Assembly (NCBI RefSeq): GCF_000235365.1 | Contig: NC_016453.1 | Span: 930,001-994,000, forward strand | From: Eremothecium cymbalariae DBVPG#7215 | Lineage: Eukaryota; Ascomycota; Saccharomycetes; Saccharomycetales; Saccharomycetaceae | DNA: 64,000 nt | Direction of reading: 5' to 3' | In this document: positions 1-64,000 of the stretch, piece by piece | How positions within the stretch are numbered: position 1 is the stretch's first letter | Layout of the letters: each line of letters begins with the position of its first letter | Program-made: the position numbers and the translations under genes | Notes under the pieces: generated by a model | What the model was told of the DNA's origin: nothing | The model's database searches: none | Seen by the model: only the letters and a program-made list of their open reading frames with translations

Positions 1-1
1 C

Positions 2-1000
2 CCCTTAAGCGTGGCCATACTAAAAACAGTTATGTCTGTTATGAAGAAGTATCCTCAAACATGGATCGTTTCTTTACTTGGTACTATAGTGGCAGGAGCA
101 TTTTCCGTGCTCTTCTCTGCAGTTATTGTGGCAACTTACATAAAGTACGACCCTGAGTCAAACAATGAAGGATGCAACGTTAGTGGTGGTGGATGTTCTC
201 GCGGTAAACTAATTGGTATGCTAGTTCTGGTATTCTTCTGTGGGTTTTACATTTCAGAAGTTATTAGGAATGTGATTCATTGTACTGTTTCGGGTATTTA
301 TGGAAGTTGGTACTATTTTGGTAAGTCTGATCAAGGTATGCCACGCTGGCCAGCATTCGGTGCTTTTAAGAGAGCCATGACTACTTCTTTCGGCTCTATC
401 TGTTTTGGTTCTCTTATTGTTTCTCTAATCCAACTAGTGAGGCAACTAATTAATATGATCAGAAGTGGTCTTGTTTCTGGCTTGGCTGACAGTGGTTGGA
501 GTCAGTGCTTATGGATGATTGCAGATATGATTATCGGAACGTTCGAATGGTTGGTTGAATACTTCAACCATTATGCTTACTCTTTTATTGCCTTGTATGG
601 TAAGCCATATATTCGTGCAGCCAAGGAAACATGGCACATGATAAGAGAGAAGGGTATCGACGCTTTGATAAACGACAACTTAATCAACCTGGCACTTGGT
701 TTCTACACTCTATTTGTGGGCTATATGACCTCTTTCTTTGCGTATCTGTTCTTGAGATTTACGAAGCCAAAGTACAACTCCGATGGCAATTTCAATGCAG
801 TATTGATGGCATTCTCTTTCATAATCGCAATGCAAGTCACTCACATCGCTACTGAAACTATACGGTCTGGTACTGCAACTTTCTTCGTTGCTTTAGGTAA
901 CGACCCTGAAATCTTCCGTGTTTCCTATCCTCAGAGATTTGATGAAATATTCAGAGCATATCCCGGTGTACTAAACAAGCTATCTCATCAACATGTCTAA
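2..1000 (+). CDS. PNS1: Pns1, choline-transporter-like membrane protein (3' part only)
   Basis: The window opens inside this gene; about 333 C-terminal residues are visible of a protein that is about 539 residues in S. cerevisiae, and the frame is still open at base 2, so the true start lies outside. Several long hydrophobic segments alternate with short polar loops (for example around residues 15-45 and 70-95 of the visible part), as in the CTL/SLC44 family, and the end carries the family's typical stretch with YPQRFDEIFRAYPGVL. Family members are multi-pass plasma-membrane proteins; the transported substrate of yeast Pns1 is not established. It is followed by MTR10 and SME1, as in S. cerevisiae YOR159-161. 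Confidence 0.9.
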   Translation, partial: PLSVAILKTVMSVMKKYPQTWIVSLLGTIVAGAFSVLFSAVIVATYIKYDPESNNEGCNVSGGGCSRGKLIGMLVLVFFCGFYISEVIRNVIHCTVSGIYGSWYYFGKSDQGMPRWPAFGAFKRAMTTSFGSICFGSLIVSLIQLVRQLINMIRSGLVSGLADSGWSQCLWMIADMIIGTFEWLVEYFNHYAYSFIALYGKPYIRAAKETWHMIREKGIDALINDNLINLALGFYTLFVGYMTSFFAYLFLRFTKPKYNSDGNFNAVLMAFSFIIAMQVTHIATETIRSGTATFFVALGNDPEIFRVSYPQRFDEIFRAYPGVLNKLSHQHV

Positions 1001-1417
1001 GGATTATAAATGCAGCTTTATGTTCTCCTATAATAATGTCTTAATAGTTATCAAAAAATAATCGCTGTGATTTAATGATAGCATAGGTTTACTCAGTTCT
1101 TCAGAGAGATCTCCTGAGATACAAAGAGGTTGAAGAAGGCAGTTCTTGAACATTAAACGGGCTAGAATATGTTATAGAATTACAACCCAGTTGTATTATT
1201 TATTGCCTGAGCATTAAATTCTAACTCTTATTTTTTACTATATTTAACCTCTACAGTAGGCGCTTTATACTTACAATCTATACCCTTTAATGAAAGTAAC
1301 TTTCAGCGGATAATAGATGTATAAAATCACGCCATCTATCTATATAGATACATTTAATGTTCTTGCTATCTTATGAAATGAGAACCAGGGAAATTAGTTC
1401 TGTTATATGCTCGAAAA
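1001..1417. other. Intergenic region, PNS1 3' end to F-box-like gene
   Basis: AT-rich spacer of 417 bases. It must hold the PNS1 3' end and the promoter of the next small gene. No RNA gene, repeat or recognised factor site stands out. Confidence 0.5.
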
Positions 1418-1885
1418 ATGAAGCATATTGATGAGTTTCCAGTAGAGATTAAGCAGCTTTTACTAAAATATGCACCGGAACTAAGTTCGGCATCCAGAGA
1501 ATATTATGTTTTACTAAATAGACGGCAGCCTTACAAATTATCACCCATTGAAATGCTTCCAATTTCTATAAAGCTAAGAATATTATGGTTTGCGTCTGAT
1601 ATGCGGTTTGCTTCAAGGGAATGGTATTGTCTGCATAATGAACTTTATAGAAAAAAATGTAAGCAGCTCGAAACAGATCGTTGGACCTTTAGACACTTAA
1701 CAATAGCAAGACAAGTCCAACATTGTTGTCCTGGCTTTGAGCCTCTGCGTCGTCTATGTTGTCAGCACTATAGAAGAGCTTCCACGTGTTGCGATGCTAA
1801 TGAAATAGTGTCAGTGTTACCATACGTATCTGACTCGTGGTATTATATTTATAAAAACCTACAAGATTGTGTGTCAACATGTTGA
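1418..1885 (+). CDS. Small protein with two F-box-like motifs, unrecognised
   Basis: A 155-residue frame I cannot name. Two stretches resemble each other and the start of yeast F-box domains: residues about 6-37 (FPVEIKQLLL, then SREYYVLLN) and about 46-78 (LPISIKLRIL, then SREWYCLHNELY). The second half is rich in Cys, Arg and His without a clear zinc-finger spacing. F-box proteins normally bind Skp1 and bring substrates to SCF ubiquitin ligases, but this one has no visible substrate-binding repeats. The frame ends in two consecutive TGA codons and then stays open for 37 more codons. It lies between PNS1 and MTR10, where S. cerevisiae has no gene. It could be a young paralogue of a larger F-box gene, a decaying copy, or a chance frame. 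Confidence 0.5.
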   Translation: MKHIDEFPVEIKQLLLKYAPELSSASREYYVLLNRRQPYKLSPIEMLPISIKLRILWFASDMRFASREWYCLHNELYRKKCKQLETDRWTFRHLTIARQVQHCCPGFEPLRRLCCQHYRRASTCCDANEIVSVLPYVSDSWYYIYKNLQDCVSTC

Positions 1886-2243
1886 TGAATGTTTTGCAGA
1901 CTGTTGAACATCCATGTAGTATCGTTGTTGCTAAGCAGCTGGGATTATAGGTATTTCTTTGAAGAAATGGATAGCAGTATAGCTACGTTTGATTGGGATT
2001 GAATTTATCTTTAAGTGAAACTTAAATAAGTCTGCTTTTATTTATAATTTACAAAAGGTTTGTAGCTTTCATAGCTTTTAATAACCCTAAAAATTCAGGA
2101 TATTCACTAATAATTGATTAATCAGCACAATCCAAAAATTGGGCTACAATATGTCAATGGCATACCAGAATCAAATTTGGAACTTCAACTTAGTGGTTAT
2201 AAATCACACAGTTTTTTTTATTGCACCTCCTGTTTTTTGTCAA
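1886..2243. other. Spacer between the F-box-like gene and the MTR10 3' end
   Basis: The first part (1889-2002) is in frame with the upstream small gene and would encode 37 residues ending in SWDYRYFFEEMDSS and a short tail, as in C-terminal parts of yeast F-box-like proteins; this may be remnant coding sequence. The rest is AT-rich with no recognisable element. Confidence 0.35.
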
Positions 2244-5150
2244 TCATTTATATAGTCTGGGAGATACATGTTTCCTCAGGTACCACCCAATAAAATCTTT
2301 AATATTGTTTCTCACTCTCCTATAATCTTTTTGTATCAATGCACTGCCAATACTCATCAGCTTATTTTTCTCATTAGCAGACACTGGTCTTAATATTCCT
2401 AAGGAATCAGATAACCACTGCATACAGATGGACGGATCATTATTATTTGCTTCAGTGGCCAATTTAAACAATTTAACAAGCAATCCAATTGCTTCAGGAT
2501 GAGCGTTACTGTTGAGGTTTGATGTTAAACCACAAATGGTCACAGATACAACTTGACTTCCTTTTTGTAAAACCATAATATTGAGCACGTTCGCTCTCCA
2601 TTCTACTGGTACAATATCAATCTCCATCGTAGATATTGGCGGCGCTTCGTACCCCCAGGATAGTATCTCGTCTAGACAACGTATTACAGTAATATAACAA
2701 TCAAAATTGCTTAATTTATCAAGACATTGCAGGGCACAGTCAACAACTGAACCAACCAATTCAGTAGTTGTTATAAACTGTTTTGGATAAAACATTATGA
2801 TGTCTAGTACCATTAAAAAGAAATCTTGGACATTTTCAAAGTACATGTCTATCTCAGAAGGGTTTATCTTGGAGAAATTGTTTAGGAAGGTCTCACATTG
2901 GGAACATGCAAAGCACCATACTGCTTGTTTGAGTTCTGGAGGAATAGGATATGACTCATCGTCGCCAAATACATAGATAAGAGAACCTGAACACCAGAGA
3001 TATGAACCTAGGCCTGTCTTAGCATAGTTTTGTGCCAACATTTCAACAACCATTGGGAGAATTGATTCTAAGAAAATATGATATTTTTCAAAAAGTCTCC
3101 GAAGTAACTTCATTATTCTTTCAACGATAATTGTATTTGTTGCACCTCCTTCATAGTTTAATAGATCAGAAGCGAGATTCCATATGGATTCAATATACGG
3201 TAGTAACGGCTCTGCTCCTTGGCTTGGGTATTCATAACGTGGTCTGAGGGACTCGAATATAGCAAACGTTAAATCAATGAGGTCTGCAAGTCTAACAGAA
3301 GCATCTTTATCGGTTGGATGAGCCTTCCAAGACTCTACAGCCCGTTGAAGCCTTTCGGAATGTGGTTTAGAGAAGAGTTCAAATGCTTGTGTAAATGTTT
3401 CAATTGGTTGCTCATTAATTACAGAACTTAATCCTTGACAAACCTCAAACATGCACATCATATCGACAACAGGTTCAATTTTCCACGTAAAATCTATCAG
3501 TTGTTCCACATAGTTGCTCAACAGAGATGAACAGTCCTGACAAAAATACATTAATGCATGTGAAGAAGCGGTGAATAAATCTGCATCATTATTCGTGGTT
3601 TGGAACCCATTAAAAATATAATTCAACTCCATTTCCAATAATTCAGGATGTTTATTAGTCCACTCTGTGTATCTGCCGAGAACTAACGTGACTGCATATC
3701 TGATCTTAGGATGCTCTGGCAAATTACACAAAATTTGGAATATCTGCGGTAAAATTGTATTCTCCGTGGTGGGAATTTCTTGACCCATTGTCCGTAAGGA
3801 AAATAATGGAGCCTCCAACTTTTGCCATTGCATAGTTGAGACATCCTGGGCTAGGTTAGCCTCAATCATCTGAAACGGCTGAGTTAACGCTTTAATTGGC
3901 CCGACAACTGCTGTACAGTCCTTTAACACATCACCCATATCGTAACGGAATTCTCTATACTTGTCTTCATCTTCTTTATTTGGAAATGATTCCTCTGGAT
4001 ATTCCAAGTGCATAATAATACCATTTATTAACTGAACGTAGATGTCTTGATATTGTTGTTTCTGTTGCGAATAGCGAGCTAAAACTAGCATCTGCTTCAA
4101 ATTAAACCAGAACGGAAAGGTATATTTAACAACGTCTAAGTCGGTGTTTTTACAAGTAAGTAGTAAAATTACCTGCACTAATGGTTTGAAAGTCTGCGGA
4201 TCCTTACCAATAAACACACACCATGACTCGCCTGCTTCGACAAACAATCTGGTCAACGCATCCATCATATCTTCATATTCGCTCCAATCTTGAACAGTTT
4301 CAATCGGAGGTAATAGTTTACTTTGAAGAAGCATTAATTGATCATACAACATCTTTATCATTTCCACATTTGCAACATCTCTTGTTTCCCTAAGAAGAAC
4401 AGACAAACATTCAACAGCTGCTTCAAAAGTATCCGGATAGTCAGTGTAAGATTCAAAAAGCGCTTGAAACACCATATTAATTAATGGTGTAACTGTAAGC
4501 ATTTGTTCAATTGGAAACTCGTAAATCCATGTGCTCAAACAATTCAAAACTTGTTCCAGTTTAACTTCAGATTCCTCACCAGCAACATCAATACACGAGA
4601 TTAAGAAATTTAACACGTCTTCCGCTATTTGGTTAATAAGTTCATGCGTTCTTGATTTAAATTCATCTTCTGACAAAGGAGTGGATTTCATGTCTAAGGT
4701 TTCCTCAGGTAAAATCTTTAAGAAGCAAAGTAGTTTGACAGGATATGGATTTAGAACCGTAATAATCTCACCAATGGGATTTCTCCATTCCAAATATTGG
4801 ATTGATAGTCGAGCCATCGTCACGGAAAGTTGGGTGATAATCAACTTGTTTGAATGTTGAACTAACAACTGTAACATAGACTGCTTAAACGGCTCAAGGT
4901 TACCTTCTAATTGGTTTAGATCATAAGTCACCTTATTTCGCAAAGTTTGAGATGCAAATATTTGCACATCTAAAGGCTCTAATTTCCCTCGAGATAGAAC
5001 TGTGTGGCATAACTGCCATGCATCGACTGTCTTTTGAAACTGTTCCAAAAACTGCAAAGCGGAATTCTTCTCTTCCTGCCGTACATTCGAAGAAATACAT
5101 TGTAATGCCTGTTTGACATCCTCAATCTGGTAGGCCATGTTGAGTCTCAC
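2244..5150 (-). CDS. MTR10: Mtr10, importin-beta family nuclear import receptor
   Basis: 968 residues against about 972 in S. cerevisiae, similar from end to end. The N-terminal block (ALQCISS, FLEQFQKT, QTLRNKVTYDLNQLE) is the importin-beta N-terminal region that meets Ran-GTP; the remainder is a chain of HEAT-type helical repeats. Mtr10 imports the SR-like mRNA-binding protein Npl3 and is needed for mRNA export and tRNA retrograde import. A second Met four codons downstream (start base 5138) fits the S. cerevisiae start about as well as the first; I kept the longer form. It is transcribed away from SME1 across a 406-base shared promoter, the order seen at YOR159-160. Confidence 0.95.
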   Translation of the reverse strand: MRLNMAYQIEDVKQALQCISSNVRQEEKNSALQFLEQFQKTVDAWQLCHTVLSRGKLEPLDVQIFASQTLRNKVTYDLNQLEGNLEPFKQSMLQLLVQHSNKLIITQLSVTMARLSIQYLEWRNPIGEIITVLNPYPVKLLCFLKILPEETLDMKSTPLSEDEFKSRTHELINQIAEDVLNFLISCIDVAGEESEVKLEQVLNCLSTWIYEFPIEQMLTVTPLINMVFQALFESYTDYPDTFEAAVECLSVLLRETRDVANVEMIKMLYDQLMLLQSKLLPPIETVQDWSEYEDMMDALTRLFVEAGESWCVFIGKDPQTFKPLVQVILLLTCKNTDLDVVKYTFPFWFNLKQMLVLARYSQQKQQYQDIYVQLINGIIMHLEYPEESFPNKEDEDKYREFRYDMGDVLKDCTAVVGPIKALTQPFQMIEANLAQDVSTMQWQKLEAPLFSLRTMGQEIPTTENTILPQIFQILCNLPEHPKIRYAVTLVLGRYTEWTNKHPELLEMELNYIFNGFQTTNNDADLFTASSHALMYFCQDCSSLLSNYVEQLIDFTWKIEPVVDMMCMFEVCQGLSSVINEQPIETFTQAFELFSKPHSERLQRAVESWKAHPTDKDASVRLADLIDLTFAIFESLRPRYEYPSQGAEPLLPYIESIWNLASDLLNYEGGATNTIIVERIMKLLRRLFEKYHIFLESILPMVVEMLAQNYAKTGLGSYLWCSGSLIYVFGDDESYPIPPELKQAVWCFACSQCETFLNNFSKINPSEIDMYFENVQDFFLMVLDIIMFYPKQFITTTELVGSVVDCALQCLDKLSNFDCYITVIRCLDEILSWGYEAPPISTMEIDIVPVEWRANVLNIMVLQKGSQVVSVTICGLTSNLNSNAHPEAIGLLVKLFKLATEANNNDPSICMQWLSDSLGILRPVSANEKNKLMSIGSALIQKDYRRVRNNIKDFIGWYLRKHVSPRLYK

Positions 5151-5556
5151 TCCCTATGCTAATATGCCTTATATTACTTCTGGTTTTATCCTTGTTAAAG
5201 TAACAGTAAAGCGATAATAAAAGTTATGAAGGCGTAAAAATTTTTGTATGATTGTCCAGAAACTAGCTGAACTTTATTGAGTGTGGTACCTATATTACAT
5301 ATTCGATACTTAAAAAGGTGAAGTTTGTAAAGGAACCTGAGAACCTAGGTATCTGCGAGTATCGTTTTAACCGAGTAATTATAGTTTTAGTTCATGTGTT
5401 ATTCTTCCTTTGCAATGCTGATTGTGCATTTGTAAAAGATGAAAGTTTCGGTTTCCAGATTGAAAAGAAACCGACTAAAGCATAAGTGACATAAAGGATC
5501 AAGAACAAAACATTAGACGATAAAGATAGTCTAGAATATAAGTTAGGGCAACTAAG
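5151..5556. promoter_or_regulatory. Divergent promoter MTR10 / SME1
   Basis: A 406-base AT-rich interval separating two divergent starts. No specific factor site is convincing by eye; called a promoter from gene orientation alone. Confidence 0.5.
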
Positions 5557-5838
5557 ATGTCAGGAAAACAGCAGAAAACCATGATGCCTCCTATTAACTG
5601 CATTTACAGTCACCTTCAGCAGCAGTCAACGGTGAAATTTTGGCTGTATCAGCAATCACAAATGAGGATCAAAGGAAAAATTAGTGGATTTGATGAGTTT
5701 ATGAACGTAGTAATAGATGATGCTTTGGAACTACCAATAGATGAGAAAACTGGAGCCGAACTTCCAGACAAGGCAGTCAAGTTGGGCAGAATTTTGCTGA
5801 AAGGAGATAACATCACACTCATTTCGGCATCTGACTGA
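5557..5838 (+). CDS. SME1: Sm protein E, core of spliceosomal snRNPs
   Basis: 93 residues, close to the 94 of S. cerevisiae SmE. The Sm1 motif is visible with FDEFMNVVIDDA, and the Sm2 motif ends with GRILLKGDNITLI, the short strand that closes the Sm fold. SmE assembles with six other Sm proteins into a ring on the U1, U2, U4 and U5 snRNAs and on yeast telomerase RNA. The first ATG gives the family start. It faces PET123, which converges on it from the other strand, leaving only about 170 bases between the two stops. Confidence 0.96.
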   Translation: MSGKQQKTMMPPINCIYSHLQQQSTVKFWLYQQSQMRIKGKISGFDEFMNVVIDDALELPIDEKTGAELPDKAVKLGRILLKGDNITLISASD

Positions 5839-6011
5839 AGGATAATTTTTCAAAGGTGCTCTTGTGAGTATCATAACATATGAGAAAGTTGCGATAGAAT
5901 GTGTATTTTTGATGCCATTCCTTGTATTAATAAAACTATATACACTGTGAAATATAGAGCTGAAATTGCATTTCTATTTACATGTTTTTATTATTTGAAA
6001 GGGGCTTTGCT

Positions 6012-6950
6012 TCACTGTGTGATCTGGTTTGTTGAACCAGAGTTCGAAGATGCAGATTGCGATGATTCAGTTGCAGCCTTTTCAATATTTTGCTTAGATT
6101 CCGAAAGTCCTTCATTTAATTCACCAGTTAAAAAGTCTTTAATGATTGGGAAACCATCGTGAAGGCCATTGGCCAGAGTACCATAGAGGCTGTCTGTAAC
6201 GCTCTGATCCCCGAAAGATGCACGATTTGCCAATGTGACATGTAGATTCTTTTTCATATATTCCACATTATCATTGGTAAAAAGTTCTTCAATCTTTTCA
6301 GTCAGCTGCTTTTCAGTAACTATGAAACAATTAGCAGCGTTATACAAGGACACTAAATCAGCAAACTTACGCTCTTTTGATTTGAATTCAATCAGCTCCC
6401 TATTATATTTTCTTTTGAGATCTACTAGTTTCTGTTCCTCAGCAGTTCTAGGCCTCATTAACGGCCCTTTAATTAAATCTTCCAACATAGGAACAGTCAG
6501 ATCGCTGGAACGGTTCTGGTTAACTTTCTTTAAATGTTGCTGACGCTCCGCATGCAGTAGTTCCTGCCGCTTCAGCATCAGCCTTTCTTGTTTCAATATC
6601 CTTTGTTCCTCCTTACGAAGTGATTCCGATAAGTACTCCCTACGTATTTCCGCCATACGTTGTTTGGTTAATTGATTAGGCGTAGTTGCAATTTTCCCTT
6701 TTTTAGGATGTGGTACCGTTTTCTCAATTAATTCTTCAACATCAATGAATTTCACTTCTGGCGGATTTCTATGAGAACCAGCAGGATGCTTAATATTATC
6801 AGCATAACCTACCCCATTAATGCCTTTCGGTTTTGGCGCCCTCGTTTCTTGAAGTTTGGAGGTCTGCTTCATGGTTGGTTTCTTTAAAATAGATCGCGTA
6901 ACGGGGAGAATCCCGCTCTTAAACCCAAACTTGGCGACGCCTTTCCCCAT
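6012..6950 (-). CDS. PET123: Pet123, mitochondrial small-subunit ribosomal protein (mS26)
   Basis: The start is placed at the Met opening MGKGVAKFGFKSG, which matches the S. cerevisiae N-terminus; a longer in-frame extension of eleven residues from base 6983 has no counterpart. From here the protein has 312 residues, about the usual 318. Conserved blocks include PKPKGINGVGYA, HPAGSHR and LKRKYNRELIEF, with a long charged helix (residues about 105-170) between them. It is a fungal-type subunit of the mitoribosome small subunit, needed for mitochondrial translation and respiratory growth. Neighbours SME1 and PUP1 are its S. cerevisiae neighbours (YOR157-159); TRS120 lies between PET123 and PUP1 here. 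Confidence 0.94.
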   Translation of the reverse strand: MGKGVAKFGFKSGILPVTRSILKKPTMKQTSKLQETRAPKPKGINGVGYADNIKHPAGSHRNPPEVKFIDVEELIEKTVPHPKKGKIATTPNQLTKQRMAEIRREYLSESLRKEEQRILKQERLMLKRQELLHAERQQHLKKVNQNRSSDLTVPMLEDLIKGPLMRPRTAEEQKLVDLKRKYNRELIEFKSKERKFADLVSLYNAANCFIVTEKQLTEKIEELFTNDNVEYMKKNLHVTLANRASFGDQSVTDSLYGTLANGLHDGFPIIKDFLTGELNEGLSESKQNIEKAATESSQSASSNSGSTNQITQ

Positions 6951-7109
6951 AGTTATGTATATAGAGCCTCCTATACAAGACACCGATCGTATGTCTCAGT
7001 GGAGCTTTTGAACTATTGACACTGTTGTGTTATACCACGGGAGATACATACACCAGTGTGATTAAATCTATTTACGAAAAATTTTCAGGATCACCGCACA
7101 CGAGGAATA

Positions 7110-10100
7110 TTAAATCACGTGTAAAAAGTAATATGCAGTGGTTTCAGTACCTACTATATGACTCTGAAACTCATATTCACCTCTTTCTATTGGCATCACT
7201 TTCAGTTCGATTTTGTTGCTTGTTTTCAAGTTTATGGATTTTGTCAAGGTACCATTGTACAACAATATCTTGTTTGATTCAGGAATAGGTTTCCCAGTCC
7301 GACGTTCAAAAAATTGAAATTGTACGGAAATATATTTGTTAATGGATGTGAGTTCACCTGAATCGATGTTTGCCTGTATTGAAATCTCTTCACCAATTGA
7401 AACCTTTGATTTGGGAGTAGTTAGCTCAAGCTTGTAAGGTGTCCTGCCACCGCGGTAAATTATATTAATAAAGCTGTCATCTAACTTTGGTATGAATGAA
7501 CGAAAGTCTACCGAACCTATATCAGAATTGATTTCCCATTGACATTTTAGCCTTGATAGGATGTATTCTCTGCACCAAAATTTAATTCTCAATTCTTGTT
7601 CTTGTCCCTTAGTTAAGCCGCTATGTACAAACTGTCTACCAGTGACAATTGCAGGAATAGGTTTCTTTTCAAACTTAGTATCAAACCCTATCTTCTTAAT
7701 GGGTATAATAAGCCTTCTAGAATGATACGTTCCAAGTACATGTTCATCCGCTTTAAAGCTGTCATATCCAAGTCTTAAGGTTGTCTTGTTGATCCATGAG
7801 TTTCTAACGTCCAGCAACATTAGAGCAAAATCAGAGAAAGTGAGATCATGCTCGGCACATTCTTGTTTTACATACCGAATCCAATCAATATGGATGGAAT
7901 CAGGTAATTCCTCATGTAGAGATATGATTTCCATATTGGTGATTTCGACACTTCGCTTTATTGTAATATTAAATGGAATCGATAATTGTTTGATAAAAGC
8001 AACACTATTATCCTCTCCCCTACACCCATAGGTGAATATAATTTCAAACTGTTCAAGCTCCAAGGTAGCATTTGTTATATCAATTTCAATATCAATATTG
8101 AGTACTTCATTAGGCTTTACCTCAGTTGGTAAATTTAGAACCCTAATAAAATTCTCGTGCAGTAACTTTAATTGTAACTCTGTATCATGTAACTCATCAG
8201 CCATAGTATTCCTCCAGTAGTCATGTTTCAATTGCTTTTCAACGTTAGTAGTACTGGAAATCATCAAATAATTTGCTGCTTTTGATAACGAAGAATTGTG
8301 TATTTTCAAAGTGAATTGTTTTTTTGAGCCCTCCAAGGCCATACAGGAATAGTTTGGTAAACTTGATGATAAAACTTCCAGCTGGGGTTGTTCTTGAATA
8401 ACTGAGAAGCAATATTCTCCAAGATCGGCTCTTTGATCAAATGCAGGATTTATCTGTTCAAGTTGGCAAATTGGATACTCTCTTGCTGGCAGTTGGAACA
8501 CACCAATTTTTAAATGCGTTATCTTATATATAGAGGTAGTCTCATTTATGAATACAATGGGATAATGTATTGTACGGATATTGCCTGGTTTCACAATGAT
8601 TGGAGATTCATTAGTAATATCGTTTGTTAAAAGTTTCATGATCTTTGCATCTTCATCACAAAAAGATAAAGATGTAATCTCTAGGTTACACTTGAATGGA
8701 TTCTGAACAGAAAAACTAAGTTCTGCTGTCTCTGACACCAAAAAAGTATTACACCAATTTTGAGGCCGCTCAACAGCAGCTAAGTTTGCATCCTTAAATG
8801 GGTTGAAAACTTGATCATCATTCAAATCAATAGTTTTTCCATTTTCTATGACCTTCCTGATAGGTATTTCTTTATCATGATCGGTTTTTATTAGCCTTAC
8901 CTTCCTTAATATAAATGGATCCCAGTATTCAACTTTCTCCTTTGAGTTTTCCGCTGGAGCTAGTATAGACTTGACCAAATTAGCTTCTTCAATCTGGGTC
9001 AAAAGGTGTGAATAACGAGTAATAGCCCATTTGGAAAACCTTATAACATCATCATTTTTGTTCGTCTTCTGTGCAACGTTTATCAATAACATCAAGACAT
9101 TCTTTTGTAATGTGAACCATTTGATTTCCCTTGCATCACTTGTATTAGATTCTGGTGTCCAAGACTTTATATCATAAGTCTCCAGAATGTCATCAACCAA
9201 TATATCATATTCAGAACACCATGGAACTTGGTCTAGATGTGTTAAGAGTGACGAAAGTAACTTTCTAATCACAAAGGCTCTCTTTCTGCTAAATTCCAAA
9301 ACTTTGTAAATGGATGCTAGCCCGAGGTACAACCGAATCTGCATTGAAATATCCAAATATTTTAATTGAAGTTCGAAGAATCTGTTAGAAAGCTGATAAA
9401 TTTCCATCTTTGAATACAAACAAGGATCCATGCTCTCACATCTTTCATAATTTTGCGAAATACCAAGTACAACTGAATTTAATACAGACTCAGATAGGAA
9501 GGATCCGGTGCTACATTCACACATAAATCTTAAAATTCTCAATAAATTTTGGCAGTACACAACTTGAGGAGTATACTCTATGCTATGACTCAATGACAAC
9601 TCATAATAGTGAAGGATTTTATCGTTAATAGCTTTCAGCACATTCCCCAAAAGAGTTTCATTGGAATTGAACGGGGTAGAGGCAACACCACTATTGGAAC
9701 TTCTTGGAGATTGATGAGACCCAAATGTAGTATTACCATTCGAAGACGTCGAACTGCGCTGGGATGGTGAAGTATTTGTTGAAGCAGTAATTGATTTAGA
9801 AGGACACATTAAAGTAACAATGGCAGGTATCTGAAATTGAACATTCAAGTAGGACAATAAGATCATGGAAATAGCGACTCCCTCTAAAGAACTACCTAAC
9901 CATAAGTAGTCATGTATCTTGTGGGCAATGGATGCCGCTTCAGAAAAGTTTGCCAATGAGTCAATATACTGGCCTGCTAATAGTTGAAAATTAGCAAGAA
10001 TCTTTAACTGACGAGCTTTAGCCCGCTGTTGTGATTTGTCTGATCCAGAAGAAGCTGAAATCGCCCCATTTTTCATCGACGACTTTTTGCCCATTGAACT

Positions 10101-10721
10101 ATTTGACTCAAGTGATCCTGAAAGCCGTTTAACTGAATTGACTGGTTTGCATACAAACGTTGTTTTGACGACTGAATTTCCACCAATAGCTCCAGGGGAT
10201 CGCAGAGTTACATGTTTGTAAGAACTGTAATAATGACTTAATGCTTGCAGAAATATCCTACCTACGTCACACATAATAGTTTCCGTAGACGTTCCAAAAC
10301 CAAAAACGTTACAAAATGCACCTTTCTCACGAAAAGAATCCTCGTATATTAAACAATGACTAATAGAATTTGGATACTTCTGTTCAAGAATATGCAATCT
10401 TTCTTTAGCATCTTCTTCAACAGGGCTACCCTCACATAATCCAATAACGACAAATGTCTTTCTGTAAGGCTCAAAATCATAAAGGAATAACATTGATGAT
10501 TCATCCTGCAGATTTGTTTGGATATCAAAGAATAACTTACCCTGTGGGAATCTTTGTGGATTAAAATGTGAATCTGCAATCGGAGTAATGTCTACCAGTC
10601 TAACCTCTAGAACAGATCGCAATCGATCTACGTAGCTTAAAAATTTAGATCTTGGCCAATTATCACTAGCAGGTATGACGAGCACCCGAATATGTGCTGA
10701 ACCGCAAACACTTTCCATCAT
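7110..10721 (-). CDS. TRS120: Trs120, TRAPPII tethering complex subunit
   Basis: 1203 residues against about 1289 in S. cerevisiae. The N-terminus (IRVLVIPASDNWPRSKF, then RLRSVLEVRLVDITPI) is the family signature; the middle is helical and contains a Ser/Thr/Asn-rich low-complexity segment (residues about 305-350); the C-terminal half is predicted beta-rich. Trs120 and Trs130 convert core TRAPP into TRAPPII, the exchange factor for the Rab proteins Ypt31/32 at the late Golgi. BET3, the TRAPP core subunit, lies 47 kb away in the same window. In S. cerevisiae TRS120 (YDR407C) neighbours ADE8 (YDR408C); here PUP1 sits between them, an interleaving expected of an unduplicated ancestor. Confidence 0.93.
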   Translation of the reverse strand: MMESVCGSAHIRVLVIPASDNWPRSKFLSYVDRLRSVLEVRLVDITPIADSHFNPQRFPQGKLFFDIQTNLQDESSMLFLYDFEPYRKTFVVIGLCEGSPVEEDAKERLHILEQKYPNSISHCLIYEDSFREKGAFCNVFGFGTSTETIMCDVGRIFLQALSHYYSSYKHVTLRSPGAIGGNSVVKTTFVCKPVNSVKRLSGSLESNSSMGKKSSMKNGAISASSGSDKSQQRAKARQLKILANFQLLAGQYIDSLANFSEAASIAHKIHDYLWLGSSLEGVAISMILLSYLNVQFQIPAIVTLMCPSKSITASTNTSPSQRSSTSSNGNTTFGSHQSPRSSNSGVASTPFNSNETLLGNVLKAINDKILHYYELSLSHSIEYTPQVVYCQNLLRILRFMCECSTGSFLSESVLNSVVLGISQNYERCESMDPCLYSKMEIYQLSNRFFELQLKYLDISMQIRLYLGLASIYKVLEFSRKRAFVIRKLLSSLLTHLDQVPWCSEYDILVDDILETYDIKSWTPESNTSDAREIKWFTLQKNVLMLLINVAQKTNKNDDVIRFSKWAITRYSHLLTQIEEANLVKSILAPAENSKEKVEYWDPFILRKVRLIKTDHDKEIPIRKVIENGKTIDLNDDQVFNPFKDANLAAVERPQNWCNTFLVSETAELSFSVQNPFKCNLEITSLSFCDEDAKIMKLLTNDITNESPIIVKPGNIRTIHYPIVFINETTSIYKITHLKIGVFQLPAREYPICQLEQINPAFDQRADLGEYCFSVIQEQPQLEVLSSSLPNYSCMALEGSKKQFTLKIHNSSLSKAANYLMISSTTNVEKQLKHDYWRNTMADELHDTELQLKLLHENFIRVLNLPTEVKPNEVLNIDIEIDITNATLELEQFEIIFTYGCRGEDNSVAFIKQLSIPFNITIKRSVEITNMEIISLHEELPDSIHIDWIRYVKQECAEHDLTFSDFALMLLDVRNSWINKTTLRLGYDSFKADEHVLGTYHSRRLIIPIKKIGFDTKFEKKPIPAIVTGRQFVHSGLTKGQEQELRIKFWCREYILSRLKCQWEINSDIGSVDFRSFIPKLDDSFINIIYRGGRTPYKLELTTPKSKVSIGEEISIQANIDSGELTSINKYISVQFQFFERRTGKPIPESNKILLYNGTLTKSINLKTSNKIELKVMPIERGEYEFQSHIVGTETTAYYFLHVI

Positions 10722-10840
10722 GGCTGCCCGTCAAGGCTCCTCTTGCTTTATAGCGTAAGTATTTGTTTCGATTGCCTTTTTACTGTACGTGTTCCGGCAA
10801 AGAAATCATAAGTTCTAAACTTCCTTGTTAAATCTAGCCT

Positions 10841-10849
10841 TTTGCCACC
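10841..10849 (-). promoter_or_regulatory. PACE element (Rpn4 site) upstream of PUP1
   Basis: The plus strand reads TTTGCCACC, the exact reverse complement of the proteasome-associated control element GGTGGCAAA. It sits about 70 bases before the PUP1 start, the usual position. Rpn4 binds this element and coordinates proteasome gene expression in yeasts. Confidence 0.85.
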
Positions 10850-10917
10850 GAGATTATAAACATCATAAAGGTTAGATTAAAGAAGTAATTCTAAAACTAG
10901 AGGGCAATTCAATATCA

Positions 10918-11694
10918 ATGGCGGGTCTATCATTTGATAATTATCAGAGAAACCAGTATTTGACCGCTCAGTCTCATAAACAGCCTCAAGCTACATCGAC
11001 AGGTACTACAATTGTTGGTGTAAAGTTTGAGAACGGAGTTGTAATTGCAGCTGATACCAGGTCTACCCAAGGGCCAATAGTGGCGAATAAAAACTGTGAG
11101 AAGTTGCATAAGATTTCCTCAAGGATTTGGTGTGCAGGTGCAGGTACTGCAGCAGATACAGATGCGGTTACCGGTCTAATTGGTTCAAATCTTGAATTAC
11201 ATTCGTTGTTTACCGGAAGAGAGCCAAGGGTTGTATCTGCTCTACAAAAGTTGAAGCAGCATTTGTTTAAGTACCAGGGCCATATTGGAGCATACTTGAT
11301 TGTTGCTGGAGTTGATCCTACTGGTGCTCATTTATTTTCAGTTCATGCACATGGTTCAACAGATGTAGGCTACTACCAGAGTTTAGGATCAGGTTCGCTA
11401 GCTGCTATGGCTGTTTTGGAGGCAAATTGGAAGGAACATCTAACCAAGGAGGAAGCAATAAAATTAGCTGCAGATGCCATTGAAGCTGGTATTTGGAACG
11501 ATTTAGGTTCTGGATCTAATGTCGATGTCTGTGTGATGGAAGTTGGTAAAGATGCTGAGTTATTGAGAAATTATATTACACCAAATGTTAGAGAAGCCAA
11601 GCAGAAATCTTACAAGTTCGACCGTGGCACTACAGCTGTGCTCAAGGAGTCTATTTTAGAAGTATATGATGAAGAAATAGTGACGCTCTCGTGA
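10918..11694 (+). CDS. PUP1: Proteasome 20S beta2 subunit (trypsin-like)
   Basis: 258 residues, near the usual 261, and very similar to S. cerevisiae Pup1 throughout. The propeptide (residues 1-29) ends in TG, and processing between Gly29 and Thr30 exposes the catalytic N-terminal Thr of TTIVGVKFENG. Further active-site neighbours are visible in AADTRSTQGPIV (Asp and Arg) and NCEKLHKIS (Lys33 of the mature chain), with the GSGS motif near residue 160. The C-terminal arm that wraps beta3 is present. The subunit gives the proteasome its trypsin-like cleavage. It starts divergently from TRS120, and a PACE site about 70 bases upstream fits Rpn4 control. Confidence 0.98.
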   Translation: MAGLSFDNYQRNQYLTAQSHKQPQATSTGTTIVGVKFENGVVIAADTRSTQGPIVANKNCEKLHKISSRIWCAGAGTAADTDAVTGLIGSNLELHSLFTGREPRVVSALQKLKQHLFKYQGHIGAYLIVAGVDPTGAHLFSVHAHGSTDVGYYQSLGSGSLAAMAVLEANWKEHLTKEEAIKLAADAIEAGIWNDLGSGSNVDVCVMEVGKDAELLRNYITPNVREAKQKSYKFDRGTTAVLKESILEVYDEEIVTLS

Positions 11695-11827
11695 GTCGTT
11701 GCCAAGTAACAAAATTAGTATAAATGTAATTGGGTTCTTAACTCTGGTGTAGGATATATACAAACTATAATATATTTGCCGAGTCTAAATATGCACTATA
11801 CTTTTATAAATAGAACAAGTTCTTGCA

Positions 11828-12475
11828 TCATAGTTTGCCATTTTGCTGCAATGCTTTGATAACACCTTCTACAATAGCTACATGCTCTACCTCATGGACG
11901 CGCTGCTCATATTCAGCCAACGTTTCCCCTCCTGGCGTGATATTCAACTTCTTTACGATTAAAGGTTCTCCCTTATCAACCTCCTCAATAACATAGTGAA
12001 CCATACAGCCAGCAACTATTGGCTTCTGTTCTTCGTTACATTTCAACCATGCCATCTCAATGGCGTGAGTAGTACAGTCAAACGCCCCAGGCAAAGCAGG
12101 ATGTAAGTTAATAATGGAAATACCTCGTAGTTTCTTGAGGAAAGTGGGGCCTAGAATCAAAAGCCAACCTGCACATACAACTAAATCAGGCGAATCCTTT
12201 AGAATCAACTCAGCCAGATCTTCTTCAAATTGTATTCTAGCTCTAGCGCACTGCTCTACTTCTTCCTTAGGAATACCCTTTTTATACTTATACAATGAAT
12301 GCACCTGAGAAGCAATACCATGTTTAGCTGCTCTCTTCAATCCATATGCCTTGGCACTAGACGAAATGACGTTAACAAATGTAACTGGCAACCGACCTTG
12401 ATCCCTTGCATCGATTAAAGCTTGTAGATTTGAACCAGATCCAGATATTAAAACCGTGACCCTAGGAGCACCCAT
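11828..12475 (-). CDS. ADE8: Phosphoribosylglycinamide formyltransferase (GART)
   Basis: 215 residues, matching the monofunctional fungal enzyme (about 214). It transfers a formyl group from 10-formyl-tetrahydrofolate to glycinamide ribonucleotide, the third step of purine synthesis. Visible hallmarks are the N-terminal phosphate-binding VLISGSGSNLQALIDA, the catalytic Asn and His in IINLHPALPG, the following loop THAIEMAW, and the catalytic Asp in VIEEVDKGEPL. The start is the first Met and fits the family. A GAGTCA (Bas1/Gcn4 core) lies about 145 bases upstream. In S. cerevisiae ADE8 also sits next to a SIZ gene transcribed away from it (YDR408C-YDR409W). Confidence 0.97.
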   Translation of the reverse strand: MGAPRVTVLISGSGSNLQALIDARDQGRLPVTFVNVISSSAKAYGLKRAAKHGIASQVHSLYKYKKGIPKEEVEQCARARIQFEEDLAELILKDSPDLVVCAGWLLILGPTFLKKLRGISIINLHPALPGAFDCTTHAIEMAWLKCNEEQKPIVAGCMVHYVIEEVDKGEPLIVKKLNITPGGETLAEYEQRVHEVEHVAIVEGVIKALQQNGKL

Positions 12476-13021
12476 CGCAGTTTGCCAATCAACAATCTAA
12501 ACCTAAAAGAACCCGCTGATTCTGCCTTCAGGATGCTGCAGAACAATGCTACCGTAGTTTTCATGTTGAGCCAATTTTCTTCAAGATGGAGCTCAGCCGT
12601 TACCACTCAAAAAGAGGCAAGAGTCAAAAAGTGATAAACCCCCACACCAAAATTCATAAACCCATATATTGAAGTAGCATGCCAGATTCAGCATGACCAA
12701 AGAGGCCAGTTTCATCTCAATACAATATCAATTAAGGTCTATTTCAATTACAACTTCAAAGTATTCGATCATAGGATTCGATAATCCCTATATACGAATT
12801 TACCGTCGCACATAATCGTAGTTGTCAAAGCTATCGAATATCAAAGTAGCTTTTAGTACTACTGAAATCGCTTTTACGAGTAAACGTATATAGCCTGCAA
12901 CAGTTGACAAGCCTGAGAGACCATTAAAATTACGAGCAAAAGCACATAAGACGCTAATAGAGTGATCGTAGAAGTTTGTGCAGTGAATATAATATTTTGA
13001 ATTTTTTTTCTACGACCAGCC
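12476..13021. promoter_or_regulatory. Divergent promoter ADE8 / SIZ ligase
   Basis: A 546-base interval between two divergent starts. Apart from the Bas1/Gcn4 core listed separately, nothing specific is recognised; the SIZ-proximal half is AT-rich. Confidence 0.5.
12621..12626 (-). promoter_or_regulatory. Possible Bas1/Gcn4 site upstream of ADE8
   Basis: GAGTCA, the reverse complement of the TGACTC core bound by Bas1-Bas2 and Gcn4 in adenine biosynthesis promoters, lies about 145 bases before the ADE8 start. The motif is short, so this rests partly on the gene context. Confidence 0.45.
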
Positions 13022-15892
13022 ATGAGCACTCCGATAAAACATGACATACAACTAACATGCCATGAGATGTCGTTGTTGCGGGTGCCAGAGTTGAAGGCAG
13101 TTTGCAGGTCTATTGGTCTACCATTATCTGGGCGTAAAGCAGACTTGCAACAGAGGATTAAGGAATACGTTGAAAACTCTTTGAGGCCAGGCCACATAGA
13201 TCCGTTTAGGCCCAAAGCTATCCTTGCGTTAATACAGAAATCTAAGTTTGGGGATGTTTTACCCACATATGAGTCGGTTTTGCAAGCGTTAAAGACAGGT
13301 GCGTTTACTCACCCTGTGGCTACAGGGCATGCCCCACCAAATTCCTTATTCACGTACCCATCTCAGGATGCTATGTCACAGCAGAATGCTGGCCAGCAGC
13401 AACCGCAGTCACATGTACCGCCAAGGTCCATCAAAAGTCCTTCATCTAGTGTTTTCTATCCTAGCCCGTTTTACACTTTAAAAAGAATGATTACGGGTTC
13501 TCCTAAGTTAGCTACCAAGTCTCCAGGAAGAGGCACATGTAATTTTAAGTTTCGATTAAATGAGGTAGAGGTTAAACTTTTACAGGAAGGTCCTGATGCC
13601 AGATTGTTGCTCTTTTGTGGACCCATAAGCCATGGCAATCGGGTTCATATTCAGTTTCCACATCCAAATGAAATTAAATTGAATGACAACATGATAAAAG
13701 ATAATGTTCGTGGTTTGAAAAATAAGATAGGGACTGCAAAGCCCGCAGATTTGACTCCCTATGTTAGGCTAAATCTTGATAACTATCTCCAGTTGGTCTA
13801 CGCATTTACTAAAGAGGACTATTTGGTGTATTTATACATTGTGACAATGAATAACTCTGAAAAGATTTTGCAAGGTGTATCATCTCATCCAAAGATAGTG
13901 AAACCTGCAACACTAGCATATATTAAGAAACTTCTAAATGAAGAAGAAGATGATGATTTGATGACCACGTCTACTGTTATGACCTTACAATGCCCTATTT
14001 CATATTCTAGAATGAAATATCCAGTCAAATCTATACATTGTGATCATTTGCAGTGTTTTGATGCCATGTCATTTATCCTTTCGCAAATGCAAATACCAAC
14101 CGCGCAATGTCCAGTATGCCAGAAATCAATTGAAATTAAAGATTTGGCTATCTGTGAATTCGTAAATGATATAATTAAAGCATCAGACGAAGATATTGAG
14201 CAGGTTGAAATTCATCAAGATGGTTCCTGGACCGTCAATATTGAAGAATTGGACGCACAGCAAAATCCTCCAAAGGTTGCGGAAACTGAGGGCCAGACAG
14301 ATATGAAAGATGAAGATATCGATGAAGTTATACTAGAAGATGATATGTCGTTTGGTAAAGCAAATACGGCGGAACCTATTATCATATCTTTAGATAGTGA
14401 TGAGGATGACGAGGATGTCCCTTTAAACAGAGAAGCTAACACATCAAACCCAGAAGCAGTAAGCCGAAGCATCCAATCACCATCAACACGGGCTCGAAAT
14501 CCTACAGGATCCCTGGGAGCAGGATCGTCATCAAAACCAAATGATCCGAATAACACAAGGCTAACAAATGATGTTACCTTGAGTTCCCGATTGGATCCTA
14601 GTCAGCCATTTGGAAATTCATCAACACATACTAATGTGAACAGAAATATATCCGGATCTACGAATCAAACCTCCGGTACTGTTCCATTATTATCTTCGTC
14701 TTCATCTTCATTGTCTGCATCACCTCCTAATTTATCTGGGCATCCTTCCGGAGCTACAGTTGAAGGCCGTGTGTCACCTCCAAATGTGAATAGTAATATA
14801 TCAGAAAGGGCTGCCAACAATATAAGACCTCGCGGTGGTTCTAAAATCCCTCGGGACAAACAAACTTCGCTAAATCTACATGGTGCTTTAAATGACCCAG
14901 ATACTCGCACACTTGATCCTTTAAGGAATCCGTCTGCCAATTCTACCACATTGACTAATGAGAGAACAAATTCGGTTTCCTTTAATAGCTCGGCGGCAGA
15001 AGAAACAGGTGTTTCACCCACAACAGAGAAAAGCATAATTCCAAATATCTTGGGTAAAGCCCCACTGAACAACAATCATAGAGCTAATGAATATAAAAGT
15101 AATCGTATTCCGATTACTAGGGACAATCCACCGTTAAACCTGAATGACGACCATTCGGTTTTATTTGGAAGTAGCACAGCAGAATCATCGAACACATCAT
15201 CGCTATCTAATTCAAACCTATTAGAACCCACCTCTAATGTACTTGCAACAAGTGGAACATCTACTAGCGATAGTAATATATCCTCATCATCTAGAAGCAA
15301 AGAAAATGTTACTAAAAATCTTCCAGATGGTTCTGGTCAGCAAACACATACCACGAATTTCAAAACTTACGACAAACCTGCAGTGGATGAACATGTTCAG
15401 CGCTCTACTTCAGCCTCGGCGAACGTTATGTTAACAACCCTTGATGGAAAGACTAAAAACCTGAATACCGATTCATCGCATCGCGATAAAACACTGATTT
15501 CTAATTTTAAAGGGCCTACAGCGCAAGTGACAATTATATCAACTCCCTCGGAACGTAGTCGCTTATCGTCCACACCATCTGGCGATTCTTCTACAATAAG
15601 CCCTAGATTACCTCCTTTACCACTTATGAATGTACATCCCATCAATGGCAATGCCCCACTTACAAGCAAGGAGAAATCATTAGGATCTTCAAATAGTTCC
15701 TCGGTAACGAAGGGAAACGCTATATACAACAGTAGACAAAAGAAGCCTCCTGTTTCGCCTTTTATTCCCAGAAAATATACCAGCGTGGTACCAAGAAAGC
15801 GCGAGTTATCGGGAACTGAAGCTACTAGTTGTGCCACCAAATCAGGCGTGCAGACCGGTAACGCGTCTGGAAATAGTTCTCGGATGCGCTGA
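13022..15892 (+). CDS. SIZ1: Siz/PIAS-family SUMO E3 ligase
   Basis: 956 residues; single counterpart of the S. cerevisiae pair SIZ1 (about 904) and NFI1/SIZ2 (about 726), so the symbol could be either. Domains in order: SAP DNA-binding motif (residues about 17-50, with VPELKAVCRSIGLPLSGRK), PINIT domain (about 150-300), SP-RING with paired Cys/His (about 320-390, LQCPISYSRM and QCPVCQKSIEI), and a SUMO-interacting motif PIIISLDSDEDD (about 451). The last 480 residues are low-complexity Ser/Asn/Thr. It stimulates SUMO transfer from Ubc9 to substrates such as PCNA and septins. The location between ADE8 and STE14 matches SIZ1 (YDR409W), while PUP1 nearby matches NFI1 (YOR156C), consistent with the unduplicated locus. 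Confidence 0.93.
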   Translation: MSTPIKHDIQLTCHEMSLLRVPELKAVCRSIGLPLSGRKADLQQRIKEYVENSLRPGHIDPFRPKAILALIQKSKFGDVLPTYESVLQALKTGAFTHPVATGHAPPNSLFTYPSQDAMSQQNAGQQQPQSHVPPRSIKSPSSSVFYPSPFYTLKRMITGSPKLATKSPGRGTCNFKFRLNEVEVKLLQEGPDARLLLFCGPISHGNRVHIQFPHPNEIKLNDNMIKDNVRGLKNKIGTAKPADLTPYVRLNLDNYLQLVYAFTKEDYLVYLYIVTMNNSEKILQGVSSHPKIVKPATLAYIKKLLNEEEDDDLMTTSTVMTLQCPISYSRMKYPVKSIHCDHLQCFDAMSFILSQMQIPTAQCPVCQKSIEIKDLAICEFVNDIIKASDEDIEQVEIHQDGSWTVNIEELDAQQNPPKVAETEGQTDMKDEDIDEVILEDDMSFGKANTAEPIIISLDSDEDDEDVPLNREANTSNPEAVSRSIQSPSTRARNPTGSLGAGSSSKPNDPNNTRLTNDVTLSSRLDPSQPFGNSSTHTNVNRNISGSTNQTSGTVPLLSSSSSSLSASPPNLSGHPSGATVEGRVSPPNVNSNISERAANNIRPRGGSKIPRDKQTSLNLHGALNDPDTRTLDPLRNPSANSTTLTNERTNSVSFNSSAAEETGVSPTTEKSIIPNILGKAPLNNNHRANEYKSNRIPITRDNPPLNLNDDHSVLFGSSTAESSNTSSLSNSNLLEPTSNVLATSGTSTSDSNISSSSRSKENVTKNLPDGSGQQTHTTNFKTYDKPAVDEHVQRSTSASANVMLTTLDGKTKNLNTDSSHRDKTLISNFKGPTAQVTIISTPSERSRLSSTPSGDSSTISPRLPPLPLMNVHPINGNAPLTSKEKSLGSSNSSSVTKGNAIYNSRQKKPPVSPFIPRKYTSVVPRKRELSGTEATSCATKSGVQTGNASGNSSRMR

Positions 15893-16235
15893 ATATATAT
15901 TTATTGATTCAAGGTGGCTCGTCCATGTAACATTTGATGTTTTACACTTCAAGAATTCGCCTAGTGCTTTCTGGAGAGAAACGAATGTGCATGTGATAGT
16001 CTTTATCCGATTTAATTTGTATTCGTACTGTTTGCTGGTCGAGAAATTGATACTTCCCCAATTTGTAACAGTACACACCATTTAATATAGCAACATTGAA
16101 AAGAGACCCCGACATATACGAACATTAATGTTAGAGATAAAGAGTACATAATTATATTAACATATAGTTGGTGAATTACATTTAGGCCATATTAGAAACA
16201 CAATAATAAATTTCGCAGAATAAGTTTGCATAAAC
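15893..16235. other. Convergent spacer SIZ ligase / STE14
   Basis: A 343-base region between two gene 3' ends, AT-rich with T- and A-runs suitable for 3' end formation. No gene or conserved element seen. Confidence 0.5.
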
Positions 16236-16970
16236 CTATTTAATAAAAGGAATACCAACTCCCACTGCCTTTTTGTAGGATGCGTATTCGGCACCAAAAA
16301 ATCTCATCAAATAGTGTTCCTCAAACTGAATCCTCTTACTGAAAAATCTCCACAACAGGAAGATATATAATACAAAAGAGACCGGGTTCAAGAGTAGAGC
16401 CTGTGTGCCTAATGCCCACCAGAAATATCCAAGATAGGAGGGATGGCGGGACCAGCTGTATAGCCCACTTTTCACTAATTTATGATCCGAATTCCGAGTT
16501 GTCTTCACTTCATGCGAAAACGATTGTCCTGCAGTAATCATCGCCTTAGACCTCACATATTGACCAAATAAGATAAGAATAATTCCGAACGCAACAACCA
16601 GCATATGGAATCCGTTGTACCTGGTCGACTTCCACTCCCGATACAAGTAGAATTCAATAGCATACTCACTTGTCGCGAAAATGTGCGCAAACGCATAAGT
16701 CTTACCATTGTTAATCAAAAAGGACTCTGAGTTAACTTTACCAGGGTTATACAGGGCAGTAATATAATACTCCAGGTAATGAAACACTGCCATAGCAATG
16801 ATGTACACATTGAAGTTTTTAAAATTCACATAATTAAATAGACCACAGCCAAGGCCCAGAAAAATTCCCAAAACATATGCAGTAGAACAGATTACATGTA
16901 GGGGGTTTTTGGTGATGTTCGGATAGGGCTTGCCATCAATGATAACTGGTATATCTTCTTCGGTCGACAT
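16236..16970 (-). CDS. STE14: Ste14, protein-S-isoprenylcysteine O-methyltransferase
   Basis: 244 residues, about the usual 239. Several membrane segments are visible, and the C-terminal ICMT signature is complete: SRHPSYLGYFWWALGTQ, then RIQFEEHYLMRFFG followed by YASYKKAVGVGIPF. The enzyme sits in the ER membrane and methylates the C-terminal farnesyl- or geranylgeranyl-cysteine of CaaX proteins, including Ras and the a-factor pheromone, using S-adenosylmethionine. The first Met gives the expected N-terminus. It follows SIZ1 as in S. cerevisiae (YDR409W-YDR410C), but two genes known from YML041-042 separate it here from the derlin gene. Confidence 0.95.
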   Translation of the reverse strand: MSTEEDIPVIIDGKPYPNITKNPLHVICSTAYVLGIFLGLGCGLFNYVNFKNFNVYIIAMAVFHYLEYYITALYNPGKVNSESFLINNGKTYAFAHIFATSEYAIEFYLYREWKSTRYNGFHMLVVAFGIILILFGQYVRSKAMITAGQSFSHEVKTTRNSDHKLVKSGLYSWSRHPSYLGYFWWALGTQALLLNPVSFVLYIFLLWRFFSKRIQFEEHYLMRFFGAEYASYKKAVGVGIPFIK

Positions 16971-17375
16971 ATTCTGCTGATGAACTATGGATTTTTAAAT
17001 TAGTTAACAGTTGCAATGGATGGAAATTCTGACCTTTTTTAACGCTCTGGTGCTTGCTCTATCTTTGCGCTGTGCTTGCGCCGTCCGACTTTGACAGTTT
17101 CACTATCAAAGCAAATTTATGAGTTGGTCTGATTCCCGTGACCTTACATCCCCTTACAGTCACTTGATTTATTAATAACAAACATCATATACTACGAACG
17201 AACGAACCTTGAGACGCAGCAGTATATATCTTGTGCTGCAGGATCCTTGAAAGGGCATTTGGAGGGGTTGAAAAGTGGTGTTGGTCTCGGTTTGATAACC
17301 CCACAGCAGGTGTAGAAGGAGGAGAGGGCGTCGGTGGCCAAGTCGATAGAGCTTGGTGACGATATTTGTTACCAC
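16971..17375. promoter_or_regulatory. STE14 promoter / VPS71 3' flank
   Basis: 405 bases between the STE14 start and the VPS71 stop. The part near 17210-17345 is richer in GC than its surroundings and open in more than one frame, but none of these frames resembles a known protein. Confidence 0.45.
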
Positions 17376-18152
17376 TTATTGAGAGCATCTTGTTTCGTTG
17401 TGTAAATTGTAGCATCTCAGACTGCATAATTTGTTCATGCATTTGACGCAACTCGAAATGCTCTTATATCCACCGCATATCGAGCATACGGTTATCACAG
17501 GTAAAACCTTGGAAATTTTTTTATTGTAGACATTGTTGTATATGATGCTCTTGTTTACCTGGTCCAATGTATCCAAATAGCTGCTTAAGGGCCTTCTAGA
17601 AGACAGTGTTTTCTTCAATGCTACAATTCGGTTTGTATTCTTTCTCTTCGGTACGGGAGGTTTTGTGCAATGGTACATCAACTGTATGTTTTTTGGCAAT
17701 TCAAATTTGTTTCTGGCTCTGTTTACTGAAGCATTCTGTGGCAGTACTGAACCTGTTGAAATTTCGGTGTTTGCCTGATCAATACGATCCTTGTTTATAC
17801 CTGTGATAATGCTCATGAGGTATGACACATCCCTTATTTCTGCAAAGTTTTCTGTATCAAGCTCCATAAATCTCTTATTTGACTTTAGTAATTCATGCTG
17901 CGAGTAGCGGTCCAATCCTCCTGAGCTTCTATCATTCTCTGCACTTATATTGCTATCTGATTGTTTATTCTGATTGTATATCTTATTTTCCAAGTCCGCC
18001 AATGAATAGTTGACCCTTTTATTTGACCTGTGGGAATTGCTTGAGGATGACTTAGAAATCCGGTTTCTGTAAGACGGAGTGAGAGAGTTAAGGCTGCTAA
18101 AATAAAGATGAGGGTTGTAAGTTCTCGGGTTGATTTCCTCAACAAAGCCCAT
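17376..18152 (-). CDS. VPS71: Vps71/Swc6, SWR1 chromatin-remodelling complex subunit
   Basis: 258 residues against about 280. The N-terminus (VEEINPRTYNPHLYFSSL), the block KRVNYSLADLENKIY and the central PKRKNTNRIVALKK match S. cerevisiae Vps71. The C-terminus is a HIT-type zinc finger: CSICGGY, SCVKCMNKLCS, C, then H and C in LHNETRCSQ, giving the Cys/His pattern at residues about 221-256. Within SWR1 the protein pairs with Arp6 to hold nucleosomes while histone H2A.Z is installed. In S. cerevisiae it is YML041C, next to CAT2 (YML042W), and CAT2 is also the next gene here. Confidence 0.94.
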   Translation of the reverse strand: MGFVEEINPRTYNPHLYFSSLNSLTPSYRNRISKSSSSNSHRSNKRVNYSLADLENKIYNQNKQSDSNISAENDRSSGGLDRYSQHELLKSNKRFMELDTENFAEIRDVSYLMSIITGINKDRIDQANTEISTGSVLPQNASVNRARNKFELPKNIQLMYHCTKPPVPKRKNTNRIVALKKTLSSRRPLSSYLDTLDQVNKSIIYNNVYNKKISKVLPVITVCSICGGYKSISSCVKCMNKLCSLRCYNLHNETRCSQ

Positions 18153-18751
18153 GGTATGGACTCAATAGTGATATTCTTATCCTGATACTTAGTTGACTAT
18201 AAATAACCTTCGAAAATTATTCCTATGTTTTCATGATATTTCAATAAAACTTTCAAGCTCATTAGCACTGATCTTGTGTTACCCGGTTCTATTAAAGTGA
18301 ATTATGCAGTACGTCCATGGAACCTTAATACTAAAGCCTAGGACATTTCAGGAATGGTGGGCAGCATTCAAGTGTACTACTATATGATTCGTTCAATTAA
18401 TATTTTCAGAATTACCGGGATATAGCATAGAGCTGTGTTCGGTTTCATGTAATGTTGGGCGAGGAATGAGTCGAGATCCAAAATATGGGGGGCACCATAA
18501 CGCTAAATTAAATATGGATCATGATAAATACTCATATCCCGATGGATGATCAAATATAATATTATTCTAGATCTTATCCCCTGCTAAGCCCGGAAGCTGT
18601 TTATGTTACTAACACAAGAGGAAGACTTGTTCTAGAGTCCGGAGGCAGTAAACACTGTTCGGATAAGCGGGTTTGTGTGATCTTAAAAGTAAAAAAGGTT
18701 AAATTCACCCCCCAGAGGGGTATAAGAATATATAACTAGGGAAAGATTTGT
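18153..18751. promoter_or_regulatory. VPS71 promoter / CAT2 3' flank
   Basis: 599 bases without a convincing gene. A perfect Reb1-type site is near the VPS71 start (listed separately). The middle has several short GC-rich patches (about 18580-18680) that do not form an RNA gene I recognise. Confidence 0.45.
18279..18286 (+). promoter_or_regulatory. Reb1-type site upstream of VPS71
   Basis: TTACCCGG, the consensus of the general regulatory factor Reb1, lies 127 bases before the VPS71 start, the usual place for a nucleosome-free-region factor. Confidence 0.6.
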
Positions 18752-20713
18752 CTACAATTTAGCCTTTGACTGAGCCTCCCTGGATAGCAATTCGTACATC
18801 TCATTGGCAGCTTGGGTTAGACAGTAGTGGAATTCATTTACATCGTAGCCAGACTTCTTTGGTTTTGTAACGATGTTGATGTTCATCCAGTCATTGTTCA
18901 ACATGTATGCCAAACCAAAACCATTTTCGTTGACTTGAGACCAGCCGTAGCCTTCAAAATATTCAGAAGACAACTGGCTGGTTGACACCAACCAGGTACA
19001 TGAATACTGAAACAAGGGATCTTTAAATAACTCCGGAACTTCGTCGTCAGGTTTTAACATGTTCTTCATACCAAAGAAGTGACGGTCAATACCTTGGCCA
19101 TCAGCGGCCATTGCCAAGTAATTGGAATGGAACCTTGCAGATTCACGTAAGGCAGAAATCTTTTCTGCTGGGGTAGCCTTTGGTGATTGCCAGGTTTTGA
19201 CGAATTCAGCAGAGGCGCTGGACACAGAACGGCCAGTTTCTGTTCTACCCTTGAAATACTTCCTCGTGGAGCCTGCTTCATAAGTTGGGAGTTGTTTCCC
19301 CAAATACTTGTAAACAGCCAGTTGTATAATTTGTTGTATGTAAGCATCAGGAGAAAACCCAAAGCCTTTTATTGTTTTCTTCCCATATCTAATGTAGTTC
19401 CACACACGGAGGTCATGCTCACCAATAACTTCATGGAAAGCAGTGCGAGCGCTAGCGATAATCGACTGGATGAATGGAGTGAGAACAAATGGCAAGTGAA
19501 CAGGAAGGTGTTCCTCCGAAGACAAACCGGATTTAATAGAATCGGCAAACTCGTTAGGGTCTAGGTTCAATAGTTCCTGACAAACATACTGGTTCAAAAA
19601 CAAGTTGGGAGTACCATCCATCTTCGAATGCTCAGCAAGGAATCCGGAAACTCCGTTGCCACAAACAAAGAATTGAACGGCTTTGTCGTTGAATCTATTG
19701 ACACCATCACCATGCCAGTTATTTCTAGCTTTGTCCTCCAATGAGATTGGTCTTTGCTCAGAATCCAATGCAAGCAAAAATGACGAGCGATGAATTGTTT
19801 CCAGGGATGAACGGGATAATGAATTGGTCATCAAGCTTGAGTACGCAGCGTGCCATTCGTCACGGGGCAACGTAGTCAACAGTCCAACACCAGCATTGGT
19901 ATCCTCTCTTACAGAAGCAGACACCTTGTGCACAACATCATACAACTGTTTCCAAATTTGGGCAGGTGCCAGTGGCTTCCCAGTTTTGCTGTCATGAGTA
20001 AATACCTTGTAGTAATTACCCTTATAAGCAACCGTTACAAAATCATTCTCATAAATAGAATAGAAAACATTACTGTCACGGCCCTTACCAGGAATACGGG
20101 ACGTATTGAACATCAGCTGGAAACTATTCATACAGAAAGGAGAACCCTTGATAACCTCAGGCGGTATAGCCTCATCCTTTAGCACCTCAATAAACTTCAC
20201 AACAGTAGTAATTATTGCCGTAGCCTTCACCAAGTAATCCTCATCAATCGCCTTATGAGTAATAGGCAACGGCTTATGGCCAAAGAAATAGGAAACATAC
20301 GGCACAATAGGATCATTGTACTCCAAATACGACTGATTATCCCAAAACTCACTCATCCAATTCCGTTTATCCTTGGAATGTTCCAAAAGTCGTGAGTGCA
20401 GCACGGGCCCCTGCTTCTTCAAAAACTCCGAGCACAAGTACCGCTGTCTCTCAACCTCCTCCTCAGTCTTGCACAATGGGGCTACACTATCCAAATACTT
20501 CTGAATCGTCGAACTTAGCTCAGGAACCGGTAATGATGGCAACGCCGCCTGTTTTGAAAACGTTTCACCCTTAAAACTTACTCTCTTGGACTGATAATAA
20601 GCATTCTGATGCTTAGCAACATAATGCTCACCATTTTTAGTTTCAAACTGGTACGACTTCAATGCAGATACCATCCTTCTAACTACCACCTGTGGATGTT
20701 TACTTTTAATCAT
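18752..20713 (-). CDS. CAT2: Carnitine O-acetyltransferase, mitochondrial and peroxisomal
   Basis: 653 residues against about 670; similar over its whole length to S. cerevisiae Cat2. It exchanges acetyl groups between CoA and carnitine so that acetyl units can cross organelle membranes. The catalytic His lies in FLAEHSKMDGTP, and STRKYFKGRTETGR with the later STSQLSSEYFEGYGW are family substrate-site motifs. The protein ends in AKL, a peroxisomal PTS1. The first 13 residues are basic and free of acid, followed by a second in-frame Met at residue 14 (start base 20674), so the S. cerevisiae arrangement of a long mitochondrial and a short peroxisomal form looks conserved. Confidence 0.96.
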   Translation of the reverse strand: MIKSKHPQVVVRRMVSALKSYQFETKNGEHYVAKHQNAYYQSKRVSFKGETFSKQAALPSLPVPELSSTIQKYLDSVAPLCKTEEEVERQRYLCSEFLKKQGPVLHSRLLEHSKDKRNWMSEFWDNQSYLEYNDPIVPYVSYFFGHKPLPITHKAIDEDYLVKATAIITTVVKFIEVLKDEAIPPEVIKGSPFCMNSFQLMFNTSRIPGKGRDSNVFYSIYENDFVTVAYKGNYYKVFTHDSKTGKPLAPAQIWKQLYDVVHKVSASVREDTNAGVGLLTTLPRDEWHAAYSSLMTNSLSRSSLETIHRSSFLLALDSEQRPISLEDKARNNWHGDGVNRFNDKAVQFFVCGNGVSGFLAEHSKMDGTPNLFLNQYVCQELLNLDPNEFADSIKSGLSSEEHLPVHLPFVLTPFIQSIIASARTAFHEVIGEHDLRVWNYIRYGKKTIKGFGFSPDAYIQQIIQLAVYKYLGKQLPTYEAGSTRKYFKGRTETGRSVSSASAEFVKTWQSPKATPAEKISALRESARFHSNYLAMAADGQGIDRHFFGMKNMLKPDDEVPELFKDPLFQYSCTWLVSTSQLSSEYFEGYGWSQVNENGFGLAYMLNNDWMNINIVTKPKKSGYDVNEFHYCLTQAANEMYELLSREAQSKAKL

Positions 20714-21271
20714 CAGACGAATTCCCGGGTGAGTGTTTTCTTATTATTGTCAATCCCTATATTGTACAAGAACTTATCGCTCCTTTCGATCTAACTCTAC
20801 TTTGCAACATTATATATACCTCTACGCAATAAGCACAATTAATACGCCATTTCACTATAAAAACAGTAAATAGAAAGTAGTAATAATATAGTCACACAAA
20901 TTAACTGTTCTATCCACCCTCACCCTAAGTGGCACCAACGCATTAGACCCTATCTATGGGATGTGTGGTCATCAACACACATGACTCCGATTGCTACTAA
21001 CCCAGTCTTGCTATAACCATGTTCATTAATGGCGATAATCACCTTCCGAACAGTTCATGGATTTTCGGAACCCAGTATGGGGAATTGGGTGAGGAAGGGA
21101 AAGAGCTGCAACGACGGAATTGAGGCACGGGGGGGGACCAAGCCGGAGGGCGCTGGTGGGTTACCCTGATGGGGAATAGCAGGCTCGAGGACAGACAGGT
21201 GATGATGATGAGTATAGACTATTTGTATGTAAACATTAGAAGAAATAGGATTTGCGTTCATGAAGTCGGGA
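20714..21271. promoter_or_regulatory. CAT2 promoter / derlin-thioredoxin 3' flank
   Basis: 558 bases. The CAT2-proximal half is AT-rich promoter-like sequence; no oleate or carbon-source element could be assigned with confidence. From about 21055 the base composition becomes clearly GC-rich, with a run of eight or more G near 21130, continuing into the thioredoxin end of the next gene. Confidence 0.5.
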
Positions 21272-22501
21272 TTATGAATTGGATTGGATTGCTTTTTTGA
21301 TCGCCGTGGGGTTGACACCAACTATCCTGGCAAGCTCTGTGCCCTTTTTGAATACGATGACCGTGGGCATGGAAGTTACCGAGTAGGTGGAGGCAATGGT
21401 GCTGAGGTGATCGACGTCGAGCTTGTAGAAATCGACGTTTGGATGTTGGGAGGCGTATTGTTCCAAAATTGGGGCGAGCATTTTGCAAGGACCACACCAT
21501 GTTGCAAAGAAGTCCACGATGACGAGGCGGTTTGGGGAGATGGAGGAGGAGAATTGGGAGGCGGACCTGATGAGTTCGACGCAGCGAGGGGCTGTTGATG
21601 GTGTCAAGAAGCTTCGGCGAGCGAGGGGGATGGCTTTGCCGTCATGAAGACGGCGACCTTGGCCCTTGAAGTTGGTTGCACTGGTTGTAGACTTGGCGGC
21701 ACCTCTGTGGGGTTGTGCCACCGGGGGGTGAGCTTTAGCACCCGAACCAAAGAGCCGCATTAAGAGGTGTCTGCCTTTAAAATGGTTATCCTTGAACGTT
21801 GGGTAGCCATAGTTGGGCTTGTTGGTCATGAAGCCGAAGAGCGGGCCAAAGGTCCAGGTATCCAAACAGCAGTAGATGTATGCCGAAGTGTACCCAAATA
21901 GCATCATAGACAACTCATGCGGAGAGTGGTCGAGAATATGGATCAGAAGGTTGATGAGGGGAAGGTACTTGCCCTGCACAGAGAAAATTATGTAGTTAAC
22001 GGATGTGTTAGTGTTGGTAACCGACCATGTGTATAATAAAATAGCTTCAAACGCAGGAAATAGAGTTGCAATACGAAATTCAAAGAGCGCTACAGATAGC
22101 GAAGCCAATATCGTTGTAGTAGTCATGCAGAATAGTAAGAAGAACGAATAATTGACCGAATCTCCCACAAAATAGTCCAGTTCTAAATTACAGGAATTGG
22201 TGTATACCTGATAAAACAACATAAGTACCGTCTGCAACGAGTTATAGTGTACAACCATAAATAGGCCAAACATCCTCCAAAACTCATAAGAATGTGATCT
22301 AGAATCCCACCACGAAACAACAATGCTCAGAAGCGTTAATTGGGTGTATCTGCTTATACACCAAAGCAACAGAATAAAGAGTATGCATCTTGTTACTATA
22401 GGTATATCACTGAGGAATTGTACTATCACACTGTTACTCTGAACTGCTATCGCCATCTGTCTTGTCGGATCTGCTAGAACAAAACACTTGTTCTTGAACA
22501 C
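21272..22501 (-). CDS. DFM1: Continuous frame: Dfm1-type derlin joined to Trx3-type thioredoxin
   Basis: 409 residues in one frame with no stop. Residues 1-250 match S. cerevisiae Dfm1, an ER rhomboid pseudoprotease for membrane-protein degradation: several membrane segments, the derlin WR pair (W75 R76), YTWSVTNTN and GKYLPLINLLI, CLDTWTFGP. The membrane GxxxG equivalent reads GYTSA (G203, A207). An SHP box, FKGQGRRL (278-285), is the usual Cdc48-binding tail. The frame then runs on through a basic, Ser/Arg-rich linker (286-325) into a complete thioredoxin (326-409) with VDFFATWCGPCK (active-site Cys336 and Cys339), the cis-Pro in TSMPTV, and a C-terminus GVNPTAIKKAI like mitochondrial Trx3. 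In S. cerevisiae these are two genes (YDR411C, YCR083W). Met16 is an alternative derlin start. Either a fusion, or TRX3 starting inside the derlin frame, for example at Met248. Confidence 0.85.
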   Translation of the reverse strand: MFKNKCFVLADPTRQMAIAVQSNSVIVQFLSDIPIVTRCILFILLLWCISRYTQLTLLSIVVSWWDSRSHSYEFWRMFGLFMVVHYNSLQTVLMLFYQVYTNSCNLELDYFVGDSVNYSFFLLFCMTTTTILASLSVALFEFRIATLFPAFEAILLYTWSVTNTNTSVNYIIFSVQGKYLPLINLLIHILDHSPHELSMMLFGYTSAYIYCCLDTWTFGPLFGFMTNKPNYGYPTFKDNHFKGRHLLMRLFGSGAKAHPPVAQPHRGAAKSTTSATNFKGQGRRLHDGKAIPLARRSFLTPSTAPRCVELIRSASQFSSSISPNRLVIVDFFATWCGPCKMLAPILEQYASQHPNVDFYKLDVDHLSTIASTYSVTSMPTVIVFKKGTELARIVGVNPTAIKKAIQSNS

Positions 22502-22915
22502 TTACCGGGGGTACAAGACTACAATTCGTGTGTCTTAAATTAAATGTTATCAGTTTCCTACGTACGACTATCGAGATTACATTATACGAATTATCATTGT
22601 ATGGTGTGTGGGTGCAGAATCCTTATTAATAACGTTCCAATCTCGAATTCTCCACCAGGGCTGTTTATGATAGTTCAGCATCTGGTGGTGAAGCTGGCGG
22701 TGTCTACTGCAAGGGCTGGTGCTTGCATCTGTGTATACGTATAATCGATCAACTGGTTGTTCTTGTTAAGGTTTATAGCCGCCTTTGTTATCAACATGAA
22801 AATTTTCTCGATGAGTATATAATAGATTTGAATTAGATCTTAATGACAATCTCAAGAAGAGCATTCCTAGTTGCACAGGGTGAGTCGAGCTGGAGGGAGG
22901 ATTAAAGCATTCACT
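22502..22915. promoter_or_regulatory. Divergent promoter derlin-thioredoxin / RRP17
   Basis: 414 bases between divergent starts, the same arrangement as YDR411C-YDR412W. It carries RRPE- and PAC-like sites on the RRP17 side, listed separately. Confidence 0.55.
22797..22815 (+). promoter_or_regulatory. RRPE-like plus PAC sites upstream of RRP17
   Basis: TGAAAATTTT (one A short of the RRPE consensus) is followed within a few bases by CGATGAG, the PAC core. The pair lies about 100 bases before the RRP17 start. PAC and RRPE together mark ribosome-biogenesis promoters in yeasts (Dot6/Tod6 and Stb3 sites). Confidence 0.6.
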
Positions 22916-23637
22916 ATGGTGAGGAATAACAGAGAGATTCTTTCTGGAGGGAAGAGGTACAAGCAGAATGCTGGTAAAAGGCATGGAGCAGAGGAGATTA
23001 CTTTTGATAGGGATTCCCGGTTAGAATATCTTACTGGGTTCCACAAACGTAAGGTAGAGAGGCAGAAGAAGGCTAAGGAATCGATAAAAGAACAGGAACG
23101 TGTTAATAGGATCGAGGAAAGGAAGAAAATCAGGGATGAAAGAAAAAAGAGATGGAGGAACACTTAGAGAAACTGAAACAGTCGATGAGGGAAGTTGGGA
23201 CGTTGGAGAGTGACGGCGAGGCAGAGTCATCAGTATCTTTGGAACATAAAAAAAAGCGTAAGAGAGGTGGTGGTATTGATGAGGGGGCGGAGGAGAAGGA
23301 CGGGGAGGAGGATTCTTGGAATGGATTTTCTGACAGTGACTCTGAAGGGTCTGTGAAGCCTATTTTAAAAAAGCAGAAAGTTTATGAAGATGATACAACG
23401 GTTGAAATCGAGCCATTAGAGCCCAATAATAATTTTGAGTACTTAGCTCGGTTGAACAACGTAAAGCTTGAAAATTCTAAGAAGGTTCTGGATGAGAGTA
23501 TAGATAGGGCTAAGAAATATGCAAAGTTTCTAGGTATGGAGGATAAGCCCGCAAAGAAAAAGAAGTTCAGGTACTTGACCAAGGCTGAAAGAAGGGCAAA
23601 CCAGAGAAAAGCTAATTCTAACAAAAGAAGAAAATGA
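22916..23637 (+). CDS. RRP17: Rrp17, 5' end-processing exonuclease of pre-60S (frameshifted)
   Basis: Two overlapping frames together give the Nol12/Rrp17 family protein. The first (MVRNNREILSGGKRY ... RKKIRDERKK) matches the N-terminus with its coiled-coil basic helix; the second carries the acidic middle and the conserved end (EPNNNFEYLARLNNVKLE, AKKYAKFLGMEDK, FRYLTKAERRANQRKAN). The break is at the A6 run 23143-23148: stepping back one base after AAA AAG reads on into GAG ATG GAG and gives 240 residues, near the usual 235. Without the shift the protein stops a few codons later. Rrp17 trims 5' ends of 5.8S and 25S rRNA and is essential in S. cerevisiae, so the gene is probably functional. 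One missing A in the sequence is the simplest cause. Confidence 0.88.
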
Positions 23638-23747
23638 GGTTTTAACTCTATCGTGAAATATATTTGGCATTGTACAATTTTTATGAGTAAGTAGAAAAAT
23701 AAAAGACAAATTCATAGAGCCTACCAACTTATGCATCAGGGGAGCGG

Positions 23748-24896
23748 TCACTTTTTGGTGCCAACGGATAAATATTCTGTTTCTACTTTAAAAAACGTCC
23801 AAATCCAGCGTCTGAAGACTTCTAGTGTGTGTAGCCATAGCAAATTCGTCTCCCAAGAGACAATAACTCTCTTTATCAGTAACTCCCACATCCACATAAA
23901 CTTTACAACAAAATCGAATACGATTGCACCATAGTAATACCAATCATTAGAGTAAAGTCTCCGTTTTCTAAGGATTTCGTTTCTTTCAACACCCGTGGAA
24001 CTGAAATCTAATAAACCCAATTTCCAATCCATCGTTATATCCCACCAAAAACTGTAGCAACTGTTGAACAACATAAACCAATATATAGTGCCACTAGGGA
24101 AGGTTTCAGGTGATATGCGGCTGAATAAACCACAAACAATAATTGGGAAATATGAGAAATATTTTAATGCATTAAAAAAGCTAGCTCTGCGGGTACTCCA
24201 AGGATTGTCTAATCGAGCATATTCTCTCAGACATTGGATAAATCTTATCAAATAGGGCAGCAGTCCTATAGCCAAATCAAAATTCATAAAGACTTCACTA
24301 CTGGATTCCGTCAAAGTAAGCTTTTTATCAAACGGCAGCAACGTTAAATACCATAGATATAATCCAAAATCCATAAAAGGCTTGCTATACGAGGTCAATG
24401 TATCTGCAAGCAAGACATAATTAGTCCTTAATGGTTTACCCTCAATATCGCCCCAAAACAAAATCCCCTTGAGACATCGACGTAGCATTGCTGAACTTCT
24501 CAATAGAATAAATAAAATCACCAGAAATTGTAGTAACCCAGAAAAATTAATTGCCACTAGTAGCCATGTTGGCAAATCTTGTTGAACGTTGAAGGATTTT
24601 TGCAATATTAGGAAGACCAATAAATGCCATGGGAGAATTATCTTGGTAATTTTTACTACACACTTCCGTGTACCACTCAATATCCTTGAAGAGCTTGGTT
24701 GGGGCCGAATGTCGTAAGGATCATTTGCAATGATCACCCTGGGAATATCCATCTTCCAAGACAAAATGCAAAGCTCCCAGTACCAGAGCCATAGACCTAG
24801 AATAACCAAGAGAACAACATGCTGTGGAATTGGAAACAGGATGAAGACATAATCAGATAGTGATGCGGTCACTTCTCCAGCCTTCAACGCCGACAT
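23748..24896 (-). CDS. ERD1: Erd1, Golgi membrane protein of the EXS family
   Basis: The start at MSALKAGEV gives 382 residues against about 362 in S. cerevisiae; the longer frame from 24998 adds 34 unmatched residues. About eight hydrophobic segments are visible, and the C-terminal half is an EXS domain, including WSTRRASFFNALKYFSYFP and the aromatic stretch NSCYSFWWDITMDWKLG. Erd1 is needed to keep luminal ER proteins and to recycle Golgi glycosyltransferases, and it has been linked to phosphate recycling from the Golgi lumen. It converges on RRP17, as in YDR412W-YDR414C. Confidence 0.92.
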   Translation of the reverse strand: MSALKAGEVTASLSDYVFILFPIPQHVVLLVILGLWLWYWELCILSWKMDIPRVIIANDPYDIRPQPSSSRILSGTRKCVVKITKIILPWHLLVFLILQKSFNVQQDLPTWLLVAINFSGLLQFLVILFILLRSSAMLRRCLKGILFWGDIEGKPLRTNYVLLADTLTSYSKPFMDFGLYLWYLTLLPFDKKLTLTESSSEVFMNFDLAIGLLPYLIRFIQCLREYARLDNPWSTRRASFFNALKYFSYFPIIVCGLFSRISPETFPSGTIYWFMLFNSCYSFWWDITMDWKLGLLDFSSTGVERNEILRKRRLYSNDWYYYGAIVFDFVVKFMWMWELLIKRVIVSWETNLLWLHTLEVFRRWIWTFFKVETEYLSVGTKK

Positions 24897-26342
24897 GCTC
24901 TCTACTGTAGTAAATGGTTTTTGCACTTGCTTCCTTAATTCATCTAACCGTAAGTTTGTAAAAAATACATGTAATGCGCTATGTGTATCTATATACACAT
25001 TTATTTTAGTACTTTACGACCTACAAGCTCGGCAACATCCAAATAAACAACCACATCAAGTCAATCAAGAAAGCCACGTAACACCTACCTCTACCATTAT
25101 ATGCATAACCAAGACTACTAAAGATGCTTGTGAGTTCTTATGCTTTAATCAGTAACGTAATGTCATATTTATAATCTTGCTGAGAAGGAGCATCTTGCGA
25201 TGCGCCAGACACAACTGTTCATGATTAGCATGGAATCTATGATATCCTTCATCCTATCAAAACAAAAACTCAAGAGCTTCACTAAATAAAATTTGCAAGT
25301 TTTCTTATGATATTTGGAATGTGACACGACATGTAAAAACCGCTCAACTCTAAGTCCCAGATTGTCCGCGGATCTAGCTACGAAAGATATAAAAATATCA
25401 GAATTTTCAGTGTTTGGCTATAATAGTCGAATCGTTCATATTAGAAATCCGCCTGGGGCGACAGTTTGTCATCATGTTTAAATATCTTTCTCTCACTTGA
25501 TCGACGTGCGTACAATTTATCTTTGTGGTACCGATAAACTTTAATTGAGAAGCAAACAGAATTTTCGTCGTCACATCCCAGAGAACCACTGTTCCCTGAG
25601 TAGCAAGTCATCAGTTCCTGAAGACACGACCAGCATCAAACGGGCTGGGAGTGCTCCGGCTCAATAACTAGCATGCCGTACATAATACTTGCAAATAGGT
25701 ATCATTCAAGACTTCAAAAGTTTTTCAATGCAGAAATTTTGTGGATTTATATTAATTTTTTGACGGACGATGCGTGGGTGTTCTGGAAGTAAAGAAAAGA
25801 TTCTTCATTGAAGTAGGGCACAAGTGATCAATCTTCGACCTTTGATTGGGTTATCAACTGTTGAATGGTTGTCATTGATTTTACTTCAGGGATAATGACG
25901 GGTGGTCCTAAATTTTTATGTGATGGTATAGACGGCAGAGAAGTTGGCCGATTGGACTTAAGGTAGAGAGATGGCCTTAGCTTAAATCAGGGTAATTGTT
26001 ACATAATTTACATATATAAACAGTGGACGTAACGAGCATCAGACTGAATGGTTGCCAATTGGTCGATAAACTACTATTCCAATAAGTTTCCTACGTGGGA
26101 TGAAATGAATATTGGCGCAAGTGCTGGTGTATCTTGATTCAACAAATATTCTGTCCGGGTAATACTAGAGGTCGATTGGACATTTCGTATAAAGAGATAT
26201 GAAAATTTTTTGAAATAACCTCTACCAAAGTTACTATTATTTATGATACTAGTAAAGTTGGTCTACGAAGCGGGTTCATCAGGGTTTTACTTGAAGTATC
26301 AAAGGGCCAAAAGGCGTCAGTTATCCGCTTGGAATATCCAGA
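24897..26342. promoter_or_regulatory. Long divergent intergenic region ERD1 / RML2
   Basis: 1.4 kb with only short, unconvincing frames (longest about 60-86 codons). It must contain both promoters. A Reb1-type site is near RML2 (listed separately). No tRNA, snoRNA box pair or transposon remnant could be supported. Confidence 0.45.
26155..26162 (-). promoter_or_regulatory. Reb1-type site upstream of RML2
   Basis: CCGGGTAA, the reverse complement of the Reb1 consensus TTACCCGG, about 180 bases before the RML2 start. Confidence 0.55.
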
Positions 26343-27512
26343 ATGATGTTATTAACATCTCTAAGGGCGGGGTTTGCGTCCACTGGGTTGGGTATCAAAA
26401 CTCAGATGAGACTGTTATACAGAAGTAGTACCCTTTTGCAGCAGATACCCACGAATAATAATGACCCAACACTTCCAATGACTGGGATCAACGCTAGTAT
26501 GCTGAGCATTGTACCAAATGATACTGATTTAGTGACCCTTGAGAAGCAAGATGAATTAATTAAAAGACGGCGCAAGTTGTCAAAAGAGGTGACTAAAATG
26601 AAGAAGCTTAAACCAGTTTCTCCCGGGTTGAGATGGTATCGTTCTCCAATTTACTCATATTTACACAAAGGCAGACCTATTCTTGCATTAACGATTGCGA
26701 AGAGAGGTAAGGGTGGTAGAAATAACTCTGGTAAAATTACGGTTAGGCATAGGGGAGGCGGCCATAAAAGGAGGCTTCGTTTGGTTGATTTCAAACGTTG
26801 GGATGCAGGCGCCCATACTGTCAAAAGGATTGAGTATGATCCGGGCCGAAGCGCACATATTGCATTAGTTAAAAGTCACCAAACTGGAAATTTAAGCTAT
26901 ATTTTAGCGTGTGATGGGCTGAGAGCTGGAGATACTGTTGAATCTTATAGAAGAGGTATTCCTTCTACTTTATTGCAAGAAATGGGTGGTAAGATCGATC
27001 CAGCCATTTTATCCGTGCATACTGCTCAGAGGGGTAACTGTCTACCTATATCTATGCTTCCAATTGGTGCAATTGTGCACAATGTTGGTATTACCCCGGT
27101 TGGTCCTGGTAAGTTTTGTCGTGCAGCTGGTACGTATGCTCGTATCTTGTCTAAAATTCCAGAGAAGAAGAAAGCAGTTATTCGTTTACAAAGTGGAGAA
27201 CATCGTTATGTCTCAATAGATGCATGTGCCACATTAGGCGTTGTTTCCAATATTGATCATCAGAATTCCTCTCTTGGTAAAGCCGGTAGATCCAGATGGC
27301 TGGGTATCAGGCCGACTGTTAGAGGTGTTGCTATGAACAAATGCGACCATCCTCATGGTGGTGGTAGAGGTAAGTCTAAATCTAAAAAGTTATCTATGTC
27401 TCCATGGGGCCAATTGGCAAAGGGTTACAAGACTAGAAGAGGCAAAAACCAAAATAGAATGAAAGTAAAGGATAGACCAAGAGGCAAAGCTGGTAGGGCA
27501 TCTAAGCGGTAG
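26343..27512 (+). CDS. RML2: Mitochondrial large-subunit ribosomal protein uL2m
   Basis: 389 residues against about 393. The first 60-70 residues are a basic, acid-poor mitochondrial presequence ([17 protein letters not shown], then RRSS-type segments). The mature part is the universal L2 fold: [20 protein letters not shown] and, near the C-terminus, [15 protein letters not shown], which contains the conserved His near the peptidyl-transferase centre, ending in a very basic tail. The first two codons are both Met; either may start. The protein is needed for assembly of the mitochondrial large subunit. The next gene is VMA8, convergent, as in YEL050-051. Confidence 0.96.
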
Positions 27513-28030
27513 TGGTATCAACTCTAATATTATGAAAAAAGGGTATTGTAATAGTCTGTAGGCAATTTCGGATATTACCTTTGCACAACATGTATATAGT
27601 TTTCAAATGTACTTTTGATTTTTGATGTACTTCTTTAGAAACTAGAAACTTGAGAGCTTACTACTTTGATGGGGTCGATTCACCCAATTAAAGGATAGTT
27701 TCAAGAACTAGCTTGAAATGTTCTGCCCACATGGGTGACATTAGATATGTCCAGTGTACCCATAGTGTTGTGATTATAGCTTTTTTAGTGCTGCTGAAAC
27801 TATTAAGGAGTACCATTGATTTTTTTAAGATACGATATTGTCCAACTACAGAGCTACAAATGTCATTTCTTTAGGTAAAGTACACGGTGACTAGAGTATT
27901 TTAATAGTTTATATCTTGGTTAAATGTTCTTCTAATATGTAAAAAAACTCAGAAGTATTGGGTAAAGTCACAATCAATCAAATATTTTTGAACATATACA
28001 ATCAGACATATAATAATTCAGCAAAACCAC
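27513..28030. other. Convergent spacer RML2 / VMA8
   Basis: 518 AT-rich bases between two 3' ends. No gene or specific element seen. Confidence 0.5.
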
Positions 28031-28864
28031 CTAAAATATGACATCATCTTCCCTTTCCGTAACCAAATCTTGACCAGCCTGGGTGTGAGAAGTAGTCGAA
28101 GGTAATTCTTCATTAATAGGGCCCCCAGTACCACTAGCATCAATACCCGAATCAGTGTTTTCGACTTCCAACTTATTAGCAGCATTTAAAGCCTTCGCCT
28201 TTAATTCTGCGTCTAAAGCAGCGCTTTTCTTTTGCTTCTTTTCCTGAACCTTCTTCAACCGGTAAAATTCCTCTCTATCTAGTTCATCCAATTCAGAATT
28301 GATGTATGCGATGGTGTTTTCAGTCCTAGGAATAATTACATGTTCAATAGCATTCACCCGTCGATTTGTCACTTTAATAACTTCGTCTAAAATAACAAAC
28401 GCAGTTTGTAAAGATGCTAAATGAACCAATGATTCGACAACCTTCGTATAAATGTTCTTAGCACGCTGGACTTGTTGGCCACCACGTCCCAAACCTGTCA
28501 ACTTAAAATCGTTGATGACCGAATCAATAGAGGATTCAAACAACGGTAAATATACACCACTCACATTCTCAGTACGGGTTCCAACTTTAAATCTAGCATT
28601 GGCAACGCTTTCTTGAATTTGGTATGCAATATTTTCACCAGTAGCATATGTAACTTCCGCTAACGAAAACGAAGCTGTCTGCATCACCGTCCCCATTCTA
28701 CGCTTAGATTCATCAATTCTTTTGGTAATCTCACGAAACCTCTTCGTTAATGCCTCTGACTTCCTTTTTAACAGAGAATGACCCTGATTCGCTCCTTTCA
28801 ATTTTGATTTCATTAACCCCAGGGTCATACGTGTTGGGAAAACCTGCTCTCTATTTGCTGACAT
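28031..28864 (-). CDS. VMA8: V-ATPase V1 subunit D
   Basis: 277 residues, longer than the 256 of S. cerevisiae because of an extended Ser/Thr-rich tail before the shared C-terminal DDVIF. The N-terminal block [17 protein letters not shown], the glycine loop [14 protein letters not shown] and the helix [20 protein letters not shown] are subunit D hallmarks. The two long helices form the central rotor shaft of V1 that couples ATP hydrolysis to proton pumping into the vacuole. It is transcribed divergently from SYF1 with about 250 bases between the starts. Confidence 0.97.
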
Positions 28865-29111
28865 CTAGAAACCGTAATACGACTGAAATTACTACTTTCC
28901 AACTACCAATTCTTACAAATGGAGCCCTCTGATATGATATGGATGTCTTAAGGAACCTATTTGACTACAAGAATATGCAGTTTCTATAAGTAATTGCAGA
29001 AGTCAATCATTCCATACGCATCCGTTCGTCATGATTCTTGAAGCTTACAAAGATAGGCATCACTACAACTTCATTCAACATGATGGAACCTAAGTAGAGA
29101 GGGTACGGGCT

Positions 29112-31528
29112 ATGGATAATTATACTACGGATGATGATATGGTATATGAGTATTCTATCCTTCAAGAACCGAAAAATGTAATTAACTGGTCGAGGTATAT
29201 TGCTGCAAAGCGAAATAACCATGAAGCGATGTCTTGGGTTTACGAAAGATGCCTGAATGAAGTACCTGGTGAATGGGACATTTGGAGAGAATATTTAATA
29301 ATAAGGATGGATTTTTTGAACCTAGCTAACCCTGTCATTTATGCTGATGAATACAGTAAGGTGAATGTTTTATTTACAAAATGCCTATCATATTGCTCGA
29401 AGATAACTGACGCATGGTGCATGTACTTGAAATTCATGCTTTTACAAGGCGACTTAAAACTAATCCGTAGTCTGGTAAATGAATCTTTGAGTGTTCTTCC
29501 GTTTGAAGATCATATGAAGATCTGGGAGCTAGTTATGGACTACATTAGAACTACCATGTCATTCGAAATGGACAGCGATGTTCTTGATGATAGCAACGAT
29601 GATGACATCATGGATCTACTTCAACAAGGGTTGTTTCCTATTCGTATTGAACAGTTACCAAAACCAGATATTTGGTCCTCAGAGATGATATCTCGATATA
29701 TTGAGATAGCTGATGATGTGTACTGTTTGCTACCATTATTGCAAAGGACTAAAGATTATCCACGGATTGTAGCCGTTTATGATCAAAAGGTCTTTGTTTC
29801 CGGAATTGAATTGAAGAAAGATGCTTCATACGAATTATATCATAGATATATGATTGCCTTAGATCTTACTTTGTCGACTGAAAAGTTACTCAATGTTATT
29901 TTAAAATGTAGTGAATTTTTCCCTAACCAGTCGGCACATTTGACAATTCTTCTCGCAAAGCATTATTTAAGAGTTGGACGATATAAAGAAGCGAATAAAC
30001 TATTAACGGAGAAGCTGAATGAAACTACTAATACAATGGATTTTTCTCTAATATACGACTTTCTTTTACTCTTTGAAGAGACTTTTGCAGAATTACTAGT
30101 TTCACGTATCAAGGACAATCCCTCAGAAGAAGTAAAATGGAATGAAGACTTAACAATGCATGTGAATGTATTACAAAACCTTGTTACAAAACACCCTATT
30201 CTATTAAATGATTTAAAATTGAGGCAGGAACCTGATAACATAAAACATTGGCTGGCTCGTGTAGATCTGTATACCAAAGTTAGTGAAAAAGCAGCAGTAT
30301 ATGCAGATGCAGTTATAACTGTTAATACCAAGAACCAATCTGTTCCAGGTGAATTTGGCGAATTATGGTGTCGTTATGCGGAGTTGTATATTAAAAATAA
30401 TGATTACGCTTCAGCAAAAAGAATATTTGACAAAGCACTTAATGTTCCTTACAAATATTTACTAGACTTAGAAGTTATTTGGATAAAATGGGCGGAGACA
30501 GAGCTTGATTTAAATGGTATAGATGGCTCCGTTAGTGTACTCAGAGAGGCATTGGTTGTCCCAGAAAATCATGATTTGTTGCGAGAGAACTACGAGCTCA
30601 ATTCGAATTCTTCAGCTCAGAGTATTGTCTTTACTTCATTGAAACTATGGTCCTTTTTGTTAGATCTCTTAGAGTCCAAGTCTAATGACCAAAAGTCGCT
30701 TGAAGAAACTAAGGCTGTATATGAATTGGTTATTAAGTTGAAACTTGCCACTCCTTTAGTCTTCATTAACTACGCCCATTTTTTACAGGATCACGGAATG
30801 ATTCAGGCATCCTTTTCAATATATGAACGTGCGATTGAACTATTTCCCCCGGAAACCTCATTTGAAATCTGGAACATATATCTTGCGGAAGCTATGAAAC
30901 AGGAATTACCAAAGGAACATGTTCGAGATTTGTTTGAAAGTGCTTTAAAATTAGTGGATCATGGTTTGGATTGTAAGTCCTTTTTCATTTTATACAGTCA
31001 ATTTGAAAAGGATAATCACATGTTAAAAAGGTCTGTGGATATTCTCCACCGAGGATGTAAGGTAACAAAGTCTTTGCAAAGTAAGTGCACTCTATGGGAA
31101 ATATGTTTATTAAGTTGCCGTGACCTGTTGGGAGATAAAAATGCCAGACCTCTGTATGAAGAATGCATTGAACAACTTCCTGCCTCTAAGGTTGCCAGAT
31201 TTGTATTAGATTTGCAAAAAAAGAAAAGCTTCAAGACTATGCAAGGACACGAAGCCTGCTCAATTTTGGAGCTAGACTGCAACACCCTAATAAGAACTTA
31301 AGTTTATGGGAATACTGGAATGATTTCGAATTACGTAATGGTAACAAACAAAGTTACAAGGACATGTTACGACTGAAAAGGGAATTGCATGAAACCTTCT
31401 CAGTTGACACAGAGGTAGTATCAAATCAACAAGGCAATATCCATTTCATTGCTTCAGACGTTTTGGGTGGCAATATTAACAGGGCAGAGCAACCTGTAAA
31501 CGCCGACGAAATTGATTTACAAATTTAA
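29112..31528 (+). CDS. SYF1: Syf1, HAT-repeat splicing factor of the NineTeen complex (frameshifted)
   Basis: The open frame from 29112 gives 729 residues and stops at 31301. Its last 25 residues are unlike the family, while the next frame encodes the expected end: NFGARLQHPNKNLSLWEYW, DFELRNGN, then YKDMLRLKREL and an acidic tail to a stop at 31526-31528. Shifting back one base at the A7 run 31216-31222 (codons CAA AAA AAG, then GAA AAG CTT) joins the parts into 805 residues, against about 859 in S. cerevisiae. The body is made of HAT helical repeats (for example WSRYIAAKRNNHEAMSWVYE). Syf1 scaffolds the Prp19/NineTeen complex in the active spliceosome and is essential, which argues against a dead gene. 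Confidence 0.88.
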
Positions 31529-31679
31529 GCCATTTGCATGCTCTCATAGAGTAGAAATAGTTGATAATATAAGGAATGTTTTCAATGCAGGCTGGATTAC
31601 CCAAATGCATACCCTATAATGGGTAGCGGATGCTATCCACCAGTAAGTTATAAATACAAGATAAATGTTAATTGAAAAA

Positions 31680-33263
31680 TTATTTCTTTTCGACCCAAGT
31701 AGTAGTACTCATTTGGGATAACCGGCTTAAAGCTCTTGCAAAGGCAAACCTTTCCTCGTCTAGCGCAAACATCTGTGCCTTTTTGGCTATTTCTTTTGAA
31801 AAACCGTGTTTCGAAACCAGATCATCATCTAGACCAACTTCTTGCTGCTTTTTGGGCGTTTCTTGCGATGCTTCCTTTAATTGATAGTCATTTAATATAT
31901 GCTCTGGTTCCACAAAAAGAGATGTGAAATCTGCTGCTCCTGTAGTTGCCAGCTTCCCGCCGCTATCATAAACGGCGTCTAGAAAGGTAATAAATCTCCG
32001 AACTTCATCACGAACGAAAATAGACAAATAAGGAATGTCTGTCACAACGAACGCTTTAAAAGTAGCTGCTAATGACAAATAATCACCAGCAGCAAGTGGC
32101 TGTCCACAAAGTTCTTTAAATGAAAACTGTGCAACATGTCCTTTTATACATCTTGGGACTAAAAGTTCACGACCCCATATCTTTAACGGAAACTGGTGCA
32201 GCACTTTACGTGTAGTTTTCAAACTTGTGGAAGAATTTTGGTTCTCCTCTTGAATTTGGGCAAAATAATTAAACCATCCATCAACGTGTTTAGCTCGAGC
32301 AAGTTCGCATTTCTTGGAACGATACAATAGACCTTTTTTGGGGTAATAATAAACATCAGAAACTGGTCTTGAGACTTTGCGGTAATCTGTAGGAGAATCT
32401 AGGAATATGACTTCGGTGTGCGTCTTCAATAGCTGTATACATGGAATGAACGATTGTCTTTGAACACCATTTACATATAATTCATCTGGATTCCTGTTAC
32501 TCGTGGTAAAAAGCACAACACCGTATTCGTTTGACAATAAAGTAGTGAGTAAACGCCGCAAAATCATGGCATCAGCCACATCTGTAACTTGAAACTCATC
32601 AAAACATAATACCCGAGATTTATTGGCAATTTCAGCAGCAAGAAGAGGGATTGGATCAATTTCTTTGCCCTTAGCCTCACCTAACGCATCCAGATTTTGT
32701 TCCTTTATAATATCGTGCGATCTTTTATGCACATGCTGCATAAATTGATGGAAATGAATCCTACTTTTGGACAAATGAGCCGGAATCGTGGCATAAAATA
32801 AGTCCATAAGCATAGTCTTTCCACACCCTACATCTCCATATAAATAGATCCCTTTCGCTACAGCCTCATTAGAGGAAGACTTCCGCCTCTTAAACAATCG
32901 CCCTATAACTGACGCTCTCCAGCCAACTTGGTCTAATGGACTTGGTCTCTTCACCGGTGCAGGATAATAATTCATTAGGTTCTCATGCAAATGAGCTAAC
33001 GACTTGATAATTTTCCTTTGATGAGGATCATCTCTAAGTTTTCCTAACTTCACCAACCGATCATACTCCAATATAGGAGTAGCAGCAACTTGCGATTGAA
33101 AACGCAACTGTAATAAGATCACTGCAGACCTATTAAATGTTCCATTCCATTTTACCGAACTCACCCGCAGCTGGCGAAACATCCTTGCCAAACGACTATT
33201 AATCCGATATGGTTGGCTACCTGATGCTATTATGAAATAAATCTTGTTTTCTCTAGGATTCAA
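31680..33263 (-). CDS. AFG1: Afg1, mitochondrial AAA-family ATPase
   Basis: 527 residues against about 509. Walker A is GDVGCGKT (143-150) and Walker B is [11 protein letters not shown] (residues about 219-228), in the order typical of the AFG1/LACE1/ZapE family. A second in-frame Met at residue 28 (start base 33182) opens a basic, acid-poor stretch ([14 protein letters not shown]) that looks like the mitochondrial presequence; the 27 residues before it may not be used. Family members act at the inner membrane in turnover of respiratory-chain subunits. It converges with SYF1 and is divergent from MAK10, as in YEL052-053. Confidence 0.94.
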
Positions 33264-33695
33264 TTAAGTTGCCTGTAGTCTGGTCCGGGCTCGGTCACGG
33301 GGCATTCGGAGATGCTCTTCTGCTGTTTGTCTGTGATAGAAAATAGTGTAATAAAAAGGCAATTCGAACCCTAGTATACAGCATTAGCAGGTGTCTACAA
33401 CAAACCGGACGTTAAATGCATGTTTCACCTTGTCAAATAAGCTTTTTAACGTGTATTTATCAGGTACTTTGTTATTTTAAATAGATGATGGTTTTGTTAA
33501 AGTTCCGCTTAGCTTGCTAATATCTTTTTAGCTTGATTTTTTAAACATCCAACATACAATATTACTTATATTTAGTTTTGAAGAGTGATCTTAGCTAAGT
33601 GGTTAGCGACATTGAGGCAACTTTATAAAAACTCGTTATACGTTGAATAAGTTTAAGATCTTCTATAATTGCAGATTCAAAGATTGGAAGTCCTG
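33264..33695. promoter_or_regulatory. Divergent promoter AFG1 / MAK10
   Basis: 432 bases between divergent starts. A GGTTCGA-like box (minus strand, about 33361-33371) followed by T5 was examined as a tRNA internal promoter and not accepted. Nothing else specific. Confidence 0.45.
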
Positions 33696-35990
33696 ATGGA
33701 GTCCCAGTTTCGTTTGTTGTCTATATTGGATGAAGAGAATGAACTTGTGGATATTACAGATTCATTGAAGCAACTTGCACTGCAGTTGAGGGCTGATGAG
33801 ATCGTCAAACTACCTGATTTTGATCTGTTTGAAGGTACACATGCATTGGAGGTAAATAATGTTAAGTTGGACTCTACTTTGTTGGAGTTGACCCCTGCAG
33901 AATTGGAATTTGACAGTAAAAAGGCATATGGTGAGGATAGAGATGCACAAATAGTGTTTGTGACGAGTGTTGTTGATCGTTTATGTCGTTCTATTATGGA
34001 TTGGCTTAATGATTATCAGAGTCTACCTACCACTGTGTTAAGTTGTAGGTATGTTGATTATTTGAGTGAGCGGTGCAAGAAAGTTCCAAAGGGTAAGCTT
34101 GAAGAGGCTCAATTGAACACGGGCTCTGAGCTTTATGATAAAGTTTTGAGCACATGTGTGTTCGCCACTTTTTCGTTAATACATTTCGTTGATTCATTGC
34201 TTCGAGCCGGTGTTATTTATGAGGAAGAGGACTTGAATTGCAATACGATGGGTCTTTATATGCTGGATGACGTCCCTGTTTCAGAGATTTCGGACAAGTT
34301 GTTAGAATGTCGCCAGTTAATTGAAGAGAAGTACCCAGAGGGCAAACGGCTTCTGCTGTTGGTGTGCTTATTTGAAAACCTGATTAAAATTCATCAGTAT
34401 AGGCCATTAGTTAATCGTCCACCATCTGAAAACGTTGAGCCATTACAAAATTTGATAACTGTAGCTGAGGAATTGAACAAAGACAATTGGATACATGAAC
34501 CACCTCCAGGATCTTTCTCTAGGGGCATTCAAAAGTTTCTGTCTAATCAGCATCCGCCAAAACAACTATATGAACCTACGGGTCAAGAATATTTAGCGTA
34601 TGGTACTATGGCTAAAGATATTTTAAGCGTGTTAGAAGTTAGATTTGCCAGGTCTGTCGTTGAGATTAGACAATTTGCATGGTTCTTCAATAGATCAAGA
34701 CAAAGACATGTTATTGCACGAGCACTATTCCCGTTGTATCTTATGAGGGATGACCAATCCATATTGGGCATTTATACTTTTTCAGATTTCACGCATCAAA
34801 CTGTATTGAATTTTGCTCTATCTGGTACCCAAATGGAAAAACACATCCTTGAAGAAGGTGATGAGGAATTCAAAACGAACTTAAATGATTTTTATCAAGA
34901 AATATCCGCTGCTCTGTTTGAGTGGTATCAGAACATGGCTCAAAACACCTGTAGATATAGGCAGGGTTATAACCGTCAATTGTTACTGTGGGATTCACTT
35001 CAAGCGAAGCTCGAGCCATTTGAAACAAAATTGGAGTCCAAGGGAATCATCGATAGAATTAGTCAATTGGAAGATGTATCTTTAATGCCGCTCAACACTT
35101 GGGTTTATTTTATGAAGCTTATTTCAATGTTAGAGTTTACACTCAAAGGTTTCGAGTTAGAAGTTTACAAGTCTTGGGAATTTTTTACAATGTATTGGTA
35201 TAGCTACTATCTGGCTTACCATCTTGGTTGTTGCCTACAACGTGTGCAGGCATTCCTAGAAGATAGAACCGCATCTATCCAATCTATGAATAAAAAACTA
35301 AAGAAATTGAAATCAGGACCTAAAAAGGATAAACTGCGAGCTCAATACCATGAATTAATGAACAACACCACCCCGCAGCTGCGTCAAAACCTGCAATTTG
35401 TAAATTATATGACCTCCGAGTGCACCCTGATCAAATCCCTGTGCCTGGCTCAGGTTCTTCAATTTGGTATCTTAGTGTCCTATGGTATTATAGATAGCAA
35501 TAACCCAGCGGCAACAAAATTCTCAAAAAACGAGTTCCTCCATGAACTGAGATTCAAAACATTTTCCTCAATTGGTGTTCCAGAGTTACCAACCTATGAA
35601 ACTTTCAAAGATTCTTTGAGCACATTTACTTTTACAGAACCTGGATTTGTTTCTAAATGTAGAACGTCACATCAGTTAATAAATAAAGAACTGGAAACTG
35701 CTAAAAGTGCATTAGAGAATATAATTAAATCATTAAAGTTCGCTGATAACACCGAAGGCCAAAATTCATTCACAGGAAACAGACTTGTTGAAGAATCCGC
35801 ATTAGAGTGGTATTCAAAATTAGAAAAAAACATCTTTGCCTTGAAACTCAACGGGGCAGCCATACTATACAAGCTGGGTGATGTGCCGTCTGATGCCAGT
35901 CTCAAGAAATACAAAGCCCAAGCTACTTATGTTTCCGATGCTTGTAAATATTTCCCAATACTAAAGCTACAAAATATTTCCACTAAATGA
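33696..35990 (+). CDS. MAK10: Mak10, auxiliary subunit of the NatC N-terminal acetyltransferase
   Basis: 764 residues from the first ATG, against about 733; the frame is open a few codons further upstream but without an ATG. Blocks shared with S. cerevisiae include LFEGTHALEVNNVKLDS, LPTTVLSCRYVDYL, QNTCRYRQGYNRQLLLWDS and IGVPELPTYETF. Mak10 (Naa35) forms NatC with Mak3 and Mak31, acetylating N-termini that begin with Met followed by a hydrophobic residue; it was first found through L-A virus maintenance. AFG1 lies on one side and RPL12 on the other, the YEL052-054 order. Confidence 0.95.
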   Translation: MESQFRLLSILDEENELVDITDSLKQLALQLRADEIVKLPDFDLFEGTHALEVNNVKLDSTLLELTPAELEFDSKKAYGEDRDAQIVFVTSVVDRLCRSIMDWLNDYQSLPTTVLSCRYVDYLSERCKKVPKGKLEEAQLNTGSELYDKVLSTCVFATFSLIHFVDSLLRAGVIYEEEDLNCNTMGLYMLDDVPVSEISDKLLECRQLIEEKYPEGKRLLLLVCLFENLIKIHQYRPLVNRPPSENVEPLQNLITVAEELNKDNWIHEPPPGSFSRGIQKFLSNQHPPKQLYEPTGQEYLAYGTMAKDILSVLEVRFARSVVEIRQFAWFFNRSRQRHVIARALFPLYLMRDDQSILGIYTFSDFTHQTVLNFALSGTQMEKHILEEGDEEFKTNLNDFYQEISAALFEWYQNMAQNTCRYRQGYNRQLLLWDSLQAKLEPFETKLESKGIIDRISQLEDVSLMPLNTWVYFMKLISMLEFTLKGFELEVYKSWEFFTMYWYSYYLAYHLGCCLQRVQAFLEDRTASIQSMNKKLKKLKSGPKKDKLRAQYHELMNNTTPQLRQNLQFVNYMTSECTLIKSLCLAQVLQFGILVSYGIIDSNNPAATKFSKNEFLHELRFKTFSSIGVPELPTYETFKDSLSTFTFTEPGFVSKCRTSHQLINKELETAKSALENIIKSLKFADNTEGQNSFTGNRLVEESALEWYSKLEKNIFALKLNGAAILYKLGDVPSDASLKKYKAQATYVSDACKYFPILKLQNISTK

Positions 35991-36674
35991 CATTATTTAT
36001 ATACACCTAATTAAGCATAACGCTCAGCTTTATTTACATTTATGAATACAGTTTATGAATGCTGACACTACTTCAAGTTCAAGATATTAGATGAATATTC
36101 TTTTGACTGCTCTGAACCCATACATATTTATTATGTCTGGGTGTTATTGCTGTAATTTCTTTGCTGTACAGCACCGTGAAACAGCGCACAAAATCGTACA
36201 AGAACAAAGCTTAAGCCATTTAAATGAAGTGACTTTAGAAGGCCTTCAAGACCTACACCAGACCTTCAATTAACCCATTGATCTTATACAACCTGTAGCT
36301 TTCTCTGGTGTGTGTTTTTTATCTCTTAGCCCCTCATGTAGCCCTCTTTCTTCCAGTAGTATAGCCTCGCGCAATCCTCATCTCTGCTGCCTTCGGGCGA
36401 CGTCCGCCTAGCCTCTGTCCACACTCGCCTCGGCCTCTGCCTAGCGCTAGCCTGTCGAAACAGCCGGTCCGCCTAGCGAGCTGACCTTCAGGGGGAGCTG
36501 CTGGCCGCCGGACGTGCAGCATCGCAACAGAGTTCCCGGCCCACGCAGACAGTGACAGTTTTTGTCCAGAGCTGCAATTGTATCAAAATATAGTTTTCGT
36601 AAAGTTAGTTAAATATTCAGCAGTTTGTAGAGCTTAACTTGTGGTACCCATCAAAGAATAGCCATTAACGAAAG
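35991..36674. promoter_or_regulatory. MAK10-RPL12 intergenic region and RPL12 promoter
   Basis: 684 bases. The first half is ordinary AT-rich 3' flank. From about 36340 to 36545 the sequence becomes strongly GC-rich, then returns to AT-rich leader before the RPL12 start. The GC-rich part is listed separately. Confidence 0.6.
36340..36545. promoter_or_regulatory. GC-rich island with three phased TCYGCCTAGC repeats
   Basis: About 200 bases of GC-rich sequence in an otherwise AT-rich intergenic region, 130-335 bases before RPL12. It contains three copies of TCYGCCTAGC at 36403-36412, 36436-36445 and 36468-36477, spaced 33 and 32 bases, close to three turns of the helix, plus extra TAGCC words. 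This looks like a cluster of sites for one DNA-binding protein. I know no standard yeast ribosomal-protein promoter factor with this consensus. Confidence 0.55.
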
Positions 36675-37172
36675 ATGCCTCCAAAGTTTGATCCAAATGA
36701 AGTTAAGTTCTTGTACTTGAGAGCCGTTGGTGGTGAAGTTGGTGCTTCCGCTGCCTTAGCTCCAAAAATTGGTCCATTGGGTTTGTCCCCAAAGAAGGTT
36801 GGTGAAGATATCGCTAAGGCTACCAAGGACTTCAAAGGTATCAAGGTTACTGTCCAATTGAAAATTCAAAACAGACAAGCAACTGCTTCTGTTGTTCCAT
36901 CTGCTTCTTCGTTGGTCATCACTGCTTTGAAGGAACCACCAAGAGACAGAAAGAAGGAAAAGAACGTTAAGCACACTGGTAACTTACAGTTGGAAGACAT
37001 CATTGAAATTGCCAGACAAATGAAAGACAAGTCCTTCGGTAAGAACTTGGCTTCTGTTACTAAGGAAATCCTAGGTACTGCTCAATCTGTTGGTGCCCGT
37101 GTTAACTACAAAAACCCACACGACATCATCGAGAGTATCAACGCCGGTGAAATTGAAATTCCAGAAAATTAA
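36675..37172 (+). CDS. RPL12: Cytosolic 60S ribosomal protein uL11
   Basis: 165 residues, exactly the size of S. cerevisiae Rpl12, no intron. [39 protein letters not shown] and the C-terminal [16 protein letters not shown] are the eukaryotic L11 signature. The protein forms the base of the P-stalk with rRNA, where elongation factors bind. Codon use is strongly biased (GGT, AAG, GTT, TTG), as for highly expressed yeast genes and unlike its neighbours. A single copy in the place of the duplicated YEL054C and YDR418W supports the unduplicated ancestry. Confidence 0.98.
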
Positions 37173-37912
37173 AATCGCTTAACAAAACGTGCAAATTGTC
37201 ATTTTCATATTTCTGTATTTTCTACTAGTCTAGGGTTATTAAAAATAAAATAACTAATGGATCGTTTTCGTGTTATAATAATTTCAAAGAATTTATTGAT
37301 TGATCGCTATGGGACGGAGTTCATATTCTTTTGAACTCCCTCCCAGAGTATTATTGAACGTTTGTCTACACTCTGGAACTTGGTAAAAGATCAGGTTGGT
37401 GTGTTCTGGGGCAAGTCTGGCATACCTTTGGGCTGAGATCGATGTGGAACCTTGCTCCTTGTTACAACCAGGGATATCCTAGTACACGTCGATGGATAAT
37501 TTATCCAAAGCTTTCAAGTTACCATACAATTTGCACCATTTTTCACCCGGCTGTGTTTGGTCTTTTTACTTACGTACCAAGATCCAATTTAATAGCAAAC
37601 AAGATAAATCTTGTCTATTACTCACCAAGATATCCTCAAAAGTGGATATATTGGTCCATTTCACGGACACACATCTTGCAATTCCATAAACACATTTCGT
37701 TAATCTTGACCTAGTTGCCGGGGTGTATATTCTTGGTTCTCTCACTACTGCCGAATATCGTCTGTATTCTTTTCGAACACTGCAGCGCCGTAGCGCTGCA
37801 GTGTTCGAAAAATGAAAGGCAGGGGGCGAATTGCTGATACAGGGAAACATCATACATGTTTGCTGGACCTAGTAACTTCTATTTGACTCTACCGGCGATA
37901 AATTTCAAATTG
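37173..37912. other. RPL12-ATG37-like intergenic region
   Basis: 740 bases with no convincing gene. A short inverted repeat GGAGTTCA/TGAACTCC with an 8-base loop lies at 37316-37339 downstream of RPL12, and a much stronger hairpin lies at 37770-37811 (listed separately). Confidence 0.45.
37770..37811. repeat. Perfect 19-bp inverted repeat with 4-base loop
   Basis: Arms 37770-37788 and 37793-37811 are exact reverse complements (TTTTCGAACACTGCAGCGC and its complement) around the loop CGTA. The hairpin sits about 100 bases before the likely start of the acyl-CoA-binding gene. No transposon end or terminator function can be shown. Confidence 0.8.
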
Positions 37913-38806
37913 ATGTCAGACAATTCGGTGGATATAGTCTTTGAAAAGGCTATTGCAACCGTGCAGACGCTTTCTTCAGCTAAGGGGTATCATGCACTTC
38001 CAAGGCCCCCCGCGAGCACTCGAATTCAACTTTATGCCTTATTCAAACAATCGACTGAAGGTGATGTAGAGTCTGTAATACAAAAGCCATCAGGTAATTC
38101 AGATTCTCCTGAATTTGTAATTGCGCTAAAGAAATGGGAAACATGGAAGTCAAAGGAGGGCATGTCTAGCACAGAAGCTAAAAAAAGATATATCCAATTG
38201 TTGATAAATACTATGAAAACATACGCAATGGGGACATTGGCTGCCAGAGAAATGTTGTCAGAATTGGAGTTCTTATGGTGGCAAGCTTCGCACCCTAAAG
38301 AAGGGGCAAGTGACTACGGTAGTGAACCAGAAAGCGCTGTCTTATTGAGTAATAGTGACGCATTGGATCCCCAGGCTTTGAAAATAAAGGAACAGATCTA
38401 TCAGACTCTCCTTCAAGAAAGGGATTCACATTTCGAGCGATTGTTAAGGAGTAAAGAAGTAGCTCCTAAGGACCCAGGTGACGTAAGGGATAATGATCCA
38501 TTCCGGCGCATTAAAAAACGCTTATCGTGGTTAGTCTGGACACTTTTTAAGTACACTTATAAAGTGTTCAAGAGATTTATAGCCTATGCCATCTTAAGCG
38601 TGTTCCTGGTCGGCATATGTAAGCTAAAAGCTGGCCAAGAACCATTGGAACTACATTTTGCTGCTGGTATTGCAGCTCCTTTTTCCGATACCATTGATCG
38701 CAGCGTTTTCTCTCAAATCCGCAATTATATCTGGTACGCATTCCAGATTATCAACGACCAGTTGGGTAAGTACAAGTTACATAGTGTCTACTTTCGGATA
38801 GATTGA
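37913..38806 (+). CDS. Acyl-CoA-binding membrane protein, Atg37/ACBD5-like
   Basis: The start at MSDNSVDIVFEKA gives 297 residues and fits the acyl-CoA-binding domain; the frame continues upstream to a Met at 37856. The domain (residues about 5-95) shows TRIQLYALFKQSTEGDV, then ALKKWETWKSKEGMSS and KKRYIQLL, the classic ACBP helices and ligand residues. After a charged linker comes one hydrophobic segment (residues about 225-243, FIAYAILSVFLVG) and a short tail. This architecture matches peroxisomal ACBD5 and Komagataella Atg37, which works in pexophagy; I recall no tail-anchored homologue in S. cerevisiae. It lies between RPL12 and RAD30, which are adjacent in S. cerevisiae apart from dubious frames. 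Confidence 0.75.
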   Translation: MSDNSVDIVFEKAIATVQTLSSAKGYHALPRPPASTRIQLYALFKQSTEGDVESVIQKPSGNSDSPEFVIALKKWETWKSKEGMSSTEAKKRYIQLLINTMKTYAMGTLAAREMLSELEFLWWQASHPKEGASDYGSEPESAVLLSNSDALDPQALKIKEQIYQTLLQERDSHFERLLRSKEVAPKDPGDVRDNDPFRRIKKRLSWLVWTLFKYTYKVFKRFIAYAILSVFLVGICKLKAGQEPLELHFAAGIAAPFSDTIDRSVFSQIRNYIWYAFQIINDQLGKYKLHSVYFRID

Positions 38807-38962
38807 ACTTACACATTTAACATAATATTTTCCGTATCGTGTGTTTCCTTGTAACTAACTATGTGTGCATGTTCAAATATGCGGAGATGGGGGCGTCTCC
38901 CGAACATGACTTCATTGCAAGCTGTTTATTCAATGTATCGCAACACCAAGAAGAAAGACTTT

Positions 38963-40863
38963 ATGTCCAGATATAAATGGAAGGATTTGATATCTATTAC
39001 ATCGAAACAAACTTCTTATCTCTCTCCGCTCAGCTGTATTGCACATATTGATGTTGATGCATTCTTTGCTCAGGTTGAACAAATACGGGGTAACTATACA
39101 AAAGATGATCCCATTATCTGTGTACAGTGGTCAACAATTATAGCCGTTTCTTACGCAGCACGAAAGTATGGGATATCACGTTTCGACAGTGTGACTGAAG
39201 CTATGAAGAAATGTGATTCTTTGGTAGCAATTCACACAGCAGTGTTTAAGAAGGGGGAGGATTTTTGGCAATATCATGATGGATACGGTCCTTGGAATAA
39301 GGATCCTTCTAAACAGTTGGATCGGGTCAATTATAAAGTTGCATTGGACCCCTATAGAAGGGAGAGTAGGAAGATTCTTAAAATATTTCAAAAGTGGTGC
39401 AATTTGGTCGAAAAGGCTAGTATCGATGAAGTGTTTTTAGACCTTGGAAAGAATTGCTTTGAGATGTTAATGTTTGATGAGTCGATTAAGAGCTTTGAAG
39501 GCTTGAGAAAGAAGTTCGTTGATGGGAACTATGACTTGGAAGACTATTTGATAGCGGTACCAAAAGACCTTGATTTAGGCATAGCGGGAAATGTTTACGG
39601 CGGAAATAACAATCCATTATTCGCTGATTGGGATGATGTAATACTATATTTGGGAGGTATTATAACCCAGCGCATAAGGCAAGATATACATACTAAGTTG
39701 GGGTACACCACATCCTCTGGTATTTCTAGATGCAAGGCAATATGCAAGTTAGCGTCTGGTTTTAAGAAACCGGATAACCAAACCATTATTCGAAACAGCA
39801 GTATTGAAGATTTTCTAGATATAGAAAAGTTCGAACTTTCATCTTTCTGGACATTTGGAGGGCTAGTAGGGAAAGAGGTTGCTGAATTACTTGAATTGCC
39901 TGATGAAGGCTCCACCAAAGTCATTAGGCAGTCCTGGCCCACCTCACCTAAAGAATTAGAACATTATCTGGTCGCAAAGCTTAAAGATCGTACAAGACTA
40001 AACAATCCGGACTCCAAGTTTAATGTTGATGAGAATAATGTGGCAACTATGGCTGAAAAGATTTACCGCTTGGTACGTGGCTCGTATCAAACCCCTGTGA
40101 ACCCACGACCGGTTGTGTCATCTATGGCATCAACAAAACACATGGGGCTTAATTCATGTACTTCTGTAGTTGACTGTTACGCATGGCTAGAAGTCTTCAG
40201 TGCTGAATTATCAGGCCGCATACATGAATTACAGCAAGAGTACGATAAGCTTTTTCTACCGAGGAATATCAACGTCCTAATACAGGGCAAACATGGTCAA
40301 CGGCATAGCAAAACCTCAGCCATTCCCCGAACCACAGATCAAATTAGTGCATACCAAATTTTGCAACTGGGAAGTAAACTCATAAAAGAATTAGATGATG
40401 TTTATAACATTGGAATCCCCCAGTTATACCCTCTATCCTGCCTTTCCATGTCCTTAAGCAACTTTGGAACCTTAGAACACGGCAAAACAATTATAGATAT
40501 GATGGGACGTCAAGCTACTGTGATAAAAACATTGGAAGGCAGTACATCACATACATCCTCGGATCAAATTCCAGAAACACTCTCAGAAGAACCGAAGTAC
40601 CAATGCAAACAATGTAATCTACAATTCAAAAACAAAAAGAATTTCAAGAACATAGCGATTACCACTTCTCCTTAAAACTATCTGAAGGCTTAAACGGCGT
40701 ATGTCAAAACTCAACACACCTCTCCTATGGAGAACGGAAACTACTCTTTGGCAGAACGACTTCGCCACAATCCAAAACTATGAATAATAAACGCATAAAA
40801 AGAAAGAAGTCTGCAGCAAACCTTCAAGGTGACATTTCTGCCTTTTTTCACTCACGTAAGTAA
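38963..40863 (+). CDS. RAD30: Rad30, translesion DNA polymerase eta (frameshifted near C-terminus)
   Basis: The start at MSRYKWKDLISITS matches the S. cerevisiae N-terminus; an open extension to 38861 is unmatched. Y-family motifs are clear: HIDVDAFFAQVEQI (metal-binding Asp), AARKYGISR, and EKASIDEVFLDLG (catalytic Asp-Glu), followed by the little-finger region. The open frame ends at 40675 in the middle of the ubiquitin-binding zinc finger. Shifting back one base at the A5 run 40634-40638 (AAC AAA AAG, then GAA TTT CAA) restores EHSDYH with the missing His residues, then LKLSEGLNG, and a C-terminal DISAFF resembling the PCNA-binding motif, ending at 40863. The repaired length, 633, equals the usual 632 almost exactly. 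The enzyme bypasses UV photoproducts. Confidence 0.92.
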
Positions 40864-41495
40864 ATAATACAGTGTTTGGGGATACTACTAATGTTCCTAA
40901 ATCTATGTATATCTATGTGTACATTTGAAGGAACTACTTTCACTTCTTAAATGCGTCGAATCTGGTTGAGGTTTGGCTTCATTCCGATTTTTGTAACTAA
41001 AAGTGATCTTCAAGAAAGAACAGATAGAATAAAGTACAGGATAATCCACGATTCATGCACAATGAATCGTTATTTAGCTTTTCTTGGTTCACAATTCTCC
41101 ATTACATAGTTACAACAAATAGTTACAAAACACAATGTCTCCTCGATATGGGCATCTTGCTTGGAGCTACATTGCAGCGCTTGTGTGATTTAAGGATTCT
41201 AAAATGTGCTGTTCGTCATTGTGTGTTTGTCAATTACCTCTTCAGGCAAATGATAAATACTTTAACAAAAACTAAAAATTATTGAACCAAAAAAGTACCA
41301 GACTTCAAGAAGTTGTCCATCAGTTATTTAGTATGAATAGTGAATTGGTTTCAAGTGGTATCTGTCGCATATCAATCCTTAGCACATATCTTCTGTTAGA
41401 TTTTTGCAAGTGTTGTGATTAAGTGTAAAGCTTAAGGTACATTATAGTAACGGAAGAATCCAAGATTTTGAAAAAAATTTATACAAGAATCCAAG
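40864..41495. promoter_or_regulatory. RAD30-ASE1 intergenic region
   Basis: 632 AT-rich bases carrying the RAD30 3' end and the ASE1 promoter. The longest frame (41055-41285, 76 codons) has no recognisable features. No specific site assigned. Confidence 0.45.
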
Positions 41496-44198
41496 ATGCA
41501 ACGGTTAATCAATATCAATGACCCGCAAAATGGTCAGCATAGTGAATCTTTATCATCTCCTGAGGGGGTTCGATCATTCCAATCTACGGTTAACAATTCT
41601 TTAACCCGGAATACGGCTAGGAGTCCGGTGACGGAGGAGATCAGCGATACGGTTGAGAAGGCAGCAGCAGAGTTGTTACGACTAACTCCAGTGAACATCG
41701 GGAATTTATCTTCGCCGATGCGTGAGGTGTTTATTGGTGAGGAAGGGTTGGCGCCAATGAATAATATTTCAAATTCTACTTTGCAACACTATATTGCCAA
41801 TCCAGAGGTTTACAGAGAGAACTTCAATCTGATATCTAAGCAGCTGGAGAATTTATTAGAGAATTTGAATGTTATATACAAAGAGATTGGGTATTCCAAC
41901 AATGAGATCTCATCAAGGGAAAAGATGATATTTAGCAAGCTATCGAATTCGATTTCTTCGTTTTTTGATCAGGCCAATGAAGAGAAGGCTAGGCTTTATA
42001 GGGAAAATGATTTGTGTCAGGAACTATTGAGACGAATACTAGAGGTAATAAACGATCCAAGGGGGACAAAATCAATTCCAGATCTATATACTAGGAATTG
42101 TATTATGGGAATGGAGTCTCAGAGTCCAAATAAAAAGCCAGTTTCCTTATTGAACAAGAGGCGTGTTTTAACCAACGCAAAACTATTTGTCATGAAAACG
42201 TACACACCCAAGTTACTCTGTTATTTGGATAGTTCAATCAGGTTAAGATCTTTAATAGATTCGATGCCCGATTATGAACCAGAAAGCAATTTACAATTGG
42301 TGCGTACCATACCACCTGTGGACACCTGCCAATTTTTCAAGGGCTATTTTATGAATCACGCCAACGATATCGAATCTAACTACCAGTTTGTTTTAGAAAA
42401 CAAGAAATTATTACTTTATAGTGTCAATTTCTCTGATGTAACCGAAGATATGATAAAGAATTTTAACGAATTGTCAAAAATGTATCAAAATGAACGTTGC
42501 ACCAGGCTTACTAAAATAAGGAAAATGAGCCAGGAGCTATCTAATTTATTACAAGCATTAGGAGTTGAAATAAGGGATTTAGATTCCGATTTAAAAGATA
42601 TGCTTACTGTTTATACCCGGGATGAAAAGGATGAAGTGACGAGAGACATTTCGTTTTCGGTAATGGCAGCACTCAAGAAAGTGATTGATGATTACCAGCT
42701 AATTAGGAAGACACGTGAGACTGAAAAACAAAATTTGATTGCTAAATGTGAGCAGCTATGGGAGAAGTTAAAGATTTCGCCATGTTATGTTGATAGCTTT
42801 AAGACTGAACATTCTACATTGTCTATGAGCGATATAGGATCTTTTTCAAAGGAGTTTGAGAGATTGGAATCAATGAAGAAGAAGTTGATAAAAAATTTAA
42901 TTAATGATTCCTGGAAACGGATTGTTGAATTGTGGGATATTATGGAGTTTCATGAATCCGAAAGATATAGTTTTACTTCTTTATTTGAAAACATGAAATC
43001 TACTTCCACTCTGTTAGAAGATGATGAAAAAGTATTAGATTTATGTGAAGGTCATATTAAAACTTTAGAGAAGAAGTACGCCGTCGTAAAGCCAATACTT
43101 GTATTAGTCGATGAATTCAAGAGTTTACAAAGAGATCGAGTACAATTGGAAGAAAGTAGTAGAGATTCCTCAAGATTACTATCGAGAAGTTCGCATAAAA
43201 TTTTGTTGAAAGAGGAAAAAGCTAGGAAGAAGATAACAAGATATTTCCCTGGTGTAATATATGAATTAAAGTCTAAATTGGACGCTTACTCAAATGAATT
43301 TAATGAAGAATTTATGGTAGATGGTGTTAAATTTGTGGACATCCTCGATAGTGAACAGGAGCAGTTACTTAACAAGTATCCTCGCATGAGGTTCACTCAT
43401 AACGGAAGAAAATCATTCGTTCGTTGTAATTCATTACCGTCTACATATTCAGTACAAAAGAAAGTTTCACGCTCTCAGACAAGTACTGTAACTGTGAGGA
43501 ATGTCACTGACAAAACTCCAATTAGAAAAACGGAAAATACAAGCTCTGCTCGTTCGAAACCAAATAGTGATTTACAGCCTCAAATCAACAAAAGTGCCCC
43601 ATGTTCAACAGTTAATAACAGGTCTATACGGGGAACACATATTGCAAGTCCACAAAAGAGAGTTAGGTATATTCCATCTAATGTAATGATTAAAAGCAGC
43701 CCTACCAGAATTCCGGTACTTTCGAGCACAAATTCAAATATGGCTCTGTTATCACCAGTGAACAAGAAGCAAAATAAGACGACCAAGCTGACACAGCTAT
43801 CAGTTCTTTCGTCTAACAAACTAAATCAGCGGAGCAATATCCCTATTCTATCAAGTCATATTAACACATTCCCACTGATTCCAGCTGATAAGGAAAATAG
43901 CTACAGTCTGGAATCCCCTGCAAATATTACAAAGAAACTTAGACAACAGTTGTTAAGTAGTCCTACGAGGAATGGTGACCATCCAGTAAATGATGCAATT
44001 AAAAGCGAAGATACAAGGACATCTACAACCGTTGAGGATATAAAGGCGAGTCACATAGCAGAAGATGAATCTAGTATGATGGAGGACAGGAATTTCGCTG
44101 AATGGAAACAGTCCCAATTGGCGAAATTGAATGAAAATTCAGTTACAAAAACCAACAACATCACAGCTCGAATAAACCAGGAAAACGATTTATTTTAA
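41496..44198 (+). CDS. ASE1: Ase1, PRC1/MAP65 microtubule bundling protein
   Basis: 900 residues against about 885. The central two-thirds is a long helical rod with the family's spectrin-like microtubule-binding part (LINDSWKRIVELWDIMEF, ERYSF and nearby charged helices, residues about 465-500); the last 230 residues are basic, Ser/Thr/Pro-rich and disordered, with many S/T-P sites as expected of a Cdk-regulated protein. Ase1 cross-links antiparallel microtubules in the spindle midzone and is needed for anaphase spindle elongation and stability. It converges with SGT1, the S. cerevisiae order YOR057W-YOR058C. Confidence 0.9.
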   Translation: MQRLININDPQNGQHSESLSSPEGVRSFQSTVNNSLTRNTARSPVTEEISDTVEKAAAELLRLTPVNIGNLSSPMREVFIGEEGLAPMNNISNSTLQHYIANPEVYRENFNLISKQLENLLENLNVIYKEIGYSNNEISSREKMIFSKLSNSISSFFDQANEEKARLYRENDLCQELLRRILEVINDPRGTKSIPDLYTRNCIMGMESQSPNKKPVSLLNKRRVLTNAKLFVMKTYTPKLLCYLDSSIRLRSLIDSMPDYEPESNLQLVRTIPPVDTCQFFKGYFMNHANDIESNYQFVLENKKLLLYSVNFSDVTEDMIKNFNELSKMYQNERCTRLTKIRKMSQELSNLLQALGVEIRDLDSDLKDMLTVYTRDEKDEVTRDISFSVMAALKKVIDDYQLIRKTRETEKQNLIAKCEQLWEKLKISPCYVDSFKTEHSTLSMSDIGSFSKEFERLESMKKKLIKNLINDSWKRIVELWDIMEFHESERYSFTSLFENMKSTSTLLEDDEKVLDLCEGHIKTLEKKYAVVKPILVLVDEFKSLQRDRVQLEESSRDSSRLLSRSSHKILLKEEKARKKITRYFPGVIYELKSKLDAYSNEFNEEFMVDGVKFVDILDSEQEQLLNKYPRMRFTHNGRKSFVRCNSLPSTYSVQKKVSRSQTSTVTVRNVTDKTPIRKTENTSSARSKPNSDLQPQINKSAPCSTVNNRSIRGTHIASPQKRVRYIPSNVMIKSSPTRIPVLSSTNSNMALLSPVNKKQNKTTKLTQLSVLSSNKLNQRSNIPILSSHINTFPLIPADKENSYSLESPANITKKLRQQLLSSPTRNGDHPVNDAIKSEDTRTSTTVEDIKASHIAEDESSMMEDRNFAEWKQSQLAKLNENSVTKTNNITARINQENDLF

Positions 44199-44348
44199 TA
44201 GACGAAGGCAATAAATCAAGTACAATGACTTTAAATTTAACATGTATAGATCATGATTACGTAGCATCTGATTCGATGACAGTCTTTTAAAGGTATGGGA
44301 GGACTTTGAAAGGTTTGGTTCATGAATAACCATTCAACTATAAAGTGT

Positions 44349-45464
44349 CTAAAATTCCTTAATTTCAACACCTTCTGGCAATGATGTTTCCACTTTACCC
44401 TTCGAAACCTCATCCCAACTAGTGTTTAAGGAGGTACCATTACTTTCAATAAAAGATTTCATCATAGCCCGTTTAGTGTCAGGGTCTGCATTTGCGTATA
44501 AGGACTGAAAGAAAGAATCTGCAGATTGTTCCTGCTCATCTTCATTGTCTTCCGTATCTAATTTTTGCCAATCGATTTTCTTTTTTGAAGATGATGGATA
44601 TTTGAGCGTAGAAGATTGATTGCCCTCTGAGAGCTGAGAGAACTGTTTAGTAGACACTTTATTCTCTAGCTGTTCATCTCTCTCTAATACTTTCCAATAA
44701 ATCTTATCCTTCTTATTAAAGGTTAGTTCAAATTTCGTCCTCATTACTGTCAAATTATAAGAAGATGGCTCTACAGGATGCGCCAAGATGATAGACTTGT
44801 AGAATGTGGAATTGGCCATGTCATTAACGGGATAAGATACCTCCAATTCTGTATCATTGACGAAATCCACAGATACCGATTCAGAAGACGATGGCAACGA
44901 ACTTGTGAACAAAGATATGGTAACTTGCTGAGAACTTTGATACCATTCAGTCCGAACTTTCATGTGCTCAGACTGTTTTTCTGGAACATGCCTCTCGGTT
45001 TCACTGGTCTTTTCCTTATTGGATTCAACTAACACCTTTTCAGATAGCTTTAACTTTTCCAATTTCTGAGCCAGACTTGTCTCCCACATTGTCAAGGTAT
45101 CATCTTTATATCCTAACTCCTTAGCCTTTTTAAAATGTGTCTTAGCGGCAGAATAATCATGTCGGTTGAACATATGAACAAAAAACCGAAAGTTCACAAG
45201 CGCTAACTTAGCTCTATCTCCCCTTTGCTCAGCAACCTTCATAGCATCACTAAGCAACTCATTAGCCGTTGTTAAAGTAATTTCATTGTGCCAGCTTTTT
45301 GAGCTATAATATAACTTTTCCAGTGATGCAGCCTTATAAATCAACGCAACAAGATTATCTTTCGATTGTTTTAATACCTTGTCATAAAGCTCCAGCGCCT
45401 TTTCAGGCTGCTTTTCGTCATAAAGCAAACGGTAAGCTTTGCTTAGATCAACTTCAATTGGCAT
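44349..45464 (-). CDS. SGT1: Sgt1, Hsp90 co-chaperone for SCF and kinetochore assembly
   Basis: 371 residues against about 395. Three parts in order: a TPR domain (residues about 1-135, AYRLLYDEKQPEKALELYDKV), a CS domain (about 165-265, VRTEWYQSSQQVTISLF), and the SGS tail (about 285-371, KKIDWQKLDTEDNEDE, then SFFQSLYANADPDTKRAMMK and STSW-like residues). Sgt1 bridges Skp1 and Hsp90 for SCF ubiquitin ligases and CBF3 kinetochore assembly. It starts divergently from NOB1 with about 410 bases between them, as in YOR056-057. Confidence 0.95.
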   Translation of the reverse strand: MPIEVDLSKAYRLLYDEKQPEKALELYDKVLKQSKDNLVALIYKAASLEKLYYSSKSWHNEITLTTANELLSDAMKVAEQRGDRAKLALVNFRFFVHMFNRHDYSAAKTHFKKAKELGYKDDTLTMWETSLAQKLEKLKLSEKVLVESNKEKTSETERHVPEKQSEHMKVRTEWYQSSQQVTISLFTSSLPSSSESVSVDFVNDTELEVSYPVNDMANSTFYKSIILAHPVEPSSYNLTVMRTKFELTFNKKDKIYWKVLERDEQLENKVSTKQFSQLSEGNQSSTLKYPSSSKKKIDWQKLDTEDNEDEQEQSADSFFQSLYANADPDTKRAMMKSFIESNGTSLNTSWDEVSKGKVETSLPEGVEIKEF

Positions 45465-45872
45465 GGGATTTCTATTTATGCTCGTACCTGCCCAAGTTTA
45501 AACAAATTAGAGCTTCAATTTTTCAAAAGGGTTATTAAAATATTCCAGAATAACAAGAGCTCTTTGCTTCATTTAAAATTGGCGGCGGCACAATAAATTA
45601 ATAAGTCATCATCAAAACTATCAAAAAACAAGACACTACACTCTTAGAGTAAACCAAATATACTTTATGGACTCATGAAGTCATTGTTATACCTAATCTT
45701 CGGAGAAGGTTTCTATAGTTTCAAGATACAAATCACGTGATTATTCTTAATGTGGGAAAATTTTTCATCATCAGTAATAGATAAAATGAATTATTGGTAT
45801 GAGATGAGCTACTTCAGGATCAAACCAAAGACATCAGACGTCAAATTCTTAGTTTAATAGCTTGAAATTAAG
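45465..45872. promoter_or_regulatory. Divergent promoter SGT1 / NOB1
   Basis: 408 bases between divergent starts. The NOB1-proximal half carries three recognisable sites, listed separately. Confidence 0.55.
45732..45810. promoter_or_regulatory. NOB1 promoter: CACGTG palindrome, RRPE and PAC
   Basis: Three sites precede NOB1: the palindrome ATCACGTGAT (45732-45741, Cbf1 type), AAAATTTTTCA (45757-45767), the exact reverse complement of the RRPE consensus TGAAAAATTTT, and GATGAGCT (45803-45810), a PAC element, 63 bases before the start. RRPE plus PAC is the standard ribosome-biogenesis promoter signature, fitting Nob1. Confidence 0.75.
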
Positions 45873-47273
45873 ATGAGTGAATCATCTCATGTGAAGTATT
45901 TGGTTCTTGATGCTACACCTTTGATTACGCATTCATATTCACATTATCAAAACTATGCTACAGCTTTTTATACTACTCCGACTGTGTTCAATGAAATAAA
46001 AGATCAGCATGCTAGAAAGAATCTTGAGATATGGCAAGCGACAGGTAATTTTTTACTAAAACATCCAAGTGAGGCTTCGATTAAAAGGGTTAGTGACTTT
46101 GCTAAACTGACTGGTGATTATTCTGTATTGAGTGCCAATGATATTCATATTTTGGCTTTAGCCTACGAACTTGAAGTTGAATTAAATAAAGGTGATTGGA
46201 GGCTCAGAAAGAAGCCTGGTGATTGTCTGGAGCACTTGAAAATATCTAAGCAAGCCAAGGAAGTTACAACAGCATCTGTGTCAACATCATCACTTAAAGA
46301 AAGTCAAAGTCCATCAGGAGTAGCTGGCGGCGATGAGAAAGAGAAAAAGAAAAGAAGAAGAGGAGGTAAGAGGCAGAAGGCGAAGAGAGAAGCACAACTA
46401 TTAGCTTCTGTAGAGACAAGTTCTTCTGTGCATGTATCCACAGATTCCGAGGTTCAAAAAGAGACCACTACAGAGGTAGAACATTCACAGGATTTACAGG
46501 TCTCACAGTCAGCAGAGGCAAATGATGGTGGACAAGACTTGTCGGAAGAATATGATGAAAGCGATGACAATGGAGATTGGATTACACCAGAAAATTTAGT
46601 TAAGAACATGATCAAAGATGCCGGAGAGGACACAGTTGGAGATGAGGGAGTTGAGATCACCGAACAGATCTCCCAGAACCAAATCGCACTAGCCACCGGT
46701 GACTTCGCAGTACAAAATGTTGCACTTCAGCTCAATCTCAACTTAATGAACTTTATGTCGGGCCTCAGAATTAAAAGGCTACGTAACTACATGCTTAGAT
46801 GCCATGCATGCTTTAAGATGTATCCACTACCTAAGGATGGCAAGCAAAAACATTTTTGTCCATCATGTGGCAGCGTCGGCACTCTACTGAGATGCGCTGT
46901 TTCCGTTGACGTAGAAACTGGCGCCATAACTCCTCACCTCAAGGCTAACTTCCAATGGAACAACCGTGGAAATCGTTACTCCATATCCAGTCCTTTATCC
47001 AAGAATTCACAGAAGAAGTATGGTAAAAAAGGGTTTGTTCATACTAAGCAGCAACAGGATCAGGTCATATTGAGAGAAGATCAGAAAGAATACCACCAGG
47101 CCATGAAACAGGACGAATGGACTAGGAGACATAACGAAAAGGCCCTAAACAACTGGATCGGTGGCGGTTCTGTTGATAACTACTGCTCGCCGTTCGCCAT
47201 CTCGGGTCTTAAACACCATTCTGTACATGTCGGCAGAAGCCGATTTATTAATAGTTCAAAGAAAAGGGCTTGA
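45873..47273 (+). CDS. NOB1: Nob1, endonuclease for 18S rRNA 3' end
   Basis: 466 residues against about 459. An N-terminal PIN domain (residues about 1-110) opens with YLVLDATPLITHS, which holds a catalytic Asp, and continues with SANDIHILALAYELEVEL, another active-site acidic pair. After a basic Lys/Arg stretch and an acidic linker comes the zinc ribbon RCHACFKMYP ... FCPSCGSVGTLLRC (residues about 308-345), and the end LNNWIGGGSVDNYCSPF is strongly conserved. Nob1 cuts at site D to finish 18S rRNA in the cytoplasm. Its promoter has PAC and RRPE sites. Confidence 0.96.
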   Translation: MSESSHVKYLVLDATPLITHSYSHYQNYATAFYTTPTVFNEIKDQHARKNLEIWQATGNFLLKHPSEASIKRVSDFAKLTGDYSVLSANDIHILALAYELEVELNKGDWRLRKKPGDCLEHLKISKQAKEVTTASVSTSSLKESQSPSGVAGGDEKEKKKRRRGGKRQKAKREAQLLASVETSSSVHVSTDSEVQKETTTEVEHSQDLQVSQSAEANDGGQDLSEEYDESDDNGDWITPENLVKNMIKDAGEDTVGDEGVEITEQISQNQIALATGDFAVQNVALQLNLNLMNFMSGLRIKRLRNYMLRCHACFKMYPLPKDGKQKHFCPSCGSVGTLLRCAVSVDVETGAITPHLKANFQWNNRGNRYSISSPLSKNSQKKYGKKGFVHTKQQQDQVILREDQKEYHQAMKQDEWTRRHNEKALNNWIGGGSVDNYCSPFAISGLKHHSVHVGRSRFINSSKKRA

Positions 47274-47665
47274 TCTTCGCCCAGATGAAGTTATATCATA
47301 CATAATACACTCTAACATTCTATAGAGATCTAAACCATCATGATTTCAGTCTTTAGCATCAAATATGACTACCGATGTAAAAGCGTATCTTGGCTGCCCG
47401 CCGGGTAACCGTTAGCAAAAATTTGCACGGAGAGGATATTAACAAGGCGGGAAAGACGGTAAAGGATAATAATGACTTATAGGAGTTAAGTGGCAACAAC
47501 ATCTTCTGTGGAGCGATAACTGTAAATAAAGTACATTTGGATACCTATAGCGTGAAATAAACAAGCTTATAAGACAAGGAACACTAGCTGATAGTATTTA
47601 GCGTCGGTATTCCTTTTTTTTGGCAGTGATTCTAAACAGATAGAGCGACCCACTCATACAGGAAA
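47274..47665. promoter_or_regulatory. NOB1-VHS3 intergenic region
   Basis: 392 bases carrying the VHS3 promoter. A Reb1-type site (CCGGGTAA) is at 47401-47408; otherwise AT-rich. Confidence 0.5.
47401..47408 (-). promoter_or_regulatory. Reb1-type site upstream of SIS2/VHS3
   Basis: CCGGGTAA, reverse complement of TTACCCGG, about 260 bases before the gene start. Confidence 0.55.
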
Positions 47666-49750
47666 ATGTCTGATCCCATCGGTAAACAGCATGGAATTAT
47701 CTCCCCAGAGGTCACAAATGCTGTGAAGAAGGCAAAAAATGAAGGGTTTCTAAGTGCTGCTGTAGGTCATAGTCATTTACAGCATGGAAGCCAATCAAAT
47801 ACCACATCCCCTACTCCGATACTAACCAGTTCTGTTAGCCCAAACCCAGTGGCTAGCATCGCAAAATCGATTATGAATGCTAGTGGAACATCAGGGGCTG
47901 TTGTTAGCAACACTCCAGAGCCTGGATTAAAGCGTGTTCCTACTGTTACGTTTAGTGATCCGAAACATTTTTCCCAAAAACAACTAGGATGCCAGGTCAA
48001 TACAGGTGTACAAGGCCAATCGGGACGTGTAATCAGCGGAGATTCCACTGGATCAGGGCTTACTGTTGGTGGAGAAGATATAGAAAAGAGTATACAATCA
48101 AGCCCGCATGGGAAAGTGGCATCACCTGTATTTCAGTCTACAACATTGAAGAGCTCGTCACCTCCACCCCAAATTCAGACGCATGCGACAGGTAGTAATG
48201 CTGCTGGTACAAGTACAACAATCTACCGGTCATCTTCACCCTCTTCTGATGCTGATTACCACCATCAGAAGAATGTGTTAGGAATCATGAGCAAGATGTT
48301 GTATCATGGAGATCATCCAACATCTGACTCACCAACTGCGGAGATTGAAAAGTCTTTTTCTCAAGATGAGCATCTTCAGTTTTTTGTTAACGACGCATTG
48401 CATACTTCCCCAACTATTGCAAGGTCGAGGTCGAGGTCTAACAGCATCAGCCCAAAACCATTGTCCGTGTTACCTGATATCAAGCCTGCTGAACCGCTTA
48501 ACTTGGACAGCGCCATAGAAAGTGGTTCGCAGCAGCAAATTGCTCCTAATATTCCGAAGAGAGATCCAGGGAAAAATGTTGATCCTAGGTTACCACAAGA
48601 TGATGGTAAGCTACATGTGTTATTCGGTGCGACTGGATCGTTGTCTGTTTTAAAAATTAGATTTATGATAAAAAAATTGGAGGAGATATATGGTAGAGAT
48701 AGAATATCTATCCAAGTCATTTTGACCCAAGCTGCTGCTCAATTTTTCGCTAACAAAACATCAAGAAGGAGAAATATTAGTGTTTCGACAGTGCCATCTT
48801 CTGATGCTACCTCATCTCCTCCAGTTCACGCTCCCCAGGCGAATGTCTTGTCTGCAAATGCAAGTGCTAATGTATCTGGAACTGCTGTCAATATTCTTGC
48901 TTCCAATACAACTACAAGTAATGCTACTATAGGTCGTGCTTCTACACCCGAAACGACTCATGCTAACACTCCAGGGGCAGCCCCTAACAATAGCCAGCAT
49001 ACGGCTGCCAAGATAGAACTCCCATCGCATATTCAAGTTTGGACCGACCAAGATGAGTGGGATGTGTGGAAACAAAGAACTGATCCCGTTTTACACATAG
49101 AGTTACGTCGTTGGGCGGATATTCTAGTTGTAGCGCCGCTAACTGCAAACACTTTATCGAAGATTGCCCTAGGGCTATGCGACAATTTATTAACCAGTGT
49201 CATTAGGGCGTGGAACCCCATGTTCCCAATATTTCTTGCTCCCAGTATGGTTAGTAGTAGTTTCAATTCTACAATCACCAAAAGGCACTTAAAGATGATT
49301 AAAGAGGAAATGCCATGGATAACTGTCTTCAAACCTTCTGAAAAAGTGATGGGAATCCACGGCGACATCGGGCTTGGAGGGATGATGGACGGCAATGAAA
49401 TCGTTGACAAGGTAGTTATGAAACTTGGTGGATATCCTAAGAAAGAAGAAGAGGATGATGAAGAAGAAGATGATGACGAAGAAGAAGATGATGACGAAGA
49501 AGATGATGAAAAGGGAGATAAGCCGGGTAGTACAAATGATAAGGAAGAAGATGAAGATGACGACGACGACGACGATGACGACGACGAAGATGAAGACGAA
49601 GATGAAGATGAAGACGAAGATGAAGACGAAAGTAATAACAGTAATATTAATAAAGAGATAAACTCCCAATCTGAAGGAACTACTGTACAATCTTCCAAAT
49701 CTCCAGGCGTAGCCGAAACAACAACAGCAGTAAGCAATCTCAAAGTTTAG
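47666..49750 (+). CDS. VHS3: Hal3/Vhs3-type PPCDC-fold protein, Ppz1 inhibitor
   Basis: 694 residues against about 674; single counterpart of SIS2 and VHS3. A disordered Ser/Pro-rich N-terminal third is followed by the flavodoxin-like phosphopantothenoylcysteine decarboxylase domain (residues about 315-590): LHVLFGATGSLSVLKIR, the catalytic-type His477 in VLHIELRRWADILVVAP, the Asn in LTANTLSKIALGLCDNLLT, and GDIGLGGMM. Residues about 371-450 form a Ser/Thr/Asn/Ala-rich insertion inside this domain. The tail from about 593 is almost wholly Asp/Glu, encoded by GAT/GAC/GAA repeats. In S. cerevisiae such proteins inhibit the phosphatase Ppz1 and join Cab3 in a composite decarboxylase for CoA synthesis. 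DRE2 follows, as at YKR071-072. Confidence 0.93.
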   Translation: MSDPIGKQHGIISPEVTNAVKKAKNEGFLSAAVGHSHLQHGSQSNTTSPTPILTSSVSPNPVASIAKSIMNASGTSGAVVSNTPEPGLKRVPTVTFSDPKHFSQKQLGCQVNTGVQGQSGRVISGDSTGSGLTVGGEDIEKSIQSSPHGKVASPVFQSTTLKSSSPPPQIQTHATGSNAAGTSTTIYRSSSPSSDADYHHQKNVLGIMSKMLYHGDHPTSDSPTAEIEKSFSQDEHLQFFVNDALHTSPTIARSRSRSNSISPKPLSVLPDIKPAEPLNLDSAIESGSQQQIAPNIPKRDPGKNVDPRLPQDDGKLHVLFGATGSLSVLKIRFMIKKLEEIYGRDRISIQVILTQAAAQFFANKTSRRRNISVSTVPSSDATSSPPVHAPQANVLSANASANVSGTAVNILASNTTTSNATIGRASTPETTHANTPGAAPNNSQHTAAKIELPSHIQVWTDQDEWDVWKQRTDPVLHIELRRWADILVVAPLTANTLSKIALGLCDNLLTSVIRAWNPMFPIFLAPSMVSSSFNSTITKRHLKMIKEEMPWITVFKPSEKVMGIHGDIGLGGMMDGNEIVDKVVMKLGGYPKKEEEDDEEEDDDEEEDDDEEDDEKGDKPGSTNDKEEDEDDDDDDDDDDEDEDEDEDEDEDEDESNNSNINKEINSQSEGTTVQSSKSPGVAETTTAVSNLKV
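49439..49640 (+). repeat. Asp/Glu-coding trinucleotide-rich tract in VHS3
   Basis: About 200 bases built from GAT, GAC and GAA codons with few interruptions, giving the acidic C-terminal tail. Such tracts expand and contract easily; long spurious frames on all strands result from it. Acidic tails are usual in this protein family. Confidence 0.85.
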
Positions 49751-50309
49751 CATAGACTAATGATTTTTTCGAACTGTATAATCGAATGAACAATCATGCT
49801 CTACGCGCTTATTCACTAGGAAATATATGAAAATAAGGCTTTACCAATATTGGAAAGAGGTGTTCCAATCAAGTGATGATACAAATTGTAAAGCATAACT
49901 ACTATTATAAACTATAAACTATAAAAATAATTTATTTTCTAACAGCGAAGAACCGTCTGCCCTTCCATTCCAATCGCCGCTCCCCTCTGTCCCACCCCCT
50001 TCTTCCTCCCCTCAGCAACGCCGAGCCTCTGAATATACTACAGCTTAATGTTAGAACAAAGTACGTGGTGTGTCCAAGGGATTTCGTTTTCATTAGTATA
50101 TATTATACTTCAATATATATATGTGTACCCGTTGAATATTCTCCGTCCAGTAAAAAGAAAAAATGGATTACTAAAAGTTCCGCTTCTTTTTAAAAGCAGT
50201 GAATTTTACCGATGACTCTCATTACCACTAAAAAAGAGTTGGTATTAAACTGTTATTGTCGGCAGCTAAAGTCAAATAGAGCATCCATTGGAACTATAGA
50301 AAATCACAG
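49751..50309. promoter_or_regulatory. VHS3-DRE2 intergenic region with a C-rich patch
   Basis: 559 bases. Mostly AT-rich, with a pyrimidine- and C-rich patch at about 49950-50030 containing three CCCCT words (listed separately), some 300 bases before DRE2. Confidence 0.5.
49982..50012 (+). promoter_or_regulatory. Cluster of three CCCCT (STRE-type) words
   Basis: CCCCT occurs at 49982-49986, 49996-50000 and 50008-50012. This is the core bound by Msn2/Msn4-type stress factors. Clustering supports function, but the whole patch is C-rich, so chance is possible. Confidence 0.4.
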
Positions 50310-51302
50310 ATGTCAGCCCAAAAGAATTCCTTATTGTTAATACACCCTGCAATCACTACGATGCCGGCACTGCTGGAAAAGACCAAACAGAATCCGATAT
50401 TTCAAAATTCTGCTTTAATAGATCAGTACCTGATAAACAAGTTGAATGACTCAAAAATTACTCTAGAGGATGAAAAATACGATATCATCTATTATCTAAC
50501 GCCAGAGAGCTTAACAGAGCTTCATTTCCCAGCTAAATTGATACCTGTTCTACGCCGCGCTTTAAAGAACAAAGGTAAGTTGTACGGCTTGTGCAACAAC
50601 TATAAAATCGAGGCTTTAGTCAACGGTTTTGAAATAGTCGAACACGAAGATCCTAAAAGTTACCATTGGTTTAAGAAACCACAGACTCATTCTACCCCCG
50701 TATCTCTTCACATCCGCGAGTCGTCTCCGGTGAATGCTGCTCAGCAGCAGCAACAGAAACAGAAAAAAGAACAAGCACAAGCACTACCCCGCTTCATAAA
50801 GCAGAAGATAGCGATATCCATAGACGAGGCCAATCGGGATTACGATGAACTTCTCGACAACGCCACCCAAATCAATGTTGATCCTACTAAACTATCTTTT
50901 TTTGAAACTACTAAAATCACTAACGACGACTTTCTCGCAGAAGATGAGCTTGTCGCTGAGGACGATTTCAATGATGACGCCATAACCATGTTGACCTGCA
51001 CCAAGTCCCAGACTAAAAGACGCAAGGCCTGTAAAGATTGCACGTGTGGTCTCAAGGACCAAGAGCAGGAGTACATCGACACCGTCTCCAGACGGCAGGA
51101 CGGAATCATCGGCGTTCCCGTCTCGTTCACCGAAGAAGAACTTACTGAAATTGATTTCACCATTGAAGGTAAAAAGGTCGGCGGTTGCGGTTCCTGCTCC
51201 CTTGGTGATGCTTTCCGTTGTTCTGGATGCCCATACCTAGGCCTGCCTGCCTTCAAACCCGGCCAACCCATTAAACTTAACAGTATATCCGACGATCTTT
51301 AA
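50310..51302 (+). CDS. DRE2: Dre2, cytosolic Fe-S cluster assembly protein (anamorsin/CIAPIN1)
   Basis: 330 residues against about 348. The N-terminal 130 residues form the methyltransferase-like domain without a methyl-donor site (LLLIHPAITTMPAL, LTELHFPAKLIPVLRRALK). A Gln/Lys linker leads to two iron-sulphur motifs: CKDCTCG preceded by an upstream Cys (LTCTKSQ), for the 2Fe-2S site, and the twin CGSCSLGDAFRCSGCPY motif. With Tah18, Dre2 passes electrons to early steps of cytosolic Fe-S protein assembly; it is essential in S. cerevisiae. Confidence 0.96.
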   Translation: MSAQKNSLLLIHPAITTMPALLEKTKQNPIFQNSALIDQYLINKLNDSKITLEDEKYDIIYYLTPESLTELHFPAKLIPVLRRALKNKGKLYGLCNNYKIEALVNGFEIVEHEDPKSYHWFKKPQTHSTPVSLHIRESSPVNAAQQQQQKQKKEQAQALPRFIKQKIAISIDEANRDYDELLDNATQINVDPTKLSFFETTKITNDDFLAEDELVAEDDFNDDAITMLTCTKSQTKRRKACKDCTCGLKDQEQEYIDTVSRRQDGIIGVPVSFTEEELTEIDFTIEGKKVGGCGSCSLGDAFRCSGCPYLGLPAFKPGQPIKLNSISDDL

Positions 51303-52161
51303 TCGTGATGTAATGATACTTTTACACACTTTTTACCTATACATACATATTTAAAATTTACTCCCCCTACTAAATGACTATTACCGTCTTATTATACCAT
51401 CCCCACCACCACCTTGCTCCCCCCTACCTCTCTCCAACTCGCCACCCTTCCAACGATCCCTTCCCTCAGTACTGTAATAGTTCGTTTTCTATCCATACTG
51501 TTTCCCCATCTATTCACTCTTTCATTCCTGCACATTTTCCCACCTTTGCGGGAATATGCGACCAGCATCCCTCACGTAATCAACACTTACCTACTAACCC
51601 TCCGAAGGACTTAAACCCTCCGAGAACCATACCTTCGAGCACCAAACCTATCCTCCCCTGAATCACCCACCAGAGGCTGCAATAGTCTATGCTGGCTTAT
51701 TATTATCATTATATACCAACATTATATATTCACGTTGGGCTGTGCGCGAACAAGTAATCAAAAGAAAGTTTACAAAAGCCATAAGTGGAAAGTAAAAATA
51801 GCAGACAACAGCTTCAAAGGGCGTAGTTGCGAAATTGCCGTTGTGTATGCTGCGTAGAACTTTCCCATTAGCTGTGGTCGCAGTAGTTTCCGCAGCAATT
51901 TTCCTCGAAAGAGACTAAAATGGGTGGTGTATATATTTTGATAGGGTTATCATATCAGAGTTGTAAGGAGGCACCACACACATAAACTCAGAGAGAGGGA
52001 AAGAAGAAGAAACAAAGAAAGGAGTTTTGATTAAGCAGAAATATATATATATATATATATATAACTCTAAGAACCAAGGGTTGGATCTTTTAGGTGTCGT
52101 TTGGATACGCAGGCGGTCGACTTGGTAGCAGAGGAAGTCGTGAGATAGGTCACAGAAGTTA
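51303..52161. promoter_or_regulatory. DRE2-TMC1 intergenic region
   Basis: 859 bases. The stretch 51390-51670 is very rich in C and T on the plus strand and is open in two frames, giving Pro/His-rich frames of 66-95 codons that look like composition artefacts. Nearer TMC1 there is an (AT) repeat (listed separately) and purine-rich leader sequence. Confidence 0.45.
52041..52063. repeat. (AT)11 microsatellite upstream of TMC1
   Basis: Eleven uninterrupted AT units plus one A, about 100 bases before the TMC1 start. Length is likely to vary between strains. Confidence 0.9.
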
Positions 52162-52620
52162 ATGATGGTAAATAAGGTGGTTAGTGGCCAAGAGGTTCAA
52201 GGGGCGACGGGTGGCGTTATCGGCGTTGCGGAGGCCTATGCACAACATGAACAAGAGGAACTTGAGCATAATCAACACCAACACCAGCACCAGCACCAGC
52301 ACCAGCATCAGCAACAGCACCAGCACCAGCAACAGCAACAGCAATCTTCATACACTGGTGGAGGTGCAGGTAGTCGAGTGGGGAAAAAGTCTACTACTAA
52401 GAGGCGGAAAAAGGATCGCTGTCATTTCAGTAAGTGTGCGAGCTCAGCGTTGAAGTTTATCGGTGACTGTCAGTTCTGTGAAGGCCATTTTTGCTCTAAA
52501 CACCGGTTAATGGAAAACCATTCTTGTCATGGGTTGCGTTCTTGCAAAGAACAGATGCATCAGAGAAATGCGGATAAATTGGCCCAGGAGCAAACAATTG
52601 CTCCTAAAATCCAGATATGA
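52162..52620 (+). CDS. TMC1: AN1-type zinc-finger protein, Tmc1-like
   Basis: 152 residues, the size of S. cerevisiae YOR052C (about 150). The C-terminal half is an AN1 zinc finger: RCHFSKCASSALKF, GDCQFCEGHFCSKHRL, then HSCHGLRSC, which supplies the eight Cys/His ligands for two zinc ions. Residues about 37-60 are an almost pure His/Gln tract encoded by CAC and CAG repeats, ahead of a basic patch. S. cerevisiae Tmc1 is linked to Cdc48 and the proteasome under arsenite stress; the same role here is inferred. The start is the first ATG of a Met-free upstream region. Position beside DRE2 mixes the YOR051-056 and YKR069-072 blocks. Confidence 0.88.
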   Translation: MMVNKVVSGQEVQGATGGVIGVAEAYAQHEQEELEHNQHQHQHQHQHQHQQQHQHQQQQQQSSYTGGGAGSRVGKKSTTKRRKKDRCHFSKCASSALKFIGDCQFCEGHFCSKHRLMENHSCHGLRSCKEQMHQRNADKLAQEQTIAPKIQI

Positions 52621-54039
52621 AGCGATTTAGATTCATCACTGTAGCTGGCTTTTAATTGGGATGGAATGATTACATTTGTGGTGTTGGTAATGTTTATGGG
52701 AATTGCCTTTAAACAGTTCATAAGGCGGGACAAAGGAAAAAAATGTGCACTCGGTGAAGTTACACCATAATGCTGCTGCTGCTAGTGCTGATACCACCAC
52801 CACCACCACCACCACTAAAAATACTGCGACTACTACGACGACTACTGCAATTTAATATTACGAAGTGATGTGCGACAGCTTAAATTAAAGAGAACTTTAC
52901 CCTAAATAGTTCTAAACTAAAAATTATATATAGAAAAACTAAATGATAGTAATGTTCGGAAAGTCAGTATGTCTCACTTTCGTATCTTTGTCGCTTTGTT
53001 GCCCTCCTGCAGCTCTTCACAGATGGCTGGCTTCTCATTAACAGTAGTAGCGTGCTGAACTGCGTTGTTAACTGTCATTGTGGGTTGGCATGGAGATGAA
53101 TCATTGCCGTGATAGACACCTGTTATCACCAAAAAGCTAGATCCAGTTGTAAGTAATAGCCCTAATAAATGCCATTATAGAGATTATCATTCACCATGGG
53201 GGACTTTCTTGAAAGGTTTTGCAACAGGCGTAGTTCCACCAATGGTGGGAAGACCACCCCCGAATGTTCTGCGTCATTTTTAAGCAACTGGTTCTTCAAA
53301 GCGATCAGGTTACTAATGTGCAAAGTTGTATGTATGCCTTTAACTGCAAACTTCCCAAATAGAGTATATTCTTGTTTGTTCCCTCCGTTACATTGACTGT
53401 ATAAACCTTCCATAATAGTTCGGATTGAGAGTATTCCAGATCCGTTCACTTGTAGCCGTTGGACTATACAGATCGTTTATTACTAACATATAGGTATAGA
53501 GGGCCCGCACGGAGGATACGTAGTCTCTTTGGTGGTGTTTAGCAAACCGTAATAGCTATTCGACACATAGTTAATTATTACGATATCTGGATCCAGATCT
53601 ATTGATCCAGAAAACACAACAATTATTTCAAATGGTGATTGTTGTAACCGGCTCTGGCACAAGAATCAATCAGTTCACGGTGCAACGATCTTTCTCTTGA
53701 TGATAAGTAATATCGACAACATTTACAATATTTCTGAAGCCTTATTACGATTCGGCAACGTGTATCCATCGAGATAACATGTTAATAGGATGTTATTAGA
53801 TAAATCTCTACAAGTTTGGAACAAGCTGAAACTATTATATCTCAGCGTTGGAAATATTTATCTCCTAGCAGCTATCTAGTTAGAAAGGGATACAAAGGAC
53901 GACGAAAAGACAGCGTAGGAGAAGATTATTCGAAAAGATTGCAGTTGAGTCAGCTCATTAATCAATCAGCTTACTAGGACATAAAAAATACATTATCCTG
54001 GCACACTTGGAACATATATACCTGTTTTCGTCACTTACT
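52621..54039. other. Long TMC1-MET1 intergenic region
   Basis: 1.4 kb between two 3' ends, longer than usual for convergent yeast genes. Contains short trinucleotide runs (52771-52816), a 14-base palindrome ATCTGGATCCAGAT (53585-53598) and only weak frames (a 95-codon minus-strand frame at 53162-53449, not recognised). S. cerevisiae has YKR070W beside MET1; no trace of it is visible here. Confidence 0.45.
52771..52816. repeat. Short TGC and ACC trinucleotide runs
   Basis: A four-unit TGC run is followed by about seven ACC units, with more degenerate triplets after it. Non-coding in all likelihood, lying 150 bases beyond the TMC1 stop. Confidence 0.7.
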
Positions 54040-55836
54040 TTAATATGGTGAGAGGTTGAAATCAATTAACGTTTTTAACGGATTATCCGGAAGGCCGCTA
54101 TGATAACCTTCCTGTACGTCGTACTTTTGCTCACAATTATCAAAGTTAATGGGGTCACTTCCTGCTAAGGCTCCAACTGCGGTACCTAAAACTAATAAAC
54201 CGGGTGGTCGAGATCCAATTTCCTCTATGACTTGCGGGACATATTTTAATAGTGTTCTAGTAATTCTCTGGTCTGGACAGGATGCTCTTTCTATAATGGC
54301 CGCAGGTATGTCAGCATCCCAATTATTTTTGAGCAAGGCTTGCAGGAGAACTTCTGAACGATGCAAAGCCATCAAAAATATAGTGGTCCTACTAGCCACG
54401 TACTCTGGTACATGGGGAAGAGCTCCTTTTCTTCCAGTGCCTGTACAAATGAGCACCTGATCTGCAACATCTCTTTGCGTGGCAGGAATGTTCGCTACCG
54501 CAGTGGCAGCTAAAGAAGAGCTCAATCCTGGGAATATGCGGGGCTCAAAACCATGTGATTTGAAAAAGATACACTCTTCTCCTCCTCGACCGAAAACGTA
54601 CGGATCTCCCTGTTTCAGACGAATAACCTTCCTACCTTGCTGCAGTGCCTCTAGACCTCTTTCTAGAAGCTCTTCCTGTGCACGTTCGGCATTTCCGGGG
54701 AACTTTCTTGCAATGAACGTTTCAGTGGTTTCTGGTATCAGTTTTAAGATTGCTTCAGGAACAAGTTTGTCCGCCAAAATGTAGTCAGCAGTTTTGATCT
54801 CCACGAGTGCACCAACTGTTAACATAGAAACTGACCCAGGACCACTTCCAACTAGGGAAATAGTTCCTTGTTTTATATCAGTCGCATTTTTGGTATCAGA
54901 AGAATTAACGATAGAAGGTGGTGGGCATTCCTTTAAACTTACTTCAGGATGAGAAGTAGCCTGTGTTGATTGGCTTTCCACACCTGAAGTCACACCTGCC
55001 GCCGAGGGCTCTACCCCACAGAACTCTGCGCCATATGAACCAGCCAATTGATTTACGGATAAATTAGCAAGTTTACTGAGAGGGTAATATTCAATGATTT
55101 GAGATAACCACCTGGAACGCCTTAGTTTCTGCTCAGCTTCAGTCATCTTAAACTCATAGATTAATTTATTTAACTTGTGAGATTCGCAGGTATCCTCATC
55201 AACATCATACTCCACGTCAGATATATCATCATTGCGCAGTGTTTTGATCAGCTGATCATGATCTTGGTTGATAACAAAGTCTCTGAGCCTACCCATATTC
55301 GATATCCCTTCCGAAATATTAGAGGGTAAATTAAACACAACCTCCCGCTTTATTCTATTCGCTAGCAAACAACCTTTCCCATTGGTGGTCACCCCAATTT
55401 GTAATCCAGAACCCTTGGGGTCAACATAGGTCGACAGTACTGAGAAGGTGGAAAACTCGGGTCTCTGGGTTGTGTTAATTGGAATACGCATATTGACACA
55501 CTGCTCGTAGATGCTAGGGATCAATAGACCATCTTTGCTACTATCAAGGTTCACAAAAACGCGATCTACAACACAGCCAACCTTATATCTCCCTAGAGTT
55601 GTCAGATCTTGCAGTAAGAACTGTCGTTCTAGAAGCTTTAAGCGTGGCTCATTCACGAACCTGCTTCTCAATTGCTCCAAATCTTTACCGTTTTTAGCAT
55701 TTACTACAATACATTGAGCACCAGTGCCCAAAATTGACTTTATCCTAGCTTGGCATTGATTCAAAGAGTGTGATCCCACAATTAAATGAACTTCTTCTTT
55801 GGTATTCAAACTTACCAGTAATGGGACTGTAGTCAT
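54040..55836 (-). CDS. MET1: Uroporphyrinogen-III C-methyltransferase (sirohaem synthesis)
   Basis: 598 residues against about 593. The C-terminal domain (from about residue 325) is the SAM-dependent tetrapyrrole methylase: GTISLVGSGPGSVSMLTVGA, ADYILADKLVPEAI, RLKQGDPYVFGRGGEE, PGLSSSLAATAVANIPATQR. The N-terminal half, as in the fungal enzyme, carries a divergent region with a Rossmann-like start (VPLLVSLNTKEEVHLIVG). It makes precorrin-2 on the way to sirohaem, the cofactor of sulphite reductase. Both Met31/32-type and Cbf1-type sites lie in the promoter, so sulphur-limitation control is likely. Confidence 0.95.
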   Translation of the reverse strand: MTTVPLLVSLNTKEEVHLIVGSHSLNQCQARIKSILGTGAQCIVVNAKNGKDLEQLRSRFVNEPRLKLLERQFLLQDLTTLGRYKVGCVVDRVFVNLDSSKDGLLIPSIYEQCVNMRIPINTTQRPEFSTFSVLSTYVDPKGSGLQIGVTTNGKGCLLANRIKREVVFNLPSNISEGISNMGRLRDFVINQDHDQLIKTLRNDDISDVEYDVDEDTCESHKLNKLIYEFKMTEAEQKLRRSRWLSQIIEYYPLSKLANLSVNQLAGSYGAEFCGVEPSAAGVTSGVESQSTQATSHPEVSLKECPPPSIVNSSDTKNATDIKQGTISLVGSGPGSVSMLTVGALVEIKTADYILADKLVPEAILKLIPETTETFIARKFPGNAERAQEELLERGLEALQQGRKVIRLKQGDPYVFGRGGEECIFFKSHGFEPRIFPGLSSSLAATAVANIPATQRDVADQVLICTGTGRKGALPHVPEYVASRTTIFLMALHRSEVLLQALLKNNWDADIPAAIIERASCPDQRITRTLLKYVPQVIEEIGSRPPGLLVLGTAVGALAGSDPINFDNCEQKYDVQEGYHSGLPDNPLKTLIDFNLSPY

Positions 55837-56264
55837 TCCTGCAATTTGATCTCGATATTTCTTAGTTGGGCCTATTAAAGGGCTTTCTATCTGAAACTAC
55901 ATGACAATCCTCATATGCTTTTCTAGCCTTATATATCTCCATGATCAGCTTCTGTTCATACACTTTGGTATGGCGATTTCGACCAATATAATCTTTGATG
56001 ATGATTCATCAAAATCGTTTACAATCCGCCACAACTGTGGGTTTTCATCGAATTTATTGGCACGTGATGAAGAATTGAACAGCTAGCTACTAGCGCCGTG
56101 CATAATTCTAAAAATGTGAAAAATTCCTAGTTGAACATTGGACGGTCTTCTTAAATGCACTTTTACATATTGCAAGCTATATATTTTAAAGGTCATTAGC
56201 ATTAGGTTACATATATGCAAATTAGTTATATACCATTGTAATCACTGAGTATTTTTTTTTAAAT
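55837..56264. promoter_or_regulatory. Divergent promoter MET1 / ETT1
   Basis: 428 bases between divergent starts, with the sulphur-regulon sites listed separately in the middle and a T-run just before ETT1. Confidence 0.6.
56033..56067. promoter_or_regulatory. Met31/32-type and Cbf1-type sites of MET1
   Basis: AACTGTGG (56033-56040) matches the Met31/Met32 consensus AAACTGTGG but for the first base, and CACGTGA (56061-56067) matches the Cbf1-Met4 site TCACGTG. They lie about 200 and 225 bases before the MET1 start and only 20 bases apart, the arrangement of S. cerevisiae sulphur genes. Confidence 0.75.
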
Positions 56265-57513
56265 ATGGCTAAACGACCGCTGGGATTAGGTAAACAGAAT
56301 CATCAGAAGAAACGGAAACATGATGGGACTCCAAATAGCACGGCGGAGGTTGATCCAGTGAACCAAATTCAGGTGGAATTGGACGATAATGTTGATCCAG
56401 ATGATGATATTGTACAGTTACGGTCTCTTTTTAAGAACTACTTGAAAGGTGAGCGCGAAGATGCATTGATTTTGAATGCAGTGGTCCATGAATGCGACAG
56501 ATTACTGCGTAACCAGGAAGAGGAGAAAGTCATTTTGAATGATGAATTTCATTCTATTTATGCTTTGGCGTTGTCAGAATTAACTATTTTTAAGGCTGGA
56601 GAAGAAGAAGTGGATGATAAAAACCGAATGACCGCTGTTTGTGAGTTTTTTGATGCTGCTCTCGAAAGAGTTCATCTTGGTATGAGTTTATTCCCAGATT
56701 CTGATTTGTTAAGATTGACCAAGGCCAAGATAATATTCCAGAGAATTCCGTTACAGTATATATCACAGTTGACGCTTGAAAGTAATCAAAAGGATGTCGC
56801 TGATTTGGAGGAATTGCTGAAGGAAGGCAAAAAACTCCTTCAGAATTGTTGATGACCGGGAACTTGCCGTTAGTGAGTCGCTTGATATTTTCAGTGATCT
56901 ATTGGATATTGTGGAAAACTTTGGACGTGAAGATGACATCAATGAAGGGTTAGATAGTGATGATGAAGATCTGGAGGACGTCGAATTAGACACCAGCCAC
57001 CCCTTATATCAAATCAGGAGAAATTTGGACAGACATTCCGAATGGTTGCGCCAACAGTTAACTTCTTTTTTCAATACATTACCCAAACCAACCTCAAAGG
57101 ATATAGAGGAAAACTCAGGCACATTCGAATTTTTCCGTAAAATTGCTAATAAAACAGCCCAAGCGTATTTGGATGCAGCTGTAAAGCCTTCATCCTTTTT
57201 TACCACACATTTTTATGAACTTGAAGATGTGAGTGAAGAGAACAAGGCTTTGGCAATTCAGGCCCAAAAGGAAGCCCAGAAATTCACAGAGATAGCCGTC
57301 AAGTATTTCAAGGAAGCGGAATCCCCTGATGATCCACAATCGTGGGTAGATACTGGGGAGGTCTTGATATCTTTGGGAAATCTACAAGAAAACGAATCTG
57401 AACAGCAAGCGTTCCTATATGGACAAGCAGAAGATAAGATCCGTAGAGCTAACAAAGCAAGTAATGGTAAATTTAAGCACATATTAGATGTATTGTTAGA
57501 AGGAGAAGCCTAA
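56265..57513 (+). CDS. ETT1: Ett1/Nro1, enhancer of translation termination (frameshifted)
   Basis: Two frames together form one family protein. The first (MAKRPLGLGKQNHQKKRKHD ... LEELLKEGK) stops at 56852; the second carries DDRELAVSESLDIFSDLLDIVENFGRE through the conserved C-terminal half to 57513. The break lies at the A6 run 56829-56834: with one A fewer the frames join as GGC AAA AAC TCC TTC and give 415 residues, almost the usual 412. This shift is of opposite sign to the three others in the window. In S. cerevisiae Ett1 promotes translation termination with Tpa1; the fission-yeast homologue Nro1 acts in oxygen sensing. The first Met matches the conserved N-terminus. Confidence 0.88.
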
Positions 57514-57720
57514 AACTATAGATATCTCACTATTTTGAAATATTTGAGGTAGTAATATAATGGTAGTAGTACATTTAGTTAAAGTTGCAGATTAATAATG
57601 GTTTAAATAAGATCATATCCAACGAAATGAATCTTTCATGTCATGGAGGTGATATATTCACGCCATTCAATAGCTTAACATGTTCCACTGAAATAGTAAG
57701 CCCTGCAACACGGAAGCACC

Positions 57721-58347
57721 ATGAATACTGCCTCAACAAATCCAAACACGCTACAAAGTGGGGTACTTGGTGGGATTAGTTCTTCCAAATCGTTGAAAGC
57801 ATTCGGTGAAACGATTTGGAAGACTAAAACGGCAAAGGTGAATGCGGAGCTATTTACATTAACCTACGGTTCTATCGTCTCTCAATTGTGCAGTGACTAT
57901 CAGAGGGACTTTAATAAAGTTAATAATCAGTTGTTTGCAATGGGAAGGTCGATCGGTGTGAGGCTGATAGAAGATTTCATTGCACGTTCGGCCTTACCAC
58001 GTTGCGATAACATGGTTCAGACAAGTGAAGTTATTAGCAAAGTTGCTTTCAAGGTTTTCCTAAATATCACGCCACATGTAACCAATTGGAGTAGTGCTAA
58101 GGATGCATTCTCGTTAATACTAGATGAAAATCCGTTATCAGATTTTGTGGAACTACCCATGGATGCTATGAAAGAGTTATGGTACTCCAACATTTTATGT
58201 GGTGTATTAAAGGGTGCCCTGGAGATGGTACAACTGGATTGCCAGATTTGGTTCGTTAGCGATGTATTGAGAGGAGATGCTCACACCGAAATGAAAGTTA
58301 AATTGAATAGAATTTTGAAAGATGAAATTCCTGCAGGTGAGGACTAG
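57721..58347 (+). CDS. BET3: Bet3, core TRAPP subunit
   Basis: 208 residues; 15 longer than the 193 of S. cerevisiae, all at the N-terminus. From residue 24 (SLKAFGETIWK) the match is close: NAELFTLTYGSIVSQLC, IGVRLIEDFIAR, and the palmitoylated-type Cys95 in ALPRCDN, then VELPMDAMKELWYSNILCGVLKG and the C-terminus RILKDEIPAGED. Bet3 is a core subunit of TRAPP, exchange factor for the Rab protein Ypt1 in ER-Golgi traffic and, with Trs120 (also in this window), part of TRAPPII. It converges with GPT2, as in YKR067-068. Confidence 0.97.
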   Translation: MNTASTNPNTLQSGVLGGISSSKSLKAFGETIWKTKTAKVNAELFTLTYGSIVSQLCSDYQRDFNKVNNQLFAMGRSIGVRLIEDFIARSALPRCDNMVQTSEVISKVAFKVFLNITPHVTNWSSAKDAFSLILDENPLSDFVELPMDAMKELWYSNILCGVLKGALEMVQLDCQIWFVSDVLRGDAHTEMKVKLNRILKDEIPAGED

Positions 58348-58439
58348 AATAATATGCAACATCCGCATCGATACGATATTAAGATATTTAGCTGGTGTTT
58401 TTTATATTCATACAGTTGAATTTACTTACTATAGTAGCA

Positions 58440-60581
58440 TTACATAGTGACTAACACCTTGATAGCCATCAAGCTAGTCGGTTTTTCTTTCGTTCCTCTA
58501 GTTTGTAATATCAACGAGGCAATTTTTGATGAGGGCGTCTCTTTATATTCAAATTCCAAATCTTCTGGAGCACCAGGTAATTGATCAATATATCCATCAC
58601 CAAATATTGGTATGTCTGCAAGGGAACCTCTGGAATTAATTTTAGAGACAGCATTAGATAATTGTGAGGTAGTGGAGGCAGAATGTACTCTGGAATATGT
58701 GCTATCATTGGCAGAGAGATCCTCATAGTTGTAATCTGATTCGCTAACATTGTCACTTAATGCGCTATCTTCATCGCTATCCAAATCTGGAAACAACTTT
58801 GGACCAAACTCACCTACAACTTCAGTAACTTCTGAACATAAACTTCTTCTTAAATGCTTCAATTCCTCTATTTTACGTGAAGGATAAATCAGGGATATCA
58901 ACAAAGGCGGTAGTGACTTAAAAATGTCCATGCCCCGTTCACCAATTCGAAAGGATGCATAGGTAGTACAAAAAAGCAAGATGTAGTAGTAAAAAAAAAG
59001 CCTGATCTTATCAGAAATTGAATCAAAATTGGTGTACCTTGATGAAATAATTGTTAATGCAAGAGAATACGTGATGTACAATGTTGGCGCCATAATAAGT
59101 GCGACAAACAATTTCCAGGTTGCTAATAGGTCGTCACCCTTGATTTTAACAAATGACTTTTTGACTCCTTCTGACGCTTTCTTTTGAGAATAGTAATGGC
59201 ATGTTATAAATATTGGGACAAAAAGAATAGCGCCAGGTAGAGATAAAATAGTGAATATGAAAACTTGGTACAACCTTCTCAGGAATGTAAATAAGGTATG
59301 CATCATGGCTTCATTTGATGTCTTTAACTGTTCAACTTGATGATCTCTCAACCCAAGCGAATAAAGTTGATCGTTATACTCTTTAACTCCCTTCATTAAC
59401 TGCTGTACCTTTGGAAGATTTTTGTATTTTGTATAGCCAATTAACAGCCTTCTGTTCATTTCAACAACCAAAGACAATGGAATACGCCCATTGATTGTTT
59501 TAGGCTGATATAATCTTCTTGTTGCCTGGATTAACATTAAAGTCTCGTAATCTTCAGCATTCACGGTTACCGAATACAATGCGTTTGTCACATGTTCTAG
59601 TAATTCAGACACTGCTTTCCTAGGATCTTCAATGTACGCCTTACCCGCAGCTTCATCGACAATGATAGGTTCACCGAACTCTAGTACCGCTCTAGATCTA
59701 AATTTATTTCTATGAAAATAGTTTAATCCACATGGTACAATAGTGATAGGCAACGTTGGATCTGCTGCTACAGCACCCAAGGCCATGATGGCAACACCAG
59801 CCTTAATTGGTAGTAACGAGGGCCTGTCATGTGATCCACCCTCAGAGAAAATTCCCACAAGTCCTTTCGTATGCAAGTTATTGAACACATTTTGAAACAC
59901 AACGCTGTTGTTAACATTGGATGCATATTTGAAGTGCGTGCCGCCGACAACAAGTTCTCTCACCTGCACGCTATTCTTGAATGGCTTCATTAGTACAATC
60001 GTTTCATGATCCTGAATGAATGCAATCTGTGTATTACTCAAATAATTGGGCAAACCGAGCAACGACTTTGGAGTAAATATATCTCGCAGATCAGGTATTG
60101 CAACGTCTGGATCTTTGCTCCGCACTTTGTATGTTAGTGGATCATTATCATAGTCCGGGCAATATAGCACCATATTAGGGTCTACTGGTTTTAAATTATC
60201 AACCGATCTATCCACAGGAATACCACCAGTCCACCGACCAAACAACCCAACAAATGCCTTCTTAAAAGAAGAAGCTGCTGCAACAAAACATGGCCGTCTC
60301 GATTGAACCCCAGGCAACATAAAAATTTGGGACATGACTAACGCTGGATCAACAAATTGATTAGCATGAGGAGCACAAACAACAATAGTAGGATTTCCCT
60401 TGGGAGGGATATTGTATGATCCTCTAACCTGGATTTCCCTGAAAAAAATCTTGAATACAACATCAAATGCTAAAACTGTAAAATCATACAAAAATGTGTG
60501 TAGATTATAGCAGTACCCACTGTAGGGATTTATGTAGCTCTTGTCAACCTCCGGTACATGTACAGCCATCCTGTCCTCCAA
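58440..60581 (-). CDS. GPT2: Gpt2, glycerol-3-phosphate/DHAP O-acyltransferase
   Basis: 713 residues against about 743. Acyltransferase motifs are complete: HANQFVDP (H-x4-D, residues about 72-79), the substrate-binding GRWTGGIPVDRS, and FSEGGSHDRPSLLPIKAG (about 246-263). Hydrophobic segments near residues 440-465, 490-510 and 520-545 anchor the protein in the ER membrane, and the acidic, Ser-rich tail is typical. It catalyses the first acylation step of glycerolipid synthesis. S. cerevisiae has the paralogues GPT2 and SCT1; the location beside BET3 supports GPT2. An A9 run at 58991-58999 lies in frame without disruption. Confidence 0.94.
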   Translation of the reverse strand: MEDRMAVHVPEVDKSYINPYSGYCYNLHTFLYDFTVLAFDVVFKIFFREIQVRGSYNIPPKGNPTIVVCAPHANQFVDPALVMSQIFMLPGVQSRRPCFVAAASSFKKAFVGLFGRWTGGIPVDRSVDNLKPVDPNMVLYCPDYDNDPLTYKVRSKDPDVAIPDLRDIFTPKSLLGLPNYLSNTQIAFIQDHETIVLMKPFKNSVQVRELVVGGTHFKYASNVNNSVVFQNVFNNLHTKGLVGIFSEGGSHDRPSLLPIKAGVAIMALGAVAADPTLPITIVPCGLNYFHRNKFRSRAVLEFGEPIIVDEAAGKAYIEDPRKAVSELLEHVTNALYSVTVNAEDYETLMLIQATRRLYQPKTINGRIPLSLVVEMNRRLLIGYTKYKNLPKVQQLMKGVKEYNDQLYSLGLRDHQVEQLKTSNEAMMHTLFTFLRRLYQVFIFTILSLPGAILFVPIFITCHYYSQKKASEGVKKSFVKIKGDDLLATWKLFVALIMAPTLYITYSLALTIISSRYTNFDSISDKIRLFFYYYILLFCTTYASFRIGERGMDIFKSLPPLLISLIYPSRKIEELKHLRRSLCSEVTEVVGEFGPKLFPDLDSDEDSALSDNVSESDYNYEDLSANDSTYSRVHSASTTSQLSNAVSKINSRGSLADIPIFGDGYIDQLPGAPEDLEFEYKETPSSKIASLILQTRGTKEKPTSLMAIKVLVTM

Positions 60582-60993
60582 ACTTGGATCAAAGATGCGA
60601 AATAGAATTACTATGGACCTCTTGTATGCTTATAACTTTCAATATCAATAAAGAGCCTCCGATTCAAACAACTCGATGAGGCTTTGAAAGTACGAGTTCT
60701 TTGATTGTGGATCAGTTTCGCGAATCAAAGCCCGGCTGTAGTTGGATATATGGCGGCCCGGCTGTGCGATTTACCAGTTAAATAGGCGTTACTATTCGAC
60801 AACGGGTAAAGAAAATTATTAATAAAAGACTAAAAACGCAACTGAGAGATGTGTATATTTTACGTAACAGTCTTGATTGTATTGAGGTTTGTTGTGGTGT
60901 GATTCAAATAGTAGGAGAGTGAAATCGGTTACTAGTTGTTTTTGTTGTAGATGGTAGATTTCTAATACAGTAACTTATATTTTAACATTCATG
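60582..60993. promoter_or_regulatory. GPT2 promoter region
   Basis: 412 bases between the GPT2 start and the end of the next minus-strand gene. CGGGTAA (60803-60809), a Reb1 core on the minus strand, lies about 220 bases before GPT2. No other site assigned. Confidence 0.5.
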
Positions 60994-62139
60994 TTAAGTT
61001 GAACGCAAGATTTCAAGTTTACTGTCCTGTAGATATTGGTACTCTAAGGATATATCACGGTTAAGAAACGATGCGCTCTCCTTTAGATCCATCCACTCAT
61101 TTGTGAAGTCAACTAGGGAATTTACTTGTGCCAAATTCATGCCTTGATTTATATGATTGTAGAGAGTTTTTACCTGCGCGAAATCAGGAATAAATAGGGT
61201 TTCTACCTCTGATTTTTCAAATATATTGTGGAACTGATATTTTTGAATGAATCTAGAAGCGTGTTTCTGTTCATTGGACCATAGCTTATGCCACCAGGGA
61301 CGTGTTTGAGGGATATCTAGAGCGAACAACTTATGTTCAGACATTGTTCTGCTTAAGTTATGGAAAAATTGTATCATTCTGCTGGGGATGAACATTTCTG
61401 ATCCGCTGGGAAAGTGAAGGTGATTTGGTATGCATATATCAGCAGCAACTCTGCACAAGTCATCAGGGTCTCCAAAACTAACGCTTTTATGGTTTTGCAG
61501 TACGTCCACATCAACATACATTTGTTGCCATCCATGGTTCTCGTCCATCTTGATTAAATCGCATGATAGGTAACTTAAAACACCGTTCATCAGAATAACG
61601 TATACTGGGCCTTCGGTGAAGTACTGTTCGCTGTTTGATAATAGAATACCTCTGTTCAATACTTTAAGCCGAGGATGCTTGACCTTCTGTGCGATTTTGC
61701 TCCTATGGGGCTGTATGGACTCATAAAGTTGCATCAAATTACAGTGTACCCGACCTGTTAGTTGTAGATCCACTTGATCTAGATAATCAACCAGCATCTC
61801 ACCACTTCTTAACGCCTGATTTATATCCATGTATATGATCATGATATTTAAATCGTGGTATGGGTAACTATTTAGCTTATAATCGACATGCATCCATCTT
61901 GCTAGAGAATGGGAAACTAGAGATTCAAACCGGTGGATCGAGTGCAATCTCGTAAGAGGATCTTGCATGTGCGGATTGAAGAACTTGCCACGATGAGCTA
62001 TCTTGACGTTATTCCATTCCATCAAATCTCGGTAACACACTGTAAAAGAGGTCAAACTAGACACTTCAAGTAGCTGCTTGGTATTCAAAAGCGGAGGCAA
62101 CCTTGCCTGAATACCAAACCTCCTCAGATATTGCTTCAT
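60994..62139 (-). CDS. Divergent MidA/NDUFAF7-like protein, probably mitochondrial (YKL162C-like)
   Basis: 381 residues. The N-terminus MKQYLRRFGIQARLPPLL is basic and acid-free, a plausible mitochondrial presequence. I do not recognise it by direct identity, but the layout resembles fungal proteins of the MidA/NDUFAF7 methyltransferase-like family, such as S. cerevisiae YKL162C: a central NGVLSYLSCDL, then FIPSRMIQFFHNLSRTM, a PWWHKLW, and VETLFIPDFAQVKTLYNHI near the end. The usual glycine-rich S-adenosylmethionine motif is not evident, so it may be catalytically inactive. Animal NDUFAF7 methylates complex I; whether this yeast has complex I cannot be seen here. It lies divergent from RAT1. 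Confidence 0.55.
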   Translation of the reverse strand: MKQYLRRFGIQARLPPLLNTKQLLEVSSLTSFTVCYRDLMEWNNVKIAHRGKFFNPHMQDPLTRLHSIHRFESLVSHSLARWMHVDYKLNSYPYHDLNIMIIYMDINQALRSGEMLVDYLDQVDLQLTGRVHCNLMQLYESIQPHRSKIAQKVKHPRLKVLNRGILLSNSEQYFTEGPVYVILMNGVLSYLSCDLIKMDENHGWQQMYVDVDVLQNHKSVSFGDPDDLCRVAADICIPNHLHFPSGSEMFIPSRMIQFFHNLSRTMSEHKLFALDIPQTRPWWHKLWSNEQKHASRFIQKYQFHNIFEKSEVETLFIPDFAQVKTLYNHINQGMNLAQVNSLVDFTNEWMDLKESASFLNRDISLEYQYLQDSKLEILRST

Positions 62140-62546
62140 CTATGTTCATATGAAGCAAGTTCTTGTACTTGACAGCTTTACGGAGTTGCTCATGTTCTTT
62201 TCGGTTAAAGTACCCTTAACATGGAAACCCTAATACTACCTTAAGCACACCAATCCAAGTAAGATTTGGATAATAAAAAACACGCTATTGTCCAGTTAAG
62301 CAACACAGTAAAGGCCGCAATATAAATCCTGATAAATCATTTAAAGGTTTGAATCTGTAGCAGAACCCTCAAGCTCTTCTTAAGTTCGAAGCCCTTATAA
62401 TCACGTGATTTATATCTGTCTTAAAGCTATCATCCTGTAAAAAAACTTCCAACAGAATGCCATAAAATAAAGCAGACCATTACTTCAGATACGCTGAATT
62501 TGAGACAGCAATTACAAACATAATAGACTGAACTAAATAGATTACT
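62140..62546. promoter_or_regulatory. Divergent promoter MidA-like gene / RAT1
   Basis: 407 bases between divergent starts. It holds a CACGTG palindrome (listed separately). A GTTCGA-type tRNA box at about 62382 lacks the rest of a tRNA. Confidence 0.55.
62400..62409. promoter_or_regulatory. ATCACGTGAT palindrome upstream of RAT1
   Basis: A 10-base perfect palindrome of Cbf1 type, 138 bases before the RAT1 start. The identical 10-mer occurs 132 bases before NOB1 (45732-45741). There is no CDEIII-like sequence next to it, so it is not a centromere element. Confidence 0.55.
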
Positions 62547-64000
62547 ATGGGTGTTCCTTCATTTTTTCGATGGATATCAAGAAAGTATCCTAAGATCATC
62601 TCTCCTGTTCTCGAAGAGACCCCTCAAATAGTTGATGGTGTAAAGTTGCCCATCGACTATTCCTCTCCAAATCCCAATGGAGAATTGGACAATCTATATT
62701 TAGATATGAATGGTATTGTTCATCCTTGTTCACACCCAGAGAATAAGCCTGCTCCGGAGACAGAAGATCAAATGCTTCTTGAAGTTTTTGAGTACACTAA
62801 CAGGGTATTGAATATGGCAAGGCCAAGGAGGGTGCTGATGATAGCCGTTGATGGTGTTGCACCGAGAGCTAAGATGAATCAACAAAGATCACGTCGATTT
62901 CGTAGTGCGCGTGATGCGAAGTTTGCGAATGAGGAAAAAGCTCGTGTGTTAGCAGAGCGTGAGGCGTATGGAGAGTTAATTGATGATTCCGTGAAGGCAA
63001 AAACTACTTGGGATTCGAATGCAATTACTCCGGGTACGCCATTTATGGACAAATTAGCTGCTGCGCTAAGATATTGGACAAGTTTTAAACTAGCTACTGA
63101 CCCTGGTTGGAAACACTTGCAAGTTATTATCAGCGATGCTACCGTACCAGGAGAAGGTGAACATAAAATCATGAACTTTATAAGATCACAAAGAGTAGAC
63201 AGTCAGTACAATCCAAATACCACTCACTGTATCTATGGTTTAGACGCCGATCTGATATTTTTGGGTCTAGCTACGCATGAACCACATTTCAAGATCTTAC
63301 GTGAAGACGTTTTTGCTCAGGACAATCGTAGGAGGCCACGCGCACAGGAAATGATCAATATGTCTGAAGAAGACAAGCAGCATTTGATCGAACAAGATGC
63401 AGAAAAGCCGTTCCTTTGGTTACATGTAAGTGTGCTGAGGGAATACTTAGCTGCCGAGCTGCATGTACAAAGACTGTCTTTCCCCTTTGACCTGGAAAGG
63501 GCAATAGACGATTGGGTATTTATGTGCTTCTTCTGTGGTAACGATTTTCTACCGCACTTACCATGCCTGGATGTCAGAGAGAACAGCATTGACATTCTAG
63601 TTGAGATATGGAAGACCGTGCTGCCTTCTTTGAAAACTTATCTGACATGTGACGGTGAATTGAACTTAGCTGGAGTGCAAAAAGTACTAGAACAGCTTGG
63701 GAGCCGTGAACCGGAGCTCTTTAAGAGAAAGCATGAACAAGAGAGTCGAAAGAAGGAAGCCCAGGAGAGAAGGAAGATGCTGAAAAATAATCCTAATGTG
63801 ACAAAAGGCGCTGTAGACAGGAACTTCACTGTGCCCCTTGAGAGCATGCCTGTTTATGACGTAAATGGGAAAGCAGCAGATGAATCTTTAAACCTTACCA
63901 ACAAGGATTTTGCCAACATGCGAAAGGAAATTAACCTTGCGAACGAGGGTGATAAGACCGCTCTAGGAGCCCTGCAAAAGCGCAGCGAAGAAAACAATGG
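62547..64000 (+). CDS. RAT1: Rat1, nuclear 5'-3' exoribonuclease (5' part only)
   Basis: The window ends inside this gene; about 484 residues are visible of a protein of about 1006. [17 protein letters not shown] is the XRN family start. Acidic active-site blocks follow: [12 protein letters not shown] (residues about 50-61), [33 protein letters not shown] (about 195-208), and [13 protein letters not shown] (about 230-242), then [12 protein letters not shown]. Rat1 degrades RNA from 5' monophosphate ends in the nucleus, trims rRNA and snoRNA precursors and releases RNA polymerase II at gene ends. A Cbf1-type palindrome is in the promoter. Confidence 0.98.

Follow-up and report, generated by a model that had tools for sequence, protein, structure and literature searches.

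In the yeast Eremothecium cymbalariae DBVPG#7215, a Dfm1-type derlin and a thioredoxin are encoded by one uninterrupted reading frame, and the same join recurs in three further proteins. The gene occupies positions 21272..22456 on the minus strand of the window, by which we mean the whole 64,000-nucleotide stretch of DNA that was analyzed. The derlin–thioredoxin architecture is well supported, and from it we infer a function at the membrane of the endoplasmic reticulum (ER).

An earlier note on this DNA had claimed that the two domains share a single frame. This proved correct: no stop codon interrupts the minus strand from 22501 to 21272, an open stop-to-stop frame of 409 codons, and both Pfam domains score above their cut-offs. 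The same note let the feature start at 22501. The open frame does reach that position, which is only an upstream limit: the stretch 22457..22501 holds no ATG and has a TAA directly upstream, and the first ATG, at 22456, opens an intron-free frame of 394 codons plus stop. The 394-residue product begins with a Der1-like derlin membrane domain (21857..22405, minus strand, residues 18–200; PF04511, E 3.3e-18, 66.8 bits against a cut-off of 26.6), continues with a basic tail and linker (21566..21856, minus strand, residues 201–297), and ends with a thioredoxin domain (21284..21565, minus strand, residues 298–391; PF00085, E 8.8e-26, 90.4 bits against a cut-off of 23.5).

A search of about 5.8 billion protein sequences returned 51 matches, four of which, this protein included, carry both domains. 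The other three full-length fusions are HHL265Wp of E. sinecaudum, AAR125Cp of E. gossypii, and the 399-residue protein P0004. Aligned end to end, these relatives are 50, 47, and 44% identical to the E. cymbalariae protein; they score 75.3, 91.8, and 75.6 bits against the DER1 profile, all above the cut-off, and also pass the cut-off for thioredoxin. Every derlin match retrieved (4/4) was such a full-length fusion with both Pfam domains above cut-off, and a profile search with the derlin part brought up no proteins beyond the same four. That this search found no relatives lacking the fusion is probably due to there being too few exact words in common with other yeast Dfm1 sequences. The earlier note had proposed looking for the joined frame in related yeasts and had named separate genes in close relatives as evidence against it; what we found is the same join in three relatives, so that other sequence sources agree on it. 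With fusions sampled from three Eremothecium species plus P0004, the join may mark a lineage.

Conservation among the four fusions is unevenly distributed. Invariant columns make up 56 of 183 in the derlin domain, 8 of 62 in the tail (residues 201–262), 9 of 12 in the putative Cdc48-binding (SHP) motif together with the adjoining DGK, 1 of 18 in the linker (residues 275–292), and 33 of 102 in the thioredoxin. Invariance in derlin and thioredoxin with a single fixed column between SHP motif and thioredoxin is as expected of two working domains and a flexible linker. As judged from this alignment, both domains and the SHP motif are under constraint, and the linker between them appears to vary freely.

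Base composition was considered as a sign of foreign origin and set aside. The thioredoxin part has a GC3 of 0.657, higher than any of 479 windows of 102 codons each drawn from the 31 other open reading frames of the window. GC3 is already raised within the derlin (0.60–0.73 over codons 151–240); since the rise begins there, it does not mark the joint. A GC-rich island at 21000–21850 spans the latter half of the fusion gene and extends some way past its stop.

The genomic neighborhood points to DFM1. Upstream lies a divergent RRP17-like (Nop25) gene on the plus strand (22916..23637), followed by an ERD1-like gene of the EXS family on the minus strand (23748..24896; PF03124, E 6.3e-67). The downstream neighbor, at the thioredoxin end of the gene, encodes a carnitine O-acyltransferase (18752..20713, minus strand; PF00755, E 8.9e-183). 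It is separated by a 258-residue open reading frame with no Pfam match (17376–18152, minus strand) from a STE14-like (ICMT) gene (16236..16970, minus strand; PF04140, E 3.7e-31), so that two further open reading frames lie between the STE14-like gene and the fusion gene. A gene for a SIZ1-like SAP/MIZ protein is also present in the neighborhood. The order in Saccharomyces cerevisiae, which we take to be SIZ1, STE14, DFM1, RRP17, ERD1, shares these neighbors and places the fusion gene at the DFM1 locus. The suggestion that the derlin is Dfm1-like was thus borne out by the Der1 profile match, the SHP motif, and this position. The RRP17-like gene itself appears as two open reading frames in different frames that overlap at 23152–23167 near an A-rich run; PF09805 matches 22916–23167, and 23152–23637 by itself matches no Pfam family. 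This appearance may reflect a sequencing slip, an intron, or a frameshift.

DER1 of S. cerevisiae presumably lies at MCM7, and the 9.9 kb around MCM7 of E. cymbalariae (L020) contain no derlin-like open reading frame of at least 120 residues. A second PF04511 match was likewise not found in the genome (9,669,424 bases in 8 contigs; one candidate was scored per search), for which excerpts of PMC3276169 describe eight contigs representing eight chromosomes. DER1 may therefore be lost or very diverged in this genome. Elsewhere, on the minus strand of L023 (7093–8049), a 318-residue open reading frame with about six hydrophobic stretches and no Pfam match adjoins an MCM gene.

From the four derlin parts we built a profile, which finds chains of solved Derlin-1 structures with an E value of 1.8e-4. 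A WR motif in the first loop (22274..22279, minus strand, residues 60–61) is present in three of the four fusions and reads WK in E. sinecaudum. At the presumed counterpart of the GxxxG motif of Dfm1, all four proteins contain GxxxA (residues 188–192). According to the available sections of PMC8641752, derlins have six membrane spans, WR in loop 1 and GxxxG in the sixth span are motifs of Dfm1 and Derlin-1, and S. cerevisiae Der1 has neither. Hydropathy averaged over the four fusions peaks at positions 27, 71, 114, and 138 and in a merged cluster at 165/179/191, and the structural model of the derlin is poor: with four sequences as input, AlphaFold gave a whole-model mean pLDDT of 51.4, all values for residues 141–289 below 50, and a poorly folded derlin. 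Both termini of derlins are cytosolic. The tail that follows is strongly basic, with 17 K/R against 3 D/E in residues 202–312, and this charge and the hydropathy are consistent with a derlin having a cytosolic tail. The predicted topology thus rests on homology, hydropathy, and charge.

Within this tail lies a putative Cdc48-binding SHP-type motif, FKGQGRRL (21647..21670, minus strand, residues 263–270). The pattern F.G.G..L, which we take to define SHP motifs, is kept in all four fusions and occurs once in each. An SHP box had been noted before at residues 278–285; the motif is indeed present, and those numbers, counted from 22501, correspond to 263–270 counted from the ATG. Since the thioredoxin follows the SHP motif on a predicted cytosolic tail, the claim that a redox domain sits on the tail just past a Cdc48-binding motif agrees with our analysis.

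The thioredoxin domain is complete, as previously stated, and contains WCGPCK, with a predicted CGPC redox active site at 21485..21496 (minus strand, residues 321–324). WC.PC and the MPT cis-proline site are present in all four fusions; the active site is CGPC in three and CAPC in P0004. This conservation stands against pairwise identities among the four fused thioredoxins of 44–60% (45 to 61 of 102 residues). AlphaFold pLDDT averages for ten-residue blocks from residue 291 onward lie between 83 and 90, except for 68 at residues 321–330, the active-site stretch. With the predicted fold as query, Foldseek returned yeast Trx1 as the best match in the PDB (TM 0.95 by target length); the best 50 of 773 matches included no derlin, all being thioredoxins or thioredoxin-fold entries.

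This domain had been called mitochondrial-type, that is, Trx3. We reject Trx3 as its gene identity. Among ten thioredoxin-domain matches in the genome, a separate TRX3-like gene (C2; L002 1420–1800) encodes 126 residues with an N-terminus that looks like a presequence by eye and finds S. cerevisiae Trx3 as its best solved match, and a TRX1/2-like gene (L003 1468–1779, minus strand) encodes 103 residues. The latter adjoins a gene for a HAD hydrolase, matching the order we expect, with TRX1/2 beside SER2. As the genome has its own TRX3-like and TRX1/2-like genes, the fused domain is a third thioredoxin. Its scores favor Trx1/2 over Trx3, both within the genome (46/98 identities and 114 bits with the TRX1/2-like protein; 39/103 and 93 bits with the TRX3-like protein) and against solved S. 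cerevisiae structures (127.4 bits on the Trx1/2 side, best with Trx1; 83.7 bits with Trx3). Moreover, the fused domain follows a membrane protein.

In both of our phylogenetic trees the four fused domains group together as a clade (support 100/99 and 97/99), in keeping with a single origin. The first tree contained 44 of the 120 listed matches, out of 310 in total, plus 7 rows; the second contained 29 of the 120 plus the 7 and 8 outgroup rows. Approximately unbiased (AU) tests rejected none of the placements of this clade or of TRX3 that we imposed as constraints: fused domains with TRX3 (p = 0.671 and 0.45), fused domains with the genome's own TRX1/2 (p = 0.541), and TRX3 with the outgroup (p = 0.405). 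In the first AU set, both constrained trees exceeded the likelihood of the free tree (by 7.33 and 1.97), which shows that the free search had missed better trees. The first tree's bootstrap was unsettled, the outgroup did not form one side of any branch in the second, the Trx3 rows are very long, and the E. gossypii row is of odd composition. Six other thioredoxins of 135–155 residues (P0067, P0084, P0096, P0098, P0150, and P0170) begin with a hydrophobic, anchor-like stretch, and five of them cluster with a Pichia kudriavzevii sequence in the second tree; perhaps they represent an independent route to tethering a thioredoxin to a membrane.

How might such a protein work? We propose that DFM1 acquired a whole thioredoxin coding unit at its 3' end; the simplest history is a single such event in an ancestor of the species sampled. 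The derlin part would reside in the ER membrane, and its basic tail would extend into the cytosol and hold Cdc48 by the SHP motif. Tethered a few tens of residues past this motif, the thioredoxin would be a membrane-anchored cytosolic reductase beside Cdc48, most likely catalytically active and recharged by cytosolic thioredoxin reductase. Clients, chiefly their folded lumenal parts, would have their disulfides reduced on emerging at the derlin, which would allow threading by Cdc48 and the proteasome. Topology, Cdc48 binding, redox activity, clients, and timing are what we infer here. That this is a DFM1 orthologue with a one-off thioredoxin join, made as a single protein whose cytosolic tail holds Cdc48 and whose active thioredoxin reduces emerging clients, we consider about as probable as its opposite.

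The position of the thioredoxin is what suggests this role, as just past the SHP motif the domain would be located at the point at which folded lumenal segments come out and encounter Cdc48. On the other hand, yeast Trx1 and Trx2 are abundant and soluble, and tethering a thioredoxin may therefore add little. Further points against the model are the poor fold prediction for the derlin, the dip in pLDDT at the active-site stretch, CAPC in P0004, WK in E. sinecaudum, and GxxxA in all four fusions. According to passages of PMC11066878, Cdc48 is recruited by the SHP boxes of S. cerevisiae Dfm1, and one client whose lumenal domain is tightly folded is not fully degraded unless Dfm1 is present. The accessible part of PMC8641752 reports that Dfm1 associates with membrane clients and not with lumenal CPY*, which associates with Der1. 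We suggest only tentatively, as a doubtful extension, that Eremothecium possesses a derlin with its own reductase beside Cdc48, which would couple reduction to extraction and may also serve the lumenal clients of Der1. The last point, that the fused derlin perhaps took over the clients that Der1 handles in S. cerevisiae, follows from our finding no second derlin and is a weak step.

Instead of reducing clients, the thioredoxin might act as a regulator within the same protein: as a redox switch, or simply by binding, it would tune how the derlin recruits Cdc48 or a partner. The active-site tryptophan lies only 50 residues past the end of the SHP motif, and some Cdc48 cofactors carry thioredoxin-like UAS domains. 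A protein of thioredoxin type, TXNL1, is known to dock on the 19S particle of the proteasome (abstract of PMC12700798). A pure binding module would have no need of the active-site cysteines and the cis-proline that all four fusions retain, and we judge regulation unlikely, though deserving of serious weight.

The gene could also release a free thioredoxin through proteolysis, a non-AUG start, or a shorter transcript, so that the fusion would mainly express extra soluble thioredoxin. The weakly conserved linker could be cleaved, and E. cymbalariae has one in-frame ATG between 21800 and 21500, at 21760 (Met233), with a counterpart in E. sinecaudum (Met232). However, a product starting at Met233 would retain the SHP motif. 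Furthermore, methionine is absent from residues 176 to 354 of the E. gossypii fusion and from 171 to 368 of P0004, in both cases from the membrane domain to past CxPC, so that no in-frame AUG can start a complete separate thioredoxin there. Neither GTATGT nor TACTAAC occurs on the minus strand in 20972–22800. Weaker splice-like signals are present, with GTANGT at 22565 and 22505 (both 5' of the ATG) and.ACTAAC at 22013, none of them positioned to split derlin from thioredoxin; looser YTRAC sites also occur in this region, one at 21607. We regard a free thioredoxin as the main output of the gene as rather improbable.

Alternatively, the thioredoxin may be a tolerated passenger on a single protein, with no special role at the ER. 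The genome's two other single-domain thioredoxin genes are both intact, and a third might be redundant. One would expect a domain without use to degenerate, however, and here active site and fold were kept despite the divergence of the four sequences, which makes mere tolerance improbable in our estimate. Finally, the two-frame appearance of the RRP17-like neighbor allows for small errors nearby, but the same join in three other sequence sources refutes in practice the idea that a sequencing or assembly error joined two genes.

We thus favor client reduction by a tethered thioredoxin as the working model. Both domains are of familiar types, and public databases already contain the joined proteins, entered as "Derlin"; the new element is the addition of a thioredoxin domain to a derlin of the Dfm1 type. 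The earlier note knew of no described fusion of this type. This holds for the papers listed in our literature searches, judged mostly by titles and the starts of abstracts, none of which describes the fusion, and does not extend to the databases. The phrases "derlin thioredoxin" and "Dfm1 thioredoxin" and the names of the fusion genes led to no paper. In the main texts of the E. cymbalariae genome, Ashbya genome, and fungal fusion–fission papers, thioredoxin is not mentioned; the same applies to DFM1 in PMC3737163 and PMC2557144 and to derlin in PMC2557144.

The broader interest of this architecture lies at the point where proteins leave the ER. Such proteins often carry disulfides, and the site and agent of their reduction on the cytosolic side are unsettled. 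The natural occurrence of a thioredoxin on a derlin with an SHP motif suggests that these activities go together and that disulfide reduction may be part of the exit gate for doomed proteins. It also offers a ready tool, as a cysteine trap at this gate would list the clients in transit.

Among the closest known systems, derlins of the Dfm1 and Derlin-1 type share with the fusion the Der1-like membrane domain, the WR of the first loop (in three of the four fusions), the SHP-bearing tail, and the DFM1 neighborhood. It differs from Dfm1 in having one SHP motif, where available passages of PMC11066878 give two for Dfm1, and in having GxxxA for GxxxG and the C-terminal thioredoxin. With Trx1 and Trx2, the fused domain shares the fold, WCGPCK, and the cis-proline; unlike them, it is tethered to a membrane protein and forms its own clade. 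With Trx3 it shares membership of the thioredoxin family, whereas this genome has a separate TRX3-like gene and Trx3 gives the fused domain a lower score than Trx1 does. A further parallel is TXNL1, a protein composed of Trx plus PITH, with no derlin or SHP part. As proposed for the fusion, it places a thioredoxin-like protein on degradation machinery, in this case the 19S particle (abstract of PMC12700798). ERdj5, a reductase that accelerates ER-associated degradation, reduces disulfides of aberrant ER proteins (abstract of PMC10591012). ERdj5 is, however, a PDI-family protein that acts with BiP inside the ER before exit, whereas the thioredoxin of the fusion is covalently part of a derlin and is carried on a tail predicted to be cytosolic.
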